NCBI RefSeq assembly: GCF_004028095.1
Contig: NZ_SBHM01000007.1
Span: 310,001 to 374,000, forward strand
Source of the DNA: Paenarthrobacter ureafaciens
GTDB taxonomy: Bacteria > Actinomycetota > Actinomycetes > Actinomycetales > Micrococcaceae
Reading direction: 5' to 3'
DNA: 64,000 bases
Part shown: one piece after another, positions 1 to 64,000 of the stretch
How positions within the stretch are numbered: the first letter of the stretch is position 1
How the letters are laid out: every line of letters begins with the position of its first letter
Made by a program: the position numbers and the translations under genes
Notes under the pieces: generated by a model
Databases searched by the model: none
The model's input: only the letters and a program-made list of their open reading frames with translations
What the model was told of the DNA's origin: nothing

Positions 1-685
1 TCAGCGGCGCAATGCGCTGCTCACGGGACAGGACGTGGTGAAGCGCCAGGCGGGTGGGGTACTTGTCCTTCAGGTCCGCCAGCTCTTCCAGGAACATGAC
101 GTCCATGGCGGCCTTGTTGGCGTAGATGAGATCGAAGGTGGTGTCCGGGTTGGCGGCCAGCAGCGTGCGGGCAATTGCGATAACCGGGGTGATGCCCGAA
201 CCCGCTGCGATGGCCACGAAATTGCCCGGCTCCCCCGCCAGTTCCTCCGGGTGGTTCATGGAGTTCATGACGTTGTGCTGCACGGACGCGCCGTCCTTGC
301 CGTGCCGCGAAATGAACGCACCCTGCGGGCTCATGACGTCCAAGGTGTCCCCGGCCTTCAGCTCGGCATTGGCCCACGTGGAGAAGATGCCGCCAAGGTC
401 CTTCTTGATGGCCACACGGATCTCGCTGCTGCCGTCGCCAAACGTACGCGGTTCGGCGCAGATCGAGTAGCTGCGGCGAACCTCGTGCAGCTCACCGTCC
501 TCACCCGGCAGCGACGCGCGGAGGGCAACGTACTGGCCGGGCAGGTAGTCGTACTGGCCTGCCAGCTCGGCGGGAACCGCAAACGTGACCTCGATTGCGT
601 CGTCCGTAAGGCGCCGGACTTCCGAGACGGTCAGGTTGTGGAAAGACGCACGACGGCGGCTGGCCGTCTGGGTTTCGGTGGTCAT
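1..685 (-). CDS. paaE: Phenylacetyl-CoA epoxidase reductase subunit PaaE (3' end outside window)
   Basis: This is the electron-transfer subunit that passes electrons from NAD(P)H to the PaaABC di-iron epoxidase. Only the first 228 codons are present; the frame is open to base 1. The visible part is a ferredoxin-NADP reductase-like module: a flavin-binding RSYSICAEP segment near residue 71 and a nucleotide-binding GSGITP segment near residue 170. The C-terminal plant-type 2Fe-2S domain expected in PaaE lies beyond the edge. The ATG at 685 is preceded by a GGAAG ribosome site and starts 8 nt after the paaD stop, so it is the last visible gene of the paaABCDE operon. The identification rests on the fold motifs plus the gene order, which is the canonical one. 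Confidence 0.93.
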   Translation of the reverse strand, partial: MTTETQTASRRRASFHNLTVSEVRRLTDDAIEVTFAVPAELAGQYDYLPGQYVALRASLPGEDGELHEVRRSYSICAEPRTFGDGSSEIRVAIKKDLGGIFSTWANAELKAGDTLDVMSPQGAFISRHGKDGASVQHNVMNSMNHPEELAGEPGNFVAIAAGSGITPVIAIARTLLAANPDTTFDLIYANKAAMDVMFLEELADLKDKYPTRLALHHVLSREQRIAPL

Positions 686-693
686 GCTCTTCC

Positions 694-1266
694 TTACAGG
701 ACTTTGAAGTAGTCGAACGGTTCCTTGCAGTCCTGGCAGACAAACAGTGCCTTGCAGGACGTGGAACCGAAGCGGGTGAGTTCCTTGGTGTTCAGCGATG
801 AACACTGCGGGCATTTCACGGCCAGGTTCAAACGGACAGGACCGGAATGGCCACCGGCGGCGGCCCGGCCCGAGGGCGGCGCAATGCCGTATTCCTCAAG
901 CTTCGCCTTGCCGGACTCGGTCATCCAGTCAGTGGTCCACGCCGGGGACAGGACCAGGTTGATGTCGACCTTCGCGTAGCCTTCCTTTTCGAAAGCCTTC
1001 CGCAGGTCATCGCCAATGGCGTCCATGGCCGGGCAGCCCGAGTACGTAGGCGTGATGGTGACCTCGACGGCGGAAGCCGCCGGGCCGCCGTCGTGCCCGC
1101 CTCCCGAAGCAGCTGCTTCGGGGGACTCGACAACGCGCACGCCGCGCAGGATCCCCAAGTCCTCAATGGTGAGGACCGGGATCTCCGGATCGCAGACGGT
1201 GGACGCGACGTCCCACGCATGCTGTTCCGCGGCGGTCAAGGAGCTTACCGTGGCCATGGTGGTCAC
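694..1266 (-). CDS. paaD: Phenylacetyl-CoA epoxidase subunit PaaD
   Basis: PaaD is needed for maturation of the epoxidase, probably in iron or Fe-S handling. The 190-residue product has the MIP18-type domain with the DPEIP motif at residues 26-30 and a TYSGCPA segment near 74, then a C-terminal zinc-ribbon-like set of cysteines (CPQC at 152-155, C171, C177, C180) typical of PaaD. The GTG at 1266 overlaps the paaC stop (GTGA), which implies translational coupling; an in-frame ATG at 1257 is a possible alternative start. A glycine- and alanine-rich insertion at about 50-65 is not part of the conserved core. Confidence 0.93.
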   Translation of the reverse strand: MTTMATVSSLTAAEQHAWDVASTVCDPEIPVLTIEDLGILRGVRVVESPEAAASGGGHDGGPAASAVEVTITPTYSGCPAMDAIGDDLRKAFEKEGYAKVDINLVLSPAWTTDWMTESGKAKLEEYGIAPPSGRAAAGGHSGPVRLNLAVKCPQCSSLNTKELTRFGSTSCKALFVCQDCKEPFDYFKVL

Positions 1267-2180
1267 CAGCTCGCGCCGGGGTGCTCGCGGGCCAGGACCT
1301 GCATCTCGGCCAGGATGTACCCCATGTGCTCGGAGTGCTTACCGCGACGGCCGCCACCCGGAGCCTGCGGAACGGCAGGGATCTCCAGCTCGGCCTCGGT
1401 CAGGATCTCGCCGGTCAGGCGGTCGAACTCTGCCCGCAGGCTGGACGGCTGGACGGCAACGCCTGCTTCGGCGAGGCGCGTAGTGAGCTCATCGTCTTCG
1501 AAGAGTTCATCAACGTACGGCCATACGAGGGTCAGGCCCTTGATCATGCGCTCGCGCGACTCATCCGTACCGCCGGCAAGGCGCAGCACCCACTGGGCGC
1601 TGTGGTCACGGTGGTAGTCGACTTCCTTCACGGCCTTCGCAGAAATGGCTGCGATGGTGGCATCCGTGGACGCGGTGAGCGCCGTGTAGAGCTGGTACTG
1701 GTAGAAGCTCACAATGAACTGGCGTGCGATGGTCACCGCGAAGTCGCCGTTGGGCTGCTCGAAGAGGTGGGCCGAACGGAATTCGTGCTCGCGGCGGAAG
1801 TAGGCGAGGTCGTCTTCCGACTTGTCCCAAGCGGCACCGGCGTAGGTCAGGAAGGACCGTGCGTGGCCCAATTGGTCCAGTGCAATGTTGCCGAGGGCGA
1901 TGTCTTCCTCGAGCTCGGGAGCACGGGAAATCCAGTGGCCCAGGCGCTGGGCGAGGATCAGTCCGTCATCGCCCAGGCGCAGTGCGTACTCGGCCACATC
2001 TTCGCTGGGCTTTACTTCCCCGCGGCGGACCTCAAGGGCGATGTCCTCGGGACGCAGGGCGTTGCCCGGGGTGATACGGGTGGCGCTGGCCGAACCGTCA
2101 CCGGACGCCCCCGCACCGGAGACGCCCACGGAGATATCGCCGTGGCCTTCGATGGCGAAGTCAGTTGCTTTGTCAGTCAC
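1263..2180 (-). CDS. paaC: Phenylacetyl-CoA epoxidase structural subunit PaaC
   Basis: PaaC is the catalytically inactive ferritin-like partner of PaaA in the epoxidase core. The 305-residue product begins with about 45 poorly conserved Gly/Ala/Ser-rich residues; the family core follows, with the HARSFLTYAG and REVDYHRDH-like helices (here KEVDYHRDHSAQW). The GTG start overlaps the paaB stop by four bases and the gene overlaps paaD by four bases, so the operon is translated as a coupled unit. Function is assigned from family resemblance and its position between paaB and paaD. Confidence 0.93.
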   Translation of the reverse strand: MTDKATDFAIEGHGDISVGVSGAGASGDGSASATRITPGNALRPEDIALEVRRGEVKPSEDVAEYALRLGDDGLILAQRLGHWISRAPELEEDIALGNIALDQLGHARSFLTYAGAAWDKSEDDLAYFRREHEFRSAHLFEQPNGDFAVTIARQFIVSFYQYQLYTALTASTDATIAAISAKAVKEVDYHRDHSAQWVLRLAGGTDESRERMIKGLTLVWPYVDELFEDDELTTRLAEAGVAVQPSSLRAEFDRLTGEILTEAELEIPAVPQAPGGGRRGKHSEHMGYILAEMQVLAREHPGASW

Positions 2181-2599
2181 AGGTGCTTCACGCCTTCACT
2201 CTTGGTGTAGTACGTCGCATGGCGGTAATCCTTGCCCTGCGGGGATTCGAAGAACGAGCCCTTGGAATCGGGATCGCTGGCGGCAATTGCCTCGGCCGGG
2301 ACAACCCAGATGGACACGCCCTCGTTGCGGCGGGTGTACAGATCGCGGGCGTTGCGGAGGGCCATGGCGGCATCCGGTGCGTGCAAGGAACCTGCATGCA
2401 CGTGGGACAGGCCGCGGCTGGACCGGACGAAGACCTCCCAGAGGGACCAGGGGGTTTCTTCCTTGGCCTCGCTGGACGTGACGTTCGCGCGCGGGGCGGG
2501 TGCCGCCGTCGTGCTGTTTGCAGCGGCGACCTTGGGTGCCTCGCTGTTGATTTCGCCGGCGGCGCTGGCCGGAGCTTCCGGGTTTCCGTGGGGAGCCAT
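2177..2599 (-). CDS. paaB: Phenylacetyl-CoA epoxidase subunit PaaB
   Basis: PaaB is a small subunit that bridges PaaAC heterodimers. The 140-residue product is longer than the roughly 95 residues usual for the family because of an N-terminal Ala/Pro/Thr-rich extension of about 45 residues; the PaaB core starts around the WSLWEVFVRSSRGLSHVHAG segment and includes DAAMALRNARDLYTRR and the SIWVV strand. The ATG at 2599 overlaps the paaA stop by one base (TAATG). An internal start cannot be excluded for the core alone, but the overlap with paaA favours the long form. Confidence 0.93.
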   Translation of the reverse strand: MAPHGNPEAPASAAGEINSEAPKVAAANSTTAAPAPRANVTSSEAKEETPWSLWEVFVRSSRGLSHVHAGSLHAPDAAMALRNARDLYTRRNEGVSIWVVPAEAIAASDPDSKGSFFESPQGKDYRHATYYTKSEGVKHL

Positions 2600-3594
2600 T
2601 ATGCTGCGTTCGCTTTCTGTGCTTGCTTGCGGGCGTAGGCTGCGGCAGCTTCCCGAACCCAGGCACCGTTTTCGTGTGCCTCACGGCGGCGCTCAATGCG
2701 CTGCGAGTTGCAGGGACCGCGGCCGGCCAGGACTTCCTTGAACTCATTCCAGTCCAGGGGTCCGTGCTCCCACTTCTTGGTTTCTTCGTTGAAACGGATG
2801 TCCTTGTCCGGGAGGGTCAGGCCGAGGACCTTGACCTGCTCCACCATCATGCCGACGAACCGGCTGCGCAGCTCGTCATTGCTGAACCGCTTGATGTTCC
2901 ACGCCATGGACTGCTTGGAGTTGGGTGAATCGTCATCCGGCGGGCCGAACATCATCAGCGACGGCGCGTACCAGCGGTTCACTGCGTCCTGTGCCATCTG
3001 CTTCTGCGCCGGCGTTCCGTTGGAGAGTTCCAGCAGGATCTCGAAGCCCTGGCGCTGGTGGAAGGACTCTTCCTTGCAGATGCGCACCATTGCGCGGCCG
3101 TAAGGACCATAAGATGCACGGCAGAGGGGAACCTGGTTGCAGATGGCTGCGCCGTCAACCAGCCAGCCGATGGCACCCATGTCCGCCCAGGAAAGCGTGG
3201 GGTAGTTGAAGATGGACGAGTACCGGGCCTTGCCCGCAATGAGGTCTTCCGTCATCTTGTCCCGGGACTGGCCCAGGGTCTCGGCAGCCGAGTACAGGTA
3301 AAGGCCGTGGCCGGCTTCGTCCTGGACCTTGGCCATGAGGATGGACTTGCGCTTCAGGCTCGGTGCCCTGGTGATCCAGTTGGCTTCCGGCTGCATGCCG
3401 ATGATTTCCGAGTGTGCGTGCTGCGAGATCTGGCGCAGCAAAGTCTTGCGGTAAGCCGCCGGCATCCAGTCCCGCGGTTCAATGCGCGAGTCCTCCGAGA
3501 TAATGCGGTCAAAGTACGCCTGACCAGCCGCCTCCCGTTCCTGCTCCTCCGGGGACAGCTCAACGGGCACAGACTGCAGATTCTGCGTTGCCAT
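2599..3594 (-). CDS. paaA: Phenylacetyl-CoA epoxidase catalytic subunit PaaA
   Basis: PaaA carries the di-iron centre that epoxidises the ring of phenylacetyl-CoA. The 331-residue product contains two carboxylate-histidine ligand motifs, DEAGH near residue 93 and EESFH near residue 176, within a four-helix ferritin-like fold. The start was set at the ATG at 3594, giving the N-terminus MATQNLQSV, because it has an AGGAG ribosome site 7 nt upstream; a longer frame to 3657 would run through the operator and promoter. It is the first gene of the operon, and a PaaR-type operator lies 17 nt upstream. Confidence 0.95.
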
Positions 3595-3610
3595 GGTTGC
3601 TCCTAATAAA

Positions 3611-3632
3611 TTACCGACCGTTCGTTCAGAAT
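3611..3632. promoter_or_regulatory. PaaR-type operator upstream of paaA
   Basis: A 22-bp imperfect palindrome with half-sites TTACCGACCGT and (reverse) ATTCTGAACGA. It matches the three other copies in this window at paaI, paaZ and the thiolase gene, and resembles the published PaaR motif of Corynebacterium glutamicum (ACCG-NN-CG-NN-CGGT core). It ends 17 nt before the paaA start, where a bound repressor would block the promoter. Confidence 0.8.
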
Positions 3633-3793
3633 ATGCGGAGGGGAGGTTTTCAGTCAAGCTTTTGGCCGCCTTGGTGGGGCTCGCCCTTAATTTGCCGGAT
3701 CATCCGCGGCTTAGCTGAGGCGAAGCCCCGGGAATCCAAGGAACCAGTCCGTGCCGGACCAAATGATCCAGCAGATTTTCGTCAGTGGGCGCG

Positions 3794-3828
3794 AAAAAGC
3801 CCGGGACCGGCACGTGCCGGGCCCGGGC
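3794..3828 (-). terminator. Rho-independent terminator of the GT2 gene
   Basis: Read on the minus strand, a long GC stem (arms 3799-3812 and 3815-3828, one mismatch) is followed by TTTTTC. It lies just after the stop codon of the glycosyltransferase gene. Confidence 0.8.
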
Positions 3829-3838
3829 TGCTGGAAGG

Positions 3839-6247
3839 CTATCGCAGTGAGATGCGGCGACGATCAGTTCCGCCGCGGAGGTCTCGGTTGAGCCTGCGGT
3901 CACCGTGGTACAGGATCGACTCCCAATCCACTTCCTCCGCCGACTTGGGTACCACCACCGGCTCCTTGCCTGCTTTCGACTTCGGACTGACGTAGAGCCA
4001 GTTGAGTGCACCCAAGGAGATATCCACCACCGAGTTCCAGAGCCCTATGTAGGCCTGGATACACGTCATGGCCAGCACCGCATTCAGCGTAGCGAACGCA
4101 ACATTGCCCCAGTTTCCCTGCTGCCAGTCCCGCCAGATGGTCAACAGGGAAAAGGCAACAATGAGGTATGGGATCAGGACGTAGATGGCCGGGGCAGCGG
4201 TGCGGTTCTTGACCTTAGGCGTGCGGACGAACGGAATCTTGTCCCCCGTGAGCCCCTGCTGCAACGACTTGAGCACGCCGGCCAGGTTCACCGGCAAGAG
4301 GATGAGGTTGAAACCGTAAATCCTGAAGATGTCACTGAACCGGTGCCCGCAGTCGCGAAGATCGGATCCCATGCAGAGGAAGTACGGAAGGGCGGCAACA
4401 AACACAGCAGGGCTGAGCAAGCGACTGTCATAGGGATAGGCCAGCAGGAACAGGAGCCCAAAACTGGCCCAGCAGATAGAGGCCATGTAGTTCACCCTCA
4501 AGAGGACTTCCCGAATGAGGATCCTCTCGCGTTGGAGTCGCCGCTGCGACAGTTGGTTCCACAGCTTGGGCAGGATCAGCAAGCCTCCATTGGCCCAGCG
4601 CCGCCGCTGCACTACCAGGGAACCAAAATCCGGCGGTGTAGCGCTGTAGCTCAAGCGCTCCGGATAATTGACCAAGGTCCACCCGTGGGCGCCCAAGTCG
4701 ATGCTCGACTCCGTATCTTCAATGACAGTGCGGTCCTGGATGTAGGTACGCACCTCGAAGCCGCCAACCGTCTCCACTTCCACGATGTCTTCCAACGCGC
4801 GTTTGCGGATAATGGCGTTGACTCCCACCCAAAAAGTTGCCCCGTAATAGGACATTCCTTGGTGGAGGATGTGTTGGATATCTGTTGTGGCGCCCGCAAT
4901 TCGCTCAATTCGCGTTGGAGCTCCACGGAACGACGAATAAGGAGTTTGGGTTACAGCTACACGTTCATTTCCTGCCGATTCGAGAAAATACACCAATCGG
5001 AGGCAATAATCCCGGAGCAGCAGGGAATCGGCGTCAAGGGTCAGCAAATAGGTGCTGTCCGGTACCACAAGGTCATCTTCGAGCGGCGTAGTAGCAGGAC
5101 GCAGCAATGTGGCTCCGCCCGCTTCTTCCTTCCGCCAACGCTGACCCATGAGGGAAATGTAGGCATTCAGGTTCATGGCCTTGTTGGCTTCATGGGAAAG
5201 GCTCGCATAACGCTTGCGCTCGAACGACTCCAAGCGGCCATTGAATATCCATGTGAGCCTGAGGTACAGCTGCTCCATTCGCTCAGGTGCGGGCAGGGCT
5301 CCCTGGGCCTTTGCCGATGTCAGGGCCAGGAGCACCAAGCGCAATTCGCGCGCCAGGCCCATGATCACAAGGTCCACAAAGAACTCGTCCACATGGTCGT
5401 GGACTGACTCTGCCTCCGCCATGGCTTCCAACCATTCGGCTGCAGCCTCGTATTCGGCAATGAGCAAGTCCAGCTCATCGAGGTCCCGGAGCTTTTGTTG
5501 TGCGCCCTTTTGCTTCCCTGTCTTCTTGGTTGCAGGAGACGCACTGCCGGCAGCCGGATCGACCGGCCCGTTCCTGCGGGCGCGGTAAGCCGCCAAGGCA
5601 CTGTTGGCCCGGGCAGCTGGTGCAGATAGCGCCCTCTCAATCTGGCCGGCCAACGCCCTTGTCTCATCAAGACGCCGGGCCTTTTCCGGGTCAGTGGGGT
5701 TGGGCGGATCGTCCAGCAGCAGAACCACACGCAAGTCAGGGAATTCCTGCAGGGCTGCCGACCACAACGTGGCCCTCACTACCCCCGGCTCTTCGGCGTA
5801 AGAAGGTACGAGCACCGTGATGCCGTGCTGGTAATCGGCAAAGTGATTGTCCAGTTCACCCCGCGGGACCCTGCGGTGTTCCCTGAAGCGGTAGAGGGCG
5901 CCCTGCCTGGCCATCAGGTACATCAGGGCCGAGAACGTCAGGAAAGTTACTACCACCACATAGGAAACGGACTCGATGGTGAAACGGAAACCAGGATTCG
6001 GGTTATTAATGAACTCGCGGATGATGGTGGAAACGACGTAATACATCCACGCGCCCACAGTGACCAAAATGGCAAGCCGGCCCAGCACGATCTTCCGGGC
6101 GGAAGGCTTTGGGTGAACAATCGGGAGCGGCTCGGAACGGCGCTCCGATCCCCATTGGCGTTTGCGCCCCTTAGCCTCCGATGGCTCATCGATAGCCGTG
6201 CCCGAATTAGGCACAAGGTCAGGTGAATCCACCAGTTGGTCCGTCAT
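3839..6247 (-). CDS. Processive family 2 glycosyltransferase (cellulose/chitin synthase-like membrane protein)
   Basis: A membrane polysaccharide synthase of the BcsA-like GT2 group, 802 residues. Two N-terminal membrane segments (about 55-75 and 95-115) precede the catalytic domain, and several more follow it. Catalytic landmarks are present: LLLDDPPNPTD for UDP binding, LDADSLL (DxD), VIEDTES (the ED catalytic base region) and QRRRW (QxxRW acceptor motif). An insertion of some 150 mostly helical, charged residues lies between the first and second Asp motifs. No PilZ domain follows, so direct c-di-GMP activation is not evident. The ATG at 6247 has a GGGG ribosome site. The gene is divergent from a GH18 hydrolase, which suggests a synthase/hydrolase pair for one extracellular polymer. 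The product cannot be named from sequence. Confidence 0.88.
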   Translation of the reverse strand: MTDQLVDSPDLVPNSGTAIDEPSEAKGRKRQWGSERRSEPLPIVHPKPSARKIVLGRLAILVTVGAWMYYVVSTIIREFINNPNPGFRFTIESVSYVVVVTFLTFSALMYLMARQGALYRFREHRRVPRGELDNHFADYQHGITVLVPSYAEEPGVVRATLWSAALQEFPDLRVVLLLDDPPNPTDPEKARRLDETRALAGQIERALSAPAARANSALAAYRARRNGPVDPAAGSASPATKKTGKQKGAQQKLRDLDELDLLIAEYEAAAEWLEAMAEAESVHDHVDEFFVDLVIMGLARELRLVLLALTSAKAQGALPAPERMEQLYLRLTWIFNGRLESFERKRYASLSHEANKAMNLNAYISLMGQRWRKEEAGGATLLRPATTPLEDDLVVPDSTYLLTLDADSLLLRDYCLRLVYFLESAGNERVAVTQTPYSSFRGAPTRIERIAGATTDIQHILHQGMSYYGATFWVGVNAIIRKRALEDIVEVETVGGFEVRTYIQDRTVIEDTESSIDLGAHGWTLVNYPERLSYSATPPDFGSLVVQRRRWANGGLLILPKLWNQLSQRRLQRERILIREVLLRVNYMASICWASFGLLFLLAYPYDSRLLSPAVFVAALPYFLCMGSDLRDCGHRFSDIFRIYGFNLILLPVNLAGVLKSLQQGLTGDKIPFVRTPKVKNRTAAPAIYVLIPYLIVAFSLLTIWRDWQQGNWGNVAFATLNAVLAMTCIQAYIGLWNSVVDISLGALNWLYVSPKSKAGKEPVVVPKSAEEVDWESILYHGDRRLNRDLRGGTDRRRISLR

Positions 6248-6466
6248 AGTTCCCCATCAGATTGCATGCAAGGCCAAGGCCAGCTATCCGGAAAGACGTG
6301 ATCGTCCGTTTGTCAAGTCACATCGATTTACCCCTTATACTAATGGAGGTTTGCGCCGTGTCGATTCCTGTCTTTAAGGCTTGACAATCGAGGTCTTATT
6401 AGGAACCTCACGGTATTCATTTGCCCCTGCTTCGCATCAAACTTCAGTGTCAACGTTGGGTGATCC

Positions 6467-8035
6467 ATGTCGAAATACTTCCCTGGACGGAAACTGTCCA
6501 TCCTTCGGCTCTCCGTTTTATCGCTCGTCATTGGAGGGCTGGTAGCTGCCGGCATCACCACGTGGCACAACTATTCCGATGCCCGGGCCGCCGCTGCTTC
6601 ACCATCCACTTTCGCGGGGTATGTCGACGTCACGGCGACCCCGAGGTATGCCTTCGAGCAGGCATCGACGGCGAGCACCAAATCAGTGGTCCTCTCGTTC
6701 ATCGTCGCCGACCCGAAGGATGGCTGCACGCCGTCGTGGGGTACGTTCTACAGCCTTGATGCGGCAGGGGAAGACCTGGACCTGGATCGCCGTATTGCAA
6801 GGTTGCGCCAGGCCGGAGGCAGCGTAGCCGTCTCGTTCGGCGGTTTGTCGAACAAGGAACTGGCGACGGCATGCAGGGACGCCGCCCGGCTAAAGGCCGC
6901 TTATGCACAAGTAGTGGACCGATACGAGTTGACGTCCATCGACCTGGATATCGAAGGAGCCGCACTATCCGACGTCGATGCACTCACGCGGCAGGCCAAA
7001 GTGATCAGCGAACTCCAGAAGGAACGCCGGGAAAACGCCCAGGACCTCTCCGTATGGTTGACGCTCCCTGTGGCTCCTACGGGACTGACGGCCGAGGGGA
7101 CATCCGCCGTCAAGCAGATGCTGTCAGCCGGCGTCGACCTTGCGGGCGTCAACGTCATGACCATGGACTACGGTGCCAGCCGCGTCGCAGGGCAAACCAT
7201 GCTGCAGGCGTCAATTGCCGCAGCAGAGGCAACCCACTCCCAACTGGGAGAAATCTATTCGTCGGTCAACCAAGACCTTGGTGCGCAAACCCTGTGGCGC
7301 AAGATCGGCCTTACCCCCATGATCGGCCAAAATGACATTGTGGCCGACGTCTTCACCGTCGCCGACGCGGAGGGCCTGCACGACTTCGCGGAAAGCAAAG
7401 GCGTAGGGCGTATGTCCATGTGGTCCCTGAACAGGGATGTCGAATGCGGACCGAACTACCCCACGCTGACGGTGGTCTCAGATGCCTGCAGCGGCGTGGC
7501 GCAGTCAGGTGGCTTGTTCTCGAGCATCCTTGGCGCGGAACGGGATTCCGTCAGCACCGCAACGTCACCCGCTCCGGAGCCGACAACCACTACAACCGCA
7601 GCGCCCGTCGTCGACGATCCCGCCACCAGCCCGTACCCCATCTGGTCACCTACCAACGCCTACGTAAAGTCGGACCGCACAGTGTGGCACGGCAATGTGT
7701 ATGAAGCGAAGTGGTGGACCAAGAACGATGTCCCCAACAACCCCGTAGCTGCCGGCACGGCAGCTCCCTGGCAGCTGATCGGCCCCGTCCTCCCGGGGGA
7801 TCGCCCGCAACCAGAGGTCACAGCTCCTGCCGGCACCTACCCTGTATGGTCGGCCGAAACCGTGTACAAGAAGGGCGATCGCGTGATGTTTGGCCCATAC
7901 GTGTTCGAGGCCAAATGGTGGGTGCAAACTCAAAGCCCGGAGGCGGCATTGCAGGGGTCCTCCGAGACAGCGTGGGCCAAGCTGTCCAACGCTGAGCTAG
8001 CCAAGTTGCTGCAGGGAACGCCAACACCCAAGTAG
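6467..8035 (+). CDS. Secreted GH18 glycoside hydrolase with two CBM5/12-type domains
   Basis: A chitinase-like enzyme of 522 residues. An N-terminal hydrophobic segment (about 12-32) followed by ARAAAASP serves as signal peptide or anchor. The GH18 barrel spans about 45-330 and holds the catalytic SIDLDIEG motif (DxDxE) near residue 158. A Pro/Thr linker leads to two carbohydrate-binding modules, each with an AY/VY-xxxDR-V-...-EAKWW signature (near 400 and 470). The family cleaves beta-1,4 GlcNAc polymers such as chitin. It is divergently transcribed from the GT2 synthase across a 219-bp gap, so it may trim or release that polymer. The ATG at 6467 was chosen because it precedes the signal sequence. 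Confidence 0.9.
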   Translation: MSKYFPGRKLSILRLSVLSLVIGGLVAAGITTWHNYSDARAAAASPSTFAGYVDVTATPRYAFEQASTASTKSVVLSFIVADPKDGCTPSWGTFYSLDAAGEDLDLDRRIARLRQAGGSVAVSFGGLSNKELATACRDAARLKAAYAQVVDRYELTSIDLDIEGAALSDVDALTRQAKVISELQKERRENAQDLSVWLTLPVAPTGLTAEGTSAVKQMLSAGVDLAGVNVMTMDYGASRVAGQTMLQASIAAAEATHSQLGEIYSSVNQDLGAQTLWRKIGLTPMIGQNDIVADVFTVADAEGLHDFAESKGVGRMSMWSLNRDVECGPNYPTLTVVSDACSGVAQSGGLFSSILGAERDSVSTATSPAPEPTTTTTAAPVVDDPATSPYPIWSPTNAYVKSDRTVWHGNVYEAKWWTKNDVPNNPVAAGTAAPWQLIGPVLPGDRPQPEVTAPAGTYPVWSAETVYKKGDRVMFGPYVFEAKWWVQTQSPEAALQGSSETAWAKLSNAELAKLLQGTPTPK

Positions 8036-8160
8036 GCGGGAACATCTTGACGCATATTCCCACAAGAAGCTGGCCCACCCACGTATGATCACCACAGCGC
8101 AACGGACTGTACGCGCATTGTTCGCTTTTGGGTGGGGCCACGGTCGAAGGCAGGGGTTCA

Positions 8161-11576
<3,416 letters not shown>

Positions 11577-11580
<4 letters not shown>

Positions 11581-12497
11581 AAGTCCTGATCGCGGACGAT
11601 GACCTGATTTCCCGGATGATCACCAAAGCCGCCGTGGAGCAGGCCGGGCACGATTGCGTGGTGGCGGTGGACGGCGACGAAGCCTGGGAGCTGTATCAGG
11701 TGCACCAGCCCGGGGCTGTAGTGACGGACCTGATGATGCCGGGTTTGAACGGCCTGGACCTGTGCCGGGCCATCCGGGAGTCGGAGGATGACTCCTACAC
11801 CTACCTGATCCTTGTGACCTCGCACGGTTCCCGGGATGATGTGCTGGCCGGCATGGAGGCAGGGGCGGACGACTACGTCACCAAGCCGTTGGACCCGTTC
11901 AACCTGCGGATCAGGCTGCTGGCCGCGCAACGGATCACCTCGCTGCACGCGGACCTCGCGCGTTACCGTTCGGCGCTCACCGAGCAGGCACGCACGGATC
12001 CCCTCACCAAGCTGCACAACAGGCTCAAGCTCACCGAGGATCTCGCGGAGCTGCAGGACCGGACCGAGCCCCACGATTTCTGCTTGGCGATGGTGGATGT
12101 GGACAACTTCAAGAGTTACAACGATCTGTACGGGCACCCTGGCGGTGATGCGGCGCTGGTGGCCATCGCCTCGACGCTTGCCGGGGCGGTGCGGGAGACC
12201 GACGGCGTTTACAGGTTTGGCGGCGAGGAGTTCCTGCTGCTCCTGCACGGGCAGGACGCGGACGGCGCGGAGGGTGTCATGGAGCGCATCCGTTCGGCGG
12301 TGCACGCGCTGCAGATCGAGCACACGGGTGATCCTGACGGCGTCCTCACCATCAGCGCCGGAGTGGCTTCCTATGCCGAGGGGCACCGTTCGGGCACAGA
12401 GCAGCTCCTCAAGGATGCCGACCTCGCCCTGTACGCAGCCAAGGCATCCGGCCGGAACCGGGTGACGGTAGCGAGCCGTAGTTCCTTCCCCAACTGA
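11577..12497 (+). CDS. Response regulator with GGDEF diguanylate cyclase output
   Basis: A two-domain, 306-residue protein that should make c-di-GMP when phosphorylated. The receiver domain (1-120) has the acidic DDD pocket near the start, the phospho-acceptor Asp in VVTDLMMPG and the conserved KPLDP lysine. The cyclase domain (about 135-300) has DPLTKLHNR at its start and an intact RFGGEEF active-site motif, so it is expected to be active; there is no obvious RxxD inhibitory site just before it. It overlaps the hybrid kinase by four bases, which makes that kinase the likely phosphodonor through its Hpt domain. The stop codon lies inside a 66-bp palindromic repeat. Confidence 0.93.
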
Positions 12498-12554
12498 CTG
12501 GCAGCAGGGGTTGTTCTGAGCGCTGGGAACAACCCCTACTGCCAGTTACTTGGG
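12489..12554. repeat. 66-bp palindromic element, type A, copy 1
   Basis: Arms of 25 bp around a 16-nt loop, bounded by CCCAACTGA and (reverse) CCCAAGTAA, with an AGGGGTTG inner arm. It has the same 66-bp length and arms as the copies at 35314 and 36368. It contains the stop codon of the REC-GGDEF gene and ends just before the -10 box of the peptidase gene. Confidence 0.85.
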
Positions 12555-12557
12555 CGA

Positions 12558-12563
12558 TAGAGT
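12558..12563 (+). promoter_or_regulatory. -10 box (TAGAGT) of a leaderless promoter for the S9 peptidase
   Basis: TAGAGT ends 6 nt before the ATG at 12570, with no ribosome site between them. No consensus -35 is visible; the palindromic repeat occupies that area. Confidence 0.6.
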
Positions 12564-12569
12564 GGCCAC

Positions 12570-14789
12570 ATGAGCCACACTTCTTCCGCGCCTGCTCCTG
12601 CCCCGGCTTCCTCACCCCAACCCCCTGTTGCCAAGCGTGTCCCCACCCGTCGCGAACACCACGGCGACGTCTTCGTGGACAACTACGAGTGGCTCCGGGA
12701 CAAGGAATCCCCGGAGGTGGTTGAACACCTCAAGGCTGAGAACGCCTACCAGGAAGCTGTGACCGCACACCAGGAGCCGTTGCGCGAAGCGATCTTCCAG
12801 GAGATCAAGGGCCGCACCCAGGAAACTGACCTGTCCGTGCCCAGCCGCAAGGACGGGTGGTGGTACTACAGCCGTTCCGTGGAGGGCAAGGAATACACCA
12901 TCCAGTGCCGCGTCCGCGCCCAGGACACGGGAGACCGCGTGGCGGACTGGACTCCGCCGTCGGTTGAACCCGGTGTTTCCCTTGCCGGCGAGGAGATCCT
13001 CCTGGACGGCAACGTCGAGGCCGAGGGCAAGCCCTTCTTCAGCGTTGGCGGTGCCGCCGTCACCATCGACGGCAACCTCTACGCCTACGCCGTGGACAAC
13101 GCCGGCGACGAACGCTTCACGCTGCGCATCAAGGACCTCCGCACCGGCGAACTCCTCCCGGACGTGATCGAGAACGTCTTCTACGGCGTGGCCTTCTCCC
13201 CCGACGGAACCCGCCTCTTCTACACGGTGGTGGACGAATCCTGGCGCCCCTACCAGGTGAAGGCCCACGTCCTGGGGACGCCCGTCACCGAGGATGAGGT
13301 GGTGTACCAGGAGGACGACGTCGCCATGTGGTTGGGCTTCGACCTCGCCTCTGACAGGCGCCACCTTGTGCTCAGCATCGGTTGCTCGGAGTACAGCGAA
13401 ACCCGTCTGCTCCGCTTCGACGACTACGACGCCGGGCTGACCACCGTCATCTCCCGTGACGAGCGCCTTCTCTACGAGGCCGAGCCCTTCCTCCTGGACG
13501 GTCGCGAGACCATCCTGCTCACCCACAACAAGGACGCCATCAACTCCATGGTGAGCCTGGTGGTTCCTGAAGAACTGGCCAAGCCGCTGTCCGGGCAGGA
13601 CTGGCGTACCGTCGTCGAACATTCAGACGACGTGCGCGTCAACGGCGCCGGCGTGACCGCCACGCACCTGGTGCTGTCCATCCGGAAGGACACCATTGAA
13701 CGCGTGCAGGTCCTGCCGCTCGCCGGGCTGGGGACGCCGCAGCAGGCTACCCCGGTGGAGCCTGAATTCGACGAGGAGCTCTACACCGCGGGTGTCTCCG
13801 GCTCCGACTACAACGCTCCGGTCATCCGGATCGGCTACACGTCCTACTTCACGCCGTCGCGGGTTTACGACTTTGTGCTGCCCACTTCGGATGCTCCCGC
13901 CGGTGAACTCCTGCTGCGCAAGGAAAGCCCCGTGCTGGGCGGCTACTCCGCCGCCGACTACGTCGCCACCCGTGAGTGGGCGACCGCCGACGACGGCACC
14001 CGGGTCCCGCTGTCCGTGCTGCGGCACGTTTCGGTCAAGCAGGACGGAACGGGCGCCGGCCTGGTGTACGGGTACGGCTCGTACGAAGTGAGCATGGATC
14101 CCGGATTCGGCGTGGCGCGGTTGTCCCTGCTGGACCGTGGGATCGTCATGGTGATTGCGCACATCCGCGGTGGTGGAGAGCTGGGCCGGCACTGGTACGA
14201 CGACGGCAAGAAACTCACCAAGAAGAACACGTTCACGGACTTCATCGCGGCCACGGATTGGTTGGCTTCCTCCGGTTGGGTTGCCCCTGACCGCATTGCC
14301 GCAATGGGTGGCTCGGCGGGCGGCCTTCTCATGGGCGCCGTCGCGAACATGGCGCCGGAGAAGTACGCGGCCGTGGTGGCCCAGGTGCCGTTCGTGGATG
14401 CGTTGACCACCATCCTGGATCCGGACCTCCCGCTGTCCGCGCTGGAATGGGAAGAATGGGGCAACCCGATCACCGACCCCGAGGCCTACGCGTACATGAA
14501 GTCCTACACACCGTATGAAAACGTGCGGTCCGTGGCTTACCCGAAGATCGCTGCTGTGACCTCTTTCAACGACACCCGTGTGCTGTACGTGGAGCCGGCC
14601 AAGTGGGTGCAGGCGCTGCGGTCGACGTCCACGGGTTCAGAGCCGATCGTGATGAAGATCGAGATGGATGGCGGGCACGGCGGAGCCTCCGGCAGGTACG
14701 TCCAGTGGCGTGAGCGTGCGTGGGACTACGCGTTCGTGGCGGACTCCCTCGGCGCGACGGAACTCCTCCCCGGCGCCGGCCTCAAGTAA
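12570..14789 (+). CDS. ptrB: S9 family peptidase, oligopeptidase B type
   Basis: A cytoplasmic serine oligopeptidase of 739 residues that cleaves short peptides, by family usually after Arg or Lys. An N-terminal Ala/Pro tail leads into the DPYRWLE-like segment (here DNYEWLRDKESPEV), the beta-propeller (about 80-440) and the alpha/beta-hydrolase domain. The nucleophile serine is in GGSAGG (near 575), followed by the MAPEKYAAVVAQVPFVD segment characteristic of oligopeptidase B; the acid is in SFNDTRVLY and the catalytic His in DGGHGGASG near the C-terminus. It is monocistronic, appears leaderless, and is bracketed by a type A and a type B palindrome. Confidence 0.92.
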   Translation: MSHTSSAPAPAPASSPQPPVAKRVPTRREHHGDVFVDNYEWLRDKESPEVVEHLKAENAYQEAVTAHQEPLREAIFQEIKGRTQETDLSVPSRKDGWWYYSRSVEGKEYTIQCRVRAQDTGDRVADWTPPSVEPGVSLAGEEILLDGNVEAEGKPFFSVGGAAVTIDGNLYAYAVDNAGDERFTLRIKDLRTGELLPDVIENVFYGVAFSPDGTRLFYTVVDESWRPYQVKAHVLGTPVTEDEVVYQEDDVAMWLGFDLASDRRHLVLSIGCSEYSETRLLRFDDYDAGLTTVISRDERLLYEAEPFLLDGRETILLTHNKDAINSMVSLVVPEELAKPLSGQDWRTVVEHSDDVRVNGAGVTATHLVLSIRKDTIERVQVLPLAGLGTPQQATPVEPEFDEELYTAGVSGSDYNAPVIRIGYTSYFTPSRVYDFVLPTSDAPAGELLLRKESPVLGGYSAADYVATREWATADDGTRVPLSVLRHVSVKQDGTGAGLVYGYGSYEVSMDPGFGVARLSLLDRGIVMVIAHIRGGGELGRHWYDDGKKLTKKNTFTDFIAATDWLASSGWVAPDRIAAMGGSAGGLLMGAVANMAPEKYAAVVAQVPFVDALTTILDPDLPLSALEWEEWGNPITDPEAYAYMKSYTPYENVRSVAYPKIAAVTSFNDTRVLYVEPAKWVQALRSTSTGSEPIVMKIEMDGGHGGASGRYVQWRERAWDYAFVADSLGATELLPGAGLK

Positions 14790-14801
14790 GTCTCCCCGGC
14801 A

Positions 14802-14867
14802 CCCAACTGGGTCGCATTTGTGCGCGTTTAGAGCCGTCAAAACGCGCACAAATGCGACCTAGTTGCG
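14802..14867. repeat. 66-bp palindromic element, type B, copy 1
   Basis: An inverted repeat of 33-bp halves beginning CCCAACTGGGTCGCATTTG, in the convergent gap between the peptidase and the methyltransferase. It includes the methyltransferase stop codon. It could act as a bidirectional terminator here, although other copies are not between convergent genes. Confidence 0.85.
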
Positions 14868-15671
14868 TTGGTGGGGGCGGAGGATGGCGAAATAGCCGGG
14901 GATCACGTCCGGGCGCCCGGGGTTGCTGAGTGGCCGGGTTTCGATGTTCGCCGCCCCCTCCTCCACCAGGTCCCAGTCCGACGGCGGAAACGCCTTGCGC
15001 CGTTGAGCGGCACCGAAGCGCCCGGGCATGGGGAGGCCACGGATGGCCCACTCCAGCGGCGCGGGAATGGAATGCCGCGTCGCGCCAAGGTGGCTGACGT
15101 AGTCCACGGGGGTACCGCGGAAGTTGGTTTCCGCGAGGAACACCGTTCCTCGCCGGCCCACGACCGGCAGCAAGTTCGCTGCCAAAGCAGCCCGGCCTTT
15201 CCGGTCCAGGACATGGAGCACGCCGCGGATGAACACGTTGGCGTCTCCGCTGAAGCCCGCCTCTTCCAGCGCCGTCCCTACGGTTCGCCACGCGCCGGGT
15301 GCCGTGAGGTCCGCAACGGCGAACGACGTCGTCGGCCACTCATGCGATTCGCGCCGCGCCCGCTCAACGGCGTTTGCCGAGTAGTCCACGCCCACAGCGT
15401 GCGGGAAATGCGGGGCGAAGTGGCGGGTGAAGCTGCCGTTGCCGCAGCCGACGTCCACCAACGGAAGGTCCGCATCCAGCAAGGCAAGTTTGGGCAGGTA
15501 GCTCTCGGCCTCATGGCTGTTGCCTGAATCCCAGAGGACATCGCCGTCGGCTCCCGTGGAACGTACCTTGCCCCAGTATTGGTCCCATGCGGTCTGCGGG
15601 TCCTTGGGCGCCCCGGAGGACAGCCTGATGAGGCGCGGAACCAGCAGGTACTTGCGGAAAGCAGTCAGCAT
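14859..15671 (-). CDS. Class I SAM-dependent methyltransferase
   Basis: A 270-residue Rossmann-fold methyltransferase. The SAM-binding motif VDVGCGNGSF lies near residue 74, followed by GVDYSANAVERAR (acidic residue for the ribose) and the AVADLT segment. The substrate cannot be inferred; the C-terminal third (ETNFRGTPVDYVSHLG onward) resembles other uncharacterised actinobacterial methyltransferases. A -10 like TATATT stands 6 nt before the ATG, overlapping a GGAAGG ribosome site, so translation could be leaderless or Shine-Dalgarno driven. The last codons and the stop lie inside a type B palindrome. Confidence 0.85.
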   Translation of the reverse strand: MLTAFRKYLLVPRLIRLSSGAPKDPQTAWDQYWGKVRSTGADGDVLWDSGNSHEAESYLPKLALLDADLPLVDVGCGNGSFTRHFAPHFPHAVGVDYSANAVERARRESHEWPTTSFAVADLTAPGAWRTVGTALEEAGFSGDANVFIRGVLHVLDRKGRAALAANLLPVVGRRGTVFLAETNFRGTPVDYVSHLGATRHSIPAPLEWAIRGLPMPGRFGAAQRRKAFPPSDWDLVEEGAANIETRPLSNPGRPDVIPGYFAILRPHQRN

Positions 15672-15690
15672 CCTTCCAATATATGGGCGC

Positions 15691-16074
15691 CTACGCGTTG
15701 ATCAGCCAGTTGAGGGCTTCTGTTTCGTCCGTGAAAAATTTGGTGGGGCACGGGGGCTTCATGATGCCGATGAAAAAATTGGCGATTACCCTGTCCACCG
15801 GCGACGACCCCCACAATGCGATGCGCGAGGCCTGGCACGGTTTCGCGAAGACGGACCGGGCGCCGCGGGTGACATCGTTGGTGGTGGCCATGTCCACGAT
15901 CATCGGATGCCGGTCCTTGCCGCAAATTTCGTTCACGCGGTCCATGGCCCGCTGGGCGTCCCGTTCCTTGATGCTCGCTCCCCGGGGCCACGTCAGCCGG
16001 AGAATGCCCGGTTCCTCCAACTCAAGTTCAAAATCAACGGGCTGGTAATCCTGGGATGCTGCTGCCTGCTCCAC
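15691..16074 (-). CDS. STAS/SpoIIAA-like domain protein
   Basis: A 127-residue soluble protein whose pattern (LELEEPGILRLTWPRG, then IKERDAQRAMDRVNEI, HPMIVDMA, and IANFFIGIMKPP...FTDETEALNWL) resembles the STAS/SEC14-like proteins common in Arthrobacter. Similar proteins act as anti-anti-sigma or regulatory partners, but no phospho-acceptor serine is obvious, so function is unknown. The GTG at 16074, with GAGGAG just upstream, was preferred over an upstream start near 16134 that would add a Cys/Arg-rich unconserved tail. It is divergent from the sensor kinase at 16272, which may be a functional partner. Confidence 0.7.
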   Translation of the reverse strand: MEQAAASQDYQPVDFELELEEPGILRLTWPRGASIKERDAQRAMDRVNEICGKDRHPMIVDMATTNDVTRGARSVFAKPCQASRIALWGSSPVDRVIANFFIGIMKPPCPTKFFTDETEALNWLINA

Positions 16075-16271
16075 CGTGCTCCTCGACGTTCCGTAACCGG
16101 GGCACCGCTGGTTCCTCCCCCGACACATCAACACTTCCCGAGCGCGTGCCCAAAGTAAAGAGGCGGGACGCGACCCATTTGGCCATGCCGGGCCGTGACC
16201 TGCGGATGCGCTGATAAGGTGTGCAACATCTGGTAAAACCGTGGAACAAAAGTTGTAACGGAAGGGGCTCA

Positions 16272-17915
16272 GTGGTTCACAACGGAGCCGAAGTACAGCA
16301 CGTTCCGCTCACGGCCGTGGTGCTGGATTCGGACGTGGGACGGTTGACGACGACGTCGGCCGCCCTCACCGCTGCCGGCTTCCAGGTTTTCCCTGCTTCA
16401 AACCCTGATTCACTGGCCATCAGCCTCGAACACAACCACCCCTCGATCGTGGTGGTGGAGAACGCCCTCGCCCACGGACTGCGCAGTCCCGGGATCCCCG
16501 TCCTGCTGCTGTTGAACGCCGGGGATTCCGTGGACCTCGAGGAAGCAGAGGCGTGGCGGGTGGTGGATTACGTCATCAACCCCGTCCGCCCGGACGAGCT
16601 GGTTCACAGGGTCAATACCCTCATCGGCAGGTCCAGGGAACGCTCCCGCTCGCGCAACCACATGGAGGCCCTGCGGGAAAACCTGCGCAACGTGTCCGCC
16701 GCGATCCGTGAAACCAACGACCCCCAGCTCATTGCCGACCACGTAGTCCGGGGTTTCGGCGAAGCGTTGGGCGTGGACCACGTCTGGTTCGCCACATTCC
16801 GTGACGAGCGCGTCCCCTCCATCCGGGCACAGTGGAACGCCCCCGGCACCAAACAGCTTCCCGCCAAGCTCGGCAACAGCGAGAACGCCATCGCAGAGCT
16901 ATCCAACCGCCTGTGGACCGAAGCGGACGCCATGACAGTCCTGGACCACCGCGAGGAGCCCGATTCCAGGATCACCCAGGCCCTGCGCGAATGGTCTCCG
17001 GAACTGCAGCCCGTCTCCACGGTCATCCTCCCGGTTGGCGAAGGCGCCTCGGCGCTGGGCGTGGTCCTCCTGTGCACCGAGAACCGGATCCATGACTGGA
17101 CCCGCCCCGAACTCTCACTGATGCAGCACGTGGCCGGGAACGTTGCCCACGGACTCATCCAGGGCCACCTCATCAGCGCCCAGCAACGGGTCCTGCAGCA
17201 GCTGAGGCAGCTGGACAAGGCCAAGACGGACTTCCTGGCCACCGTCAACCACGAACTCCGGACTCCCCTGACGTCCATCACCGCCTACCTGGACATGATC
17301 CGCGACGGCTCAGGCGGCCCGGTCCCCGACGGCATCAAGAAAATGCTGGACGTCATTGCCCGGAACTCGGACCGGCTGCGGCGGCTGATTGAAGACATGC
17401 TGACGGTCTCCATGCAGGACGGCAGCAACCTGGACCTCAAACCCGTGGATGTGGACAAACTGCTGCAGGTTGTTGTCGCCACGCTCCGGCCCCTGGCTGA
17501 GTCCCGGCACGTGGACATCTCCTACGTTGAAGCCTCCGAAGACATCGAGGTCACCGCCGACGAAGCCAAACTCGAGCAGGTCTTCACCAACATCGTGGCC
17601 AACGCCATCAAGTTCACCCCGGAGGGTGGCCGGGTCGGGATTACCAGCGTCCTGGAGGAAACGGACGACGGCGGACACGCGGCACTGGTGCGCGTGGCGG
17701 ACACGGGCCTTGGCATCCCTGAACACGACCTGCCCCACATCTTCACCCGCTTCTACCGGGCATCAAACGCAACATCGGCGGCCGTACCCGGCAGCGGGCT
17801 GGGCCTGGCGATCGCGCACGACATCATCAGCAGGCACATGGGGCGGCTGAACCTTGATTCCACCCTGGGGGCAGGGACCACGGTGTCCATTGAGCTCCCT
17901 GTCGGCGGGCCGTAA
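16272..17915 (+). CDS. GAF-domain sensor histidine kinase with degenerate N-terminal receiver
   Basis: A soluble 547-residue kinase. Residues 10-120 form a receiver-like domain, but the phospho-acceptor position in IVVVENAL is Glu instead of Asp, so it should not be phosphorylated in the usual way. A GAF domain follows (about 150-290), then HisKA with NHELRTPLTSITAY and the HATPase domain with DTGLGIPE and GSGLGLAIAHD. No membrane segment is seen, so the signal is presumably cytoplasmic. The GTG at 16272 has a GGAAGGGG ribosome site. No response regulator is adjacent, which leaves its partner unknown; the STAS-like gene is divergent. Confidence 0.9.
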   Translation: MVHNGAEVQHVPLTAVVLDSDVGRLTTTSAALTAAGFQVFPASNPDSLAISLEHNHPSIVVVENALAHGLRSPGIPVLLLLNAGDSVDLEEAEAWRVVDYVINPVRPDELVHRVNTLIGRSRERSRSRNHMEALRENLRNVSAAIRETNDPQLIADHVVRGFGEALGVDHVWFATFRDERVPSIRAQWNAPGTKQLPAKLGNSENAIAELSNRLWTEADAMTVLDHREEPDSRITQALREWSPELQPVSTVILPVGEGASALGVVLLCTENRIHDWTRPELSLMQHVAGNVAHGLIQGHLISAQQRVLQQLRQLDKAKTDFLATVNHELRTPLTSITAYLDMIRDGSGGPVPDGIKKMLDVIARNSDRLRRLIEDMLTVSMQDGSNLDLKPVDVDKLLQVVVATLRPLAESRHVDISYVEASEDIEVTADEAKLEQVFTNIVANAIKFTPEGGRVGITSVLEETDDGGHAALVRVADTGLGIPEHDLPHIFTRFYRASNATSAAVPGSGLGLAIAHDIISRHMGRLNLDSTLGAGTTVSIELPVGGP

Positions 17916-18029
17916 GCAACAAGTGAGTGCCGCCGTCGTCGGTTTTTACCCCTGCCTCGGCGTGTGACAGCCCAGTCAAGCACTCCGGCCGGTCCTGACG
18001 GTGAGGGTCACTAATCCGCGACACATATC

Positions 18030-18068
18030 GAAACAAAACAGATGCCCCGGGTAACAACCCGGGGCATC
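18030..18068 (-). terminator. Rho-independent terminator of the small peptide gene
   Basis: GATGCCCCGGG pairs with its complement (stem 18041-18068) and, on the minus strand, is followed by TGTTTTGTTT. It lies about 40 nt after the stop codon of the peptide gene and supports that gene being real and separately transcribed. Confidence 0.85.
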
Positions 18069-18106
18069 AAATTGCGTCATGGGGCCTTTTCAGGCGTCCC
18101 CCCAAT

Positions 18107-18274
18107 TTAGTTCGGCCACCATCCGATGCTGGTGGTGTTTGTCTTGGTGGTGACGCTGTTCGGCCACCAGCCGATTGCCGTGGAGTCCTGCGACGGCTCG
18201 GCGTTAGCCGGAGCAGCGAATCCTGTAACTGCCAGGACTGCCGCCATGAGCAGGGTTGCCGCAAATTTCTTCAT
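18107..18274 (-). CDS. Small secreted peptide with repeated IGWWPN motif
   Basis: A 55-residue protein. Residues 1-25 are a clear signal peptide (MKK start, hydrophobic core, cleavage expected after APANA). The remaining 30 residues carry two copies of IGWWPN, one in the middle and one forming the exact C-terminus, separated by a Thr/Ser-rich spacer. There are no cysteines. The ATG at 18274 has a GAAAGGG ribosome site, a TATAGT -10 box sits at 18338-18343, and a strong terminator follows, so expression is credible. I do not recognise the family. It is divergent from a TPR protein/GGDEF-EAL operon. A C-terminal WW pair resembles streptococcal XIP pheromones only superficially; a signalling role is an inference. 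Confidence 0.75.
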   Translation of the reverse strand: MKKFAATLLMAAVLAVTGFAAPANAEPSQDSTAIGWWPNSVTTKTNTTSIGWWPN

Positions 18275-18368
18275 CCGCTGTGCCCTTTCGTTCTGATGCG
18301 AATTTGAGTGTGTGACTTGAACAATGTCACGGGGCAAACTATACGAGCTTTTCAATGCTAATGACATG

Positions 18369-18374
18369 GATAAT
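18369..18374 (+). promoter_or_regulatory. -10 box (GATAAT) of a leaderless promoter for the TPR gene
   Basis: GATAAT ends 6 nt before the ATG at 18381, the same geometry as many genes in this window. This decides the start of the TPR gene. Confidence 0.55.
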
Positions 18375-18380
18375 GGGTTT

Positions 18381-19442
18381 ATGCAGAGTCCCCACCTGGC
18401 ATCACACGTTGTAGCAGGGCTCAATGCACGTGCCAAATGGAAAGAGCGAAAATTCGACGAGGCTTTCGAGCTCGCCGGTGACGCCGCTGACCTGGCCGCT
18501 GCCGCCGGGGATGACGACACGTGGTGGGAAATGCTCTACCTCCAAGCAGAATGCCGCCGGGACCAAGGCAGCATCGAAGAATACCTGCGGCTCGCAACCG
18601 AGCTGAACAACCACCAACTCACATCCACCTCCTCCGAGCGCGGCGCGAAGGCCGGGACCATGGTGGCCGTCGCCTTCCAGGGACTGGGCCGCCTGGCCGA
18701 GGCTGCTGCCATGGCCTCGGACTCCGCAAAGCTGGCCGCCGGCGACCCCGATCTGCTGCACGTCCAGATCCTCGCCCAGCGCGCACTCATCGCGGCGTTG
18801 GCCGAAAGCAGGCTGCTTGAGGACGCCTGGCGCGAATGCCTGCAGCTGGAAACCCTGCTGGCCGATGTTGACGAAGACACTGCAGGCAAGGGCTATTGGG
18901 TCATCGGCAACGTCGCGTTCCTGGCGGACAGGGTTGCCGACGGCGGGATGTACCACGACCTCGCGGCCGAACGCCTGTCCCCCTCCAAGGACGTGGACCT
19001 GTGGGCGCGGTTCAACCGGGCCTCGGCGGAGATGCGGCTTCAGGCCAAGCTCCTGGACTCTGCCACCCTGCGCTGCATCGAGCGGGCGGAGATGGCCACA
19101 GACATTGTGGGCGGCTCCGAGCGGGACCACTTGGAGATGTCCCTGGTCCGCGCCCGCTGGAACTACCTCAACCAGGACATGCAGGAAGCCCTGGCCATCC
19201 TCGAGCCGCTCTGCGCACAATCCTCCATCCTTGCCACCCAGACAGCCGCCGAAGCACACTTCCTCCTCGGCAGGACCCTGCTGGCACTGGGCCGGCTGGA
19301 CGATGCCGAGGCGGTGTTCGATAAGTCCGCGAGTCTCTTCGACCAATCAGCCCTGCCCGAGCGCAGTTCTGCCGTGCATGACTACCTCCGCGATAATGTT
19401 GGCAGTGCTGCGAAAGATCGGGGCGGCCAACACAGGGGGTGA
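18381..19442 (+). CDS. TPR-like helical repeat protein
   Basis: A cytoplasmic all-helical protein of 353 residues with no signal peptide or membrane segment. Its Ala/Leu/Glu-rich helical pairs (for example MVAVAFQGLGRLAEAAAMA, AEAHFLLGRTLLALGRLDD) are typical tetratricopeptide repeats through the whole length, with no recognisable catalytic or DNA-binding domain. The ATG at 18381 was preferred because a GATAAT -10 box stands 6 nt before it; an ATG at 18324 would add 19 residues. The GGDEF-EAL gene starts 4 nt after its stop, so the two form an operon. As a scaffold it might sense a ligand and control the downstream enzyme; this is inference. Confidence 0.8.
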   Translation: MQSPHLASHVVAGLNARAKWKERKFDEAFELAGDAADLAAAAGDDDTWWEMLYLQAECRRDQGSIEEYLRLATELNNHQLTSTSSERGAKAGTMVAVAFQGLGRLAEAAAMASDSAKLAAGDPDLLHVQILAQRALIAALAESRLLEDAWRECLQLETLLADVDEDTAGKGYWVIGNVAFLADRVADGGMYHDLAAERLSPSKDVDLWARFNRASAEMRLQAKLLDSATLRCIERAEMATDIVGGSERDHLEMSLVRARWNYLNQDMQEALAILEPLCAQSSILATQTAAEAHFLLGRTLLALGRLDDAEAVFDKSASLFDQSALPERSSAVHDYLRDNVGSAAKDRGGQHRG

Positions 19443-19446
19443 CCAG

Positions 19447-21003
19447 GTGCCGCAGGAGGACTCAATAGCCGGGAAGGACCCACGGCTGGGCAAGCTCCTG
19501 GACGGAATCGTCAGGCTTGCTGCCGGCGACCTTGACGCCCGGATGGAAGTCTCGGACGCCCGGGACGAGATCGACGCCGTCATCATGGGCACCAACCTCC
19601 TGGCCGAAGACCTGCAGATCGCCTACGCGGAACTGGAGCAGCGGGTCGCCGCTCGAACGCGGCAATTGCACGAGGCGCACCGCGAGATGCAGCACATGGC
19701 CATGACGGATTCCCTCACCGGCCTCAGCAACCGTTCAGCGTTCACCGCGGCCCTCACCGACGCCCAGGAGAAAGCCGCCGCACAGGGGCAGCGCCCGGCC
19801 ATCCTCCTGCTGGACATGGACGGCTTCAAAGGCATCAACGACTCCCTGGGCCACACCATCGGCGACAAGGTCCTCGAAACAGTGGCCGGGCGCATCACCG
19901 GCGCAGTGCGGGACGAAGACATCGTCGCCCGCATGGGAGGGGACGAATTCGCCATCCTCCTGCACGACGTGACCCCGGCGATTGCCGCATCGATCGGCAA
20001 CCGGGTGCTTGCCGCCGTCGACGGCATCCTGGAAATCGAGGGACACCACGTGCGCTGCGGAGCGAGCATGGGCCTTCGCATGGCCGCACCCGGGCAGAGC
20101 GCCCAGGAAATCATGATGGAAGCGGACATTGCCATGTACGAGTCCAAAGCCGAGGGCCGCGGCCGCCTCAAGTCGTTCCAACCGGCCATGCTGCATGCCC
20201 GGCAGCTGAGGAACCAGCTGGTCAACGAGCTCAAGGAAGCCATCGCCGGCAACCAGCTGGTGCTGTTCTACCAACCCATCGTCCGGTTGGACACCCGCGA
20301 AATCGAGGGCGTGGAAGCCCTGGTCCGCTGGAACCATCCCACGCGCGGCATGGTGATGCCGGACGAGTTCATTCCCATCGCCGAGGAAACGGGTCTCATC
20401 TCCGACCTGGGCGGCTGGGTGCTGCGCACCGCCGTCGAGCAGTTGCAGCGCTGGCGCAACGATCCCCTGACAGCGCACCACAACTTCAACATGCGCATCA
20501 ACGTCTCCGCCGCGGACCTGCAGCGGCTCGAATTCGTGGAGGACGTCCGGGACGCGCTGTCCACAGCCAAGCTCGACCCCACGCTGCTGGTCCTGGAGCT
20601 GACCGAGAGCGCCGTCATCCAAGGCAACGACCTCGACCGGTACACCCTCAGCAGCCTGGAACGGCTCGGCGTCGGCATGGAGATCGACGACTTCGGCACC
20701 GGCTACTCGTCCATCGACTACCTCCGCCGGCTGCCCGTCCACGCCGTCAAGGTGGACCGTTCCCTGCTCTCCGCACTCGGCAGCGATCCCGCCCAACCCG
20801 CACTGCTGGCGGCCGTACTGCAACTCATCCGCGCCTGCGGGCTCGGCGCCGTGTGGGAGGGCATCGAGACCGGGGACCAGGCCCGGTACCTGCTCAGCAT
20901 CGGCTGCACCAGCGGGCAGGGGTACTACTTCAGCAGGCCGCTCTCGGAGGAAGTACTCACTGAGCAGCTCAGGCACCACAAGACCTGGCCGGTGGCGGAC
21001 TAG
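19447..21003 (+). CDS. HAMP-like GGDEF-EAL c-di-GMP turnover protein
   Basis: A soluble protein of 518 residues. The first 75 residues look like a HAMP-type helical module without membrane helices, followed by a coiled coil (AELEQRVAARTRQLHEAH). The GGDEF domain has DSLTGLSNR and an intact RMGGDEF motif; the EAL domain has EGVEALVRW, the ELTES metal site and DDFGTGYSS, all intact, so both cyclase and phosphodiesterase activity are possible. The GTG at 19447 has an AGGGGGT ribosome site. It is co-transcribed with the TPR gene. Its TAG stop lies inside the ACTAGG target duplication of an IS481-type insertion, so the protein is full length despite the insertion. Confidence 0.92.
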   Translation: MPQEDSIAGKDPRLGKLLDGIVRLAAGDLDARMEVSDARDEIDAVIMGTNLLAEDLQIAYAELEQRVAARTRQLHEAHREMQHMAMTDSLTGLSNRSAFTAALTDAQEKAAAQGQRPAILLLDMDGFKGINDSLGHTIGDKVLETVAGRITGAVRDEDIVARMGGDEFAILLHDVTPAIAASIGNRVLAAVDGILEIEGHHVRCGASMGLRMAAPGQSAQEIMMEADIAMYESKAEGRGRLKSFQPAMLHARQLRNQLVNELKEAIAGNQLVLFYQPIVRLDTREIEGVEALVRWNHPTRGMVMPDEFIPIAEETGLISDLGGWVLRTAVEQLQRWRNDPLTAHHNFNMRINVSAADLQRLEFVEDVRDALSTAKLDPTLLVLELTESAVIQGNDLDRYTLSSLERLGVGMEIDDFGTGYSSIDYLRRLPVHAVKVDRSLLSALGSDPAQPALLAAVLQLIRACGLGAVWEGIETGDQARYLLSIGCTSGQGYYFSRPLSEEVLTEQLRHHKTWPVAD

Positions 21004-21977
21004 GTGTAATTCCCACTGAGGTTGTGAACGCGGCTGATGGGGGTTTTGCCTCCGATGCCGGTATGGGTTCGGTGATGATTGTAATGGTGGAGCCATGCCG
21101 GGTAGGTGGCGGCGCGCTCGGTTTCTGAGGTGTAGGGCCGGGCGTAGGCCCATTCGGTGGCGAGGGTGCGGTTGAAGCGTTCCACCTTGCCGTTGGTTTG
21201 GGGTCGGTAGGGGCGGGTGCGCCGGTGTTTGAGGTGCGGTCCCAGGGCTGCTGCGAAGGTCCGGGAGCGGTAGCAGGACCCGTTGTCCGTGAGCACCGCT
21301 TTGACGGTGATGCCGTGGGCGGCGAAGAATGCGGCGGCTCGCAGCCAGAAGGCGGCGGCCGTTTCCTTCTTTTCGTCGTTGAGGATTTCGGAGTACGCGA
21401 GCCGGGTGTGGTCATCGACGGCATGATGCAGGTAGGCATAACCGGTCCCGGCACGGCGGTTCCGCTGCCCCTTGGCGCGTCCGAGGGCGCGGTGTCCGCC
21501 GCCGTCGGGGATGCGCCCAAGCTTCTTGATGTCCACGTGGATCAGGTCTCCGGGGTTCTCGTGCTCGTAGCGCTGCGGTGCAGGTGTGCGAACGGGCAGA
21601 CCGGTGCCCTGATCCAGGCAGGCCAGCCGGGGCATCCGGTACCGGGTCAGCACCTTGCCGACGGTGGAGCGGGCCAAGCCCAGGTGGGCCGCTATCCGGT
21701 GCGGTCCCCACCGCCGATTGAACCTCAACCCCACAATGCGGCGTTCGGTGCGTACGGGGGTGCGTTTCGGGCTCCGCCGCGGGCGGGAGGACGCGTCAGC
21801 CATGCCGTCCTCACCACGGACCCTGTAGCGGTCCACCCACTTCTTGGCCGTCGCTGGTGAGCATTGAAAACGTTCCGCGGCCCGGCGCAACGTCCAGCCC
21901 TCCTCAACGACCAAACGGGCCAGCTTCGCCCTGGCCTTAGGTGTCAGATCGGCGTTGGCATGGGTAACGTAGGACAA
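21000..21977 (-). CDS. IS481-family DDE transposase
   Basis: A transposase of 325 residues with an N-terminal helix-turn-helix (TLRRAAERFQCSPATAKKWV), a second HTH-like helix set, and the rve/DDE domain (DLIHVDIKK, LTDNGSCYRS and the NGKVERFNRTL segment). The TTG at 21977 was chosen because AGGAGG stands 6 nt upstream. The TAG stop falls outside the element, inside the flanking CTAG of the target duplication, so the target site supplies the stop codon. The frame appears intact, so the element may be active. Confidence 0.92.
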   Translation of the reverse strand: MSYVTHANADLTPKARAKLARLVVEEGWTLRRAAERFQCSPATAKKWVDRYRVRGEDGMADASSRPRRSPKRTPVRTERRIVGLRFNRRWGPHRIAAHLGLARSTVGKVLTRYRMPRLACLDQGTGLPVRTPAPQRYEHENPGDLIHVDIKKLGRIPDGGGHRALGRAKGQRNRRAGTGYAYLHHAVDDHTRLAYSEILNDEKKETAAAFWLRAAAFFAAHGITVKAVLTDNGSCYRSRTFAAALGPHLKHRRTRPYRPQTNGKVERFNRTLATEWAYARPYTSETERAATYPAWLHHYNHHRTHTGIGGKTPISRVHNLSGNYT

Positions 21978-22082
21978 CGAGAGCCTCCTGGCGTCGAGAT
22001 GAGTGTGGTAACCCAAATCGATACCGGAGGCTTTCGCCTTTTACATCACGCCACGCTGTTCACAACCTCCATGGGAACTACA
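21005..22082 (-). mobile_element. IS481-type insertion sequence, complete
   Basis: The element is 1078 bp with terminal inverted repeats beginning TGTAATTCCCACTGAGGTTG on the left and TGTAGTTCCCATGGAGGTTG on the right (read inward). It is flanked by a 6-bp target duplication ACTAGG (20999-21004 and 22083-22088), which fits the NCTAGN target known for IS481. It sits exactly at the stop codon of the GGDEF-EAL gene. Confidence 0.92.
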
Positions 22083-22123
22083 ACTAGGAGCACGACGGCG
22101 GCCTGCCGGCTTGGTTGCCGGCT

Positions 22124-22159
22124 GCCGGTTTGGGGCTACTCGCCGGTTTGGGGCTACTC
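22124..22159. repeat. 18-bp tandem duplication at the end of the GNAT gene
   Basis: GCCGGTTTGGGGCTACTC occurs twice in a row. The first unit read on the minus strand contains the TAG stop of the acetyltransferase gene, so the duplication does not change the protein. Confidence 0.8.
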
Positions 22160-22717
22160 GCCGTTGCGCCGGGCACGCCACTCGGAGTCGAGGATGGCGT
22201 AGATGTTCTCGGTGGCCCACTGCCCCTTGTAGTGCCAGATGTCCACGAGGGACGCCTCCAGCCGCATGCCGATGCGCTCGCAGATCGCCGCGGAACCGTG
22301 GTTGAGGGCGTCCAGCTTGGCGTCGACGCGATGGAAGGCAAGGAGTCCGAAGGCCAGGTCCAGCACGGCTTCCGCGGCTTCCGTGGCGATTCCCTGGCCC
22401 CTCGCATCAGGATGCAGGATCCAGCCAACCTCTGCCTGCCCCGGCCCTTCCAACCACTTGAGCACCACCTCGCCCAGCAGCCCAGGCTCATCCTGCCGCT
22501 CGATCGCCAGGCAGACCCAGTCGCCCTCCTGCTTGAATTCGAAGTTCGCGTAGCGCCCCAGCACCTCCATGGCTTTGGTCTTGCTCAGGGGCGGACGCAA
22601 AAGGAACCGCGCCGTGTCGGGGAGGGACTGGTAGGCGTGGAAGCGTTCCAGGTCCTCGGCCTCGAAGCGCCGCAAGATGAGGCGTTTGGTGATGATCGGG
22701 AGCGCGATATCGGGCAT
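22154..22717 (-). CDS. GNAT family N-acetyltransferase (RimJ/RimL-like)
   Basis: An acetyltransferase of 187 residues. It starts with TKRLILRRFEAEDLERF, the usual opening of the RimJ/RimL-like group, and has the acetyl-CoA loop HPDARGQGIATEAAEAVLD and the LNHGSAAICERIGMR segment. The acceptor may be a protein N-terminus or a small amine. A TAGCCT -10 box 7 nt before the ATG at 22717 suggests a leaderless transcript. A much longer frame continues upstream but only antisense to paaI and paaK, so it is not used. Confidence 0.88.
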   Translation of the reverse strand: MPDIALPIITKRLILRRFEAEDLERFHAYQSLPDTARFLLRPPLSKTKAMEVLGRYANFEFKQEGDWVCLAIERQDEPGLLGEVVLKWLEGPGQAEVGWILHPDARGQGIATEAAEAVLDLAFGLLAFHRVDAKLDALNHGSAAICERIGMRLEASLVDIWHYKGQWATENIYAILDSEWRARRNGE

Positions 22718-22724
22718 GTCTTCG

Positions 22725-22730
22725 AGGCTA
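22725..22730 (-). promoter_or_regulatory. -10 box (TAGCCT) of a leaderless promoter for the GNAT gene
   Basis: TAGCCT on the minus strand, 7 nt before the ATG at 22717, with no ribosome site between. Confidence 0.55.
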
Positions 22731-22805
22731 CAGTGCCGGTCCGAAAGGATGTCCAGTTCAGGCCCTGGAGCTTTGTCCAGTCTTGACACGTGGCGCGATC
22801 TGGGA

Positions 22806-22827
22806 TTACCTAATGAACATTCGGTAA
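22806..22827. promoter_or_regulatory. PaaR-type operator upstream of paaI
   Basis: A 22-bp palindrome with half-sites TTACCTAATGA and (reverse) TTACCGAATGT, in the same register as the operators at paaA, paaZ and the thiolase gene but with a more diverged centre. It ends 22 nt before the paaI start. Confidence 0.7.
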
Positions 22828-22849
22828 ATAAAGCTGGAGGCAATGACGC

Positions 22850-23311
22850 ATGGTTGAAACAACCCTCTCCGGTGCTTCGCACCACATCCTGACGAACGAC
22901 TATGCGTCCGAATGGATGGGCATCGAGGTCCTCAAGGTCGACGACGGACACGCCACCATCAGGATGAAGCTCCGCCAGGAAATGCTCAACGGCTTCGGCA
23001 TGGCACACGGCGGAATGATCTTCGCCTTCGGTGACACCGCCTTCGCGCTGGCCTGCAACCCGGCCAGCCCGACGCCCGAGGAGGCCGCCACCATCACGGT
23101 TGCATCCGGCGTCGACATCAATTTCATTAAGCCGGCCTTCGAAGGCCAGGTGATCACCGCCGTCGCCAACCGCCGTGCCACAACGGGACGCAGCGGCCTG
23201 TACGACATCCAGCTCTACGCGGCTGACGAGTCCTCCTCCCCCACCATCACCGAACCCGGCGAACTCATTGCAGAGTTCCGTGGCCGCAGCCGCACCATCT
23301 CCAAGAAGTAG
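22850..23311 (+). CDS. paaI: Hydroxyphenylacetyl-CoA thioesterase PaaI
   Basis: A hotdog-fold thioesterase of 153 residues that releases dead-end CoA intermediates of the phenylacetate pathway. It has the family motif GMAHGGMIFAFGDTAFALACN near residues 50-70, with the helix residues that form the active site, and the GVDINFIKPA strand. A GGAGG ribosome site precedes the ATG at 22850. It is the first gene of a paaI-paaK unit (gap 6 nt) that is governed by a PaaR-type operator. Confidence 0.92.
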   Translation: MVETTLSGASHHILTNDYASEWMGIEVLKVDDGHATIRMKLRQEMLNGFGMAHGGMIFAFGDTAFALACNPASPTPEEAATITVASGVDINFIKPAFEGQVITAVANRRATTGRSGLYDIQLYAADESSSPTITEPGELIAEFRGRSRTISKK

Positions 23312-23317
23312 GAAGCC

Positions 23318-24664
23318 ATGACACAGAACACCGTCGCCGCAACAGCCACCCCGGAGGCAGCCGCTGTTCCCGGACTGGACCGCGAGGAAACCATCTCCCG
23401 CGACGAGCTCGAGGCCCTGCAGCTCAGCCGCCTCCAGCACACTGTCGCCTACGCCTACGACCGCGTGCCGCTCTACAAACGCAAGTTCGACGAAGCCGGC
23501 GTCCACCCCAGCGATCTGCGCGAACTGGGCGATCTTGGCAAGTTCCCCTTCACCACCAAGGAAGACCTCCGCCTGGAGTACCCGTTCGGCATGTTCGCCG
23601 TCCCGCAAGACCAGGTTGCCCGCATCCACGCGAGCTCCGGCACCACCGGCCGACCCACCGTGGTGGGCTACACCAAGAACGACCTCGCCAACTGGGCTAC
23701 GCTGGTTGCCCGCTCGCTGCGTGCCTCGGGCGTGCGCCCCGGCATGAAGGTCCACAACGCTTACGGCTACGGCCTGTTCACGGGCGGTCTCGGCGCACAC
23801 GCCGGCGCCGAAGCCCTCGGCTGCACCGTCATTCCCATGTCCGGCGGCCAGACCGAGCGCCAGATCCAGCTCATCCAGGACTTCGAGCCGGATGCCATCC
23901 TGGCCACGCCCACGTACTTGCTGACCATCGCCGACGCCATGGCCCAACAGGGCATCGACCCCAAGTCGACGTCGCTCAAGTACGCCGTCCTCGGTGCCGA
24001 GCCGTGGACCGAGGAGATGCGCCGCGAGCTCGAAGTCACCATGGACATCAAGGCCTGCGACATCTACGGGCTCTCCGAGGTCATGGGCCCCGGCGTCGCC
24101 GGCGAAGCCGTGGAAACCCAGGACGGCTGCCACATCTGGGAAGACCACTTCCGCCCCGAAATCATCGATCCCTTCGACCACACGCGCGTCCTGGGTGACG
24201 GCGAACCGGGCGAGCTCGTCTTCACGTCCCTGACCAAGGAAGCGCTGCCGATCATCCGGTACCGCACCAAGGACCTCACGCGCCTGCTCCCCGGCACGGC
24301 CCGTCCGGCCCACCGCCGCATGGGACGCATCACCGGCCGCAGCGACGACATGATCATCCTCCGCGGCGTGAACCTGTTCCCGTCCCAGATCGAGGAAATC
24401 GCTTTGAGGATCCCGGAGCTCAGCCCGCACTTCCAGCTCGAGCTCACGCGGCCCGAAGGCAAGCGCATGGACTCCCTGACGGTACGGATCGAGCGCCGCG
24501 AGAACGTTCCGGTTGAAGCAGGCACGACGGCGGCACACGCCTTGCGCGAGCAGATCAAGATTCACGTCGGGTCATCGTGCGTAGTGGACGTCGTTGAGCC
24601 CGGTTCACTTGAACGCTCCAACGGCAAGCTCCGCCGCATCTACGACCTTCGCCCCAAGGCCTAG
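23318..24664 (+). CDS. paaK: Phenylacetate-CoA ligase PaaK
   Basis: The entry enzyme of the pathway: it activates phenylacetate to phenylacetyl-CoA with ATP. The 448-residue product has the adenylate-forming P-loop HASSGTTGRPTVVGYT near residue 110, the IYGLSEVMGPGVAGE motif, the RTKDLTRLLPG segment, and the FPSQIEE C-terminal hinge typical of PaaK. It follows paaI by 6 nt and is followed by a terminator, so paaI-paaK is a two-gene unit. Confidence 0.95.
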   Translation: MTQNTVAATATPEAAAVPGLDREETISRDELEALQLSRLQHTVAYAYDRVPLYKRKFDEAGVHPSDLRELGDLGKFPFTTKEDLRLEYPFGMFAVPQDQVARIHASSGTTGRPTVVGYTKNDLANWATLVARSLRASGVRPGMKVHNAYGYGLFTGGLGAHAGAEALGCTVIPMSGGQTERQIQLIQDFEPDAILATPTYLLTIADAMAQQGIDPKSTSLKYAVLGAEPWTEEMRRELEVTMDIKACDIYGLSEVMGPGVAGEAVETQDGCHIWEDHFRPEIIDPFDHTRVLGDGEPGELVFTSLTKEALPIIRYRTKDLTRLLPGTARPAHRRMGRITGRSDDMIILRGVNLFPSQIEEIALRIPELSPHFQLELTRPEGKRMDSLTVRIERRENVPVEAGTTAAHALREQIKIHVGSSCVVDVVEPGSLERSNGKLRRIYDLRPKA

Positions 24665-24674
24665 TCTTCCCGGT

Positions 24675-24709
24675 GACGCCCCGGGTACTTCACGGGGCGT
24701 CTTCGGTTT
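24675..24709 (+). terminator. Rho-independent terminator after paaK
   Basis: Perfect 9-bp stem GACGCCCCG/CGGGGCGTC with a 9-nt loop, followed by TTCGGTTT. It separates paaK from the TetR gene. Confidence 0.75.
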
Positions 24710-24745
24710 GACAGGTCCGCCCACTGATCGTGAGAAAATGCCACC

Positions 24746-25348
24746 ATGCCAACTGAGACAACCTCCAAGCGCGGACGGCCCGGTTACGACCAGCAGTCGG
24801 TGCTCCGCATCGCCGTCGACGTCTTCAACCGCCACGGGTACGACGCAACGTCCATGGGCATCCTGGCCGAAAACCTCGGAATCTCGAAGTCGGCCATCTA
24901 CCACCACGTCCCCTCCAAGGGCGACCTCCTGAAGCTTGCCTTGGACCACGCCCTCGGCGGCCTGGAGGCCATCCTGGAGCAACCCGAGGCCATGACCGGC
25001 CCCGCCGACGCCCGCTTGGAATTCGTGCTGCGGCAAACCATTGCAGTGCTCGTGGAACGGCTCCCCTTCGTCACGTTGCTCCTGCGCCTGCGCGGGAACA
25101 CCGACATTGAGCGCGACGCCTTGGAACGCCGTCGTGCCTTTGACCATAAGGTGGCTGCGCTCATCTCGGCTGCGCGCGAGGACGGTTCGCTGCGGCAGGA
25201 CATCGATCCCCGCACGGTCACAAGGCTCCTGTTCGGCACCATTAACTCGATCGTGGAGTGGTACAAGCCCGGCGGCTCGCTGTCCCCGGAGAAGCTCGCG
25301 GATGACGTGATCACCATGGCGTTCGACGGCCTCCACGCCGCCGCCTGA
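24746..25348 (+). CDS. paaR: TetR family repressor, probable PaaR
   Basis: A TetR-type repressor of 200 residues with the N-terminal HTH (YDATSMGILAENLGISKSAI, then YHHVPSKGDLL) at about 30-62 and an all-helical ligand-binding domain. By analogy with Corynebacterium and Thermus PaaR it would bind phenylacetyl-CoA and release the four palindromic operators seen here. The assignment rests on location directly after paaIK and on those operators; none of the operators lies in front of this gene, so autoregulation is not evident. Its stop codon abuts a tandem repeat array. Confidence 0.85.
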   Translation: MPTETTSKRGRPGYDQQSVLRIAVDVFNRHGYDATSMGILAENLGISKSAIYHHVPSKGDLLKLALDHALGGLEAILEQPEAMTGPADARLEFVLRQTIAVLVERLPFVTLLLRLRGNTDIERDALERRRAFDHKVAALISAAREDGSLRQDIDPRTVTRLLFGTINSIVEWYKPGGSLSPEKLADDVITMAFDGLHAAA

Positions 25349-25635
25349 CCCTCTATCACCTCCCGCCCCTTTCCCGGCGTCCCTCTATCACCTCCCGCCC
25401 CTTTCCCGGCGTCCCTCTATCACCTCCCGCCCCCTTCCCGGCGCCCCTCTATCACCTCCCGCCCCCTTCCCGGCGCCCCTCTATCACCTCCCGCCCCCTT
25501 CCCGGCGCCCCTCTATCACCTCCCGCCCCCTTCCCGGCGCCCCTCTATCACCTCCCGCCCCCTTCCCGGCGCCCCTCTATCACCTCCCGCCCCCTTCCCG
25601 GCGCCCCTCTATCATTTCCCGACCCGCCCCGGACG
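25349..25635. repeat. Tandem array of 32-bp units (array 1)
   Basis: Nine units of 32 bp, the last degenerate, starting at the base after the paaR stop codon. Read on the minus strand each unit begins GGCGGGAGGTGATAGAGG. The first two units differ slightly from the rest. Apart from this array nothing coding is seen in the 355-base gap up to the VOC gene. Confidence 0.95.
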
Positions 25636-25703
25636 CGACAGAAATTCGTAAGGTCTCCGGAGCCGTTGCGAGCGTAGGATTTTCAGCGTAGGAGGTGGCC
25701 ATC

Positions 25704-26111
25704 ATGCAACTAGCCCTCAACACAGCCACAACTGTCCTGCCCGTCGATGACATGAGCCGCGCGCACGCTTTTTACGCGGAAAAGCTCGGCCTGCCACACC
25801 GTGGGAAAACCTGGGACGGAAATGATTTGTTCGGCAACGACGGCGGCGCGATGCTGCAGTTGCTGCCCATCACGGATGGCATGCACTCAAGCCATACCGC
25901 ACTGAGTTTTGAGGTCCACGACATCGAGCGATTGGTCGCTGAAATGGAAGCCAGGGGCGTTTCATTCCAGGACTATGACGAGCCCGGCCTCAAGACGGAA
26001 AACCATATTTGCACTACTGAAGCCGAGAAATGCGCTTGGTTTATGGACACGGAGAACAACATCCTCTGCATCCACGAAACGCTCGGGCAGCAGGCCGAAT
26101 ACCAGCTATAA
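25704..26111 (+). CDS. VOC superfamily (glyoxalase/bleomycin resistance-like) protein
   Basis: A single VOC module of 135 residues with the paired beta-alpha-beta-beta-beta pattern (TTVLPVDDMSRAHAFYAEKL, and CAWFMDTENNILCIHE near the end, whose Glu and His are candidate metal ligands). The substrate is unknown. The ATG at 25704 has a GGAGG site 8 nt upstream; a GTG at 25695 overlaps that site and was rejected. It lies between two 32-bp repeat arrays and converges with paaZ; no link to phenylacetate metabolism is shown by the sequence. Confidence 0.85.
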   Translation: MQLALNTATTVLPVDDMSRAHAFYAEKLGLPHRGKTWDGNDLFGNDGGAMLQLLPITDGMHSSHTALSFEVHDIERLVAEMEARGVSFQDYDEPGLKTENHICTTEAEKCAWFMDTENNILCIHETLGQQAEYQL

Positions 26112-26116
26112 AGATT

Positions 26117-26158
26117 AACGACGAAACGCTCTCCTTGTTGGGAGAGCGTTTCGTCGTT
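26117..26158. terminator. Perfect 18-bp hairpin after the VOC gene
   Basis: AACGACGAAACGCTCTCC pairs perfectly across a 6-nt loop, five bases after the VOC stop. No long U-tract follows, but the stem is strong and lies in a convergent gap. Confidence 0.75.
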
Positions 26159-26160
26159 CG

Positions 26161-26308
26161 CGGTGGGAAGTGATAGAGCAACCCCTCAAACCCGGTGGGA
26201 AGTGATAGAGCAACCCCTCAAACCCGGCGGGAAGTGATAGAGCAACCCCTCAAACCCGGCGGGAAGCGATAGAGGAACCCCTCAAACCCGGCGGGAAGTG
26301 ATAGAGGG
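26161..26308. repeat. Tandem array of 32-bp units (array 2)
   Basis: About 4.6 units of 32 bp with core GGCGGGAAGTGATAGAG followed by a variable part ending in CTCAAACCC. The last unit abuts the paaZ stop codon. The core matches arrays 1 and 3, while the rest of the unit is specific to this array. Confidence 0.95.
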
Positions 26309-28408
26309 TTACTTCTCCACGAGGGTGAGGACGTCGTAGGTGGCTACGATGTCGTCGTTCTGGTTGGTCAGGACTGCATCCCAGGCAACCTCGCCGTACT
26401 CGTCCGTTTCACGCGGCGTGATCTTCTTGGCGGTCAGGGTCACCCGGATGGAGTCACCCGCGGCCACCGGTGTGATGAAGCGCAGGTTCTCCAGGCCGTA
26501 GTTGGCCAGGACGGGACCCGGAGCCGGCTCCACGAACAGACCCGCAGCCCAGCTCAGGAGCAGGTAGCCGTGGGCCACGATGCCCGGGAAGAAGGGGTTG
26601 GCCTCGGCGGCTTCCTGGTTGGTGTGCGCGTAGAAGGTATCGCCGGTGGAGTTTGCGAAGGCCGCGATGTCCTCCAGCGTGACCTCGCGGAGCTCGGAAC
26701 GAACAGCATCGCCGATCCGCAGGGTGGACAAGTGCTTGCGGAAGGGGTGCTCACCCTCGGTTTCGATGGTGAAGTTCCGGTCGGCTCCGGTGTGCCACTG
26801 GCCGGTGACGGCGGTGAGCATGTTCGGCGAACCCTGGATGGCCGTGCGCTGCATGTGGTGCAGCACGGAGCGGATGCCGCCCAGTTCTTCGCCGCCGCCT
26901 GCGCGGCCTGGACCGCCGTGGACAAGGTGCGGAACGGGGGAACCGTGGCCGGTGGACGAGCGTGCGTCTTCGCGGTTGAGCATGTGGACACGGCCGTGGT
27001 GGGCTGCGATGCCGGTAACCAGTTCGCGGGCCACTGCGGGATCGTTGGTGCACACGGAGGCCACCAGCGAGCCGGAACCGCGGGCAGCGAGGCGCACGGC
27101 GTCGGCGAGGTCGGTGTAGCCAAGCACTGAGGAGACGGGTCCGAAGGCTTCGAGGGAGTGGACTTCTTCGGCTTCCGCGTCAGCCCAGCTGAGGAGCACC
27201 GGAGCCATGAAGGCGCCGTCCTCCACTACGCCGACGGTGCCGCCGACGGAGGTGACCGACGGCGAGTCGAGGCTTCCGTACGCAAGCTCACCGCCGGCGT
27301 CGAGCATTGACTGGACGGCCGCGCGAACATCGGCGAGCTGCTCCAGCGAGGCGAGGGCGCCCATGGTGACGCCTTCGGCGCGCGGGTCACCGACCACAAC
27401 GCGTTCGTTGATGCGGGCGCCGATGGCTGCGGCGACCTCGGAGGTCAACTCCTTGGGGACGAGCACGCGGCGGATGGCGGTGCACTTCTGGCCCGCCTTG
27501 ACGGTCATCTCGGTGACGACGGCCTTGACGAAAGCGTCGAACTCGGGGGTGCCGGGGAGGGCGTCGGGGCCGAGGATGGCCGCGTTCAGCGAGTCCGTCT
27601 CCGAGGTGAAGCGGACGCCGCCCTGCACCACGTTAGGGTGCGATTTCAGCGACTTGGCCGTTGCGGCGGAACCGGTGAAAGACACGAGGTCGCGGTAATC
27701 GAGTTCGTCCAGGAGCGTGCGGGCAGAACCGGAGATCAGCTGGAGCGAACCTGCGGGAAGGATGCCGGATTCGACGAGGGCCTTGACGGCAGCCGCGGCG
27801 ACATAGCCCGTGGGCGTTGCCGGCTTGACGATGGTTGGCACGCCGGCGAGGAAGGACGGCGCGAACTTCTCCAGCATCCCCCAGACCGGGAAGTTGAAAG
27901 CGTTGATCTGGACGGCTACGCCGGGAATGCGGGTATAGATGTGCTCGCCGGCGAACGAACCGTCCTTGGACAGGACCTCCATGGGACCGTCCACGATCAC
28001 CTGCGAGTTGGGCAGTTCACGCCGGCCCTTGGAACCGAATGTGAAGAGCACGCCGATGCCGCCGTCGATGTCGATCATGTTGTCGATCTTGGTGGCGCCG
28101 GACTGCGAGGACTGGGCGTAGAGCTCTTCGCGGCGGCCGTTCAGGTACTGGGCCAGCTCCTTGAGCTTGAGGGCGCGCTGGTGGAACGTCAGTTTGCCGA
28201 GTTCCGCCTGGCCCGTGGTGCGTCCGTAGTTCACGACGGCGGCAAGGTCCAGGCCGTCGGTGCTCACGTTGGCCAGGACTTCGCCGGTGCTGGCATCACG
28301 CACGGGCACGGTCTTGGCTTCGGGCGCCGGGGTCCACCACGCGTCCTGAACGTAGCTGGGGACGGTGGCAACGTCTGTGGTTTCCGGGGCGACTGCTGTA
28401 GTGGTCAT
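26309..28408 (-). CDS. paaZ: Bifunctional oxepin-CoA hydrolase / semialdehyde dehydrogenase PaaZ
   Basis: PaaZ opens the oxepin-CoA ring and oxidises the resulting aldehyde. The 699-residue product has an N-terminal aldehyde dehydrogenase domain (about 1-530) with INAFNFPVWG, the SFTGSAATAK glycine motif and the catalytic Cys in KAGQKCTAIRR, and a C-terminal MaoC-type hydratase domain with GDTFYAHTNQEAAEANPF and GIVAHGYL. The start was set at the ATG at 28408 (MTTTAVAPE) because an AAGGA ribosome site precedes it. It is transcribed alone, with its own PaaR-type operator about 60 nt upstream. Confidence 0.94.
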   Translation of the reverse strand: MTTTAVAPETTDVATVPSYVQDAWWTPAPEAKTVPVRDASTGEVLANVSTDGLDLAAVVNYGRTTGQAELGKLTFHQRALKLKELAQYLNGRREELYAQSSQSGATKIDNMIDIDGGIGVLFTFGSKGRRELPNSQVIVDGPMEVLSKDGSFAGEHIYTRIPGVAVQINAFNFPVWGMLEKFAPSFLAGVPTIVKPATPTGYVAAAAVKALVESGILPAGSLQLISGSARTLLDELDYRDLVSFTGSAATAKSLKSHPNVVQGGVRFTSETDSLNAAILGPDALPGTPEFDAFVKAVVTEMTVKAGQKCTAIRRVLVPKELTSEVAAAIGARINERVVVGDPRAEGVTMGALASLEQLADVRAAVQSMLDAGGELAYGSLDSPSVTSVGGTVGVVEDGAFMAPVLLSWADAEAEEVHSLEAFGPVSSVLGYTDLADAVRLAARGSGSLVASVCTNDPAVARELVTGIAAHHGRVHMLNREDARSSTGHGSPVPHLVHGGPGRAGGGEELGGIRSVLHHMQRTAIQGSPNMLTAVTGQWHTGADRNFTIETEGEHPFRKHLSTLRIGDAVRSELREVTLEDIAAFANSTGDTFYAHTNQEAAEANPFFPGIVAHGYLLLSWAAGLFVEPAPGPVLANYGLENLRFITPVAAGDSIRVTLTAKKITPRETDEYGEVAWDAVLTNQNDDIVATYDVLTLVEK

Positions 28409-28469
28409 CGTCGACGGGTCCTTCCGAGGCACATGAAAGCGGCACGGTCGAATGTCGGATGGACCAACA

Positions 28470-28491
28470 TTACTGACCGGCCGTTCGGTAA
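28470..28491. promoter_or_regulatory. PaaR-type operator upstream of paaZ
   Basis: The best palindrome of the four: half-sites TTACTGACCGG and (reverse) TTACCGAACGG. It matches the Corynebacterium PaaR consensus at all fixed core positions. A TATATT -10-like hexamer for the minus strand lies beside it. Confidence 0.85.
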
Positions 28492-28546
28492 TATATACAG
28501 ACTACATGAATGCCCCGGAGAGTACAGCGGGAATTTGCGCGCATTG

Positions 28547-28653
28547 TGATAGAGGGTTGCCCGAAACACGGCGGGATGTGAGAGAAGGACGCTCAGAACC
28601 CGGCGGGATGTGAGAGAGGGACGCTCAGAACCCGGCGGGATGTGAGAGAAGGA
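28547..28653. repeat. Tandem array of 32-bp units (array 3)
   Basis: Three units of 32 bp with core GGCGGGATGTGAGAGA, preceded by one degenerate unit that has the array 1/2 form GTGATAGAGGG. The array ends one base before the stop codon of the GT2 gene. Same period and core as arrays 1 and 2. Confidence 0.92.
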
Positions 28654-29631
28654 TCAGCTCCGGCTGCCCAGCTTCCGTGCCAACAGCAGTGGCTTCTTCA
28701 GGAACTCCCCCACGCTGGTCCGGGTAATGATCGTCTGGTTCAGGGCATCCAGCCGCCCCAGGACCTGGTCCAGCTTGGCAACGGTCTCATCGAGCCGCCG
28801 CTCCTGTGCCCGGATGAGTTCCTCCTGTTCGGCCAGCACGCGGGACAAATAGAGCACCGTCCCCATGCCGCCCTGGGCAACCTCGTTCCGCAGATGATCG
28901 TCACGGACCAGGGCATCGTAACGGGCATGCTCCGCCGCCTTGGCAAAAATGCTGTTGCCGTCATGCCCATCCGATTCCGGCCGCTGCGACCAAAACGCCA
29001 GCGGTTCCCCATCGATGAACCCCACGCGGGAATGGCTCAGCACGCGCAAGTGGAATTCCCAGTCCCCCACCACGGGAAGATCCTCGTTGTAATACCCCAC
29101 CGCGTCATGGAGACTCCTGCGGTACAGGAAGGAAATGGGTACCGCGCGGTTGATCCGGAGCATGTCCGCAAGGGTGATCTGACGCAGGTCGGCCCAGAAG
29201 ATCTCACGCCGGACGGGCTCGATCCTGCCGTCTGCAACCTCCTCGATGACAATTTCCGTCCGCACCATGACTCCCGCGTCCGAGGCATGCGCCGGGTCAT
29301 CCAAAAACTTCACGGTTCGCTCCAGGAAAGTGGGCGCCCAAAAATCATCGTCATCATGGATCACCACAAACTCGCCGGTGCCGGCCTTGATTCCCGCATT
29401 CGACGCCGCTTCCATCCCCACAGACTCAGCATGGTGAAGCGTGGTGATACGCGCCTGCTCAGCTTGTGAGCGCTGCGAGGTGAGATGTTCGACGGCGGCC
29501 GGGTCGCCGCCGTCGTTGACGATGACCAACTCGAAATCCTGGAAAGTCTGGGCAAAGATGTCGTCCAACGCGCGGGCCAGGAAGACCGGCCTGTTCTTGG
29601 TACGGGTCACGATGGTGATGCGGGCGGTCAT
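28654..29631 (-). CDS. Family 2 glycosyltransferase
   Basis: A soluble GT-A glycosyltransferase of 325 residues. It opens with ITIVTRTKNRPVFLARAL and has FELVIVNDGGD (nucleotide-sugar site) and VVIHDDDDFWAP (DxD metal site), with GDWEFHLRV further on. The last 80 residues are helical and charged (AEQEELIRAQERRLDETVAKL), probably a coiled coil. The sugar and acceptor are unknown; it may act in cell-surface glycan synthesis. The ATG at 29631 is used; a longer frame lacks similarity. The stop codon touches 32-bp repeat array 3. Confidence 0.85.
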   Translation of the reverse strand: MTARITIVTRTKNRPVFLARALDDIFAQTFQDFELVIVNDGGDPAAVEHLTSQRSQAEQARITTLHHAESVGMEAASNAGIKAGTGEFVVIHDDDDFWAPTFLERTVKFLDDPAHASDAGVMVRTEIVIEEVADGRIEPVRREIFWADLRQITLADMLRINRAVPISFLYRRSLHDAVGYYNEDLPVVGDWEFHLRVLSHSRVGFIDGEPLAFWSQRPESDGHDGNSIFAKAAEHARYDALVRDDHLRNEVAQGGMGTVLYLSRVLAEQEELIRAQERRLDETVAKLDQVLGRLDALNQTIITRTSVGEFLKKPLLLARKLGSRS

Positions 29632-29659
29632 GGCTCGTCCATTCAGTTGGGGATGTTGA

Positions 29660-30406
29660 TCAATCCTGCATGCTAGCAGCGCGCTGGGGCCAGGAATGGA
29701 GCTTCGCAACAAGGGCCGAAATTTCCTGCTCCGTTACGCCGTGCCCCGCAAGGTATGCGCGCGCGTCCAGCTCGTCCAGGAACCGGCGCAGGGCATCCCT
29801 CCGCCGCTCCAACAGCTCTTCCAAATCCCGGTCCGGAAGGTAGGGATCATGGGCATGCGGCGCACCGTGGGTCCGGTGGCGTTCATTGATACCGCGGGCC
29901 GCAAGCTCGTAGCCGCGCAGGATCTCTCCGTCCTCAATGCCGGCCAGCCGCTGCAATATCAGTGCGATCATGCCGCTCCGGTCCCGCCCTGCCGAGCAAT
30001 GCACCACCACCTTGCCCGGAGACGCAGCGATCGCTTTGAACACGCGGGCAATCTTGTCCCCGAACATTGCCAGGTACTCCGCGTACTGTCCGGGCTCATT
30101 GAGGTAGGGGCCAAAGGTGGTGCCGAAGTCGCTGTGGTCCGGGTCTTCCGTAGGGCAATGTACGACGGCGATCCGCGCCTTCGCGTCGTCCGGAACCTGG
30201 GGATCGGTGTCGCGTTGCCGCCGCTCGCGGGAGGCGCGGAGGTCGATCACGGTGCGGACGCCGTCGTCGTACATTTGGCGCCAGCCGGCCTCCGTTACCC
30301 ACTCGTGGCGCCCCATCCGGTACACGTCCCCGGCAATGCGCCAAGCATTGACCGCACCGTCCCAATCGACGGCCTGTAAGCGGCCTGCCGCGGCGTTCCC
30401 ATCCAT
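29660..30406 (-). CDS. Tyrosine-protein phosphatase (dual-specificity type)
   Basis: A phosphatase of 248 residues with the signature VVHCSAGRDRSGMIAL (Cys nucleophile and Arg of the P-loop) near residue 142 and an upstream TVIDLRASRERR segment, as in the bacterial Y-phosphatase/PtpB-like family. Substrates may be phosphotyrosine proteins or phosphoinositides. The ATG at 30406 was chosen over one at 30415 because a TAGCAT -10 box stands 7 nt before it and overlaps the upstream ATG. It lies just upstream of the GT2 gene on the same strand. Confidence 0.85.
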   Translation of the reverse strand: MDGNAAAGRLQAVDWDGAVNAWRIAGDVYRMGRHEWVTEAGWRQMYDDGVRTVIDLRASRERRQRDTDPQVPDDAKARIAVVHCPTEDPDHSDFGTTFGPYLNEPGQYAEYLAMFGDKIARVFKAIAASPGKVVVHCSAGRDRSGMIALILQRLAGIEDGEILRGYELAARGINERHRTHGAPHAHDPYLPDRDLEELLERRRDALRRFLDELDARAYLAGHGVTEQEISALVAKLHSWPQRAASMQD

Positions 30407-30413
30407 GGAAGCC

Positions 30414-30419
30414 ATGCTA
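30414..30419 (-). promoter_or_regulatory. -10 box (TAGCAT) of a leaderless promoter for the phosphatase gene
   Basis: TAGCAT on the minus strand, 7 nt before the ATG at 30406. It decides the start codon. Confidence 0.5.
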
Positions 30420-30472
30420 GCCGTGCCGAAGGGTGAGATCTCGCGGCTTTGGCGCGTGTTTAGGCCTGAGAG

Positions 30473-31078
30473 CTAACCCCTCGGGGCCAGGTGCATGGAG
30501 AGCCGGTACTCCAGGCCGTTCCTGACCGCCGGCCATTCGTGTTCGAGGATGGAGAACACCACTGTGTCGCGAAGGGCGCCGTCCTTGCTGCGGGAGTGGC
30601 TCCGCAAAACGCCGTCCTGCCTGGCCCCAAGGCGCGCGATCGCCTCACGGGACTGGTGGTTCAGCCAGTGCGTGCGGAACTCGACCGCGGGGCATCCCAA
30701 CGTTTCAAAAGCGTGCCGGAGCAACAGGAGCTTGGAATCAGGGTTGGTGCCCGTTCCGTGGGCTGAGGCCGCGTTCCAGGTGGACCCGATCTCGACGCGC
30801 GGAGTGTCGGCGTCAATGTTCATGTACGTCGTCATGCCGATGAGCTTGCCGGTACTGTTCAGCCGCGTCGCGAACGGCAGCATGGAACCCGCTGCCTGGA
30901 GGGCAAGGCGCCGATCGATGTCGGCGGCCATGCCCTCCGGCGTTGGCACGGACGTGTACCAGAGCTTCCAGAGTTCGCCGTCGCGGGCGGCCTCCACCAG
31001 ACCGTCGTGATGGGAGGCGTCGAGGGGCTCGAGGGTTACAAAGTGGCCTCTAAGGGTGATCGGTTCAATCGCAGTCAC
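30473..31078 (-). CDS. GNAT family N-acetyltransferase
   Basis: A RimJ/RimL-like acetyltransferase of 201 residues: ITLRGHFVTLEPLDASHHDGL at the start, EIGSTWNAASAHGTGTNPDSKLLLLRHAFE for the acetyl-CoA site, and RTHWLNHQSREAIARLGARQDGVLR. This pattern is common for enzymes that acetylate small molecules or protein N-termini; the substrate is unknown. The GTG at 31078 is preceded at 6 nt by TAGGCT, a leaderless promoter geometry. It lies between the phosphatase gene and a type B palindrome. Confidence 0.88.
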   Translation of the reverse strand: MTAIEPITLRGHFVTLEPLDASHHDGLVEAARDGELWKLWYTSVPTPEGMAADIDRRLALQAAGSMLPFATRLNSTGKLIGMTTYMNIDADTPRVEIGSTWNAASAHGTGTNPDSKLLLLRHAFETLGCPAVEFRTHWLNHQSREAIARLGARQDGVLRSHSRSKDGALRDTVVFSILEHEWPAVRNGLEYRLSMHLAPRG

Positions 31079-31084
31079 TCGGTC

Positions 31085-31090
31085 AGCCTA
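31085..31090 (-). promoter_or_regulatory. -10 box (TAGGCT) of a leaderless promoter for the GNAT gene
   Basis: TAGGCT on the minus strand, 6 nt before the GTG at 31078. Confidence 0.6.
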
Positions 31091-31095
31091 ACGGA

Positions 31096-31161
31096 CCCAA
31101 CCAGGTCGCAGTTGCGCGCGTTTAGAGCGCTCTAAACGCGCGCAACTGCGACTCAGTTGGG
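31096..31161. repeat. 66-bp palindromic element, type B, copy 2
   Basis: Two 33-bp halves with a perfect 24-bp inner inverted repeat (GTCGCAGTTGCGCGCG... to the centre) and CCCAAC/GTTGGG ends. It lies between two genes on the same strand. Confidence 0.9.
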
Positions 31162-31171
31162 TGGGCCCGGG

Positions 31172-32035
31172 CTAGTCCGTCCAGTCGAAGAAGCCCTTGC
31201 CGCTCTTGCGCCCCAACTCCCCACGCGCCACCTTGTCCCGAAGGATCTGCGGCGGTGCAAAACGGTCACCGAGGGTGGAGTGCAGGTACTCGGCGATCCC
31301 CAACCTGACGTCCAGGCCAACAATGTCCGTGGTCTTCAGCGGGCCTGTGGGGTGCTTGTAGCCAAGCACCATGGCGGCGTCGATGTCCTCCGCGGACGCC
31401 ACGCCTTCTTCGACCATCCGCATCGCTTCGAGTGCGATTGCCACGCCCAGCCGCGAGGACGCGAACCCGGGGGCGTCATTGACGACGACGGCGGTCTTGC
31501 CAAGTGCCTCGGTCCAGCTTTTCGCCGCGGCAGCAAGCTCGGGCGAGGTTTCCTTGCCGAGGACCACTTCGATGAGGGTGGACGCCGGCACGGGGTTGAA
31601 GAAGTGCAGGCCCACGAAATTGGCGGGACGGCGGAGTTCCTGGCCCAGTCCGGTCACGGAGAGGGAGGACGTGTTGGAGGCCAGGAAGGCATCCGCGGAC
31701 AGGTGCTCCTCAACGGACCGCAGCGCCGTGACTTTGAGGTTGTAGTCCTCGGGAACGGCCTCCACCACCAAACCACAGTGAATGAAGGACTCGTAGTCCG
31801 TGGAAGTGCTGAACCGGGCGAGGACCTCTTCCGGCGAGTCCGTGAGGGTGCCCCGGGCAGCGGACTTCGCTACGGCCTCGGCCACGCGGTTGTGCGCACC
31901 GGCAGCGGCCTCGTGGTCACGTTCCACCACGACGACGGTGGCACCCTTGATGAGGAAGGCATGGGCAATACCTGCGCCCATGCGGCCACCGCCCAGGACT
32001 CCGACGACGTTCGGGATGGCGGGTGTTGTTGTCAT
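31172..32035 (-). CDS. paaH: 3-hydroxyacyl-CoA dehydrogenase PaaH
   Basis: This enzyme oxidises 3-hydroxyadipyl-CoA in the lower phenylacetate pathway. The 287-residue product has the NAD-binding VVGVLGGGRMGAGIAHAF at the N-terminus, the SNTSSLSVTGLG segment, the catalytic His in GLHFFNPVP, and the dimerisation domain with GFASSRLGVAIALEAMRM. It overlaps the enoyl-CoA hydratase gene by four bases and is the last gene of the thiolase-hydratase-dehydrogenase operon. Confidence 0.92.
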   Translation of the reverse strand: MTTTPAIPNVVGVLGGGRMGAGIAHAFLIKGATVVVVERDHEAAAGAHNRVAEAVAKSAARGTLTDSPEEVLARFSTSTDYESFIHCGLVVEAVPEDYNLKVTALRSVEEHLSADAFLASNTSSLSVTGLGQELRRPANFVGLHFFNPVPASTLIEVVLGKETSPELAAAAKSWTEALGKTAVVVNDAPGFASSRLGVAIALEAMRMVEEGVASAEDIDAAMVLGYKHPTGPLKTTDIVGLDVRLGIAEYLHSTLGDRFAPPQILRDKVARGELGRKSGKGFFDWTD

Positions 32036-32826
32036 TTCCGGTTCCTGTCCTGAGAGGTGGCGTCGTTGGCCTTGGCGGACTTCTTATCCAGGAAGGCCTG
32101 CATCCGATCGAACTTGGCCTGGGATTCGAACAGGATCCCTTGGGCCAGGGTGTCGATCAGGGGGTGTGCTTCGGCCGGTGCGTGGAAGACCGACTTGGTG
32201 ATCCGCACAGCCAGGGGGTCTTGCCGGCCGATGCGGTCCGCCAGTTTGTGGGCTGCGTCCATGAGCTCCGGGGCCTCGTGGATCTCGGTGATGAGGTTGA
32301 TCCGCAATGCCTCTTCGGCGCGGAGCACCGTACCGGCCAGGAGGATCTCCTTCGCCTTCGGTTCGCCCACCAATTCCTTCAACCGCCAGGTGGCACCTGC
32401 CGCGGCGAGGATGCCAAGACCCGTTTCCGGGTTGCCGATGCGCACGCTCGGAGTGCCGATGCGGAAGTCGGCGGCATAAGCCAGCTCGGCTCCCCCACCC
32501 AGGCAATAGCCGTCAAGCGCGGCGATGACGGGCATGGGCAGCTTGGCGATCCGGGCGAAAATGGTGGAGTTGATCCCTTGAAGGGCATCGTCCCGGCGCC
32601 GCTCGCGCAGTTGGCCAATGTCCGCGCCGGAGGCAAAGACTCCGTCGGTTCCGGCGATGATCAGGATCTTGGGATTCTTTTCCAGCTCGGCGCAGACCGC
32701 GTGAAGCTCATCCACCATCTTCTGGTCGATCGCGTTGCGGACTTCCGGGCGGTTCAGCAGGACGGTGAGCCGGTCCTCGCGTTCCTCGAGCAGAAGGGTG
32801 CTGAAGTCTTCCTTGTTGAGGGCCAT
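32032..32826 (-). CDS. paaF: Enoyl-CoA hydratase (PaaF-like)
   Basis: A crotonase-fold enzyme of 264 residues that hydrates 2,3-dehydroadipyl-CoA in the lower pathway. The oxyanion-hole segment SGADIGQL, ALDGYCLGGGAELAYAADF and both catalytic glutamates (GGGAE and NPETGLG) are present, which favours hydratase over isomerase (PaaG) activity. The ATG at 32826 overlaps the thiolase stop (TAATG), which fixes the start; a longer frame to 32874 is rejected. No separate paaG isomerase gene is found in the window. Confidence 0.9.
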   Translation of the reverse strand: MALNKEDFSTLLLEEREDRLTVLLNRPEVRNAIDQKMVDELHAVCAELEKNPKILIIAGTDGVFASGADIGQLRERRRDDALQGINSTIFARIAKLPMPVIAALDGYCLGGGAELAYAADFRIGTPSVRIGNPETGLGILAAAGATWRLKELVGEPKAKEILLAGTVLRAEEALRINLITEIHEAPELMDAAHKLADRIGRQDPLAVRITKSVFHAPAEAHPLIDTLAQGILFESQAKFDRMQAFLDKKSAKANDATSQDRNRK

Positions 32827-34052
32827 TACACGCCTTCCAGCAACATTGCCGTACCTTGGCCGACGCCGATGCACATCGTGGCCAGGCCAAGCTTCGGGCC
32901 GGTCTGGGAGGCGAGCTCGCGCTCCATGCGGCCCAGCAAAGTAATGGCAATACGCGAGCCGCTGGAACCGAGCGGGTGGCCCAAACTGATGGCACCGCCG
33001 TCGTTATTGACGATGTCCGGATCCAGGCCGAGGCGGCGCATGCTCGCCAGCGACTGCGTGGCGAAGGCCTCGTTGAGCTCCACTGCGCCGAGCTGCTCCA
33101 CGGAAAGGCCGGTGCGGGCGAGGACTTTCTGCGTGGCGGGTACGGGACCGATGCCCATGATCTCCGGTTCGCAGCCGGCGGAGGCACCGTCAATAATGCG
33201 GGCACGCGGCGTTAGGCCGAACTTCTTGATGGCGGCCTCGGAGGCAACGATGATGGCCGAGGCGCCGTCGTTGAGGGTGGAGGAGTTGCCTGCGGTCACG
33301 ATCGAACCGCCCGGGACCACGGGGCGCAGCCCGGCCAGGACGTCCATGGTGGTGCCTTCGCGGGGGCCTTCGTCGGTGTCGACGACGGTCTCGGACTTGC
33401 GCGTCTTGACCGTCACCGGGACGATCTCCTCCTTGAAACGGCCGCCGGCAATAGCAGCCAGCGCACGCTCGTGGGAGCGGACGGCGAAAGCGTCGGCGTC
33501 CTCACGCGAGATGTTGTCCACGCGCCCGACTTCTTCCGCGGTCTCCGGCATGGAGTACGTCATCTTGCCGTCGCGGGAGAGATCACCCTTGGTGAAGCGC
33601 CGGTTGGCGAAGCGCCAGCCGATGGAGGTATCGAAAATCTGGCCCGGCTTGGCGAAGGCCGTCGCGGGCTTTTCCTGGACCCAGGGGGCGCGGCTCATGG
33701 ATTCAACGCCACCGGCAACCACGATGTCCGCAGCCCCCGACTTGATCATCTGGCTGGCCATGATGATCGCGCTGAGGCCTGAAGCGCAGAGCCGGTTGAC
33801 CGTAATGCCCGGGATGTGGAGGGGAAGTCCGGCAAGGATGGTGGCCATGCGGGCCACGTTGCGGTTTTCCTCTCCCGCGCCGTTGGCGTTGCCGAGGATT
33901 ACCTCGTCAATGGAGTCGGGGTCGACGCCGGCGCGTTCCACTGCTTCCCGGACCACCAGGGCGGCGAGGTCGTCGGGCCGGACAGAGGAAAGTGCCCCAC
34001 CATAGCGTCCGACCGGCGTCCGTGCGCCACCAACAAGAAAAGCCTCGACCAT
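32826..34052 (-). CDS. paaJ: Acyl-CoA thiolase (beta-ketoadipyl-CoA thiolase, PaaJ-like)
   Basis: The thiolase splits 3-oxoadipyl-CoA to succinyl-CoA and acetyl-CoA. The 408-residue product has the nucleophile Cys in NRLCASGLSA near residue 89, GHPLGSSGSR with the catalytic His and the second Cys in TMCIGVGQG. The ATG at 34052 has a GAAGGA ribosome site; the longer frame to 34145 would run through the operator. It is the first gene of a three-gene operon. PaaJ is inferred from context; a general FadA-type thiolase would look much the same. Confidence 0.9.
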   Translation of the reverse strand: MVEAFLVGGARTPVGRYGGALSSVRPDDLAALVVREAVERAGVDPDSIDEVILGNANGAGEENRNVARMATILAGLPLHIPGITVNRLCASGLSAIIMASQMIKSGAADIVVAGGVESMSRAPWVQEKPATAFAKPGQIFDTSIGWRFANRRFTKGDLSRDGKMTYSMPETAEEVGRVDNISREDADAFAVRSHERALAAIAGGRFKEEIVPVTVKTRKSETVVDTDEGPREGTTMDVLAGLRPVVPGGSIVTAGNSSTLNDGASAIIVASEAAIKKFGLTPRARIIDGASAGCEPEIMGIGPVPATQKVLARTGLSVEQLGAVELNEAFATQSLASMRRLGLDPDIVNNDGGAISLGHPLGSSGSRIAITLLGRMERELASQTGPKLGLATMCIGVGQGTAMLLEGV

Positions 34053-34095
34053 GAGAACATCCTTCGCGAAGTGAAAGGGGCCGGCACGGAATAAT

Positions 34096-34117
34096 ATACC
34101 GACCGTTCGTTCTATAA
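34096..34117. promoter_or_regulatory. PaaR-type operator upstream of the thiolase operon
   Basis: Half-sites ATACCGACCGT and (reverse) TTATAGAACGA. The core ACCGACCGTTCGTT is identical to that at paaA. AT-rich -10-like sequence overlaps it. Confidence 0.8.
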
Positions 34118-34168
34118 AGATTACACGGCCGGCGCGGCCGGTCAACAGATGACGGTCCTCACACCTCC

Positions 34169-34825
34169 TTAAATCACACGGATTCCAAGGTGACTGGCGA
34201 GCAAAGGAGCCATCAAGTTCAGCTGGTAGTCATCGATGACCGCCCCGGTCAGGCCGGCCAACCCGTTGATCCCGCGGAACTCCGAAGTGCGAAGGTCAAC
34301 ATCCTTGAACCTGGCCCCGGTGACGTCCAATGTTCCGATGGTGCAGTTCTTCAAGGCCACCCGGGTTCCCGTGACCCCGCCCAGGTCCAGCTCATTGATG
34401 ATGCAGTCGGAGATCTGGACGTCCACCAGCTTGGAGCCGCGCAGGTTCACGAAGTCCAGCTTGCCGCCGTCGATTCGGACGGAGCGCCAACTTCCCTCAT
34501 AAAGTTCGGCCGAGCCCCACCTGGGATTGGTGATCTCCACGTCCTGCCATGATGTCCTCGCAGCCGGGAAAACCGGGGCGAACGGCTCGGCTAAGATGCA
34601 GTCGCGGAAAGTTGCTCCCCGCAGCTGGGCTTCATTGAAGGAGACACCGTTGAATTCACATTCGATGAAGTCCGCTCCGCTCAGCTCTTCCCCGTCCGCG
34701 GAGGCCCGGGTGAACCGGATCCCGTCATACCGTTCGCCACGCTGGAAGTCCGGGGCGTCGTCGTCGCGCAGTTCATCCAACCGCACCGGAGGGACCTTGG
34801 GTGCAGCAACCTTGCCGGCCGCCAT
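34169..34825 (-). CDS. Pentapeptide repeat protein
   Basis: A protein of 218 residues with pentapeptide repeats in the quadrilateral beta-helix pattern, for example ELSGADFIECEFNGVSFNEA, QLRGATFRDC, and FVNLRGSKLVDVQISDC later on. Such proteins can mimic DNA or serve as scaffolds; a few protect gyrase from quinolones, but that cannot be claimed here. The ATG at 34825 shares a base with the stop of the SRPBCC gene (TGATG), so the two are coupled. A longer frame upstream is antisense noise over the SRPBCC gene. Confidence 0.88.
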   Translation of the reverse strand: MAAGKVAAPKVPPVRLDELRDDDAPDFQRGERYDGIRFTRASADGEELSGADFIECEFNGVSFNEAQLRGATFRDCILAEPFAPVFPAARTSWQDVEITNPRWGSAELYEGSWRSVRIDGGKLDFVNLRGSKLVDVQISDCIINELDLGGVTGTRVALKNCTIGTLDVTGARFKDVDLRTSEFRGINGLAGLTGAVIDDYQLNLMAPLLASHLGIRVI

Positions 34826-35283
34826 CAGAGCGACTCCGCCTTGGCAGCGATCTCGGCAAGGTCCTTGCCCAACGCCTTGCGCGTGAAGCTCATGCCGAGC
34901 TTGCCGAAGAGGGCCATGCCCACCTTGCTCAAGAAAGTCGGCTTCAGGACCTCTGCCCCGAAGGTCACCGTAAGGTCCGTTCCGGCGTCGCGCCCGGCAA
35001 GGTTGAAGCGCGTGGTGTAGGCGGCACCGCCCTGGTGTGCCTTGACCGTTGTGCTCCGCGGAGGATCGGCTTCCGCGACCCACATTTCCACGGTTTCCTG
35101 CTTGCCCAACATGGTGCGGGTCTCTTTCCAGCGGGTTCCTTCGCCGTACGGGCCCTCGCTGAGCATCTGGACGGAATCGATGCCGGACAGCGTGGCGGCA
35201 GAACCGGGAATGTCAGAGACGACCGCCCAAACCTTCTCCGGGCTCGCATTGATGTGCTGGGTCAGCGTGGTGGTGTGTTCCAT
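34825..35283 (-). CDS. SRPBCC (polyketide cyclase/START-like) domain protein
   Basis: A helix-grip protein of 152 residues. It begins TTLTQHINASPEKVWAVVSD, the usual SRPBCC opening, followed by the beta-sheet that lines a hydrophobic ligand cavity, and ends with a long helix (FTRKALGKDLAEIAAKAESL). The ligand is unknown. A TAGGCT -10 box 6 nt before the ATG at 35283 implies a leaderless transcript that continues into the pentapeptide repeat gene. Confidence 0.88.
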   Translation of the reverse strand: MEHTTTLTQHINASPEKVWAVVSDIPGSAATLSGIDSVQMLSEGPYGEGTRWKETRTMLGKQETVEMWVAEADPPRSTTVKAHQGGAAYTTRFNLAGRDAGTDLTVTFGAEVLKPTFLSKVGMALFGKLGMSFTRKALGKDLAEIAAKAESL

Positions 35284-35289
35284 ACATCG

Positions 35290-35295
35290 AGCCTA
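35290..35295 (-). promoter_or_regulatory. -10 box (TAGGCT) of a leaderless promoter for the SRPBCC gene
   Basis: TAGGCT on the minus strand, 6 nt before the ATG at 35283. Confidence 0.6.
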
Positions 35296-35313
35296 GACCC
35301 GGGCACTGACACT

Positions 35314-35379
35314 CCCAACTGACTGGCAATAGGGGTTGTTCTGAGGCTCCAGAGCAACCCCTATTGCCAGTCAGTTGGG
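35314..35379. repeat. 66-bp palindromic element, type A, copy 2
   Basis: The most perfect copy: 25-bp arms (CCCAACTGACTGGCAATAGG... to GGTTG) pair without mismatch around a 16-nt loop. It lies in a divergent gap, so it is not a simple transcription terminator for convergent genes. It marks the left side of the DUF559 gene. Confidence 0.92.
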
Positions 35380-35442
35380 CTTCCGTGCGCGAAGGCTGTG
35401 GATAACGTCCCGCGCTGACGGAAGGTTTGCCAGCATGAGGAG

Positions 35443-36375
35443 ATGCGACTCCCCCAACCACTGCCGGAAGCCCTGTCGTCAGTTCCGTTCACATGGCAGG
35501 AAGCGCTCGACGCCGGCGTCTCGCGTCAGCGCTGGAGGCACCGCGCGCTTGGGGCACCAAGCAGGGGCATTCGGGCCCCTCCGAACGGTGAAGTCGGGCT
35601 GCCGAAGATCGTTCGGCCTTTCACGGTGATCACTCCCTTTTCGGCGGCCTCGCACGCCACGGCATTTGTCTTGTGGGCGTTTCCGGGCTTCCTGCCCGGC
35701 AGCCATGAAACCACCATCCACATCTCACGCCCGGACACCATGGCCATCCCGCGGCGCAAGGGAGTCAAAGGGCATGTGGGCCAGTTCTTCGACGATGAAA
35801 TCACCAACCTCAATGGCTTGCTCATCACCACCCGTCCCCGCACATGGCTCGACTGCGCCCGACGGATGACCATCGATGAAATCACAGTCGTGGCCGATCA
35901 TCTGCTCAGGAGGCCGAGGCCGGCCTTCGAGGACCGAAGCGAACCGTACTGCACACGTGAGGAGCTGGAAGAGATGCTTGACCGGCACAAGGGAACACCC
36001 GGAATCCGCAAGGCGCGCCTGGCTTTGGAACAGGCCAGGGTTGGCGCCGATTCAGCGCCCGAGACGCGACTCCGGCTGGCACTTGAGCGGGCCGGGCTGC
36101 CCGAACCGGAACTCAACCATCCCACGGAACTGGGTTTCGGCGTCGTACGTGAACCCGACCTTGGCTACCGCGAACAGCGCGTCGCCGTTGAGTACGAAGG
36201 CGAGGGGCATTCAGAGCCCGCGCAGATTGTCCGGGACATAGAGCGCGAGGAAGACTACAGCCGTGCGGGCTGGCACTTGGTGCGGATATCCAAACGGCAC
36301 ATGGGCAACGACGCAAGGTCTGCTGTGTCCAAGGTGCTGGCCGCGATGCAGGAGCGCGGGTGGACGCCCAAGTAG
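35443..36375 (+). CDS. DUF559 / AbiEi-like protein with C-terminal PD-(D/E)XK nuclease-like domain
   Basis: A protein of 310 residues. The N-terminal half (1-150) resembles the AbiEi-like winged-helix and toxin-antitoxin-type region seen in actinobacterial DUF559 proteins. The C-terminal half has a Vsr/PD-(D/E)XK-like pattern: SAPETRLRLALERAGLPEPE, then EPDLGYREQRVAVEYEGEGH (candidate D and ExE metal ligands) and DIEREEDYSRAGWHLVRISK. Members of the family are uncharacterised. Two type A palindromes flank the gene, and its last codons and stop (CCCAAGTAG) are part of the right-hand palindrome. The ATG start has no strong ribosome site; an alternative cannot be excluded. Confidence 0.75.
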   Translation: MRLPQPLPEALSSVPFTWQEALDAGVSRQRWRHRALGAPSRGIRAPPNGEVGLPKIVRPFTVITPFSAASHATAFVLWAFPGFLPGSHETTIHISRPDTMAIPRRKGVKGHVGQFFDDEITNLNGLLITTRPRTWLDCARRMTIDEITVVADHLLRRPRPAFEDRSEPYCTREELEEMLDRHKGTPGIRKARLALEQARVGADSAPETRLRLALERAGLPEPELNHPTELGFGVVREPDLGYREQRVAVEYEGEGHSEPAQIVRDIEREEDYSRAGWHLVRISKRHMGNDARSAVSKVLAAMQERGWTPK

Positions 36376-36433
36376 CTGGCAATAGGGGTTGTTCTGAGGC
36401 TCCGGAGCAACCCCTATTGCCAGTCAGTTACTT
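36368..36433. repeat. 66-bp palindromic element, type A, copy 3
   Basis: Inner arms CTGGCAATAGGGGTTG pair perfectly (16 bp); the outer arms are diverged. It contains the stop codon of the DUF559 gene on one strand and reaches the stop of the permease gene on the other, so it could terminate both. Confidence 0.9.
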
Positions 36434-37892
36434 AGGAGAACAGCTCGCTCTTGGGCTGGTTGTTCTTGACCTTCTGCCAACCGAGCCACAGCACCACTGC
36501 GAAGAACGGAATGGTGGCCAAGGTCCAGAGGCCCAGCAGGAAGACGTCGCCGGTGGTCTTGTCCGTGACGGTGTCGAAGCCGATCAGGACCGTAATGGCC
36601 AGCAGCGCCACGAGGCCGATCCAGCTGGTCCAGGGCGAGCCCGGCATGGGCAGGGAGGACACGTTACCGCGCTTCTTGCGCAGCGCGATCTGGCTCGCGA
36701 AGATCGAACCCCATGTGAAAATCACGCCAATGGAAGCGGTGTTCAGCGCGAGGTCGAACGCGTGCGAACCACCCAGCCAGATGTTCAGGAGGATGCCCAC
36801 CAGGTACACGCCGCCGATCGCCAGGATGGCCGCAAACGGCACGTGACGGGAGGACATCCGGGTCAGCCACTGCGGAGCGTGCCCGTTGTTGGCCATGGTG
36901 CGGAAGATGCGGCCGATCGAGTACAGGCCGGAGTTGCAGGAAGAAAGCGCTGCGGTGATGACGATCATGTTCATCACATCGCCCATCCAGCCCAGGCCCA
37001 TCTGACCGAACACGGTGACGAACGGCGACGTGCCGGCTACGTACTGGTCGGACGGGAGGAGCATGGCCAACAGGGTCACGGAACCGACGTAGAAGACCAC
37101 AATGCGGAAGACGACGGCGCGGATCGCCTTGGGAACTTCACGTTCCGGATTCTCCATCTCACCTGCGGTGATGCCCACGAGCTCGATTGCGTTGTAGGCG
37201 AAGATCACGGCGTTCAGGACGAGGATCATCACCAGGCCGCCCTTGGGGAACATCCCGCCGTCGGAGTGGAAGAGGTTGGCTACGGAAGCGTTGCCGTCGC
37301 CCACTTGTGCGTTGGTGACCACCATGAAGGTGCCCACAGCCAGGAAGATCACGATCGCGGCGACCTTGAGGCAGGAAGCCCAGAATTCGAATTCACCGAA
37401 GGCCTTGACGCTGAACAGATTCACGGCCACCAGCAGCACCAGCGCTGCGATGGCGGAGAGTTCAACCGGAACATTCGGGAAGAAGAACTGGAAGTAGAGG
37501 CCGATCGCGATCAGTTCCGCGATGCCGGTCATGGCCCAGTTGATGAAGTACATCCAACCGGACAGGTACGCGCCTTTCTTGCCGAACATTTCACCGGCGT
37601 AGCTCACGAACGAGCCCGAGGTCTGGCGGTACATGATGAGTTCGCCCAAGGCGCGCATCAGGAGGTAGGCGATGACGCCGGCAATGGCGTAGGAGAAGAT
37701 CAGAGCCGGGCCGGTGGAAGCCAAACGGCCACCTGCGCCCATGAACAGGCCAACGCCGATCGCGCCGCCCATGGCAATCATGGTCACGTGACGGCGGCTG
37801 AGCGTCTTCTGGTAACCCTCTGCGCTGAGGGTGGAGCCTGCGGCCGTGGATGGGGCCGTGGGCTTGAGGTCTGTGGGGGTACTTTGCGGCAC
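36432..37892 (-). CDS. Amino acid permease (APC superfamily, AAT family)
   Basis: A 12-helix amino acid/proton symporter of 486 residues. After a Pro/Thr-rich tail it starts with QKTLSRRHVTMIAMGGAIGVGLFMG (helix 1 with the substrate-binding GxG-type break), and has the EFEFW segment and ELVGITAGEMENPEREVPKA, characteristic of the AAT family that carries asparagine, GABA, D-Ala/D-Ser or aromatic residues. The substrate cannot be decided. The GTG at 37892 has an AAGGA ribosome site. The 224-bp upstream gap to the ABC-F gene has no other feature I can name. Confidence 0.9.
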   Translation of the reverse strand: MPQSTPTDLKPTAPSTAAGSTLSAEGYQKTLSRRHVTMIAMGGAIGVGLFMGAGGRLASTGPALIFSYAIAGVIAYLLMRALGELIMYRQTSGSFVSYAGEMFGKKGAYLSGWMYFINWAMTGIAELIAIGLYFQFFFPNVPVELSAIAALVLLVAVNLFSVKAFGEFEFWASCLKVAAIVIFLAVGTFMVVTNAQVGDGNASVANLFHSDGGMFPKGGLVMILVLNAVIFAYNAIELVGITAGEMENPEREVPKAIRAVVFRIVVFYVGSVTLLAMLLPSDQYVAGTSPFVTVFGQMGLGWMGDVMNMIVITAALSSCNSGLYSIGRIFRTMANNGHAPQWLTRMSSRHVPFAAILAIGGVYLVGILLNIWLGGSHAFDLALNTASIGVIFTWGSIFASQIALRKKRGNVSSLPMPGSPWTSWIGLVALLAITVLIGFDTVTDKTTGDVFLLGLWTLATIPFFAVVLWLGWQKVKNNQPKSELFS

Positions 37893-38116
37893 AGCTGTTT
37901 CCTTGTGGGTTGGGGTCTTGCTGTAGGGGGCTGCGCCCGGTGCCGGAGCACGGGCGGTTTAGGCACAGGAAATTCGGAGATTTCCCCTTTGGGAATCCCG
38001 TTCTGTGACGTGGACCGCAGAACGTCGAACGTTCGCGCAACCCGTCTATCTTACGGCATGTGACGCGGCACCCGTGACGAAGGCAACAAATGGGCTCCTG
38101 AGCAGGGCAGGAACCA

Positions 38117-39778
38117 CTACAACAACCCGCCGTCCCGCATGCCGTACCGGACCCACGTTCCGGCCGCACCGGCGCCACCCGCACCTGCCGCGCACCGGTC
38201 GAACCACTCACCCAACGCACGGTCGTGGCTCACGATCACCACGGTCCCCGAAAAGGTTGCGAGCGCCGCCTCCAACTGCTCCACCAACACGGGAGCCAGA
38301 TGGTTGGTGGGTTCGTCCACGATCATGGTGTCGTAGCCGCCCAGCAGGATCCGGGCGAGGGCAAGCCGGCGTTGCTGCCCGGCCGAGAGCCCTCCAACCG
38401 GCACATGGAACTCCGCGGGACGGAACAGCCCCAGCCGCAACAGGTCCTCGGCATGGTCATCGATGGTGCCGCCCAGCCCGGCGGCAAAGGCCGGGAGCAG
38501 GCGCAGCTCCGGGCGGGAAGGCACGTCGAGTTCCTGCTGCAGGTAGCCGACCCTGCCTGGTGCAGCCACGGAACCGGAGGCTGGTTCCAGGACACCGGCC
38601 AGAACGGATAGCAGGGTGGATTTGCCGGCACCGTTGGGGCCGGTGATGAGGACCTTCTGCCCGGCTTCCACCCGCAGGTCGGTGGGCTGGAGACGGCCCG
38701 GAACGCTGACGCCGCGGGCTTCCAGGGCCGGCTCGGAGACGTCCACGGCCACCGAGCCCAAGGGAGCGGCAAGCTTCAGAGGTACCGGAGGCCGGTCCAC
38801 CGGGTTTTCCTCGAGCCTCCGGAGCCGCTCCTGGGCGTTGCGGACTTTGCTCGCGGCCGCCCGTTGCCACGTGCCGCTCTTGAAGCCGAAGGCCATCTTG
38901 TCCTTGTCCCGCCTGCGCCCGTAGCCCATGCGGTCCGCCACGGTGGCCGCTTGAAGCCGTTCGGCGGCGATGGCGTCCACCCAGCCTTCATACTGTTGGG
39001 CCCAGCGGGCGCGTTCGGCAGCTTTCTCGCGAAGGTAGCCGTCGTAGCCGTTTCCGTAGCGGTTCACGGAGCGACGATCAGCATCCACCTCAATGATGGT
39101 GCTGGCAACTTTCTTCAGCAGGACGCGGTCGTGGGAGACAACCACCACGGTTCCCCGGTGCGCAGCCAGCCGGGACTCCAACCAGGCGGTGCCGGTGGCG
39201 TCGAGGTGGTTGGTGGGCTCGTCCAGGAGCAGGGCTTCTGCGGGGTCGGCGAGCAGGCAGGCGAGCGCTACCCGCTCTTGCTCGCCGCCGGACAGGGAGC
39301 CAAGCGTTCGACGGCGGTCCACGCCTCCCAGCCCCAGCTTGTCCAGCGCTGCTTCCACCCGGGATTCGGCGGCGTACCCTTCGCGGAGCTGGTATTCGGT
39401 TTGCAGGCTGCCGTAGAGCTCAAGCGTCTCCGTGTCGGCCTCGGACAGTCCGCGTTCCAGTTCGGCAATGTGCGCTTCGAGGGAACGGAGCGCACCAAGG
39501 GAGGCGTCGATGGCGTCCCCCACGGTCAGCGACTCCGCCATCCCGTGTGTCTGCGCGAGGTAACCCACGCGGTAGGCGGGGTTGCCGGAGAAGCCCGCTT
39601 CGCCGTCGTCGGGCGTTTCGACCCCGGCCAGAAGGCGGAGCAGCGTGGATTTACCGGCACCGTTCTCGCCCACGACGGCAACATGCTCGCCGTGGGGGAT
39701 CACCAGGTGGACGGCATCAAAAAGTTGGCGGTCCCCGTAGCCGTGGGAGACGCCGGAAAGGTGCAGGTGGTCAGTCAT
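38117..39778 (-). CDS. ABC-F family ATPase
   Basis: A soluble protein of 553 residues with two ABC domains and no membrane segments. Walker A motifs GENGAGKSTLL and GPNGAGKSTLL, signatures LSGGEQERVALA and LSAGQQRRLALA, and LLLDEPTNHLD / MIVDEPTNHL are intact. A charged linker (about 240-310) joins them, as in ribosome-binding ABC-F proteins. Members act in translation or in ribosomal protection against antibiotics; which one applies cannot be read off. The ATG at 39778 is used; an in-frame TTG at 39856 would add 26 residues. It follows the metal transporter operon on the same strand. Confidence 0.9.
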   Translation of the reverse strand: MTDHLHLSGVSHGYGDRQLFDAVHLVIPHGEHVAVVGENGAGKSTLLRLLAGVETPDDGEAGFSGNPAYRVGYLAQTHGMAESLTVGDAIDASLGALRSLEAHIAELERGLSEADTETLELYGSLQTEYQLREGYAAESRVEAALDKLGLGGVDRRRTLGSLSGGEQERVALACLLADPAEALLLDEPTNHLDATGTAWLESRLAAHRGTVVVVSHDRVLLKKVASTIIEVDADRRSVNRYGNGYDGYLREKAAERARWAQQYEGWVDAIAAERLQAATVADRMGYGRRRDKDKMAFGFKSGTWQRAAASKVRNAQERLRRLEENPVDRPPVPLKLAAPLGSVAVDVSEPALEARGVSVPGRLQPTDLRVEAGQKVLITGPNGAGKSTLLSVLAGVLEPASGSVAAPGRVGYLQQELDVPSRPELRLLPAFAAGLGGTIDDHAEDLLRLGLFRPAEFHVPVGGLSAGQQRRLALARILLGGYDTMIVDEPTNHLAPVLVEQLEAALATFSGTVVIVSHDRALGEWFDRCAAGAGGAGAAGTWVRYGMRDGGLL

Positions 39779-39852
39779 GAGGTGTCCTCGCGAGTCCGTA
39801 GCAGGCAGGTGGCCATGGGTGTACGGGGGATGCAGCCGGATAGTGGCTGCTC

Positions 39853-39864
39853 TCAAGACTTCAT
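39853..39864 (-). promoter_or_regulatory. Possible three-codon leader peptide (MKS) before the ABC-F gene
   Basis: ATGAAGTCTTGA lies 75 nt before the ABC-F start, just after a TTGACG -35-like box (39895-39900), and is followed by a small GCAGCC/GGCTGC hairpin. Such mini-ORFs occur in antibiotic-inducible leaders, but the match could be chance. Confidence 0.25.
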
Positions 39865-39904
39865 CGGTCCAGACTGCCCGCTGGGAAGCGGGCGCGTCAA
39901 GGCC

Positions 39905-40765
39905 TTAGACGGCCAGTGCCCGCTTCCGCCGGGCTTTCGCGAGCCGGGTTCCGATGAGCCCCTGCCGCGGGCTGAACAAGTACACGACGGCGAACACCGC
40001 ACCTTGGGTGACCACCACCATGGCACCCGAGGCGGTGTCCAGGTAGTAGCTCAGGTAGATGCCCGCCACGGAGCACACCACGGAGATCACGGGGGCAATG
40101 ACCAGCATCCGGTTGAAACGGTCCGTCAGCAGGTAGGCCGTGGAGCCGGGAATGATGAGCATCGCCACCACCAGGACGACGCCGACGGTCTGCAACGCAA
40201 CCACAGAGGTCAGGGCGAGCAATCCCAGCAGGAGGGCGCCCAGCAGCCGTGGCGAGAGGCCGATTGCGTGGGCGTGCGTGGGGTCGAAGGCGTAGAGCGT
40301 CAGGTCCCGCCTCTTGAGGATCAAAATAGCGAAGGCGACGGCCCCGAGAATGACCACTTGGATCAGGTCCGGGACGCTTACGCCCAGCAGGTTGCCGAAG
40401 ATGATGTGGTTCAGGTCGGTTTGGCTGGGCGTCACGGAAATCAGCACCAGGCCAAAGGCAAAGAGTGAGGTGAAGACGATCCCGATCGCCGCATCCTCCT
40501 TGACCCGGCTGGTGTTCCGCACAACGCCGATGAGGGTCACCGCCAAGAGCGCGAACACCAAAGCGCCCAGCGCGAACGGCGCACCCACGATGTAGGCCAG
40601 CACGACGCCGGGAAGCACCGCATGGGACACGGCGTCACCCATGAGGGACCAGCCGATGAGGACCAGCCAGCAGCTGAGCACGGCGCACACCACTGCGGCG
40701 ATGGCCGTGGTGGCGAGGGCACGGACCATGAAGTCGTAGCTGAGGGGTTCGAGCAGGAATTCCAT
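39905..40765 (-). CDS. Metal ABC transporter permease (MntB/ZnuB family)
   Basis: The membrane subunit of a metal-ion ABC importer, 286 residues with about eight or nine helices. It has the family signature in GWSLMGDAVSHAVLPGVVLAYIVG near residue 35 and TVGVVLVVAMLIIPGSTAYLLTDRF. It is the third gene of the binding protein-ATPase-permease operon (1-nt gap to the ATPase gene). Manganese is favoured over zinc from the binding protein. The C-terminus is basic (LAKARRKRALAV). Confidence 0.9.
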   Translation of the reverse strand: MEFLLEPLSYDFMVRALATTAIAAVVCAVLSCWLVLIGWSLMGDAVSHAVLPGVVLAYIVGAPFALGALVFALLAVTLIGVVRNTSRVKEDAAIGIVFTSLFAFGLVLISVTPSQTDLNHIIFGNLLGVSVPDLIQVVILGAVAFAILILKRRDLTLYAFDPTHAHAIGLSPRLLGALLLGLLALTSVVALQTVGVVLVVAMLIIPGSTAYLLTDRFNRMLVIAPVISVVCSVAGIYLSYYLDTASGAMVVVTQGAVFAVVYLFSPRQGLIGTRLAKARRKRALAV

Positions 40766-40766
40766 C

Positions 40767-41501
40767 TCAGCCCCTGTTCATGACGTCGAGGCCGAAAGCC
40801 ATGGCCAGGTTTTCCGGTTGCAGCACCACGTCCGGACTTCCGTGCATCAGTACTTTGCGCATGAGGAGGACTGCTTCGTCGCAGAGTTGCGGGAGCGCAT
40901 GGAGATCGTGGGTGGAGACCAGGATGGTGGCGCCATCGGCGGCCAATTCCTTGAGCAGCCGGGTGATGGTGGCCTCGGAGCGTTTGTCCACCCCGGCGAA
41001 CGGTTCATCGAGCAGCATCATGGTGGCGTCCTGGGCAATGCCCCGGGCCACGAAGGCGCGTTTCTTCTGCCCGCCGGACAGTTGCCCGATTTGGCGGTCG
41101 GCAAAGTCAGCCAGTTCCACGCGTTCCAAGGCGTGCTCGACGGCGTCGCGGTCGGCTTTGCGGGGCCGGCGCGTGAAACCCAGATGCCCGTAGCGGCCCA
41201 TCATCACTACGTCGCGGACGGACAACGGGAAGGCCCAGTCCACTTCTTCGCTTTGTGGAACGTAACCGATGCCCGCCTCTTTGCGGATCTTTGCCGGCGG
41301 GTGGCCGTTGACCAGGACCCGCCCGGTGTCCGGCTTGACCATGCCCATGATGGTCTTGAACAGCGTGGACTTTCCCGAGCCGTTCATGCCCACGAGGCCG
41401 CAAATGCGGGAGCGTTCCAGGGTCAGCGATGCCGAGTCCAGCGCGAGCACCTCGCCGTAGTGGACGGTGACGTTTTCAACAGCAATAGCCGGGCTGCTCA
41501 T
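40767..41501 (-). CDS. Metal ABC transporter ATP-binding protein
   Basis: An ATPase of 244 residues energising metal import. Walker A GMNGSGKSTLF, signature LSGGQKKRAFVARG, Walker B MMLLDEPFAGVD and the switch His in STHDLHAL are all present. It overlaps the binding-protein gene by four bases. The EEVDWAFPLSVRDVVMMGRYG segment is typical of the manganese/zinc group. Confidence 0.92.
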   Translation of the reverse strand: MSSPAIAVENVTVHYGEVLALDSASLTLERSRICGLVGMNGSGKSTLFKTIMGMVKPDTGRVLVNGHPPAKIRKEAGIGYVPQSEEVDWAFPLSVRDVVMMGRYGHLGFTRRPRKADRDAVEHALERVELADFADRQIGQLSGGQKKRAFVARGIAQDATMMLLDEPFAGVDKRSEATITRLLKELAADGATILVSTHDLHALPQLCDEAVLLMRKVLMHGSPDVVLQPENLAMAFGLDVMNRG

Positions 41502-42442
41502 GCCGTTCCTCCCGTGAGGGCCTCGGTGATGATCTTGGCGTCGTGCCGGATCAGGTCCAGGTACGTGGGCACGGGGCCGTCCGCTTCAGACAGTGAATCT
41601 ACGTACAGCACTCCGCCGAACTTCGCTCCGGTGGCTCCCACCACTTGCTGCATGGGTGCATCGGACACGGTTGATTCGCAGAAGACTGCGGGCACCTGGT
41701 TGTCCTTGACGAACCCGATTGCCCGGGCGATTTGCTGCGGCGTGGCTTGCTGTTCAGCGTTTACGGCCCAGATGTAGACCTCTTTGAGGCCGGCGTCCCG
41801 GGCCAGGTAGGAGAACGCCCCTTCGCAGGTGACCAGTGCCCGGTGGTTTTCCGGCAGGACGGACAGCTTGGACACCATCTCGTCTTTCACTTCCTGCAGC
41901 CGGGAGTTGTAGGCCTTGGCGTTGGCTTCGAATTCGGAGGCATGCCCCGGAGCCAGGCCGGCAAAGGCCTTGGCCATGTTGTTTGCGTAGATCTGGACGT
42001 TGTCCGGCGACATCCAGGCATGCGGGTTGGGCTTGCCGCGGTAGCTGTCTTCGCCAATGTCCATGACTTTCACGCCCTCGCTGACTACGGCGTGGGGAAC
42101 GTCCAGGCCTTCGACGAACTGCGCGAACCAGGCTTCCAGGTTCAACCCGTTATCCAGAATGAGGTCCGCTTGCGCCGCCTTGCGGATGTCCCCGGGCGTG
42201 GGCTCGTAGCCGTGGATTTCCGCGCCTGCCTTGGTGATGGATTCCACCTGCAGTTTGTCTCCGGCGACGTTCTTTGCAATATCTGCAAGGACCGTGAAGG
42301 TGGTGAGTACAACGGGCTTGTCTGAGTTGCTCGCAGTGGAGTTGCCACCGCAGGCCGAGAGCCCCAGCACCACGGCAATGGAGGCCAGGAAAGCAACGAA
42401 ACGGCGGACAACTTTGGCGAGTCGAAACGGAAAGTTAGGCAT
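41498..42442 (-). CDS. Metal-binding lipoprotein of ABC importer (MntA/PsaA type)
   Basis: The cluster A-I solute-binding protein of 314 residues. It has a signal peptide with lipobox LGLSACGG (lipidated Cys near 31). Candidate metal ligands in order are His in AEIHGYEPTPGD, His in NPHAWMSPDN, Glu in CEGAFSYLARD and Asp near DSLSEADGPVPTYLD; two His plus Glu and Asp match the Mn/Fe-type PsaA/MntA set better than the His-rich ZnuA set. There is no His-rich loop. A promoter with TACAAT 7 nt before the ATG suggests a leaderless transcript. Confidence 0.9.
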   Translation of the reverse strand: MPNFPFRLAKVVRRFVAFLASIAVVLGLSACGGNSTASNSDKPVVLTTFTVLADIAKNVAGDKLQVESITKAGAEIHGYEPTPGDIRKAAQADLILDNGLNLEAWFAQFVEGLDVPHAVVSEGVKVMDIGEDSYRGKPNPHAWMSPDNVQIYANNMAKAFAGLAPGHASEFEANAKAYNSRLQEVKDEMVSKLSVLPENHRALVTCEGAFSYLARDAGLKEVYIWAVNAEQQATPQQIARAIGFVKDNQVPAVFCESTVSDAPMQQVVGATGAKFGGVLYVDSLSEADGPVPTYLDLIRHDAKIITEALTGGTA

Positions 42443-42449
42443 ACCGAAA

Positions 42450-42479
42450 ATTGTAGCGGCCCCCGGTTGCGGGCGGCAA
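42450..42479 (-). promoter_or_regulatory. Promoter of the metal transporter operon
   Basis: On the minus strand TTGCCG (42474-42479), an 18-bp spacer and TACAAT (42450-42455), 7 nt before the ATG at 42442. It lies back to back with the -10 box of the divergent CPBP gene. No clear MntR or DtxR box was recognised. Confidence 0.65.
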
Positions 42480-42482
42480 AGC

Positions 42483-42488
42483 TAGGCT
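42483..42488 (+). promoter_or_regulatory. -10 box (TAGGCT) of a leaderless promoter for the CPBP gene
   Basis: TAGGCT ends 6 nt before the ATG at 42495. Confidence 0.6.
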
Positions 42489-42494
42489 GTTCAT

Positions 42495-43223
42495 ATGGGC
42501 ACAATTTCCACGCAGACAAGGCTCTACAGGTTCAATGCCTTGGACGCTGCCGCCGTTGCCGCATACGTGGGCTTTACCCTGTACTTCACGTTCTTCGGCG
42601 CGTCCGTCGAGCGGCTGATGCTTCAGCTGTTTCCCGAGCCGGCCACAGCGTCCTACGCGGTCAACGCGGTCTTCTATGCCGCCGTCGGGCTTTTCGCCGT
42701 AGCCTCTGCCTGGCGGGTGGCCGGTCGCGACCTCAAAATCCTGGGCACGCGGCCGTGGTTCACGCTGGGCATGGTGCCGTTGGCGGTGGTGGCGATGCTG
42801 ATCCTCACCGCGCTCCTGGTGGCCGCGCTGGGGACCGCGCAGAGTTCCGAGAACCAACTGGGGATCCAAGGCCTGCTGCAGCAGGTGCCCGCTTGGCTGA
42901 TGGTTCCGTTGCTGGTGCTGGTGGGACCGTTCGTCGAGGAATACCTCTTCAGGCATTTGTTGATCGGGAAATTGTCCAAGTACGTCAACATCTGGGTGTG
43001 CTGCGCCATCTCCACCGTGGTGTTCGCATCGATCCACACAATCGGACGCGAGGGCCTGGAGTTGTCTGCGCTGGCGCCGTACCTTGGCATGGCCGTGGTC
43101 CTGGTGGGCGTCTACGTCTGGACGGGCAAGAACCTCATGTTCGCCTACTTCGTCCATGCGACCAAGAACCTCCTCGCCGTGGTGCTGATCTACGCAATCC
43201 CCGCGGAACTCCTCACCAACTGA
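42495..43223 (+). CDS. CPBP family intramembrane metalloprotease
   Basis: A polytopic membrane protein of 242 residues with the Abi/CAAX-protease signature: GPFVEEYLFRHLLIGKL (EExxxR), FASIH and FAYFVHATKN, which supply the two Glu and the His residues of the metal site. Bacterial members take part in peptide maturation or immunity; the substrate here is unknown. Its start shares a 52-bp divergent promoter region with the metal transporter. It is followed by a type B palindrome split by an IS. Confidence 0.88.
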   Translation: MGTISTQTRLYRFNALDAAAVAAYVGFTLYFTFFGASVERLMLQLFPEPATASYAVNAVFYAAVGLFAVASAWRVAGRDLKILGTRPWFTLGMVPLAVVAMLILTALLVAALGTAQSSENQLGIQGLLQQVPAWLMVPLLVLVGPFVEEYLFRHLLIGKLSKYVNIWVCCAISTVVFASIHTIGREGLELSALAPYLGMAVVLVGVYVWTGKNLMFAYFVHATKNLLAVVLIYAIPAELLTN

Positions 43224-43284
43224 CCGCACCCCCAAACCACCCAACCAGGTCGCATTTGTGCACGTTTTGAGCCCTGAAAACGCG

Positions 43285-44733
43285 TGTGGAGTCTCATGAC
43301 TTAATAGACAGTTCTGTCTCATGACTTCGTAGACACTCTGTCTCAGGACATCGTGGACACTTAGCTTGCGGGTTTGCTGCTATGCATGAGCAAACCCCAA
43401 CCGGACATCAAGATCCGGCATGCTGTGGCAACGTGGTCCGAGGATTCGCCCAGAGGCGCGGTTACTGCGTTCTGCAGGAAGCACAATGTCTCCCGGGCCT
43501 GGTTCTACCGGGTCCGGGCGGCGGCTGCCGAGGTGGGGCCGGTGAAGGCATTGGAGAAAAAGCCCACGATTCCAAGAACCATGCCGGCCCTGACCCCACA
43601 GGCGATGATCGAGTTGCTGCTCGGTACCCGGGCGGAACTGCAGGAGAGCGGGCAGGACCACGGTCCGCTTTCTGTCATCGCGAAGCTCTCACGACAAGGC
43701 TTCACACCGCCCTCGCGTGCCACCGTGGCCAGGATCTTTTCCCGGGCCGGTGTCGTGATGCCCGAACCGCGGAAGAAGCCTCGAAGCGCCTACAAAAGGT
43801 TCGTCTATCCGCAACCCAACGCGTGCTGGCAAATCGACTCGACCGAATGGCAGCTCGCCAGCGGCAAGAAGGTAGCCATCTTCCAACTCATCGATGATCA
43901 TTCGCGTTTGGCGCTGGCGTCCCTGGTCGCACCCGGCGAAACCAGCGCCGCCGCAATCGCCGTCGTTACCCAGGCCATCGAACGCCACGGAGCACCGCAG
44001 AAGTTCCTTTCCGACAACGGCTCGGCACTGAATCCCACCCGCCGCGGCCGCACCGGGGCCCTCGTGGAGTTCCTCAAAGCCAAAGGCATCGAACCGATAA
44101 CGGGCAAACCCTACAAACCCACCACCCAAGGCAAGAACGAACGCTTCCACCAAACCCTGCACCGATACCTGCACAGGCAACTCCCGGCCCCTTCAATGGC
44201 TGCCCTGCAACTGCAGGTCGACGCTTTCGATCTCTACTACAACAACGAACGCGAACATCAAGGCCTACCCGCGGGAACGACGCCCTATGAGGCCTGGAAC
44301 GCCACCCCGAAAACGCCCCCGCCAACCGTTCCTGAGCAAGTCACGCCCGCAACGGACAGGCAAAGCGCGCACCGAACAGTGAACCGGAACGGGTCCGTGA
44401 CGATCCTAGGAACCCACTTCAAAATGGGCAAAGAACACACCGGCACCACCGTGCACATCATCTACGACGACACCACCATCATGTTCTTCGGAGCACAAGG
44501 CACCGAGATCATCACTCACCCCAGACCTCCGCACGGAACCACCTACGTCGGCAACGGAAAACCCTCAGGAGTCGTCGCAGACCCACAAGGCACCCGCAAG
44601 AAACGAACAAAGTACCCGCCCCGCAGAGGCCGACAAACAAAGTCCCAAGACGAAGTGTCCACACAGTCGTGAGACAACAACCGTCCACGAAGTCATGAGA
44701 CATGAAGTGTCTACAAGGTCATGAGACATGACA
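43285..44733 (+). mobile_element. IS481-type insertion sequence with iterated ends, complete
   Basis: The element is 1449 bp, beginning TGTGGAGTCTCATGAC and ending (reverse complement) TGTCATGTCTCATGAC. Each end carries about three spaced copies of a motif like GTCTCATGACTTCGTAGACA in inverted orientation, likely transposase-binding sites. It is flanked by a direct repeat GCCCTGAAAACGCG (43271-43284 and 44734-44747; 15 bp if the preceding A is counted), within the 4-15 bp range of the family. It is unrelated in length and ends to the IS at 21005. Confidence 0.9.
43386..44672 (+). CDS. IS481-family DDE transposase (large form)
   Basis: A transposase of 428 residues. The N-terminal HTH (GAVTAFCRKHNVSRAWFYRV) is followed by a second winged-helix region and the rve domain with CWQIDSTEW, KFLSDNGSALN and GKNERFHQTLHRYL (DDE triad). 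A C-terminal extension of about 100 residues (NRNGSVTILGTHFKMGKEH onward) is typical of this longer group. The ATG at 43386 was used as the first Met before conserved sequence; GTG/TTG codons further upstream remain possible. The frame is intact. Confidence 0.9.
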   Translation: MSKPQPDIKIRHAVATWSEDSPRGAVTAFCRKHNVSRAWFYRVRAAAAEVGPVKALEKKPTIPRTMPALTPQAMIELLLGTRAELQESGQDHGPLSVIAKLSRQGFTPPSRATVARIFSRAGVVMPEPRKKPRSAYKRFVYPQPNACWQIDSTEWQLASGKKVAIFQLIDDHSRLALASLVAPGETSAAAIAVVTQAIERHGAPQKFLSDNGSALNPTRRGRTGALVEFLKAKGIEPITGKPYKPTTQGKNERFHQTLHRYLHRQLPAPSMAALQLQVDAFDLYYNNEREHQGLPAGTTPYEAWNATPKTPPPTVPEQVTPATDRQSAHRTVNRNGSVTILGTHFKMGKEHTGTTVHIIYDDTTIMFFGAQGTEIITHPRPPHGTTYVGNGKPSGVVADPQGTRKKRTKYPPRRGRQTKSQDEVSTQS

Positions 44734-44822
44734 GCCCTGAAAACGCGCACAAATGCGACCCAGTTGGGGGAACCCGGACGGAAGGTGACCGCAAAGTCCT
44801 ACCCGGCCACCCGCAGCGGGAT

Positions 44823-44828
44823 TAGCTT
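44823..44828 (+). promoter_or_regulatory. -10 box (TAGCTT) of a leaderless promoter for the VOC gene
   Basis: TAGCTT ends 7 nt before the ATG at 44836. It decides the start; a longer frame would extend into the palindrome and the IS end. Confidence 0.55.
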
Positions 44829-44835
44829 GGAGCAC

Positions 44836-45273
44836 ATGACACTCAACATCCAGGTGGTAGTGGACTGCAAGAACCCGCACGAGCTCGCCGATTGGTGGGC
44901 CGAGACCCTCGAATGGACGGTCGAGCCGCAGGACGAGGACTTCATCCGGTCCATGATCCGGAAGGGCTATGCAACCGAGGACCAAACCATCACGCACAAC
45001 GGCAAGCTGGTGTGGGCCGAAGGCTGCGCGATCGTTCCGGCCGAGGACAAGGATCCCAAGACCGGCCGGCGGATCCTCTTCCAGACGGACCCGAACCCGA
45101 AGAGCGTCAAGAACCGGGTGCACTGGGACGTGCGCCTGGACGGCCGGGACAAGGACGTGGTCCGCAAGGAACTGGAAGCGCGCGGTGCCACCCATCTGTG
45201 GACCGCCAGCCAGGGGCCGCACGAGTGGCACACCATGGCCGACCCCGAAGGCAACGAGTTCTGCATCAGCTGA
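44836..45273 (+). CDS. VOC family (glyoxalase-like) protein
   Basis: A VOC-domain protein of 145 residues of the actinobacterial glyoxalase-like type: NIQVVVDCKNPHELADWWAE at the start, RVHWDVRLDGRD in the middle and HTMADPEGNEFCIS at the end. Substrate unknown. It lies between the IS and menB; it probably has its own promoter and is not part of menaquinone synthesis as far as sequence shows. Confidence 0.85.
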   Translation: MTLNIQVVVDCKNPHELADWWAETLEWTVEPQDEDFIRSMIRKGYATEDQTITHNGKLVWAEGCAIVPAEDKDPKTGRRILFQTDPNPKSVKNRVHWDVRLDGRDKDVVRKELEARGATHLWTASQGPHEWHTMADPEGNEFCIS

Positions 45274-45283
45274 GGAGCGTTAC

Positions 45284-45289
45284 TAGACT
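45284..45289 (+). promoter_or_regulatory. -10 box (TAGACT) of a leaderless promoter for menB
   Basis: TAGACT ends 6 nt before the GTG at 45296, with no ribosome site. Confidence 0.6.
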
Positions 45290-45295
45290 CGGACT

Positions 45296-46243
45296 GTGAA
45301 CAACGATCTCCCTGCCAAGGTTTCCGACGTCTTTGACCCCTCACGCTGGCGCACCGTTTCCGGCTTCGACGACTTCAAGGACATGACGTACCACCGGCAG
45401 GTTGAGCGCACGGCTGACGGAATCAGGGACCTCCCCACCGTCCGGATCGCCTTCAACAGGCCCGAAGTCCGCAACGCGTTCCGCCCCGGCACCGTGGATG
45501 AGCTGTACCGGGCCATGGACCACGCCCGCATGACCCCCGACGTGGCAACGGTGCTGCTCACCGGCAACGGCCCCTCCCCCAAGGACGGCGGACACTCGTT
45601 CTGTTCCGGCGGCGACCAGCGGATCCGCGGCCGGGACGGTTACCGCTATGCAGAAGGTGAAACGCAAGAAAGCATTGACCCCGCCCGCGCCGGCCGGCTC
45701 CACATCCTTGAAGTCCAGCGCCTCATGCGCACCATGCCCAAGGTGGTGATCGCCGTCGTCAACGGTTGGGCGGCCGGCGGCGGCCACTCGCTCCACGTGG
45801 TCAGCGACCTCACCATCGCCTCCCGCCAGCACGGCAAGTTCAAGCAGACGGACGCCACGGTAGGAAGTTTCGACGCCGGATACGGCTCAGCGCTGCTGGC
45901 CCGCCAGATCGGCCAGAAAGCCGCGCGCGAGATCTTCTTCCTGGCCCGCGAATACTCCGCCGAGGACATGGTGCGCATGGGCGCGGTCAACGAGGCGGTG
46001 GACCACGAACGGCTGGAAGAAGTAGCCCTGGAGTACGCTGCGGACATCGCCCGCCAGTCCCCGCAGGCCATCCGCATGCTCAAGTTCGCATTCAACCTGG
46101 CCGACGACGGACTGGCAGGCCAGCAGGTCTTCGCCGGTGAAGCCACCCGCCTGGCCTACATGACGGACGAGGCCGTGGAGGGCAAGGAAGCCTTCCTGCA
46201 GAAACGCGACCCCGACTGGTCCAACTTCCCCTACTACTTCTAG
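45296..46243 (+). CDS. menB: 1,4-dihydroxy-2-naphthoyl-CoA synthase MenB
   Basis: The ring-closing crotonase of menaquinone synthesis, converting o-succinylbenzoyl-CoA. The 315-residue product has FCSGGDQRIRGRDGY, VIAVVNGWAAGGGHSLHVVSDL, and the DATVGSFDAGYGSALLARQ segment with the Asp/Gly pattern specific to MenB, plus the C-terminal DPDWSNFPYYF close. The N-terminal 30-residue extension is as in actinobacterial homologues. The GTG start is supported by the TAGACT box 6 nt upstream. menE follows 7 nt after the stop. Confidence 0.95.
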   Translation: MNNDLPAKVSDVFDPSRWRTVSGFDDFKDMTYHRQVERTADGIRDLPTVRIAFNRPEVRNAFRPGTVDELYRAMDHARMTPDVATVLLTGNGPSPKDGGHSFCSGGDQRIRGRDGYRYAEGETQESIDPARAGRLHILEVQRLMRTMPKVVIAVVNGWAAGGGHSLHVVSDLTIASRQHGKFKQTDATVGSFDAGYGSALLARQIGQKAAREIFFLAREYSAEDMVRMGAVNEAVDHERLEEVALEYAADIARQSPQAIRMLKFAFNLADDGLAGQQVFAGEATRLAYMTDEAVEGKEAFLQKRDPDWSNFPYYF

Positions 46244-46250
46244 GACCGGC

Positions 46251-47390
46251 ATGGACATCGATCCCATCCTGAAGGCCCTGTCCGCTGCCCTCCATGGCGA
46301 GGGCCCCGCCGTCGAAATCGTCACCGACGCGGACGGCCGGCCCAGCGCCGTACCCGTGGAAACCGGCGTCGAGGAAGCTGCCGTGGTGGTCCGCACCTCT
46401 GGCTCCACCGGGACACCCAAGGCGACCGTCCTCACGGTCGATGCGCTCGCGGCGTCGTCCGTGGGCACGGCCATTACGCTGCGCGCCGAGGGCCAGTGGT
46501 TGCTGGCACTTCCGCTCCAGTATGTGGCCGGGGTGCAGGTGCTGGTGCGTTCGCTGTATGCGGGCACCAGGCCGTGGGTGATGGACCTGTCCAGCGGCTT
46601 CACCCCGGAGGCGTTCACGGCCGCCGCGCAGGAGCTGACGGACAAGGTCCGCTTCACGTCGTTGGTGCCCACGCAGCTGCAGCGCCTGCTCGACTCCCCC
46701 GCCCCTGAAGCCCTGGCCGCGCTGCGCCGTTTCAACGCCATCCTGCTGGGCGGCGCCCCCGCTTCCGCCGAGCTGCTCGCGACCGCCCACAGTGAGGGCT
46801 TGAAGGTGGTCACCACCTACGGCTCCGCCGAGACGTGCGGCGGGTGCGTGTACGACGGCGAGCCCCTGGACGGCGTCCAGGTCCGGATCGGCGCCGGCGA
46901 ACTTGAAGGGCGCATCCTGCTGGGCGGCGAAACGGTGGCGGCCGGCTACCTTGACGGCGGCTCTCCCGCAAAGGACGTGTTCTTCGAGGAGGACGGCGTC
47001 CGCTGGTACGTCACCGGCGACCTCGGCGAACTCTCCGACGACGGCAAGCTCACCGTGCTGGGCCGCGCCGACGACGTCATCATCACCGGAGGCGTCAAGG
47101 CCTCCGCCGCGTACATCCAAAGCAAGCTCGAAGAGCTCGACGGCGTCACGGCAGCTTTCGTGGCCGGCGTCCCCTCGCGCGAGTGGGGCCAGGCGGTGGC
47201 AGCGTATGTAGCCATGGAGGATCCGACGCCCGCCGGCATCAAGGGCTTCACTGGCCGCCGCGAGTCAGCCCTGGGAGTCCTCAGCCCCAAAACAGTGCTG
47301 GTGGAGAAGAAACTGCTCATGCTGCCGAACGGGAAACCGGACCGGATGGCCATGACCGAACAGCTCAACCGGCTGCATCAGGGACAATAG
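46251..47390 (+). CDS. menE: o-succinylbenzoate-CoA ligase MenE
   Basis: An adenylate-forming ligase of 379 residues that makes o-succinylbenzoyl-CoA, the MenB substrate. It has VVVRTSGSTGTPKATVLT (P-loop), TTYGSAETCGGCVYDG, YVTGDLGEL and the ADDVIITGGVKASAAYI hinge, and LMLPNGKPDR with the catalytic Lys near the C-terminus. It is shorter than typical acyl-CoA ligases (about 450-500) because the N-terminal domain is reduced, as is common in actinobacterial MenE. It lies 7 nt after menB. Confidence 0.93.
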   Translation: MDIDPILKALSAALHGEGPAVEIVTDADGRPSAVPVETGVEEAAVVVRTSGSTGTPKATVLTVDALAASSVGTAITLRAEGQWLLALPLQYVAGVQVLVRSLYAGTRPWVMDLSSGFTPEAFTAAAQELTDKVRFTSLVPTQLQRLLDSPAPEALAALRRFNAILLGGAPASAELLATAHSEGLKVVTTYGSAETCGGCVYDGEPLDGVQVRIGAGELEGRILLGGETVAAGYLDGGSPAKDVFFEEDGVRWYVTGDLGELSDDGKLTVLGRADDVIITGGVKASAAYIQSKLEELDGVTAAFVAGVPSREWGQAVAAYVAMEDPTPAGIKGFTGRRESALGVLSPKTVLVEKKLLMLPNGKPDRMAMTEQLNRLHQGQ

Positions 47391-47441
47391 GACAGATTCG
47401 TCCCTACCGAAGATCAAAGCGAAACACACGAGGTACTGCAC

Positions 47442-48320
47442 GTGGCGACAGCTGCACAATGGATTCAAGGAGCCAGGCTCCGAACACTGCCCGCGGCGAT
47501 CGCGCCGGTCCTGATCGGCTCCGCGGCGGCGTTTGAACTCCAGGCATTCAAGCTGCCGAACGCCATCCTCGCCGCACTTGTGGCTCTGCTGCTCCAGGTC
47601 GGCGTGAACTACGCCAACGACTACTCCGATGGCATTCGCGGCACCGATGAGGAACGCGTGGGGCCGCTGCGCCTGGTAGGTTCCGGCGTTGCCAGGCCTG
47701 AGCAAGTGAAGTGGGCCGCGTTCGGGCTGTTCGGGCTGGCCATGCTGTGCGGTTTGATCCTGGTGATCATCACCCAGGCGTGGTGGCTGATCCTGGTGGG
47801 CATCGGCTGCGTCCTGGCCGCCTGGGGCTACACCGGGGGCAAGAACCCCTATGGCTACATGGGCCTGGGCGATGTGTTCGTCTTCGTGTTCTTCGGGCTC
47901 GTGGCTACGCTCGGAACCACCTACACCCAGGCAGGGCAGGTGAGCCTCGCCGCCGTCGTAGGTGCGATCGGAACCGGCCTGATTGCGTGCGCCCTGCTGA
48001 TGGCCAACAACGTGCGGGACATTCCCACGGATACCGCCGCCGGCAAGCGCACCCTGGCTGTCCGGCTGGGTGACCGCCACGCCCGCGAAAGCTACGTGCT
48101 GATGCTCGGTGTGGCGATCCTGCTGGTCATCGTGCTGGCACCCACCAAGCCGTGGATGCTGATTGTGCTGCTGCTGATCCCCGCTTGCCTCATGCCGGCC
48201 TGGCTCATGATCAACGGCAAGAAGCGCAAGAGCCTCATTCCGGTGCTCAAGCAGACCGGCCTGATCAACCTCGGCTACAGCCTGCTGTTCTCGCTCGGAC
48301 TGATCCTCACCCGGATTTAG
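47442..48320 (+). CDS. menA: 1,4-dihydroxy-2-naphthoate polyprenyltransferase MenA
   Basis: A UbiA-superfamily membrane prenyltransferase of 292 residues that adds the isoprenoid tail to dihydroxynaphthoate. The first Asp-rich motif NYANDYSDGIRGTDEERVG and the second DIPTDTAAGKRTLAVRLGDRHAR are intact, with eight or nine helices. The GTG at 47442 is used, 51 nt after menE. Its stop overlaps the stop of the convergent DUF4229 gene by three bases. Confidence 0.93.
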   Translation: MATAAQWIQGARLRTLPAAIAPVLIGSAAAFELQAFKLPNAILAALVALLLQVGVNYANDYSDGIRGTDEERVGPLRLVGSGVARPEQVKWAAFGLFGLAMLCGLILVIITQAWWLILVGIGCVLAAWGYTGGKNPYGYMGLGDVFVFVFFGLVATLGTTYTQAGQVSLAAVVGAIGTGLIACALLMANNVRDIPTDTAAGKRTLAVRLGDRHARESYVLMLGVAILLVIVLAPTKPWMLIVLLLIPACLMPAWLMINGKKRKSLIPVLKQTGLINLGYSLLFSLGLILTRI

Positions 48321-48622
48321 GCGTTGGGCCGCTTGTCCGTGTTGATGGATACGTCCGGGTTCTGCTCCACCAGGCCATCCTCGGCAGCGGCATCGTCCAC
48401 TTCGCCCGCAGTGCGCATGGGTTTGGCACGCCCGGAGAAACGTTCACGCATGGCCGCCGTGGCCTCGTCACGCTGCTTCTGGAAGAACAGGTAGCTGATG
48501 GCAAAGGCGATCAGCCCGGCAAAGATCACTGCCAGGAACACTCCGGTCCCCAAAAACAGGAAAAGGACGAACAGAGGCACGAAAAGCGCCAAACGGATCA
48601 GGGAATACTTCAGGAAAGCCAC
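48317..48622 (-). CDS. DUF4229 small membrane protein
   Basis: A protein of 101 residues with two adjacent membrane helices (about 5-50), a basic FFQKQRDEATAAMRERFSGR segment and an acidic tail. It matches the DUF4229 proteins usually found next to menA in actinobacteria; the function is unknown. The GTG start at 48622 is preceded at 6 nt by TAAACT, a leaderless promoter geometry. Confidence 0.85.
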   Translation of the reverse strand: MAFLKYSLIRLALFVPLFVLFLFLGTGVFLAVIFAGLIAFAISYLFFQKQRDEATAAMRERFSGRAKPMRTAGEVDDAAAEDGLVEQNPDVSINTDKRPNA

Positions 48623-48628
48623 CCTTCA

Positions 48629-48634
48629 AGTTTA
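48629..48634 (-). promoter_or_regulatory. -10 box (TAAACT) of a leaderless promoter for the DUF4229 gene
   Basis: TAAACT on the minus strand, 6 nt before the GTG at 48622. Confidence 0.6.
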
Positions 48635-48700
48635 GCCGCCCGATTCATTGCACTCTGATCACAGCCTTTGGAGGGGATCCAGCGAACCGCTCCGGGCGAC

Positions 48701-48706
48701 TAGACT
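48701..48706 (+). promoter_or_regulatory. -10 box (TAGACT) of a leaderless promoter for the PLDc_N gene
   Basis: TAGACT ends 6 nt before the ATG at 48713. Confidence 0.6.
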
Positions 48707-48712
48707 TGGTGC

Positions 48713-49156
48713 ATGCTCCGGGTTGTTGGCGTCGTCGTCGTCCTTGTTGTCTTCGTGTACGCCCTTGTGGATGTCATCCGTACGGACCGCCACGCCACCC
48801 GCGGGATTTCCAAACCGGCCTGGATCGTGGTCATGATCGTCTTGCCTGTGCTTGGCGCCATTCTCTGGTTTATCTTCGGCCGCCCCTACGGCAAGCCTTC
48901 GGCACAACCCGTCCGCCGCTACCCCACGGCCCCCGACGACGATCCCGAGTTCCTCCGCAACCTCGAACTCCGCCGGCGGAACCAGGCAGAAGAAGAACGG
49001 CTGAAGAAGCTCAAGGCCGAGCTCGACGCCAAGGAGCGCAAGCTCAAGGATTCCAAGGGCCCGGAGGGAACGGGCGGGCCCAAGGGCAAAGGTTTTGCTA
49101 CCGGTGAGGCCAAGCATGGCGAGCCGGACCCCCATGATACCGACGAGCTGAAGTAG
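48713..49156 (+). CDS. PLDc_N domain membrane protein
   Basis: A protein of 147 residues with two membrane helices (5-22 and 43-60) joined by the VDVIRTDRHATRGISKPAWI loop, the PLD-nuclease N-terminal domain that anchors phospholipase D-like proteins but is often found alone in actinobacteria. After the second helix comes a cytoplasmic charged coiled coil (EFLRNLELRRRNQAEEERLK onward) and a Gly/Lys-rich tail. Function unknown. The next gene starts 5 nt after its stop. Confidence 0.85.
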   Translation: MLRVVGVVVVLVVFVYALVDVIRTDRHATRGISKPAWIVVMIVLPVLGAILWFIFGRPYGKPSAQPVRRYPTAPDDDPEFLRNLELRRRNQAEEERLKKLKAELDAKERKLKDSKGPEGTGGPKGKGFATGEAKHGEPDPHDTDELK

Positions 49157-49161
49157 GTAAT

Positions 49162-49710
49162 ATGGCCACACCAGCGCCTCCGCCACGTCCCGGTGTAACG
49201 CTCTCCGCACCACCGCCCATAGCCGTTGCTACGGAGGCACCTGGTCCGGCCAAGGTGTCGCGCTCCTTGTGGGTGGCAAGCTTCGTTGCCGGAGCAGCGT
49301 TGATCGTGACGGATTTCCTCGGCAGGAACTCCCATTTCGAACGGCTCAAGGGCGTCATCGAAGGCATGGTCCCGGCTGGTGACGCTGAGTCACTGGAGGG
49401 CGCCACCGCCGTCGTTTTCCTGGGAAGCCTGTGCATGCTGGCGCTGGTGATCGCCATGGAGGCCGTCCTCCTGGCGATTATCTTCAAGCGCAGGAGCTGG
49501 GCACGATGGGCGCTGGCACCCTTGGTCCTGCTGCACGCCGTGGTCACCGTGATCATCTCGGACTTCGTCGTTGCGCCGGGTTCCGACGGTGTCCTGGCCA
49601 CCGTGCTGCTGGCCGCCCAATACATTTTGGCCGCGGCCGGACTGATCCTGCTCTTCCTCCCCGCCACAACGGCGTGGCTCAGGAGCGGGCGGGAGCAGCA
49701 GCCGGAATAG
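49162..49710 (+). CDS. Uncharacterised four-helix membrane protein
   Basis: A protein of 182 residues with a Pro/Ala-rich cytoplasmic tail (1-35) and four predicted membrane helices (about 37-52, 82-107, 115-133, 140-165). There is no catalytic motif and I do not recognise the family. It is probably co-transcribed with the PLDc_N gene. Its last 32 bases overlap the end of the convergent iniC-like gene. Confidence 0.7.
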   Translation: MATPAPPPRPGVTLSAPPPIAVATEAPGPAKVSRSLWVASFVAGAALIVTDFLGRNSHFERLKGVIEGMVPAGDAESLEGATAVVFLGSLCMLALVIAMEAVLLAIIFKRRSWARWALAPLVLLHAVVTVIISDFVVAPGSDGVLATVLLAAQYILAAAGLILLFLPATTAWLRSGREQQPE

Positions 49711-51184
49711 CCGCCAGCATCCCTTCGCAGCTGCGGATCACCACGCGGCAAGCATCCAGGGCTGACGGCTCGGTGAGCGGGTTCTCGGCGATCAGCCGCC
49801 AACGGTTCAGGCTCGCCCGCGCAGCCTCGCTGATGGCGTCGTCGTCCGCGTCCTGTGCGACTCCCAGCCGGTGAGCCGGCAGGGTCCCGCGGCCACCCAC
49901 CAGCCGTTCGGCTTCGGTGGCGAGCTCCGGAGTGAGGCCCGCGCCTTCGGTCCTCAGCTTTGCCAGCAGCTTCAGTTCCCGGAATTCGTGCGCGCCCGCC
50001 TGCAACCGTTCCATGGCCGTGAGCAGCCGGGCGGCATCCCCGCTCGCTGCTGCGCCGGCCGTCCCGGCAGTGCGGAGCAAAGCTTCCAAACCCACGACGG
50101 CGGCCCTGGCCTTGAGTGCCTCGGCCCGCGTCTGGAAGAGCGCGGCGACCGTTTGAAGCAGTTGGCCCAAGCCGCTGCGCCGGGCAAGCTCGTGGGCCAG
50201 GTTGGTGGGGTCGCTGATGCCGCCATTGATCAGCGCCACCCCGAGCCGGATCCCGAACAACCCAAACCGCGCAACCAGGGAAGCCTTGGCGCCTTGTTCC
50301 ACACCGGCGGGTTCCGGTGAACGGACAAAACGGTCCACGGACAGCAGGGTTTTGTCGCGTTGGGCCTTGTCCATTCCGGCCAAGGCAACCATGACCTCAA
50401 AGTCGGTTTGACGCATGGTTCTGGAGCTTTGGGCCAGGAGGCCTGCCACCGGGACGACGCCCAGGGCCAAGGGCTTGAGGTTCTGGTCCCGACTGTAGCG
50501 GTCGGCGATCACAGCGGCCGATATCAGGGAGTCGATCCGGCCCGCTCCGATCTCGTCCGCTCGCGAGAGCACGGCCAAGGCGTTGACGGTCCCGGACTTC
50601 CCGGCAGCGTTGTCCTTGAATGACTCGAGGAAACGCACGTCCGAGGCGTGCAGGTGCCTCATCAAATAAATGACGGCATCGGCAGACGACGGCGCGTTCT
50701 CCGGAAGAAGGAATGCCGTTGACCGTCCGGAGACGTCCTGGGAGAGGGAGGCAATGCCGGGAGTATCTATCAGGGTGAGGTCCCTGAGGCTGGCGGCCGG
50801 CCAGTCAACCACCAGGCGGTCAACATCTTCCGCCTGGATGTCCCCCAATTGAAAGACCAGCCGGCCGTCTTCCCTGGTGACCGGCAAGGTGCGGGGCTCG
50901 CCCGCAAGGGGGTGGAGCGTCACACGGGGTGTTGCTCCGTACCGGTACCAAGTAACTATGCGTGTGCATTCACCGGCGTCGGTGGGTGCGATCTCCTCGC
51001 CGATGACTGCGTTGAGCAACGTGGACTTACCGGCCTTCACCATGCCGGCCACCGCAATGCGCAGCGGCCCGTCCAGGCGGTCCGCCAGGTCGTCGATGAC
51101 CGCGAGCGCCCGGGCGTCGCCGTCGTAAATCTGCCTGGCCTGCTGCAGCAACACTGCGGCGTCGGCTACCACCTGACCATTCAT
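49679..51184 (-). CDS. Dynamin-like GTPase, IniC-like
   Basis: A bacterial dynamin-like protein of 501 residues. G1 is GMVKAGKSTLLNAVIGEE, the switch threonine region follows in DAGECTRIVTW, G3 is LIDTPGIASLS and the G4-like motif is LSRADEIG. The rest is helical (stalk-like), with no strong membrane helix. Its start overlaps the IniA-like gene by four bases, so the two are made together, as in mycobacterial iniA-iniC and other paired bacterial dynamins that bend or repair the membrane. The name rests on gene order and the adjoining IniB-type protein. Confidence 0.85.
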   Translation of the reverse strand: MNGQVVADAAVLLQQARQIYDGDARALAVIDDLADRLDGPLRIAVAGMVKAGKSTLLNAVIGEEIAPTDAGECTRIVTWYRYGATPRVTLHPLAGEPRTLPVTREDGRLVFQLGDIQAEDVDRLVVDWPAASLRDLTLIDTPGIASLSQDVSGRSTAFLLPENAPSSADAVIYLMRHLHASDVRFLESFKDNAAGKSGTVNALAVLSRADEIGAGRIDSLISAAVIADRYSRDQNLKPLALGVVPVAGLLAQSSRTMRQTDFEVMVALAGMDKAQRDKTLLSVDRFVRSPEPAGVEQGAKASLVARFGLFGIRLGVALINGGISDPTNLAHELARRSGLGQLLQTVAALFQTRAEALKARAAVVGLEALLRTAGTAGAAASGDAARLLTAMERLQAGAHEFRELKLLAKLRTEGAGLTPELATEAERLVGGRGTLPAHRLGVAQDADDDAISEAARASLNRWRLIAENPLTEPSALDACRVVIRSCEGMLAAIPAAAPARS

Positions 51185-53115
51185 CCGGCCCGCACCGCGG
51201 TGGCTTGGGAAGCCTGCTGCTGTTCAGGTGCGGCCGGCCGCTTCTCCGGTGCGGGGTGCCTCGCGTCGGCGGCACTTCCTTGCAGCTGCGTAGCTGCCTG
51301 GTGCAGGGCGTCCACCGTCTTGAGCTGGGTCCGGATCTCCTTCATGCGCAGGTCGCGTTCCACCGCGTAGGTGGCGGCGGCCTTTTGCGCGGCGGCCACG
51401 GAATCGGTAAGGGAACGGTGGTGTTCGTCAGCGATCTCGGTGAAGTGGTCCCGGGTTTCCCGCTGCACCATCCTTAAACGGTCTTTCAGCTGCTTTCCCA
51501 CTTGGAAGACGATGTCGTCGATTTGCTTCCGGACCAGAGTCTTCGCTTCGGCCTGGCGTCGTTTGAGCCGTGCTTCCTTCTCTTCGCGGTAGGCCTTCCT
51601 GCCGAGCATAAGCCCTGCCCCGACGGACAGCGGGTTGATCAGGGCCATGCCGAAGATGCCCGTCAGCAGGCCGAACATCAGCACCCCGCCGTACGAGCCG
51701 CGCATGCCGATGAGGAGTTTCTGGAGCGGTCCCAGGCGCCCGTCTTCCATGGTGGGCATTTCGCCGACCGGATCCAGTACCCCGCCCGTATCTGCGACGT
51801 TGGTCAGGGGCAGCGCGACCACTTCCTCGGAGAAGTGTTCGGCGACTTGGAAGGCAAGCCACTGGGAGCGCTCGCTGGTCCAAATGAAAGTGTCGGAGAT
51901 GGCGGCAGCCGTGCTTTGCTCCAGCCAGACGGTGAACTGATCCCATGCCGGACCCGGGTCGCCTTGGTCGATGGCGGTCTCGGCTTCGCGTTGGATGCGC
52001 CGGAGCCTGTCCCTGAGGTCGTACTCCATGTCCGCTATGAGATCGCCGATTCCGTCGTTGAGGGTGGTCTGCCAGCGGGAGGAGCGTTTCCTGAGCGCGT
52101 CGGCTTCCTGTTTGGCGGCCTGTAGGTCGGCGATCATCTGCGGGGTGCCTTCAGGGTTTTCCAGCGCTGACAGTTCGGATTGGAGGGAGAGCCTGAGGTG
52201 TTCGGTGACGGTCAACAGGTCCTGCGCCACAGAACGACGCCGGAGCGTGGCGGCTTTGCCCACGACGTCGTTGCGAAGCGACGTGATGAGCGCCGGGAAG
52301 CCTGACTCGTCGTTGAGTTCCTTATCCTTCAAGCGCGCAGCCTGCAGCCTGAGCTCCGAGGATACGGGGAACAGGGGAATTCCGGGCCCTACCTCGGACA
52401 AGTGCTGCCGGTCGAGCGCCTCGATCTGCCGCCAGCTGGGATACAGGTCGGTCTTGGTGAGCGCTGCGAGGACGTTCGGGCTGACGCGCATGGCCTGGCG
52501 AAGGAACCGGATTTCGGGTTCGGTGTATTCCTGGGAGGCGTCGGAGACGAACAACACTGCGTGTGCCGACGGCAAGGCGGTGAGGGTGGTGAGCGTGTGG
52601 CTGGAACCGAGGCCGCCCACGCCGGGGGAATCCACCAGGGTCAGTCCGCCTGCGAGGAGTTGGCGGGGCAGCGCGACTTCGGCTGCCGCAAGGTTCTTGG
52701 CGTTTCCGGGGTTGCCGGCTTCCGAAACGTACGCGGCAAGTTCGTTGATGTTGACCGGCCGGCGTTCCAGCTGGTCACTTCCCGCAGGGGCAGCTTGGGT
52801 GGCAGGGTCCTGTTCCGGTGCTTGCGGGCCCTTGGCCACCAACACCGAGGCCGATGGCGCGTCCCCGTGCTTCACCACGGTGGGCACGGAGGTGGCGACG
52901 TCGTCGTCCACCGGACAAACCGGAGCGTTGACCAAGGCATTGATGAGCTGGCTCTTGCCCTGCTTGAACTCGCCCACCACGATCACGCGGACGCTGGGGT
53001 CAAGCAAACGACGCCGGGTCTGCTCCAGCCGGCGTCGAAGGTCGTTCCTCTCCCCTGCCCCCACCAATTCCATGCCCTGTTCCACCAAAGTGGCCATGCG
53101 TTCGGTTTCCGTCAC
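51181..53115 (-). CDS. Dynamin-like GTPase, IniA-like
   Basis: A dynamin-like GTPase of 644 residues. G1 is VVGEFKQGKSQLINALV near residue 40, G3 is LVDSPGVGGLGS and G4 is ALTKTDLYPSW. A long helical stalk follows; near 490-520 a hydrophobic hairpin (GGVLMFGLLTGIFGMALINP, then LSVGAGLMLG) is the likely membrane-insertion paddle, then a coiled coil to the end. In mycobacteria IniA remodels membranes and is induced by cell-wall drugs. The GTG at 53115 has an AAAGGATC ribosome site. It is separated from iniB by a strong hairpin. Confidence 0.87.
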   Translation of the reverse strand: MTETERMATLVEQGMELVGAGERNDLRRRLEQTRRRLLDPSVRVIVVGEFKQGKSQLINALVNAPVCPVDDDVATSVPTVVKHGDAPSASVLVAKGPQAPEQDPATQAAPAGSDQLERRPVNINELAAYVSEAGNPGNAKNLAAAEVALPRQLLAGGLTLVDSPGVGGLGSSHTLTTLTALPSAHAVLFVSDASQEYTEPEIRFLRQAMRVSPNVLAALTKTDLYPSWRQIEALDRQHLSEVGPGIPLFPVSSELRLQAARLKDKELNDESGFPALITSLRNDVVGKAATLRRRSVAQDLLTVTEHLRLSLQSELSALENPEGTPQMIADLQAAKQEADALRKRSSRWQTTLNDGIGDLIADMEYDLRDRLRRIQREAETAIDQGDPGPAWDQFTVWLEQSTAAAISDTFIWTSERSQWLAFQVAEHFSEEVVALPLTNVADTGGVLDPVGEMPTMEDGRLGPLQKLLIGMRGSYGGVLMFGLLTGIFGMALINPLSVGAGLMLGRKAYREEKEARLKRRQAEAKTLVRKQIDDIVFQVGKQLKDRLRMVQRETRDHFTEIADEHHRSLTDSVAAAQKAAATYAVERDLRMKEIRTQLKTVDALHQAATQLQGSAADARHPAPEKRPAAPEQQQASQATAVRAG

Positions 53116-53162
53116 AGCTGATCCTTTGTTTGCGACCTCAAGTATGTGAATGTCCGGCGAAA

Positions 53163-53196
53163 GTGCCCGGCAGGTGGTTTCCCGCCTGCCGGGCAC
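53163..53196 (-). terminator. Intercistronic hairpin between iniB-like and iniA-like genes
   Basis: A perfect 12-bp stem GTGCCCGGCAGG/CCTGCCGGGCAC with a 10-nt loop in the 128-bp gap. Without a long U-tract it may act as a partial terminator or RNA-processing site that keeps iniB expression above iniAC. Confidence 0.6.
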
Positions 53197-53243
53197 TGCC
53201 GGGGCCTTTCCTTGCTGGCCTCTAAACCGGTTGGCTCCCGGTA

Positions 53244-54557
53244 TTAGTCGATTTCCACATCGTTCTTGGCTACCACCAGCGAGTCGTCGATGTCGTTGTA
53301 TTCGACGTCGAGTTCGTTGTCGGCAATGACCGTGTTGTCCTCAACGTTGGTGTACTCGAGTTCGACCTCGTTGTCCTGGATCACCGTGGAATCGTAGTTG
53401 AGCTGGACGTCTTCCACGTCGTACTCTGTGGAGTTGTCCACTTCCAGTTCGTTGTCCTGGACCACGATGGAGTCGTTGATGACCTCCACGTCCACGTCTC
53501 CCACTTCGAGTTCGGTGGAGTTGTCCGTCTCGTTGAACGAGTCCGTGACGTTCACTGAATTGTTCGAATTGTCCGTGTGCGTGGAGTTGTCCGTGTTGAA
53601 GGAGTCCTCGATCTCCACATCCACGTCCAGGTCCGTGTTGTAGGAATCGTCCGTGTTGTACGAATCGTCCGTGTGGGTGGAGTTGTCCGTGTTGTAGGAG
53701 TCCTTCGTCACCGAATGATCCGAGTTGTCGTTGAACGAATCCTCGATCTCCACATCCAGTTCGGTGTTGCCGACGTTCACTTCGCCGGAACCGTTGGTGA
53801 TGTTCAGCGAGTGGTCGTCGGTGTTGTTGGTGGTTGTGGTGGTGGTCGTGGTGGTTGTGGTGTTGCCCGAGTTCTCGACGTCGTCGCCGGCGGCAATGGC
53901 TCCGTCACCCGAAGCGATGACTGCGTCCTGGTTGAACAGCTGGGTGACGTCGCCGTCGGCCCAGATGTTCTGGTTCACGGACTGGTCCGTGATGGTGTCG
54001 CGGTCGTCGATGTTGGTGGTGTAGGAGTAGTTGTTCACCACATGGACCAACTGCTGGACTGCATGGGCGTGATCGTCCCAGTCGCCGCCGTTGTGTCCCC
54101 CGCCACCGCCGTGGCCGTGTCCGCCGTCGTGGTCGTCATCATCATGGCCACCCCAGCCGCCGCCACCGCCGTGGCCGTGTCCGCCGTCGTGGTCGTCATC
54201 GTCACGACCACCCCAGCCGCCGCCACCGCCGTGGCCGTGTCCGCCGTCGTGATCGTCATCGCGGCCGCCCCAGCCGCCGGTGTTGCCACCGCCGCCGGGA
54301 GCGTGGTGCTCGCCGCCACCACCGGTTGAGGCGTGGTTGCCGCCGGTGTTGTACTCACGGTCGAAGGAGGCACGGGCGTTGATGGGTGCGTAGTCCAGGA
54401 CTACGGGCCGGGCGGCATCCACATCAGCGCAGGAAACGTCCCGCAGCCCGGCGGCTGACAACGCAGCTTCGGGGTTGCGGACGAACTCATCTGCTGCGTC
54501 GGGGTTGTTGAACAGGCTCATCAGGAACTGTACGAGCTGTTGTGCGAGTGTTGGCAT
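53244..54557 (-). CDS. IniB-like protein with Gly/His/Asp-rich and acidic repeat regions
   Basis: A protein of 437 residues in three parts. Residues 1-65 match the IniB N-terminal domain (LAQQLVQFLMSLFNNPDAAD, then EFVRNPEAALSAAGL). Residues 70-175 are Gly/His/Asp-rich, with at least three near-identical copies of a unit like WGGRDDDDHDGGHGHGGGGG, encoded by tandem DNA repeats at 54100-54270. Residues 175-437 are extremely acidic, with drifting repeats such as DNSTHTDDSYNTD and VQDNELEVDN and a Thr-rich tract. No signal peptide is visible. In mycobacteria IniB is Gly-rich and of unknown role. The ATG at 54557 has a strong GAGGGAG ribosome site. Metal binding by the His/Asp units is inference. 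Confidence 0.85.
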   Translation of the reverse strand: MPTLAQQLVQFLMSLFNNPDAADEFVRNPEAALSAAGLRDVSCADVDAARPVVLDYAPINARASFDREYNTGGNHASTGGGGEHHAPGGGGNTGGWGGRDDDHDGGHGHGGGGGWGGRDDDDHDGGHGHGGGGGWGGHDDDDHDGGHGHGGGGGHNGGDWDDHAHAVQQLVHVVNNYSYTTNIDDRDTITDQSVNQNIWADGDVTQLFNQDAVIASGDGAIAAGDDVENSGNTTTTTTTTTTTNNTDDHSLNITNGSGEVNVGNTELDVEIEDSFNDNSDHSVTKDSYNTDNSTHTDDSYNTDDSYNTDLDVDVEIEDSFNTDNSTHTDNSNNSVNVTDSFNETDNSTELEVGDVDVEVINDSIVVQDNELEVDNSTEYDVEDVQLNYDSTVIQDNEVELEYTNVEDNTVIADNELDVEYNDIDDSLVVAKNDVEID

Positions 54558-54588
54558 TGGAACGCTCCCTCAAATTCTGTGGTGATGG

Positions 54589-54613
54589 AAAACGCCCGGC
54601 GCCTTTGCCGGGC
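54589..54613 (-). terminator. Terminator or attenuator hairpin just upstream of iniB-like gene
   Basis: On the minus strand GCCCGGC-6 nt-GCCGGGC is followed by GTTTTCC, ending about 32 nt before the iniB-like start. It could end the Hsp70/LuxR transcript or attenuate the iniB transcript from an upstream promoter. Confidence 0.65.
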
Positions 54614-54662
54614 TTGCATTCAACGTATGGCCGGGGGGATGCCCGGGGCATCGGGTCCGGTC

Positions 54663-54714
54663 CCCCTATCCGGCACCCCACCATTAGGGGATTTCGGCCG
54701 GGCTCCGTTAGGGG
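54663..54714. promoter_or_regulatory. Operator-like repeats upstream of iniB-like gene
   Basis: CCATTAGGGG (54681-54690) and CCGTTAGGGG (54705-54714) are direct repeats 24 bp apart, and CCCCTATCCGG (54663-54673) is a related inverted copy. They lie between the LuxR gene and iniB, where a LuxR-type activator would bind. Confidence 0.5.
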
Positions 54715-54723
54715 CACAGGGGT

Positions 54724-56793
54724 TCACTCCCCGGGCGGGTGCCCCTCACCCAGCGCGATCCGCAAGCGAACCAGCAGCTCAGAGCGGTTTTCGGCCCCTA
54801 ACCGGCGCCGCATCCTGGCCACGTGGTGTTCGGCGGTGCGGGGCGAAATGTAGATGGCCTCACCGATTTCACGGTAGGTCTTTCCCTCCAACATGAGTCT
54901 TGCCACCTCGATTTCGCGTGCACTCAAACCGTTCGGCTCGGGCGCCGGCGCGGTGGAGGCGGGAGATTCCTCATGAGTCTCCGCGGGTGCGTGGCCACCC
55001 TGCGGGTGGATGTCCCGGGCACAGGCCAGAAGCTTGACCATGTCCCGTCGTTCATCGGCACGGGCTGCCGCATGCCCGGCCAGGCGCGCCCCTTCCCAAG
55101 GCATTCCGACGGCGGCCAACCCACGGGCGGCCGTTTCGACGTCGGCCGCGGCGAACCTGCCTGCCAGGACCGATACCCAGGCCTTGCCTCCGGCGGCAAG
55201 CACACCCGCGTAGTGGCTATGCTCCGAAGCCCTGACCAAGGCCGCTGCATGTGGTGCAAGGTCCGCCGGACTCTCGCTCAGCAACGCGGCCTGGACGGCT
55301 GCCCAGTGCAGAGGGACCGACCACAGCGGCGGATTCCCGAGCCGCTCCAGCAAGTCCCAGGCCCCGTGCAGGTAGTGCGAAACCCGATGTGATTCCCGTA
55401 AACGTGCAGCGGCAACAAGCACCTCGCCCCATGGCAGGAGGCTGTACAGGTCAACGGAGACGTGCATCATGGCTTCCCGCGCCCTGTCCCATGCCAAGAC
55501 CAGCTCGTGGACTTCTCCGCCGCGGCGCGCCAAACCCAGTTCAAGGGCCGCCAGAAGGAATTCCTCCCGGGGCGCCAAGGCCCAGTGATTGGCCTTGTTG
55601 GCCTCGTTGATGGCCAGGCGGGCATCGTCCGTGTTGTCCTGCTGCATGGCACACCAGGCCTGCAACAGGTACAGCCGGGGCCGCATCGAGTCTCCGCCCT
55701 GCCCGGCGGCGACTGCTGCCTTGAGCACGGAAGCGGCCACCGCGGTCTCTCCGCTGTGCAGGGCGCACAAGGCCGCCAGCACTGCCGGTGCCTCCGGCAG
55801 GGGAATGGCTGTGCCCGCGGCGTTCATCATGTCCGAGGCCCTGATCAAGGACGGTAACCCCAAGTGCGGCTTTTGGCCCAGGGTCTGGCGCAGGCCGTCG
55901 CTTGCCAGGGATAACGCCACCGCCAAGTGGGTCGGGGACCGGCGCGAACCGCCATCGGCCACCATGGCCTCCGCTCCGGCAGTGTCTCCGGAGCCGATCA
56001 TGGCAATTGCTGCAAGGGGCACCGAGGCAGCCGTCTTCCCAGGCCCCAGCCACGAGTAGGTATCGGCACTTCGGGACATCATGCCCCGCTGGGCCCACAC
56101 CGAGGCGGCAACGTCCACTCCCCGCCGGACGTCCGGCGGTTCCGGCAGCGCGAGCAGCCGGTCTATCAAACGGCCGGCCGAGTCCAGATCACCGATGCCC
56201 GCTGCGGCCTGGGCCCGGCAGGCCGCTTTCGGCATTTCCTTGGCGCCAGCCAGCACCGACTCCGCGTAGAGAGCTGCGGCCATGGCGGGCTCGGTCTCCA
56301 GCACGTTGTCCGCGGCTTCCTCCAGTTCGGCTGCCACGCGAGAGTCCTGCAGCCCGCCCCTGGCCAGGTCACGGGCCAACTCCCCCAAGGGTCTGCCCTC
56401 TGCAGCCAACTTATCCACCAATTCCCGTTGCAGGGCGTGGATGGTTGGGACTGGAGTGCTGGTGAGCAGGGCATGCCGCACCGTGCCCACTACAGATCCG
56501 TCAGGCATCAGGAGCTGTGCATCGATCGCCGAATCAATGATCCCGGGAAGATCGCTGCGTCCTTCTAGGTTGTCCGGAAGCGGCGATGGCAGGGTGAATC
56601 CCGCGGACAACGCCAGGAGCAACTCCCGTACCGCCGCGGTCCCGCCCGGCAAGGCGGTCGACGCCGATGAGGTCGCCGCAGCCAGCTGCGTGGTCCCGTC
56701 CGAAGGCAGCTTGGTCCCGTCCGACGGCAGCGTGGCAGCCGCCGGGCGGGACTTGTCTTCCGAGGGTGCTTCCGCGTTTCCCTGGCCCCTCAT
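54724..56793 (-). CDS. LuxR-family transcriptional regulator with large helical domain
   Basis: A regulator of 689 residues. The C-terminal HTH is classic LuxR/GerE (LSAREIEVARLMLEGKTYRE, then IGEAIYISPRTAEHHVARMR). The N-terminal 600 residues are Ala/Leu-rich helical repeats like the TPR-type sensor part of MalT/LAL regulators, but no Walker A NTPase motif is present. In mycobacteria iniBAC is controlled by a MalT-like regulator (IniR) encoded nearby, so this protein is the natural candidate for control of the iniB-like operon. The ATG at 56793 starts 2 nt after the Hsp70-like stop; the frame continues further upstream only as antisense-quality Arg-rich sequence. Confidence 0.88.
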   Translation of the reverse strand: MRGQGNAEAPSEDKSRPAAATLPSDGTKLPSDGTTQLAAATSSASTALPGGTAAVRELLLALSAGFTLPSPLPDNLEGRSDLPGIIDSAIDAQLLMPDGSVVGTVRHALLTSTPVPTIHALQRELVDKLAAEGRPLGELARDLARGGLQDSRVAAELEEAADNVLETEPAMAAALYAESVLAGAKEMPKAACRAQAAAGIGDLDSAGRLIDRLLALPEPPDVRRGVDVAASVWAQRGMMSRSADTYSWLGPGKTAASVPLAAIAMIGSGDTAGAEAMVADGGSRRSPTHLAVALSLASDGLRQTLGQKPHLGLPSLIRASDMMNAAGTAIPLPEAPAVLAALCALHSGETAVAASVLKAAVAAGQGGDSMRPRLYLLQAWCAMQQDNTDDARLAINEANKANHWALAPREEFLLAALELGLARRGGEVHELVLAWDRAREAMMHVSVDLYSLLPWGEVLVAAARLRESHRVSHYLHGAWDLLERLGNPPLWSVPLHWAAVQAALLSESPADLAPHAAALVRASEHSHYAGVLAAGGKAWVSVLAGRFAAADVETAARGLAAVGMPWEGARLAGHAAARADERRDMVKLLACARDIHPQGGHAPAETHEESPASTAPAPEPNGLSAREIEVARLMLEGKTYREIGEAIYISPRTAEHHVARMRRRLGAENRSELLVRLRIALGEGHPPGE

Positions 56794-56795
56794 GC

Positions 56796-58835
56796 CTACA
56801 CCTCCGGGGACGGTGCGGGTTCTTGGCTCGGGCTCGTTGCAGGTGGAACAGGCGCCACGGACGGTTCCGTTGTCGGTTCCGTCGGCGCTGGGTCCTGCGT
56901 CACTGGAGGGGGTTCCGGCGCTTGGACGGTGGGCTCGGGCGTGGGGACCACGGGGTCCGGTTCGGGCGTTGTGGTGGGTGGCGGCTGCGTCGGGTCCGTC
57001 ACAGGAGGCTGCGTCGGGTCCGTCACGGGCGGCTGCGTCGGGTCCGTCACAGGAGGCTGCGTCGGTGGGGTGGTCGGGGTTGGACCACTGGCTGCACCAC
57101 CCGGTTCCGAGGCAGGGGGCGACGACGGCGTTGACGTCCCCGGAGTGGCAGTTCCCGTGCCGCTGCCCGGTGTGGTGGTCCCCGGCGTCGTGGTTCCGCC
57201 CGCGTTGCCGCTGGTCGCGCCGGCCGCAGTGCCGCTGCCCGTTCCGGCGCTGCCGGCACCTGGGCCGGTGGTGGACTTCTTCGCGCCCTGACCGGTGCCA
57301 GCGGACGTTCTGGCAGCGGCGCCCTTGGCGCTTGCGTCCAGTCCTGTTCCGGCCTTGGCGGCAGGAGGAACGGCCCCGCCGCCGCTGGCCTGACCCTTCG
57401 CTTGGGCTCCGCCTTGCGCACCGGCTGGTTGAGCGCCGCTTGCCTGGGCACCGCCGTCGCGCATCACGTCCGCGGCCTGTGAGCCGAAGAGCGCCTGCAC
57501 GTCCGGGCTTTGCGCCGCCGTCGCGGTCACCACGGTCAGGACGGTGGCGGCCGCCGCAGCAGCCGCGGCCATGCGGACGCGCGAACGCGGAGCGTGTCGG
57601 CCTGCTTTGGCTCCGCCCGCTGCCGCGGCCTTCAGCGCAGCCAGCGCCGGGCGTCCACGCACGACGTCGGGGCGCGGCACTGTTTCCAGCGGCACCTCGC
57701 GTTGTTCCTGGGCGGGGGCCACAGACACAGCCGCAAGCGCAGCGGCTTCGGCGTCGGGGGTGCCCTTCAGCGAAAGCGCGGCACCCAGGCAAATGGAGGC
57801 TTTGGGATCGGCGTCCACGGCGATGGGCCGCTCCAGTTCAACCGAGATCAGTTCAGCAACCAGCGGCACCCGGGACGAACCGCCAATGAGCAGCACCACG
57901 CTCAAGTCCTCCGGCTGCAACCGGACCTCAGCCAAGCTGCGTTCCAAGGCATCCAGGGTGTCACGGATGTGGGGTTCGATCATCGCCTCAAACTCGGCGC
58001 GGACCAGGCGGACGGACTGTTGGGTTCCCGGGAGGGAGACGGAGATGCTTGCTTCGCTGTCCAGGGACAGTGCTTCCTTGGCTTCCCGGCACTCACGGCG
58101 TAAGCGCGAGAGTGCGGCGAGCGTTGCAGGGTCCTCGGGCGCCAGGCCCGTGACGGCTTCGCCTAGGTGAGTCACAACGTGACGCAAAACAGCGGCGTCG
58201 AAATCGGCGCCGCCAAGGGTTTCAATGCCATCGGGATGGCCCAGTAGTTCAAAGCGTCCTGCTCCTGCCTTGCGGAGCACAGCGGTGTCGAAGGTGCCAC
58301 CGCCGAGGTCGTAGACGGCAATGGTGCTGCCATCCTCCACACGGGTTTGGGACGCGTAATGGAGTGCTGCGGCCTCCGGTTCGCTGATCAGCGTGACTTC
58401 CGGAAGTCCGGCCATATTCAGGGCTGCAAGGACCGTGGATGTCCGATGCTGGCCCCAAGCAGCCGGGTGGGTCATGACTACTGAATCCGCCGGACCGCCT
58501 TCGCGCTCCCGGGCCTTGTCCACCACCCAGCGGGCCATCGTGGCATAAACGTCTTCGGGCGCCATCCAGGCTTCCCCGACGGCGATCGGGACGGAGTCCC
58601 CAATGCGTCTCTTGAATTCCCGGACCATCCGCCGGGGGTCGTCCAGGCCCCGGCGCTCGGCGGCTTCGCCCACCAGTACCCTGCCGTCGTCGGCATAGTA
58701 GAGCACCGAGGGCACAGCACTGCCGTGCAAACCCAACGGGAGTATCTCGGGGGCAAGGTTGGTACCTTGCCCCTCCTTGTAAATGGCTGCCGCGGTAAAA
58801 CTCGTCCCGACGTCAATGGCGAGAACATAGCTCAT
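56796..58835 (-). CDS. Membrane-anchored Hsp70-like protein with extracellular Pro/Thr-rich tail
   Basis: A protein of 679 residues. Residues 1-360 form an actin/Hsp70-type ATPase (VLAIDVGTSFTAAAIY, VYDLGGGTFDTAVL, LIGGSSRVPLV and the ISEPEAAALHYA adenosine segment). No peptide-binding domain follows. A short linker leads to one membrane helix near 440 (a run of Ala ending TVLTVVTATAA), then a 220-residue Ala/Gly-, then Pro/Thr-rich tail including three PPVTDPTQ units coded by 24-bp DNA repeats (about 56996-57067). Topology should place the ATPase in the cytoplasm and the tail outside. The ATG at 58835 has a GAGG site. It is co-transcribed with the LuxR gene, ahead of the iniB-like operon. 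Confidence 0.87.
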   Translation of the reverse strand: MSYVLAIDVGTSFTAAAIYKEGQGTNLAPEILPLGLHGSAVPSVLYYADDGRVLVGEAAERRGLDDPRRMVREFKRRIGDSVPIAVGEAWMAPEDVYATMARWVVDKAREREGGPADSVVMTHPAAWGQHRTSTVLAALNMAGLPEVTLISEPEAAALHYASQTRVEDGSTIAVYDLGGGTFDTAVLRKAGAGRFELLGHPDGIETLGGADFDAAVLRHVVTHLGEAVTGLAPEDPATLAALSRLRRECREAKEALSLDSEASISVSLPGTQQSVRLVRAEFEAMIEPHIRDTLDALERSLAEVRLQPEDLSVVLLIGGSSRVPLVAELISVELERPIAVDADPKASICLGAALSLKGTPDAEAAALAAVSVAPAQEQREVPLETVPRPDVVRGRPALAALKAAAAGGAKAGRHAPRSRVRMAAAAAAAATVLTVVTATAAQSPDVQALFGSQAADVMRDGGAQASGAQPAGAQGGAQAKGQASGGGAVPPAAKAGTGLDASAKGAAARTSAGTGQGAKKSTTGPGAGSAGTGSGTAAGATSGNAGGTTTPGTTTPGSGTGTATPGTSTPSSPPASEPGGAASGPTPTTPPTQPPVTDPTQPPVTDPTQPPVTDPTQPPPTTTPEPDPVVPTPEPTVQAPEPPPVTQDPAPTEPTTEPSVAPVPPATSPSQEPAPSPEV

Positions 58836-59013
58836 AGTTACCTCGAAAAGAACATGGGCATGGCGCATGCGGTCTTCTTCACAGGCGGGGTTCACACAAG
58901 GTAGCACTTGCCCGGCGGCGGGCAAAAGCACTTTTCACAGCTTCCTTGGAGCTTTCTTCAACTGATAGTCGACTCGATGGAGAAAGCCCAGATCAGGCCA
59001 TGGTCGCGGCTTT

Positions 59014-59034
59014 GCCGGCCAACATTCGGCCGGC
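59014..59034. terminator. Hairpin after ccsA
   Basis: A perfect 7-bp GC stem GCCGGCC/GGCCGGC with a 7-nt loop, 15 nt after the ccsA stop. There is no U-tract, so its role as a terminator is weakly supported. Confidence 0.4.
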
Positions 59035-59048
59035 AGGGCGGTACGGCT

Positions 59049-60110
59049 TTAGAGGCCTGAGTACGAGTGCAGGCCGTTGAAGACCGTGTTCACCAGCGTG
59101 AAGTTGATGATCACACAGGCGTAGCCCACGATCGACAACCATGCAGCACGCGTTCCGGTCCAGCCGCGGGTTGCCCTGGCGTGGAGGTAGCCGGCGTAGA
59201 CCACCCAGATGACGAACGTCCACACTTCCTTGGGGTCCCAGCCCCAGAAACGGCCCCACGCCTTTTCGGCCCAGATGGCACCGAACATCAGGGTGAAGGT
59301 CCAGCCGACAAAGGCCACGGTGTTGATCCGGTAGGAAAGGTTCTCCAGGCTCAAGGCGTTGGGGACCACGCGCAGGAACGCCAGGTTGTCCGCGCGGCCT
59401 GCGGCCAGGTTCTTCTGGCGGTAGGACTGGAGCAGCTGCAGCGCGGACATCGCGAACGTCAGGGTGAACAGCGCAGAGGACAGCACCGCAATGGACACAT
59501 GGATGATCAGCCAGTAGCTCTGCAACGCGGGAACGAGGTGGCCCACGGGAGTCCAGAAAGCCACGGACGCGGCAACGAGCATGATGATGCCCAGGCCAAC
59601 CACGAACGTGCCCAGGAAGCGGAGGTCCCTGCGGATCAGCGCGATAAGGAAGACCGCCACCGCCACGAAAGCACCCGTGGTGAGGAACTCGTACATGTTG
59701 CCCCACGGCACGCGGCCGGCACCCAGCGCACGCGTGAGGACGCCGGCACCGTGGATGAGGACACCCAGGACGGTCAGTGCTACGCCCACCCGGGCGGCAG
59801 CCCGGCGTTCGCCTGCGTACTTCATGTCGCCCGCTGCCGTCGACTCAGCAACGGTAGGGCCCGACGTCGGACGCTCGCCACGGTCCGCCGGCCCTGCGGC
59901 GTCGGAGGCACCCAAGCCGATTCGGCCGGCCGCAACGGCAACCTTTTGCGTCGTCGAACCCGCTGCCGCCTTCAGGTCAACGGCACGCAGGGTCTTGCTG
60001 CTCTTGGCCAGGTCCCAGAGGAAAGCAAGGAACGCAATAGTGTATGTGCCGGCGGCCAACAGCATGAAGAGCTCACTGTACTGGCCCAGGGTTTCGTTGA
60101 TAGCGGGCAT
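59049..60110 (-). CDS. ccsA: Cytochrome c biogenesis protein CcsA/ResC (haem lyase subunit)
   Basis: The haem-handling partner of ResB in System II cytochrome c maturation, 353 residues. It has several membrane helices, conserved histidines (for example IHVSIAVLSSALF) and the periplasmic WWD-type motif WGRFWGWDPKEVWTF that presents haem. A soluble loop at about 40-100 separates the first helix from the rest. Its ATG shares a base with the resB stop (TAATG), so the two subunits are co-translated. It is the last gene of the ccs operon. Confidence 0.93.
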   Translation of the reverse strand: MPAINETLGQYSELFMLLAAGTYTIAFLAFLWDLAKSSKTLRAVDLKAAAGSTTQKVAVAAGRIGLGASDAAGPADRGERPTSGPTVAESTAAGDMKYAGERRAAARVGVALTVLGVLIHGAGVLTRALGAGRVPWGNMYEFLTTGAFVAVAVFLIALIRRDLRFLGTFVVGLGIIMLVAASVAFWTPVGHLVPALQSYWLIIHVSIAVLSSALFTLTFAMSALQLLQSYRQKNLAAGRADNLAFLRVVPNALSLENLSYRINTVAFVGWTFTLMFGAIWAEKAWGRFWGWDPKEVWTFVIWVVYAGYLHARATRGWTGTRAAWLSIVGYACVIINFTLVNTVFNGLHSYSGL

Positions 60111-61807
60111 TACTGGTCCTTCTGGGTTGTGGAAGAGACGGTGTCGGGAGTGTCACTGGGGTGCGGGGATATCTGCCATTCGTTGGCCAGGAGTTCCCTG
60201 ATGGCCGCTGCTTCGCCGGCCAGGCGGTGGTCTTCGCCGCGGGCCAGGAGGCCGTACTCGATCATGGTGCGGCCGTCCTGGTGGGTTCCGGTCCGGACCC
60301 ACACGCGGCGGCGGCTGATGTAAAGCGAGGTCACCAGGCCGGCAACGGCCAGAAGGCCGAAGATCAACGCGTACAGCTGGCCCGGGTTGTGGTGGATGTC
60401 CACACCGACGTACTTCTTGACGCTGTCGAAAGTGATGCTTCCCTTGCCCTCCGGGAGCGTTGCGGTCTGGCCCAGGACAAGCGTGATGCCGCCGGCCTCG
60501 AGCTTGCGTCCGTTCAACTGGGTGAGGTCGCTGACGTCAAGCTCGAAGACGTTCTGGGGAACACCATTGTCCAGTCCCAGATCGCCGTAGTACGAGTCGA
60601 GGGTGAGCTGGGGGTTGGCCAGGGCGGGATCGGCACTGAAGGAGATCCCTTCTTCCGTTTCGAACGCGGTGGGCAGGAAGAAGCCGTTGAAACCCAACTG
60701 GTCCGGCTTGCCGTCCGGAACCTTGATGACCACCGAAGAGTAGTAGTTGTCGCCCTGGACCTTGGCAGTAACCGGGCCTTGGAACGCTACATTGCCCTCG
60801 CCGTCGCGGACAGTGACCACCGGAGCGTAACCGTTACCCGTGAGGTACATGCTGGTTCCGCCCAGGGAGATGGGGTCGTTGACCTTGAGGATCTCCTTCT
60901 TCTCGGGAGCGTCCGTGTTTTCCTTGGTGGTCACCTCGGCCGTGTAGTCGATCGGCTGGCCGGTCTTCCGGGGCGATTCCCTGTCAAAAGTCGCTTGGAA
61001 TTTGTCCAGACGGACCGAGTACGGCTGCAGCCAGCCGCTCTGGAAGTTGGTGCCCGGGGAGAACTGGTCGTAGCCCACCAGGGTGTTGACGAACGTGTCG
61101 CCCTCCACAAGGATGCGCTGACCGCTGTAGCCGAACAGCCCGCCGATGGCCACTGACACCAGCACGCCGATCAGCGACGTGTGGAAAATCAGGTTTCCCA
61201 CTTCCTTCATGAAGCCGCGCTCGGCGCCCAGGCTCGGCAGATCGCCGTCGGCGTCCCTGACCTCAACGCGGTAGCCGCGCTTCTTCAGAACCCCGGCGGC
61301 ATCGGTGATGGCCTTCGACGCCGGGATCCCGGCGTCGGCGGCCAACACCAGCGTGCCGTACTCCGGAAGCCGCGACAGGCGCTTGGGCGTACGCGGGGGC
61401 TGGGACTTCATGGCCTTGTAGTGCGCAATGGCCCGGGGCGTGACGCAACCGATCAGCGAAATGAACAACAGCAGGTAGATGGCCGAGAACCACGCCGAGG
61501 AGTAGACGTCGAACATCTGCACAGCATCCAGGAACGGGCCCGACGTCGGGTTGTTCTTGATCCAGTCGGTCACCACTGCGGGGTTCGCGGGCCGTTGCGG
61601 GAACAGCGATCCGGGCACTGCGGCAACCGCAAGCAGGAGCAGCAGGAACAGGGCCGTCCGCATGCTGGTGAGCTGCGTCCAGGCCCAACGGAGCATGCCG
61701 CCAACACCCAACGTGGGCAGCGCGGCGTCCGACTTTGCTTGCTGGAGCTTGCCTGCGTCAGGTCCTTCGGCGGGAGACTTCTTGGTGGATTTCACGGACT
61801 CGCTCAT
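60110..61807 (-). CDS. resB: Cytochrome c biogenesis protein ResB
   Basis: ResB forms the System II synthetase with CcsA. The 565-residue product has membrane helices near 45-65, 100-120, and 200-220, a large extracytoplasmic domain (about 230-510) and a final helix near 490-510. Conserved pieces include FSAIYLLLFISLIGCVTPR and FHTSLIGVLVSVAIGGLFGY. It overlaps ccdA by one base (TGATG) and ccsA by one base. Assignment is by family pattern and the ccdA-resB-ccsA order. Confidence 0.93.
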   Translation of the reverse strand: MSESVKSTKKSPAEGPDAGKLQQAKSDAALPTLGVGGMLRWAWTQLTSMRTALFLLLLLAVAAVPGSLFPQRPANPAVVTDWIKNNPTSGPFLDAVQMFDVYSSAWFSAIYLLLFISLIGCVTPRAIAHYKAMKSQPPRTPKRLSRLPEYGTLVLAADAGIPASKAITDAAGVLKKRGYRVEVRDADGDLPSLGAERGFMKEVGNLIFHTSLIGVLVSVAIGGLFGYSGQRILVEGDTFVNTLVGYDQFSPGTNFQSGWLQPYSVRLDKFQATFDRESPRKTGQPIDYTAEVTTKENTDAPEKKEILKVNDPISLGGTSMYLTGNGYAPVVTVRDGEGNVAFQGPVTAKVQGDNYYSSVVIKVPDGKPDQLGFNGFFLPTAFETEEGISFSADPALANPQLTLDSYYGDLGLDNGVPQNVFELDVSDLTQLNGRKLEAGGITLVLGQTATLPEGKGSITFDSVKKYVGVDIHHNPGQLYALIFGLLAVAGLVTSLYISRRRVWVRTGTHQDGRTMIEYGLLARGEDHRLAGEAAAIRELLANEWQISPHPSDTPDTVSSTTQKDQ

Positions 61808-62562
61808 CAGATCGGCAACTTCACGTCGGTTTGGAACCAGTACTGCAACTCAGTCACCCAATGACCCCACACTCCTGTGGCCATGAGAATGCCAAGCAAA
61901 ATCAGGATGCCGCCGCCGATCCGCTGGATGGCCAGGCGGTGCTTGCGGAAGAAGGACATCACGCCCATGCCACGCCGGACGGCCAGCGCGATCAACAGGA
62001 ACGGCACCCCCAGTCCCAGGCTGTAAACGAAGGCGAGCAGCGCACCCTTCGCCGCGGACGATCCTCCGGAAAGGCTCAGCAGCTGCACGGCCGAATACGT
62101 CGGTCCGATGCACGGGGCCCACCCCAGGCCGAACGTCAGCCCAAGCAACGGAGCACCCCACAGGCCAGCGGGAGGTTTGGCGTGGATCTTCGCGTCGCGC
62201 TGCAACCAGGAGAAGCCGCCCATGAACACGACGCCCATGATGATCACCAGGACCCCCAGGAGCTGGGTGATCCAAGCGTTTTGGCTGCCGGTGAGCACTG
62301 TGCCCAGCTGGCCGAACGCCCCGCCCAGGAGCACGAAGATGACCGAAAAGCCCAGCACGAACAGGCCGATCCCGGCCAGCATGCGGCCCCGCCGCTGCCG
62401 TTGAAGGTCGACGCCGGTCAGCCCGGTGACGTAGCCAAGGTAACCCGGGACGAGCGGCAGCACGCACGGGGAAAGAAAGGAGACAAGGCCCGCCAAAAGA
62501 GCCACCGGCACGGCCAGCAGCAACGATCCGTTCAGGATGGTTTCGGCGAAGGGACTGTTCAT
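61807..62562 (-). CDS. ccdA: Thiol-disulfide transporter CcdA
   Basis: A six-helix membrane protein of 251 residues that passes reducing equivalents from cytoplasmic thioredoxin to extracytoplasmic thiol proteins for cytochrome c maturation. It carries the two redox cysteines in SFLSPCVLPLVPGYLGYVTG and GLGWAPCIGPTYSAV. It starts 4 nt after tlpA and overlaps resB by one base. Confidence 0.94.
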   Translation of the reverse strand: MNSPFAETILNGSLLLAVPVALLAGLVSFLSPCVLPLVPGYLGYVTGLTGVDLQRQRRGRMLAGIGLFVLGFSVIFVLLGGAFGQLGTVLTGSQNAWITQLLGVLVIIMGVVFMGGFSWLQRDAKIHAKPPAGLWGAPLLGLTFGLGWAPCIGPTYSAVQLLSLSGGSSAAKGALLAFVYSLGLGVPFLLIALAVRRGMGVMSFFRKHRLAIQRIGGGILILLGILMATGVWGHWVTELQYWFQTDVKLPI

Positions 62563-62566
62563 GGGA

Positions 62567-63175
62567 CTACTCGGCCACGGCTGAAGCGATCAGGGCCTTG
62601 AGCGTGCTCTTTTCGATCTCGCCCAGCACACGGGAGGCAACTTTGCCGTCCTTGTCCAGCACCAGGGTGGTGGGTACGGCGCCGGGCGGAACAATGCCGG
62701 AGACGGAGAGCAGGACCGCCCCGTCCTTGTCATTGAAGCTCGGGTAGGTGACGTTGAAGGTCTTGTCGAACGCTTCGGCGGTGGCTTTTTCGTCACGCAG
62801 GTTGACCCCGAAGAACTGGACGCCCTGGTCCTTGTACTCCTGGTGCAGCGCTTCGAGCTGCGGCGCTTCCACCCGGCAGGGCGCGCAGGCGGCGAACCAG
62901 AAGTTCAGCACCGTGACTTTTCCCTTGAGGACGTCCGGGGTTACGGCCGTTCCGTCAAAGAGGGTTCCCTTGAGCGCCACAGGTGCACTGCGGTCAGCCT
63001 TGGCAAACTCGGTCACGGAGCCGTCGCCTGCAACGTAGTTCTTGTTGTCGCCTTTGCGCGCCTGTTCGGCAAGGGAATCCTCCTGGGCACAGGCAGAGAG
63101 GCCCATGGTGAGCCCTGCCAGGAGGACGCCGCCGGCAGCGAGCGCACTGCGGCGCGTGAGGTTCTTCTTATCCAT
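62567..63175 (-). CDS. TlpA/ResA-type thioredoxin lipoprotein
   Basis: An extracytoplasmic thioredoxin-fold protein of 202 residues that reduces apocytochrome c cysteines. The N-terminus has a twin-Arg-like RRSAL stretch and a lipobox LTMGLSACAQ (lipid Cys near 28). The active site is ACAPCRVEAPQL (CxxC) and the cis-Pro region is GIVPPGAVPTTLVLD. It lies between the histidine phosphatase (9-nt gap) and ccdA (4-nt gap). Confidence 0.92.
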   Translation of the reverse strand: MDKKNLTRRSALAAGGVLLAGLTMGLSACAQEDSLAEQARKGDNKNYVAGDGSVTEFAKADRSAPVALKGTLFDGTAVTPDVLKGKVTVLNFWFAACAPCRVEAPQLEALHQEYKDQGVQFFGVNLRDEKATAEAFDKTFNVTYPSFNDKDGAVLLSVSGIVPPGAVPTTLVLDKDGKVASRVLGEIEKSTLKALIASAVAE

Positions 63176-63184
63176 GATTCGCTT

Positions 63185-63850
63185 TCATGCCCCCGGGGTG
63201 CTGGCAGCACCGGGCAGCAGGACTGCCGCGGGCTCGCTGTACTCGACGCGGAGGATCTTGCCGTCTTCGTCAAACACCAACGACGTCAGCGACGTCAGGG
63301 TGCATTCACGCTTCCGGGGGTCGTGGGCCAACGGCCGGCCCTCCGCGGACAGGCGGGTAGCCCAGATGGGCAGCTGGTGGCTGACGAGGATTGCTTCTGC
63401 TCCCTCACCGCCCAGTTCAAGGGCCTTCAGGCGGGCATCCTGGACCGCGGCGAACACGCGGGCCGCCTGTTCCTTGTACGGTTCGCCCCAGGAAGGCCGC
63501 AACGGATTGCGGAAGTAGTACCAGTGCTTGGGCTTCAGGAACTCGCTCTTGGTCGGGTGGAGCCCCTCGAAGTGGTTCTCCGCCTCGATGATGCGCGGGT
63601 CGGTAGTGATCTCCAGGCCAAGTGCTTCCGCCGTGGGCATGGCAGTTTCCTGGGCGCGCGTCAGTGGCGAGGCCACCAGATGGACGATCCTCGCGCCGTT
63701 TCCTGCACGCGCCGTGAAGTGCTCGGCAAGCATGCGGGCCATGTCCCTGCCCCGTTCGGAGAGGTGGAATTCGGGCAGCCGACCATACAGGACGCCATCG
63801 GGATTATGGACTTCACCATGGCGGAGCAGATGGACAGTTGCGTGGGGCAT
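63185..63850 (-). CDS. Histidine phosphatase family protein
   Basis: A phosphoglycerate mutase-like phosphatase of 221 residues with the catalytic VHLLRHGEVHN motif at the N-terminus and the second catalytic His in ILVSHQLPIW near residue 160. The substrate is unknown. This gene commonly heads the ccs operon in actinobacteria, and the tight spacing to tlpA supports co-transcription. The ATG at 63850 is used. Confidence 0.9.
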   Translation of the reverse strand: MPHATVHLLRHGEVHNPDGVLYGRLPEFHLSERGRDMARMLAEHFTARAGNGARIVHLVASPLTRAQETAMPTAEALGLEITTDPRIIEAENHFEGLHPTKSEFLKPKHWYYFRNPLRPSWGEPYKEQAARVFAAVQDARLKALELGGEGAEAILVSHQLPIWATRLSAEGRPLAHDPRKRECTLTSLTSLVFDEDGKILRVEYSEPAAVLLPGAASTPGA

Positions 63851-64000
63851 GTTTACCAGTTTCTCAAAGATACGGAGCGATCTGAAATCTTCTACCGCTA
63901 GTAGAACTCAAAGTTTTCCAAAAATGTTCCGGCGAGGCGGAATAAAAGATGCATATGCATGTTTATACTGGATACGAAGCTCGGTTGATGCTTCAAGTAA
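63851..64000. promoter_or_regulatory. Upstream region of the histidine phosphatase/ccs operon
   Basis: AT-richer than the rest. It holds an inverted repeat TTCTAC-5 nt-GTAGAA (63890-63906), a 12-bp palindrome ATGCATATGCAT (63949-63960) and a plus-strand TATACT hexamer (63964-63969). No coding start is certain before the window ends; a rightward gene may begin beyond it. Confidence 0.4.

Follow-up and report, generated by a model that had tools for sequence, protein, structure and literature searches.

The window analysed here is a stretch of 64,000 nucleotides from Paenarthrobacter ureafaciens in which five open reading frames, all on the minus strand, encode (i) an Hsp70-like membrane protein, hereafter H, (ii) a LuxR-type regulator, (iii) an IniB-like protein, and (iv) two dynamin-like GTPases of the IniA and IniC types (Table 1). 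The five-gene iniBAC-like set on one strand that formed the original prediction is confirmed, gene positions included, by matches to Pfam, NF038175, and the solved IniA structure 6j72; the Dynamin_N and HSP70 scores all lie above the Pfam cut-offs, and the IniB score exceeds the NF038175 cut-off of 40 bits. The features of an effector operon are present, comprising a protein with an IniB N-terminal domain (residues 7–55, followed by low-complexity repeats) whose gene precedes those of the dynamins, an IniA-type GTPase that matches 6j72 over residues 37–638, and a second dynamin directly after iniA, the two genes overlapping by 4 nt. The IniC assignment combines the PF00350 match with adjacency to iniA. 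For iniA, the GTG codon at 53115 is a more likely start than position 53196, since residue 37 is the first to align with the solved structure. The stop codon of H and the start codon of the regulator gene are separated by 2 nt.

Table 1. Features of the iniBAC-like locus, in positions of the 64,000-nucleotide window.
Feature	Position	Strand	Evidence
H, Hsp70-like membrane protein, 679 aa	56796..58835	-	PF00012 166.2 bits
Predicted transmembrane helix of H, residues 420–438	57522..57578	-	hydropathy; basic residues precede; predicted N-in/C-out
Predicted extracytoplasmic low-complexity tail of H, Pro/Thr/Gly/Ala-rich	56799..57521	-	composition; low pLDDT
IniR homologue, LuxR-type, without P-loop ATPase	54724..56793	-	NF038181 361.3 bits; GerE HTH 47.1 bits
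Second half-site, CCCCTAACGG	54705..54714	-	sequence; element enriched upstream of iniB
Putative IniR operator, dyad CCCCTAATG-N13-TAGGGG upstream of iniB	54663..54690	-	pattern match; related elements in relatives
IniB-like protein, 437 aa	53244..54557	-	NF038175 64.2 bits
iniB–iniA intergenic hairpin, 13-bp perfect stem	53162..53197	-	z -5.27
IniA-type dynamin-like GTPase	51181..53196	-	PF00350 75.6 bits; solved IniA 6j72 461.6 bits
IniC-type dynamin-like GTPase	49679..51184	-	PF00350 51.7 bits; position beside iniA conserved in relatives

The LuxR-type protein, at first regarded as the system's own regulator, turns out to be the IniR homologue itself minus the P-loop ATPase domain, matching positions 280–825 of the 827 in the NF038181 model, with the TPR-like sensor and the C-terminal LuxR HTH collinear with IniR. 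Its score falls under the curated cut-off of 750 bits, as does that of a full-length Arthrobacter-type homologue from another genus of the family (L098, 496.1 bits), in which the P-loop is present and the match spans positions 3–825. The AlphaFold2 model (mean pLDDT 84.9) comprises a disordered N-terminus (residues 1–47), a short helical part at about residues 53–132 that may be a winged-helix remnant, a TPR-like superhelix (residues 138–595), and the LuxR HTH (residues 623–675). The P-loop NTPase domain of the STAND ATPase is missing, as judged by NF038181 coverage, the absence of a Walker A motif, and the predicted structure, which passes from the disordered residues almost entirely into helices; the Pfam AAA models were dropped as a test, being uninformative because even the full-length IniR of L048 gives no AAA match. 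Foldseek matched the IniR homologue to structures of Tom70/Tom71, some of which include Hsp70 tails, but with TM-scores of about 0.2 and only the TPR architecture in common, so that these matches were not used to argue for binding of Hsp70; the best 50 matches listed did not include MalT.

H displays a DnaK-type ATPase domain at about residues 1–356 (phmmer against solved DnaK 2v7y, residues 1–355, E 1.5e-38), with the catalytic residues D8, G10, T11, K75, E152, and D176 and the GGGT and GGS motifs all in place. Compared to DnaK/Hsp70 chaperones, H shares the nucleotide-binding domain with its phosphate and adenosine motifs, but carries no substrate-binding domain or lid, the HSP70 match stopping at profile position 371 of 599 and the DnaK alignment at residue 355; instead, it has a signature of its own, R-[IV]-G-D-x-V-P, and the membrane helix and Pro/Thr-rich outer tail that had been anticipated and are again predicted here. 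Of 63 representative H proteins, 59 have a predicted transmembrane helix, each with more lysine and arginine on its N-terminal than on its C-terminal side, and the other four show no clear helix. The AlphaFold2 model of H is poor overall (mean pLDDT 58.1), with block means above 70 at residues 1–20 and 91–360 and below 60 beyond residue 360. No C-terminal motif was seen in the tail among nine ends compared. In Bacillus, RsgI and class A PBPs have wall-sensing disordered tails and resemble H as single-pass proteins with a long disordered extracytoplasmic segment, whereas their cytoplasmic part is not Hsp70-type. The nucleotide site is degenerate in many H proteins, and therefore ATP hydrolysis cannot be required everywhere. 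Among 18 H proteins without the catalytic lysine, R77, G79, D80, V82, P83, P124, and W127 are retained in 15 to 18, as would be expected of a partner interface.

The same five genes occur in the same order and direction in 64 of 80 related loci, so that the juxtaposition is not a matter of chance, and of the family's 197 genomes the same 19 contain H, IniR, and IniA; the linkage of the H/regulator pair to iniBAC, on whose conservation the original prediction had been staked, thus holds in relatives. The other 16 loci include 11 that reach a contig end, three from Microbacterium with iniA/iniC inverted (a contig end truncates one of these as well), one with broken frames (L182), and one without visible iniA/iniC (L147). 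In 76 of the 80 loci H immediately precedes iniR, the remaining four being cut by contig ends, and the gap measures −4 to +6 nt on the same strand in 69 of 75 scripted gaps; L049, L103, and L173, missed by automatic adjacency, were counted as adjacent since H abuts or overlaps iniR. The pair persists whether iniBAC runs in its direction, diverges from it as in the mycobacterial type, or is partly inverted as in the Microbacterium type.

The idea that the set here gains an Hsp70 does not stand, H also adjoining iniR in most loci with full-length IniR, mycobacterial type included. A case is already in print for M. smegmatis, where one sentence in section 10 of PMC5760070 places a dnaK-like gene "directly downstream of iniR". 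That gene and H are both Hsp70-type and beside iniR, and the sentence, which concerns one species and is followed by no further analysis in that section, is the one earlier mention of an H-type gene found in the literature; no interaction, expression, or phenotype data on H were found there. H appears to be a long-conserved, almost unstudied component of the iniBAC system, and the comparisons made here show a family with a predicted transmembrane helix and outer tail, whose genes in many genera usually come just before iniR.

Upstream of iniB, the dyad pattern CCCCTAAYGN{4,30}TAGGGG finds its single match in the 4.4-Mb genome, the reversed control pattern giving 0. A CCCCTAAYG-type element at this position is common to the groups (46 of 71 loci, 3.57 per kb vs 0.061 per kb loci-wide), a similar element also preceding iniB in mycobacterial-type loci, and the strict form is missing in 25 of the 71. 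Autoregulation of H–iniR through the iniB-type dyad was rejected, no second match to the dyad form existing in the genome.

The iniBAC operon of mycobacteria, from which these cell-wall-stress dynamin genes are best known, has with its regulator IniR (Rv0339c / MMAR_0612) the following in common with the present locus: the IniB N-terminal domain, the IniA/IniC dynamins, and the IniR sensor and LuxR domains. There, as described in PMC5760070, IniR binds DNA upstream of the operon and controls that operon alone. In contrast, the five genes are co-directional here, IniR is without its P-loop ATPase part, and the Paenarthrobacter H keeps a DnaK-like ATP site that is degenerate in mycobacterial-type H. 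For IniR, a trehalose cue has been proposed, plus ATP via the ATPase domain, the sensing of ATP by that domain being described in PMC6104191 as remaining to be determined. The present locus offers a natural deletion, with the P-loop part gone and the operator-like element and effector operon kept, and H, a membrane protein with a predicted outer tail that is linked to IniR at most of the loci sampled, becomes a named candidate for the missing sensor. Because no mycolate/trehalose-lipid envelope is expected in Paenarthrobacter, the trehalose cue need not apply in this soil genus, which provides a test case for wall-damage sensing by H and IniR.

The best mechanism, to which we give even chances, has H gating IniR at the membrane according to the state of the wall and IniR turning on iniBAC, and on the same footing the locus would be the Paenarthrobacter iniBAC envelope-stress locus, with IniR and H as a two-protein control unit. 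The disordered tail, judging from composition alone, would extend into the cell wall and report its state, while the cytoplasmic ATPase domain would bind IniR; nucleotide and tail state would then decide whether H activates IniR or, in the manner of MalK with MalT, keeps it in an inactive state at the membrane. IniR would next bind the CCCCTAAYG element and induce iniB together with iniA and iniC, whose dynamin products would remodel or repair the membrane, IniA being able to cut membranes (PMC6715688). The originally proposed order of events, in which H senses, the LuxR protein responds, and iniBAC is induced, is retained as plausible and fits the conserved element upstream of iniB. In E. coli, the regulator MalT is tethered to the membrane by the ATPase MalK (PMC10427625), and the likeness lies in a LuxR-type regulator with a helical sensor that an ATPase bound to the membrane could retain; nevertheless, MalT keeps its STAND ATPase whereas the IniR homologue does not, MalK is an ABC ATPase whereas H has the actin/Hsp70 fold, and the H–IniR contact is a proposal. 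Gating of IniR by H is suggested by the near-zero spacing kept across arrangements, the identical genome distribution, the topology and retained residues of H, and the iniB element. Against it count the degenerate nucleotide sites of many H proteins, the 3–4 H-like genes in each of the four mycobacterial-type genomes searched, the 25 loci without the strict element, and the four H proteins without a clear transmembrane helix.

Possible, at clearly lower probability, is that H serves the effectors and not the regulator, as a membrane-anchored, ATP-driven scaffold or chaperone organising IniB and IniA/IniC at damaged membrane, co-expression with iniR reflecting a shared module only. In 9 of 55 loci (L057–L059, L062–L064, L069, L077, and L087), H is found not next to iniR but next to or past iniC or iniA, which counts against gating of IniR and fits a dynamin role equally well; additional H genes follow iniC in L052, L053, L082, and L086, among others, and the membrane anchor places H where dynamins act. 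However, H precedes iniR at near-zero spacing in most loci, even with iniBAC on the other strand, and has no substrate-binding domain. An apparent loss of H at L057–L059, with none beside iniR, was rejected: H adjoins iniC in L057 and L059, and a wider search of the L058 genome located it about 1 kb past iniC, outside the stretch originally fetched. The 55-locus and 80-locus sets overlap, at least 8 contigs having equal lengths in the two (e.g., L103/L173 and L107/L181), so their counts are not to be added.

More doubtful is the extension of gating by which H, as a transmembrane Hsp70-fold ATPase gating a TPR-LuxR activator, would serve the IniR regulon throughout Actinomycetes as its general, hitherto overlooked sensor of the envelope and would also, in Paenarthrobacter and Pseudarthrobacter, supply the lost ATP switch in trans. 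Slightly less probable again, and on balance unlikely, is a split switch, in which H takes over the nucleotide switch wherever IniR lost its P-loop and contributes the ATPase to a STAND-like regulator of two chains. The tree was drawn from 128 rows clustered to 73, eight others (L061, L069, L087, L101, L106, L117, L180, and L182) having been excluded because they were truncated, broken, short, or duplicate. On its Micrococcales side, the 13 H residues checked are all intact in 26 of 27 ATPase-less rows vs 10 of 21 ATPase-bearing rows, the lone exception being L147, also without visible iniA/iniC; moreover, Arthrobacter sp. ISL-95 has two opposite loci, L159 with no P-loop and an intact H and L170 with a P-loop and a damaged H. 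This strict residue test nevertheless counts mild changes, loss of the catalytic lysine alone amounting to 0/27 vs 3/21; correction for relatedness leaves four well-supported independent pairs, with which significance is unreachable, and the two largest ATPase-less clades may represent one loss (AU p 0.39). L065, L067, and L068 are without a P-loop yet have a degenerate H, L065 and L068 retaining later parts of the IniR ATPase region (model matches start at 134 and 193), and strict reciprocity, by which one ATPase must remain, was rejected on these three loci and on a tree test short of significance. A passenger role for H, as an envelope protein with an unrelated function that shared induction or gene order keeps in the operon, would agree with the lack of functional data found and the degenerate sites of many members, but is very improbable given that the co-occurrence is exact across the 197 genomes, 19 of which have the genes, and that almost all ini loci that were sampled and could be read contain H, in several arrangements.

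An anti-phage reading was rejected, the PADLOC matches being weak, with no cut-offs given, for both the dynamins (LeoBC/LeoA, 58.9, 39, 36.8, and 24.1 bits) and H (PDC-M61B, 21.7 bits), and PHROGs giving no matches for the two dynamins. Rfam gave no matches at the gathering threshold between positions 49000 and 59500, and between 53000 and 59100 a sigma-70 scan gave no promoter-like sites and terminator-like sites numbered 4 vs 4.5 expected. The hairpin between iniB and iniA recurs in relatives, a stem of at least 9 bp being found in 34 of 55 loci where shuffles expect 0.4.

The five-gene set of the window is real and conserved, and constitutes a variant of the known iniBAC/IniR system. The original prediction had the gene set right, its five minus-strand open reading frames being confirmed at their coordinates, and misjudged the history of the set. 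The closest named proteins are P. ureafaciens entries for both the regulator (96% identity) and the Hsp70-like membrane protein, hereafter H (99% identity over residues 1-445), which places the window in a Paenarthrobacter genome. The cytochrome c assembly gene and the ResB gene upstream of H are excluded from the ini system.

Genes and cis features of the ini locus in the window
Feature	Coordinates	Strand	Location or evidence
IniC-type dynamin	49679-51184	minus	family profile evidence
IniA-type dynamin	51181-53196, start probably GTG 53115	minus	family evidence
Hairpin, 13-bp perfect stem	53162-53197	minus	between iniB and iniA, fold z -5.27
IniB-like protein	53244-54557	minus	family profile evidence
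Putative IniR element CCCCTAATGGTGGGGTGCCGGATAGGGG	54663-54690	minus	upstream of iniB
Further element CCCCTAACGG	54705-54714	minus	upstream of iniB
LuxR-type regulator (IniR homologue)	54724-56793	minus	NCBI IniR model match
H, Hsp70-like membrane protein	56796-58835	minus	family evidence, alignment to solved DnaK

The regulator, predicted to be the set's own LuxR protein, is on sequence grounds IniR itself without the P-loop ATPase. Its match to the NCBI model for the isoniazid-response regulator IniR scores 361.3 bits over positions 280-825 of 827, below the equivalog cut-off of 750, and every other locus of the genome scores at most 39.8 bits. The absent part is the N-terminal domain, described as an AAA+ ATPase in M. 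marinum IniR (residues 24-247; Boot et al., PMC5760070), through which ATP has been proposed to act as a cue (PMC6104191), and no Walker A motif was found in the window regulator. The AlphaFold2 model (mean pLDDT 84.9) comprises, in order, (i) a disordered N-terminus, (ii) a short helical part, read as a putative winged-helix remnant, (iii) a long TPR-like superhelix, and (iv) the LuxR HTH. The domain was more likely lost than never present, because it is retained in mycobacterial-type loci and in other loci of the same family, such as L098, where IniR comprises 868 residues, includes Walker A and matches model positions 3-825.

Residues 1-355 of the window H align with solved DnaK, and no substrate-binding domain follows the aligned part. 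Of 63 representative H proteins, 59 have a predicted transmembrane helix, and the other four (L066, L073, L104, and L107) show no clear one; basic residues are more numerous before than after the helix in 59/59. The predicted outer tail is 215 residues long at the median, with a Pro+Thr content of 39%. All 13 nucleotide-site residues checked are present in the window protein; in H proteins of mycobacterial type, several are gone, the catalytic lysine among them. In the 18 representatives devoid of this lysine, R77, G79, D80, V82, P83, P124, and W127, as well as A252, K253, E254, L256, and S257, are each kept in 15-18.

The linkage of H to ini loci is extensive. In a set of 80 loci, a scripted scan places H immediately before iniR in 75, including L182 with its broken frames, and the coordinates add L173; the gap is -4 to +6 nt in 69 of the 75 scripted pairs. 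In the remaining four loci, the iniR frame starts within 370 nt of a contig end. A partly overlapping set of 55 loci, picked for IniR or IniB, shows H beside iniR in 44 (42 by script, L049, and L103), a count that takes in L101, with a broken iniR, and L104, whose short H ends 710 nt before iniR; in nine further loci, H is found next to iniC or iniA or past them, and L061 and L106 run out at the contig edge. H, found beside iniR in 76/80 and 44/55 loci, is therefore no gain of the window set, as had been supposed. IniR is present in 38 of 394 genomes sampled within the class (E 1e-30 or better), and the proposed linkage is borne out within the window's family, where the same 19 of 197 genomes hold each of H, IniR, and IniA, and none of the others displays H or IniA (E 1e-60) or IniR (E 1e-40). 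The genes H-iniR-iniB-iniA-iniC are co-directional in this family and in other groups such as Agromyces and Glaciibacter. The arrangement is divergent in g75, a genus of mycobacterial type that IniR model scores suggest to be Mycobacterium, and iniA/iniC are inverted in Microbacterium. H and/or iniR stand in broken frames in L182 (Pseudarthrobacter sp. Fe7) and L101 (the second locus of genome G667). Four mycobacterial-type genomes (G371, G275, G475, and G512) have 3-4 H-like genes apiece, some distant from the ini locus, forming a paralogue family.

The motif CCCCTAAYGN{4,30}TAGGGG has a single match in the whole 4.4-Mb genome; its reversed control has none. Of 71 related loci, some possibly misassigned because the IniB threshold was loose (15 bits), 46 have the half-site CCCCTA[AG][CT]G in the 300 nt preceding iniB, including 25/32 ATPase-less and 21/39 ATPase-bearing loci, with 76 sites versus 11 for the reversed control and a density of 3.57 per kb versus 0.061 per kb across whole loci. 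The strict form is absent there from 25 loci, several of which display diverged dyads. The element is mostly a dyad in the window's family and often a direct repeat in mycobacterial-type loci, whose 10-of-12 dyad scores, taken singly, are equalled by some shuffles. Its conservation fits the published binding of IniR just upstream of iniBAC, the only operon it regulates (PMC5760070); the text of that paper names no binding motif.

We give roughly even chances to the best reading, that H and IniR form a membrane-tethered two-protein control module, whose basis in sequence comprises the identities, the linkage, the domain loss, the predicted topology, and the element. We infer that H, oriented N-in/C-out, would report the state of the wall via its tail and control IniR through contact, IniR would act at the element upstream of iniB, and the fission activity of IniA (PMC6715688) would protect the membrane. 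Among the precedents examined, the closest worked one is the anchoring of MalT by MalK (PMC10427625). The main rival, that H serves the dynamins rather than IniR, draws support from the nine loci in which H is not next to iniR. In searches of the openly licensed literature on iniBAC, IniR, Hsp70, and dynamins, the sole relevant statement found is a single sentence in section 10 of PMC5760070 placing a dnaK-like gene beside iniR in M. smegmatis, and subscription papers may say more; for iniBAC and Arthrobacter, these searches yield only work on a trehalose-pathway enzyme, and the main text of PMC13413693 contains neither 'Hsp70' nor 'dnaK'.

A trade-off between the ATPases of IniR and H is, from these sequences, suggestive at most and confined to Micrococcales, because L065, L067, and L068, outside this side of the IniR tree, are P-loop-less yet display a degenerate H, and only four well-supported independent pairs are available, with which a sign test is unable to attain significance; as a general rule it is false. 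On the Micrococcales side, the 13 H residues are intact in 26/27 P-loop-less versus 10/21 P-loop rows, a contrast that weakens when catalytic-lysine loss alone is counted (0/27 versus 3/21); outside it, H is degenerate in 12/12 scored P-loop rows. Arthrobacter sp. ISL-95 carries two complete ini loci in opposite states, L159 with the P-loop absent and H intact, and L170 with the P-loop present and H damaged. The P-loop state requires six changes on the tree, and the AU test does not reject one shared loss in the two largest ATPase-less clades (p 0.39). The one Micrococcales-side exception, L147 (Pseudarthrobacter sp. H3Y2-7), retains H, with an altered phosphate loop, iniR, and iniB; iniA and iniC were not found in its fetched DNA, and it may be a decaying locus.

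An iniB-iniA stem of at least 9 bp is found in 34 of 55 related loci (expected 0.4). Spacers compared in L070, L098, L104, L048, L054, L057, and others comprise Arthrobacter-type hairpins, GCCCGGCAGG..CCTGCCGGGC, and mycobacterial-type hairpins, GGCGGGGA..TCCCCGCC; since the sequences vary by lineage, structure rather than sequence seems to be kept, and the hairpin may set a high ratio of IniB to IniA/IniC. The window dynamins (49679-53196) also give weak PADLOC matches to LeoBC/LeoA, the best at 58.9 bits, probably reflecting the common dynamin fold.
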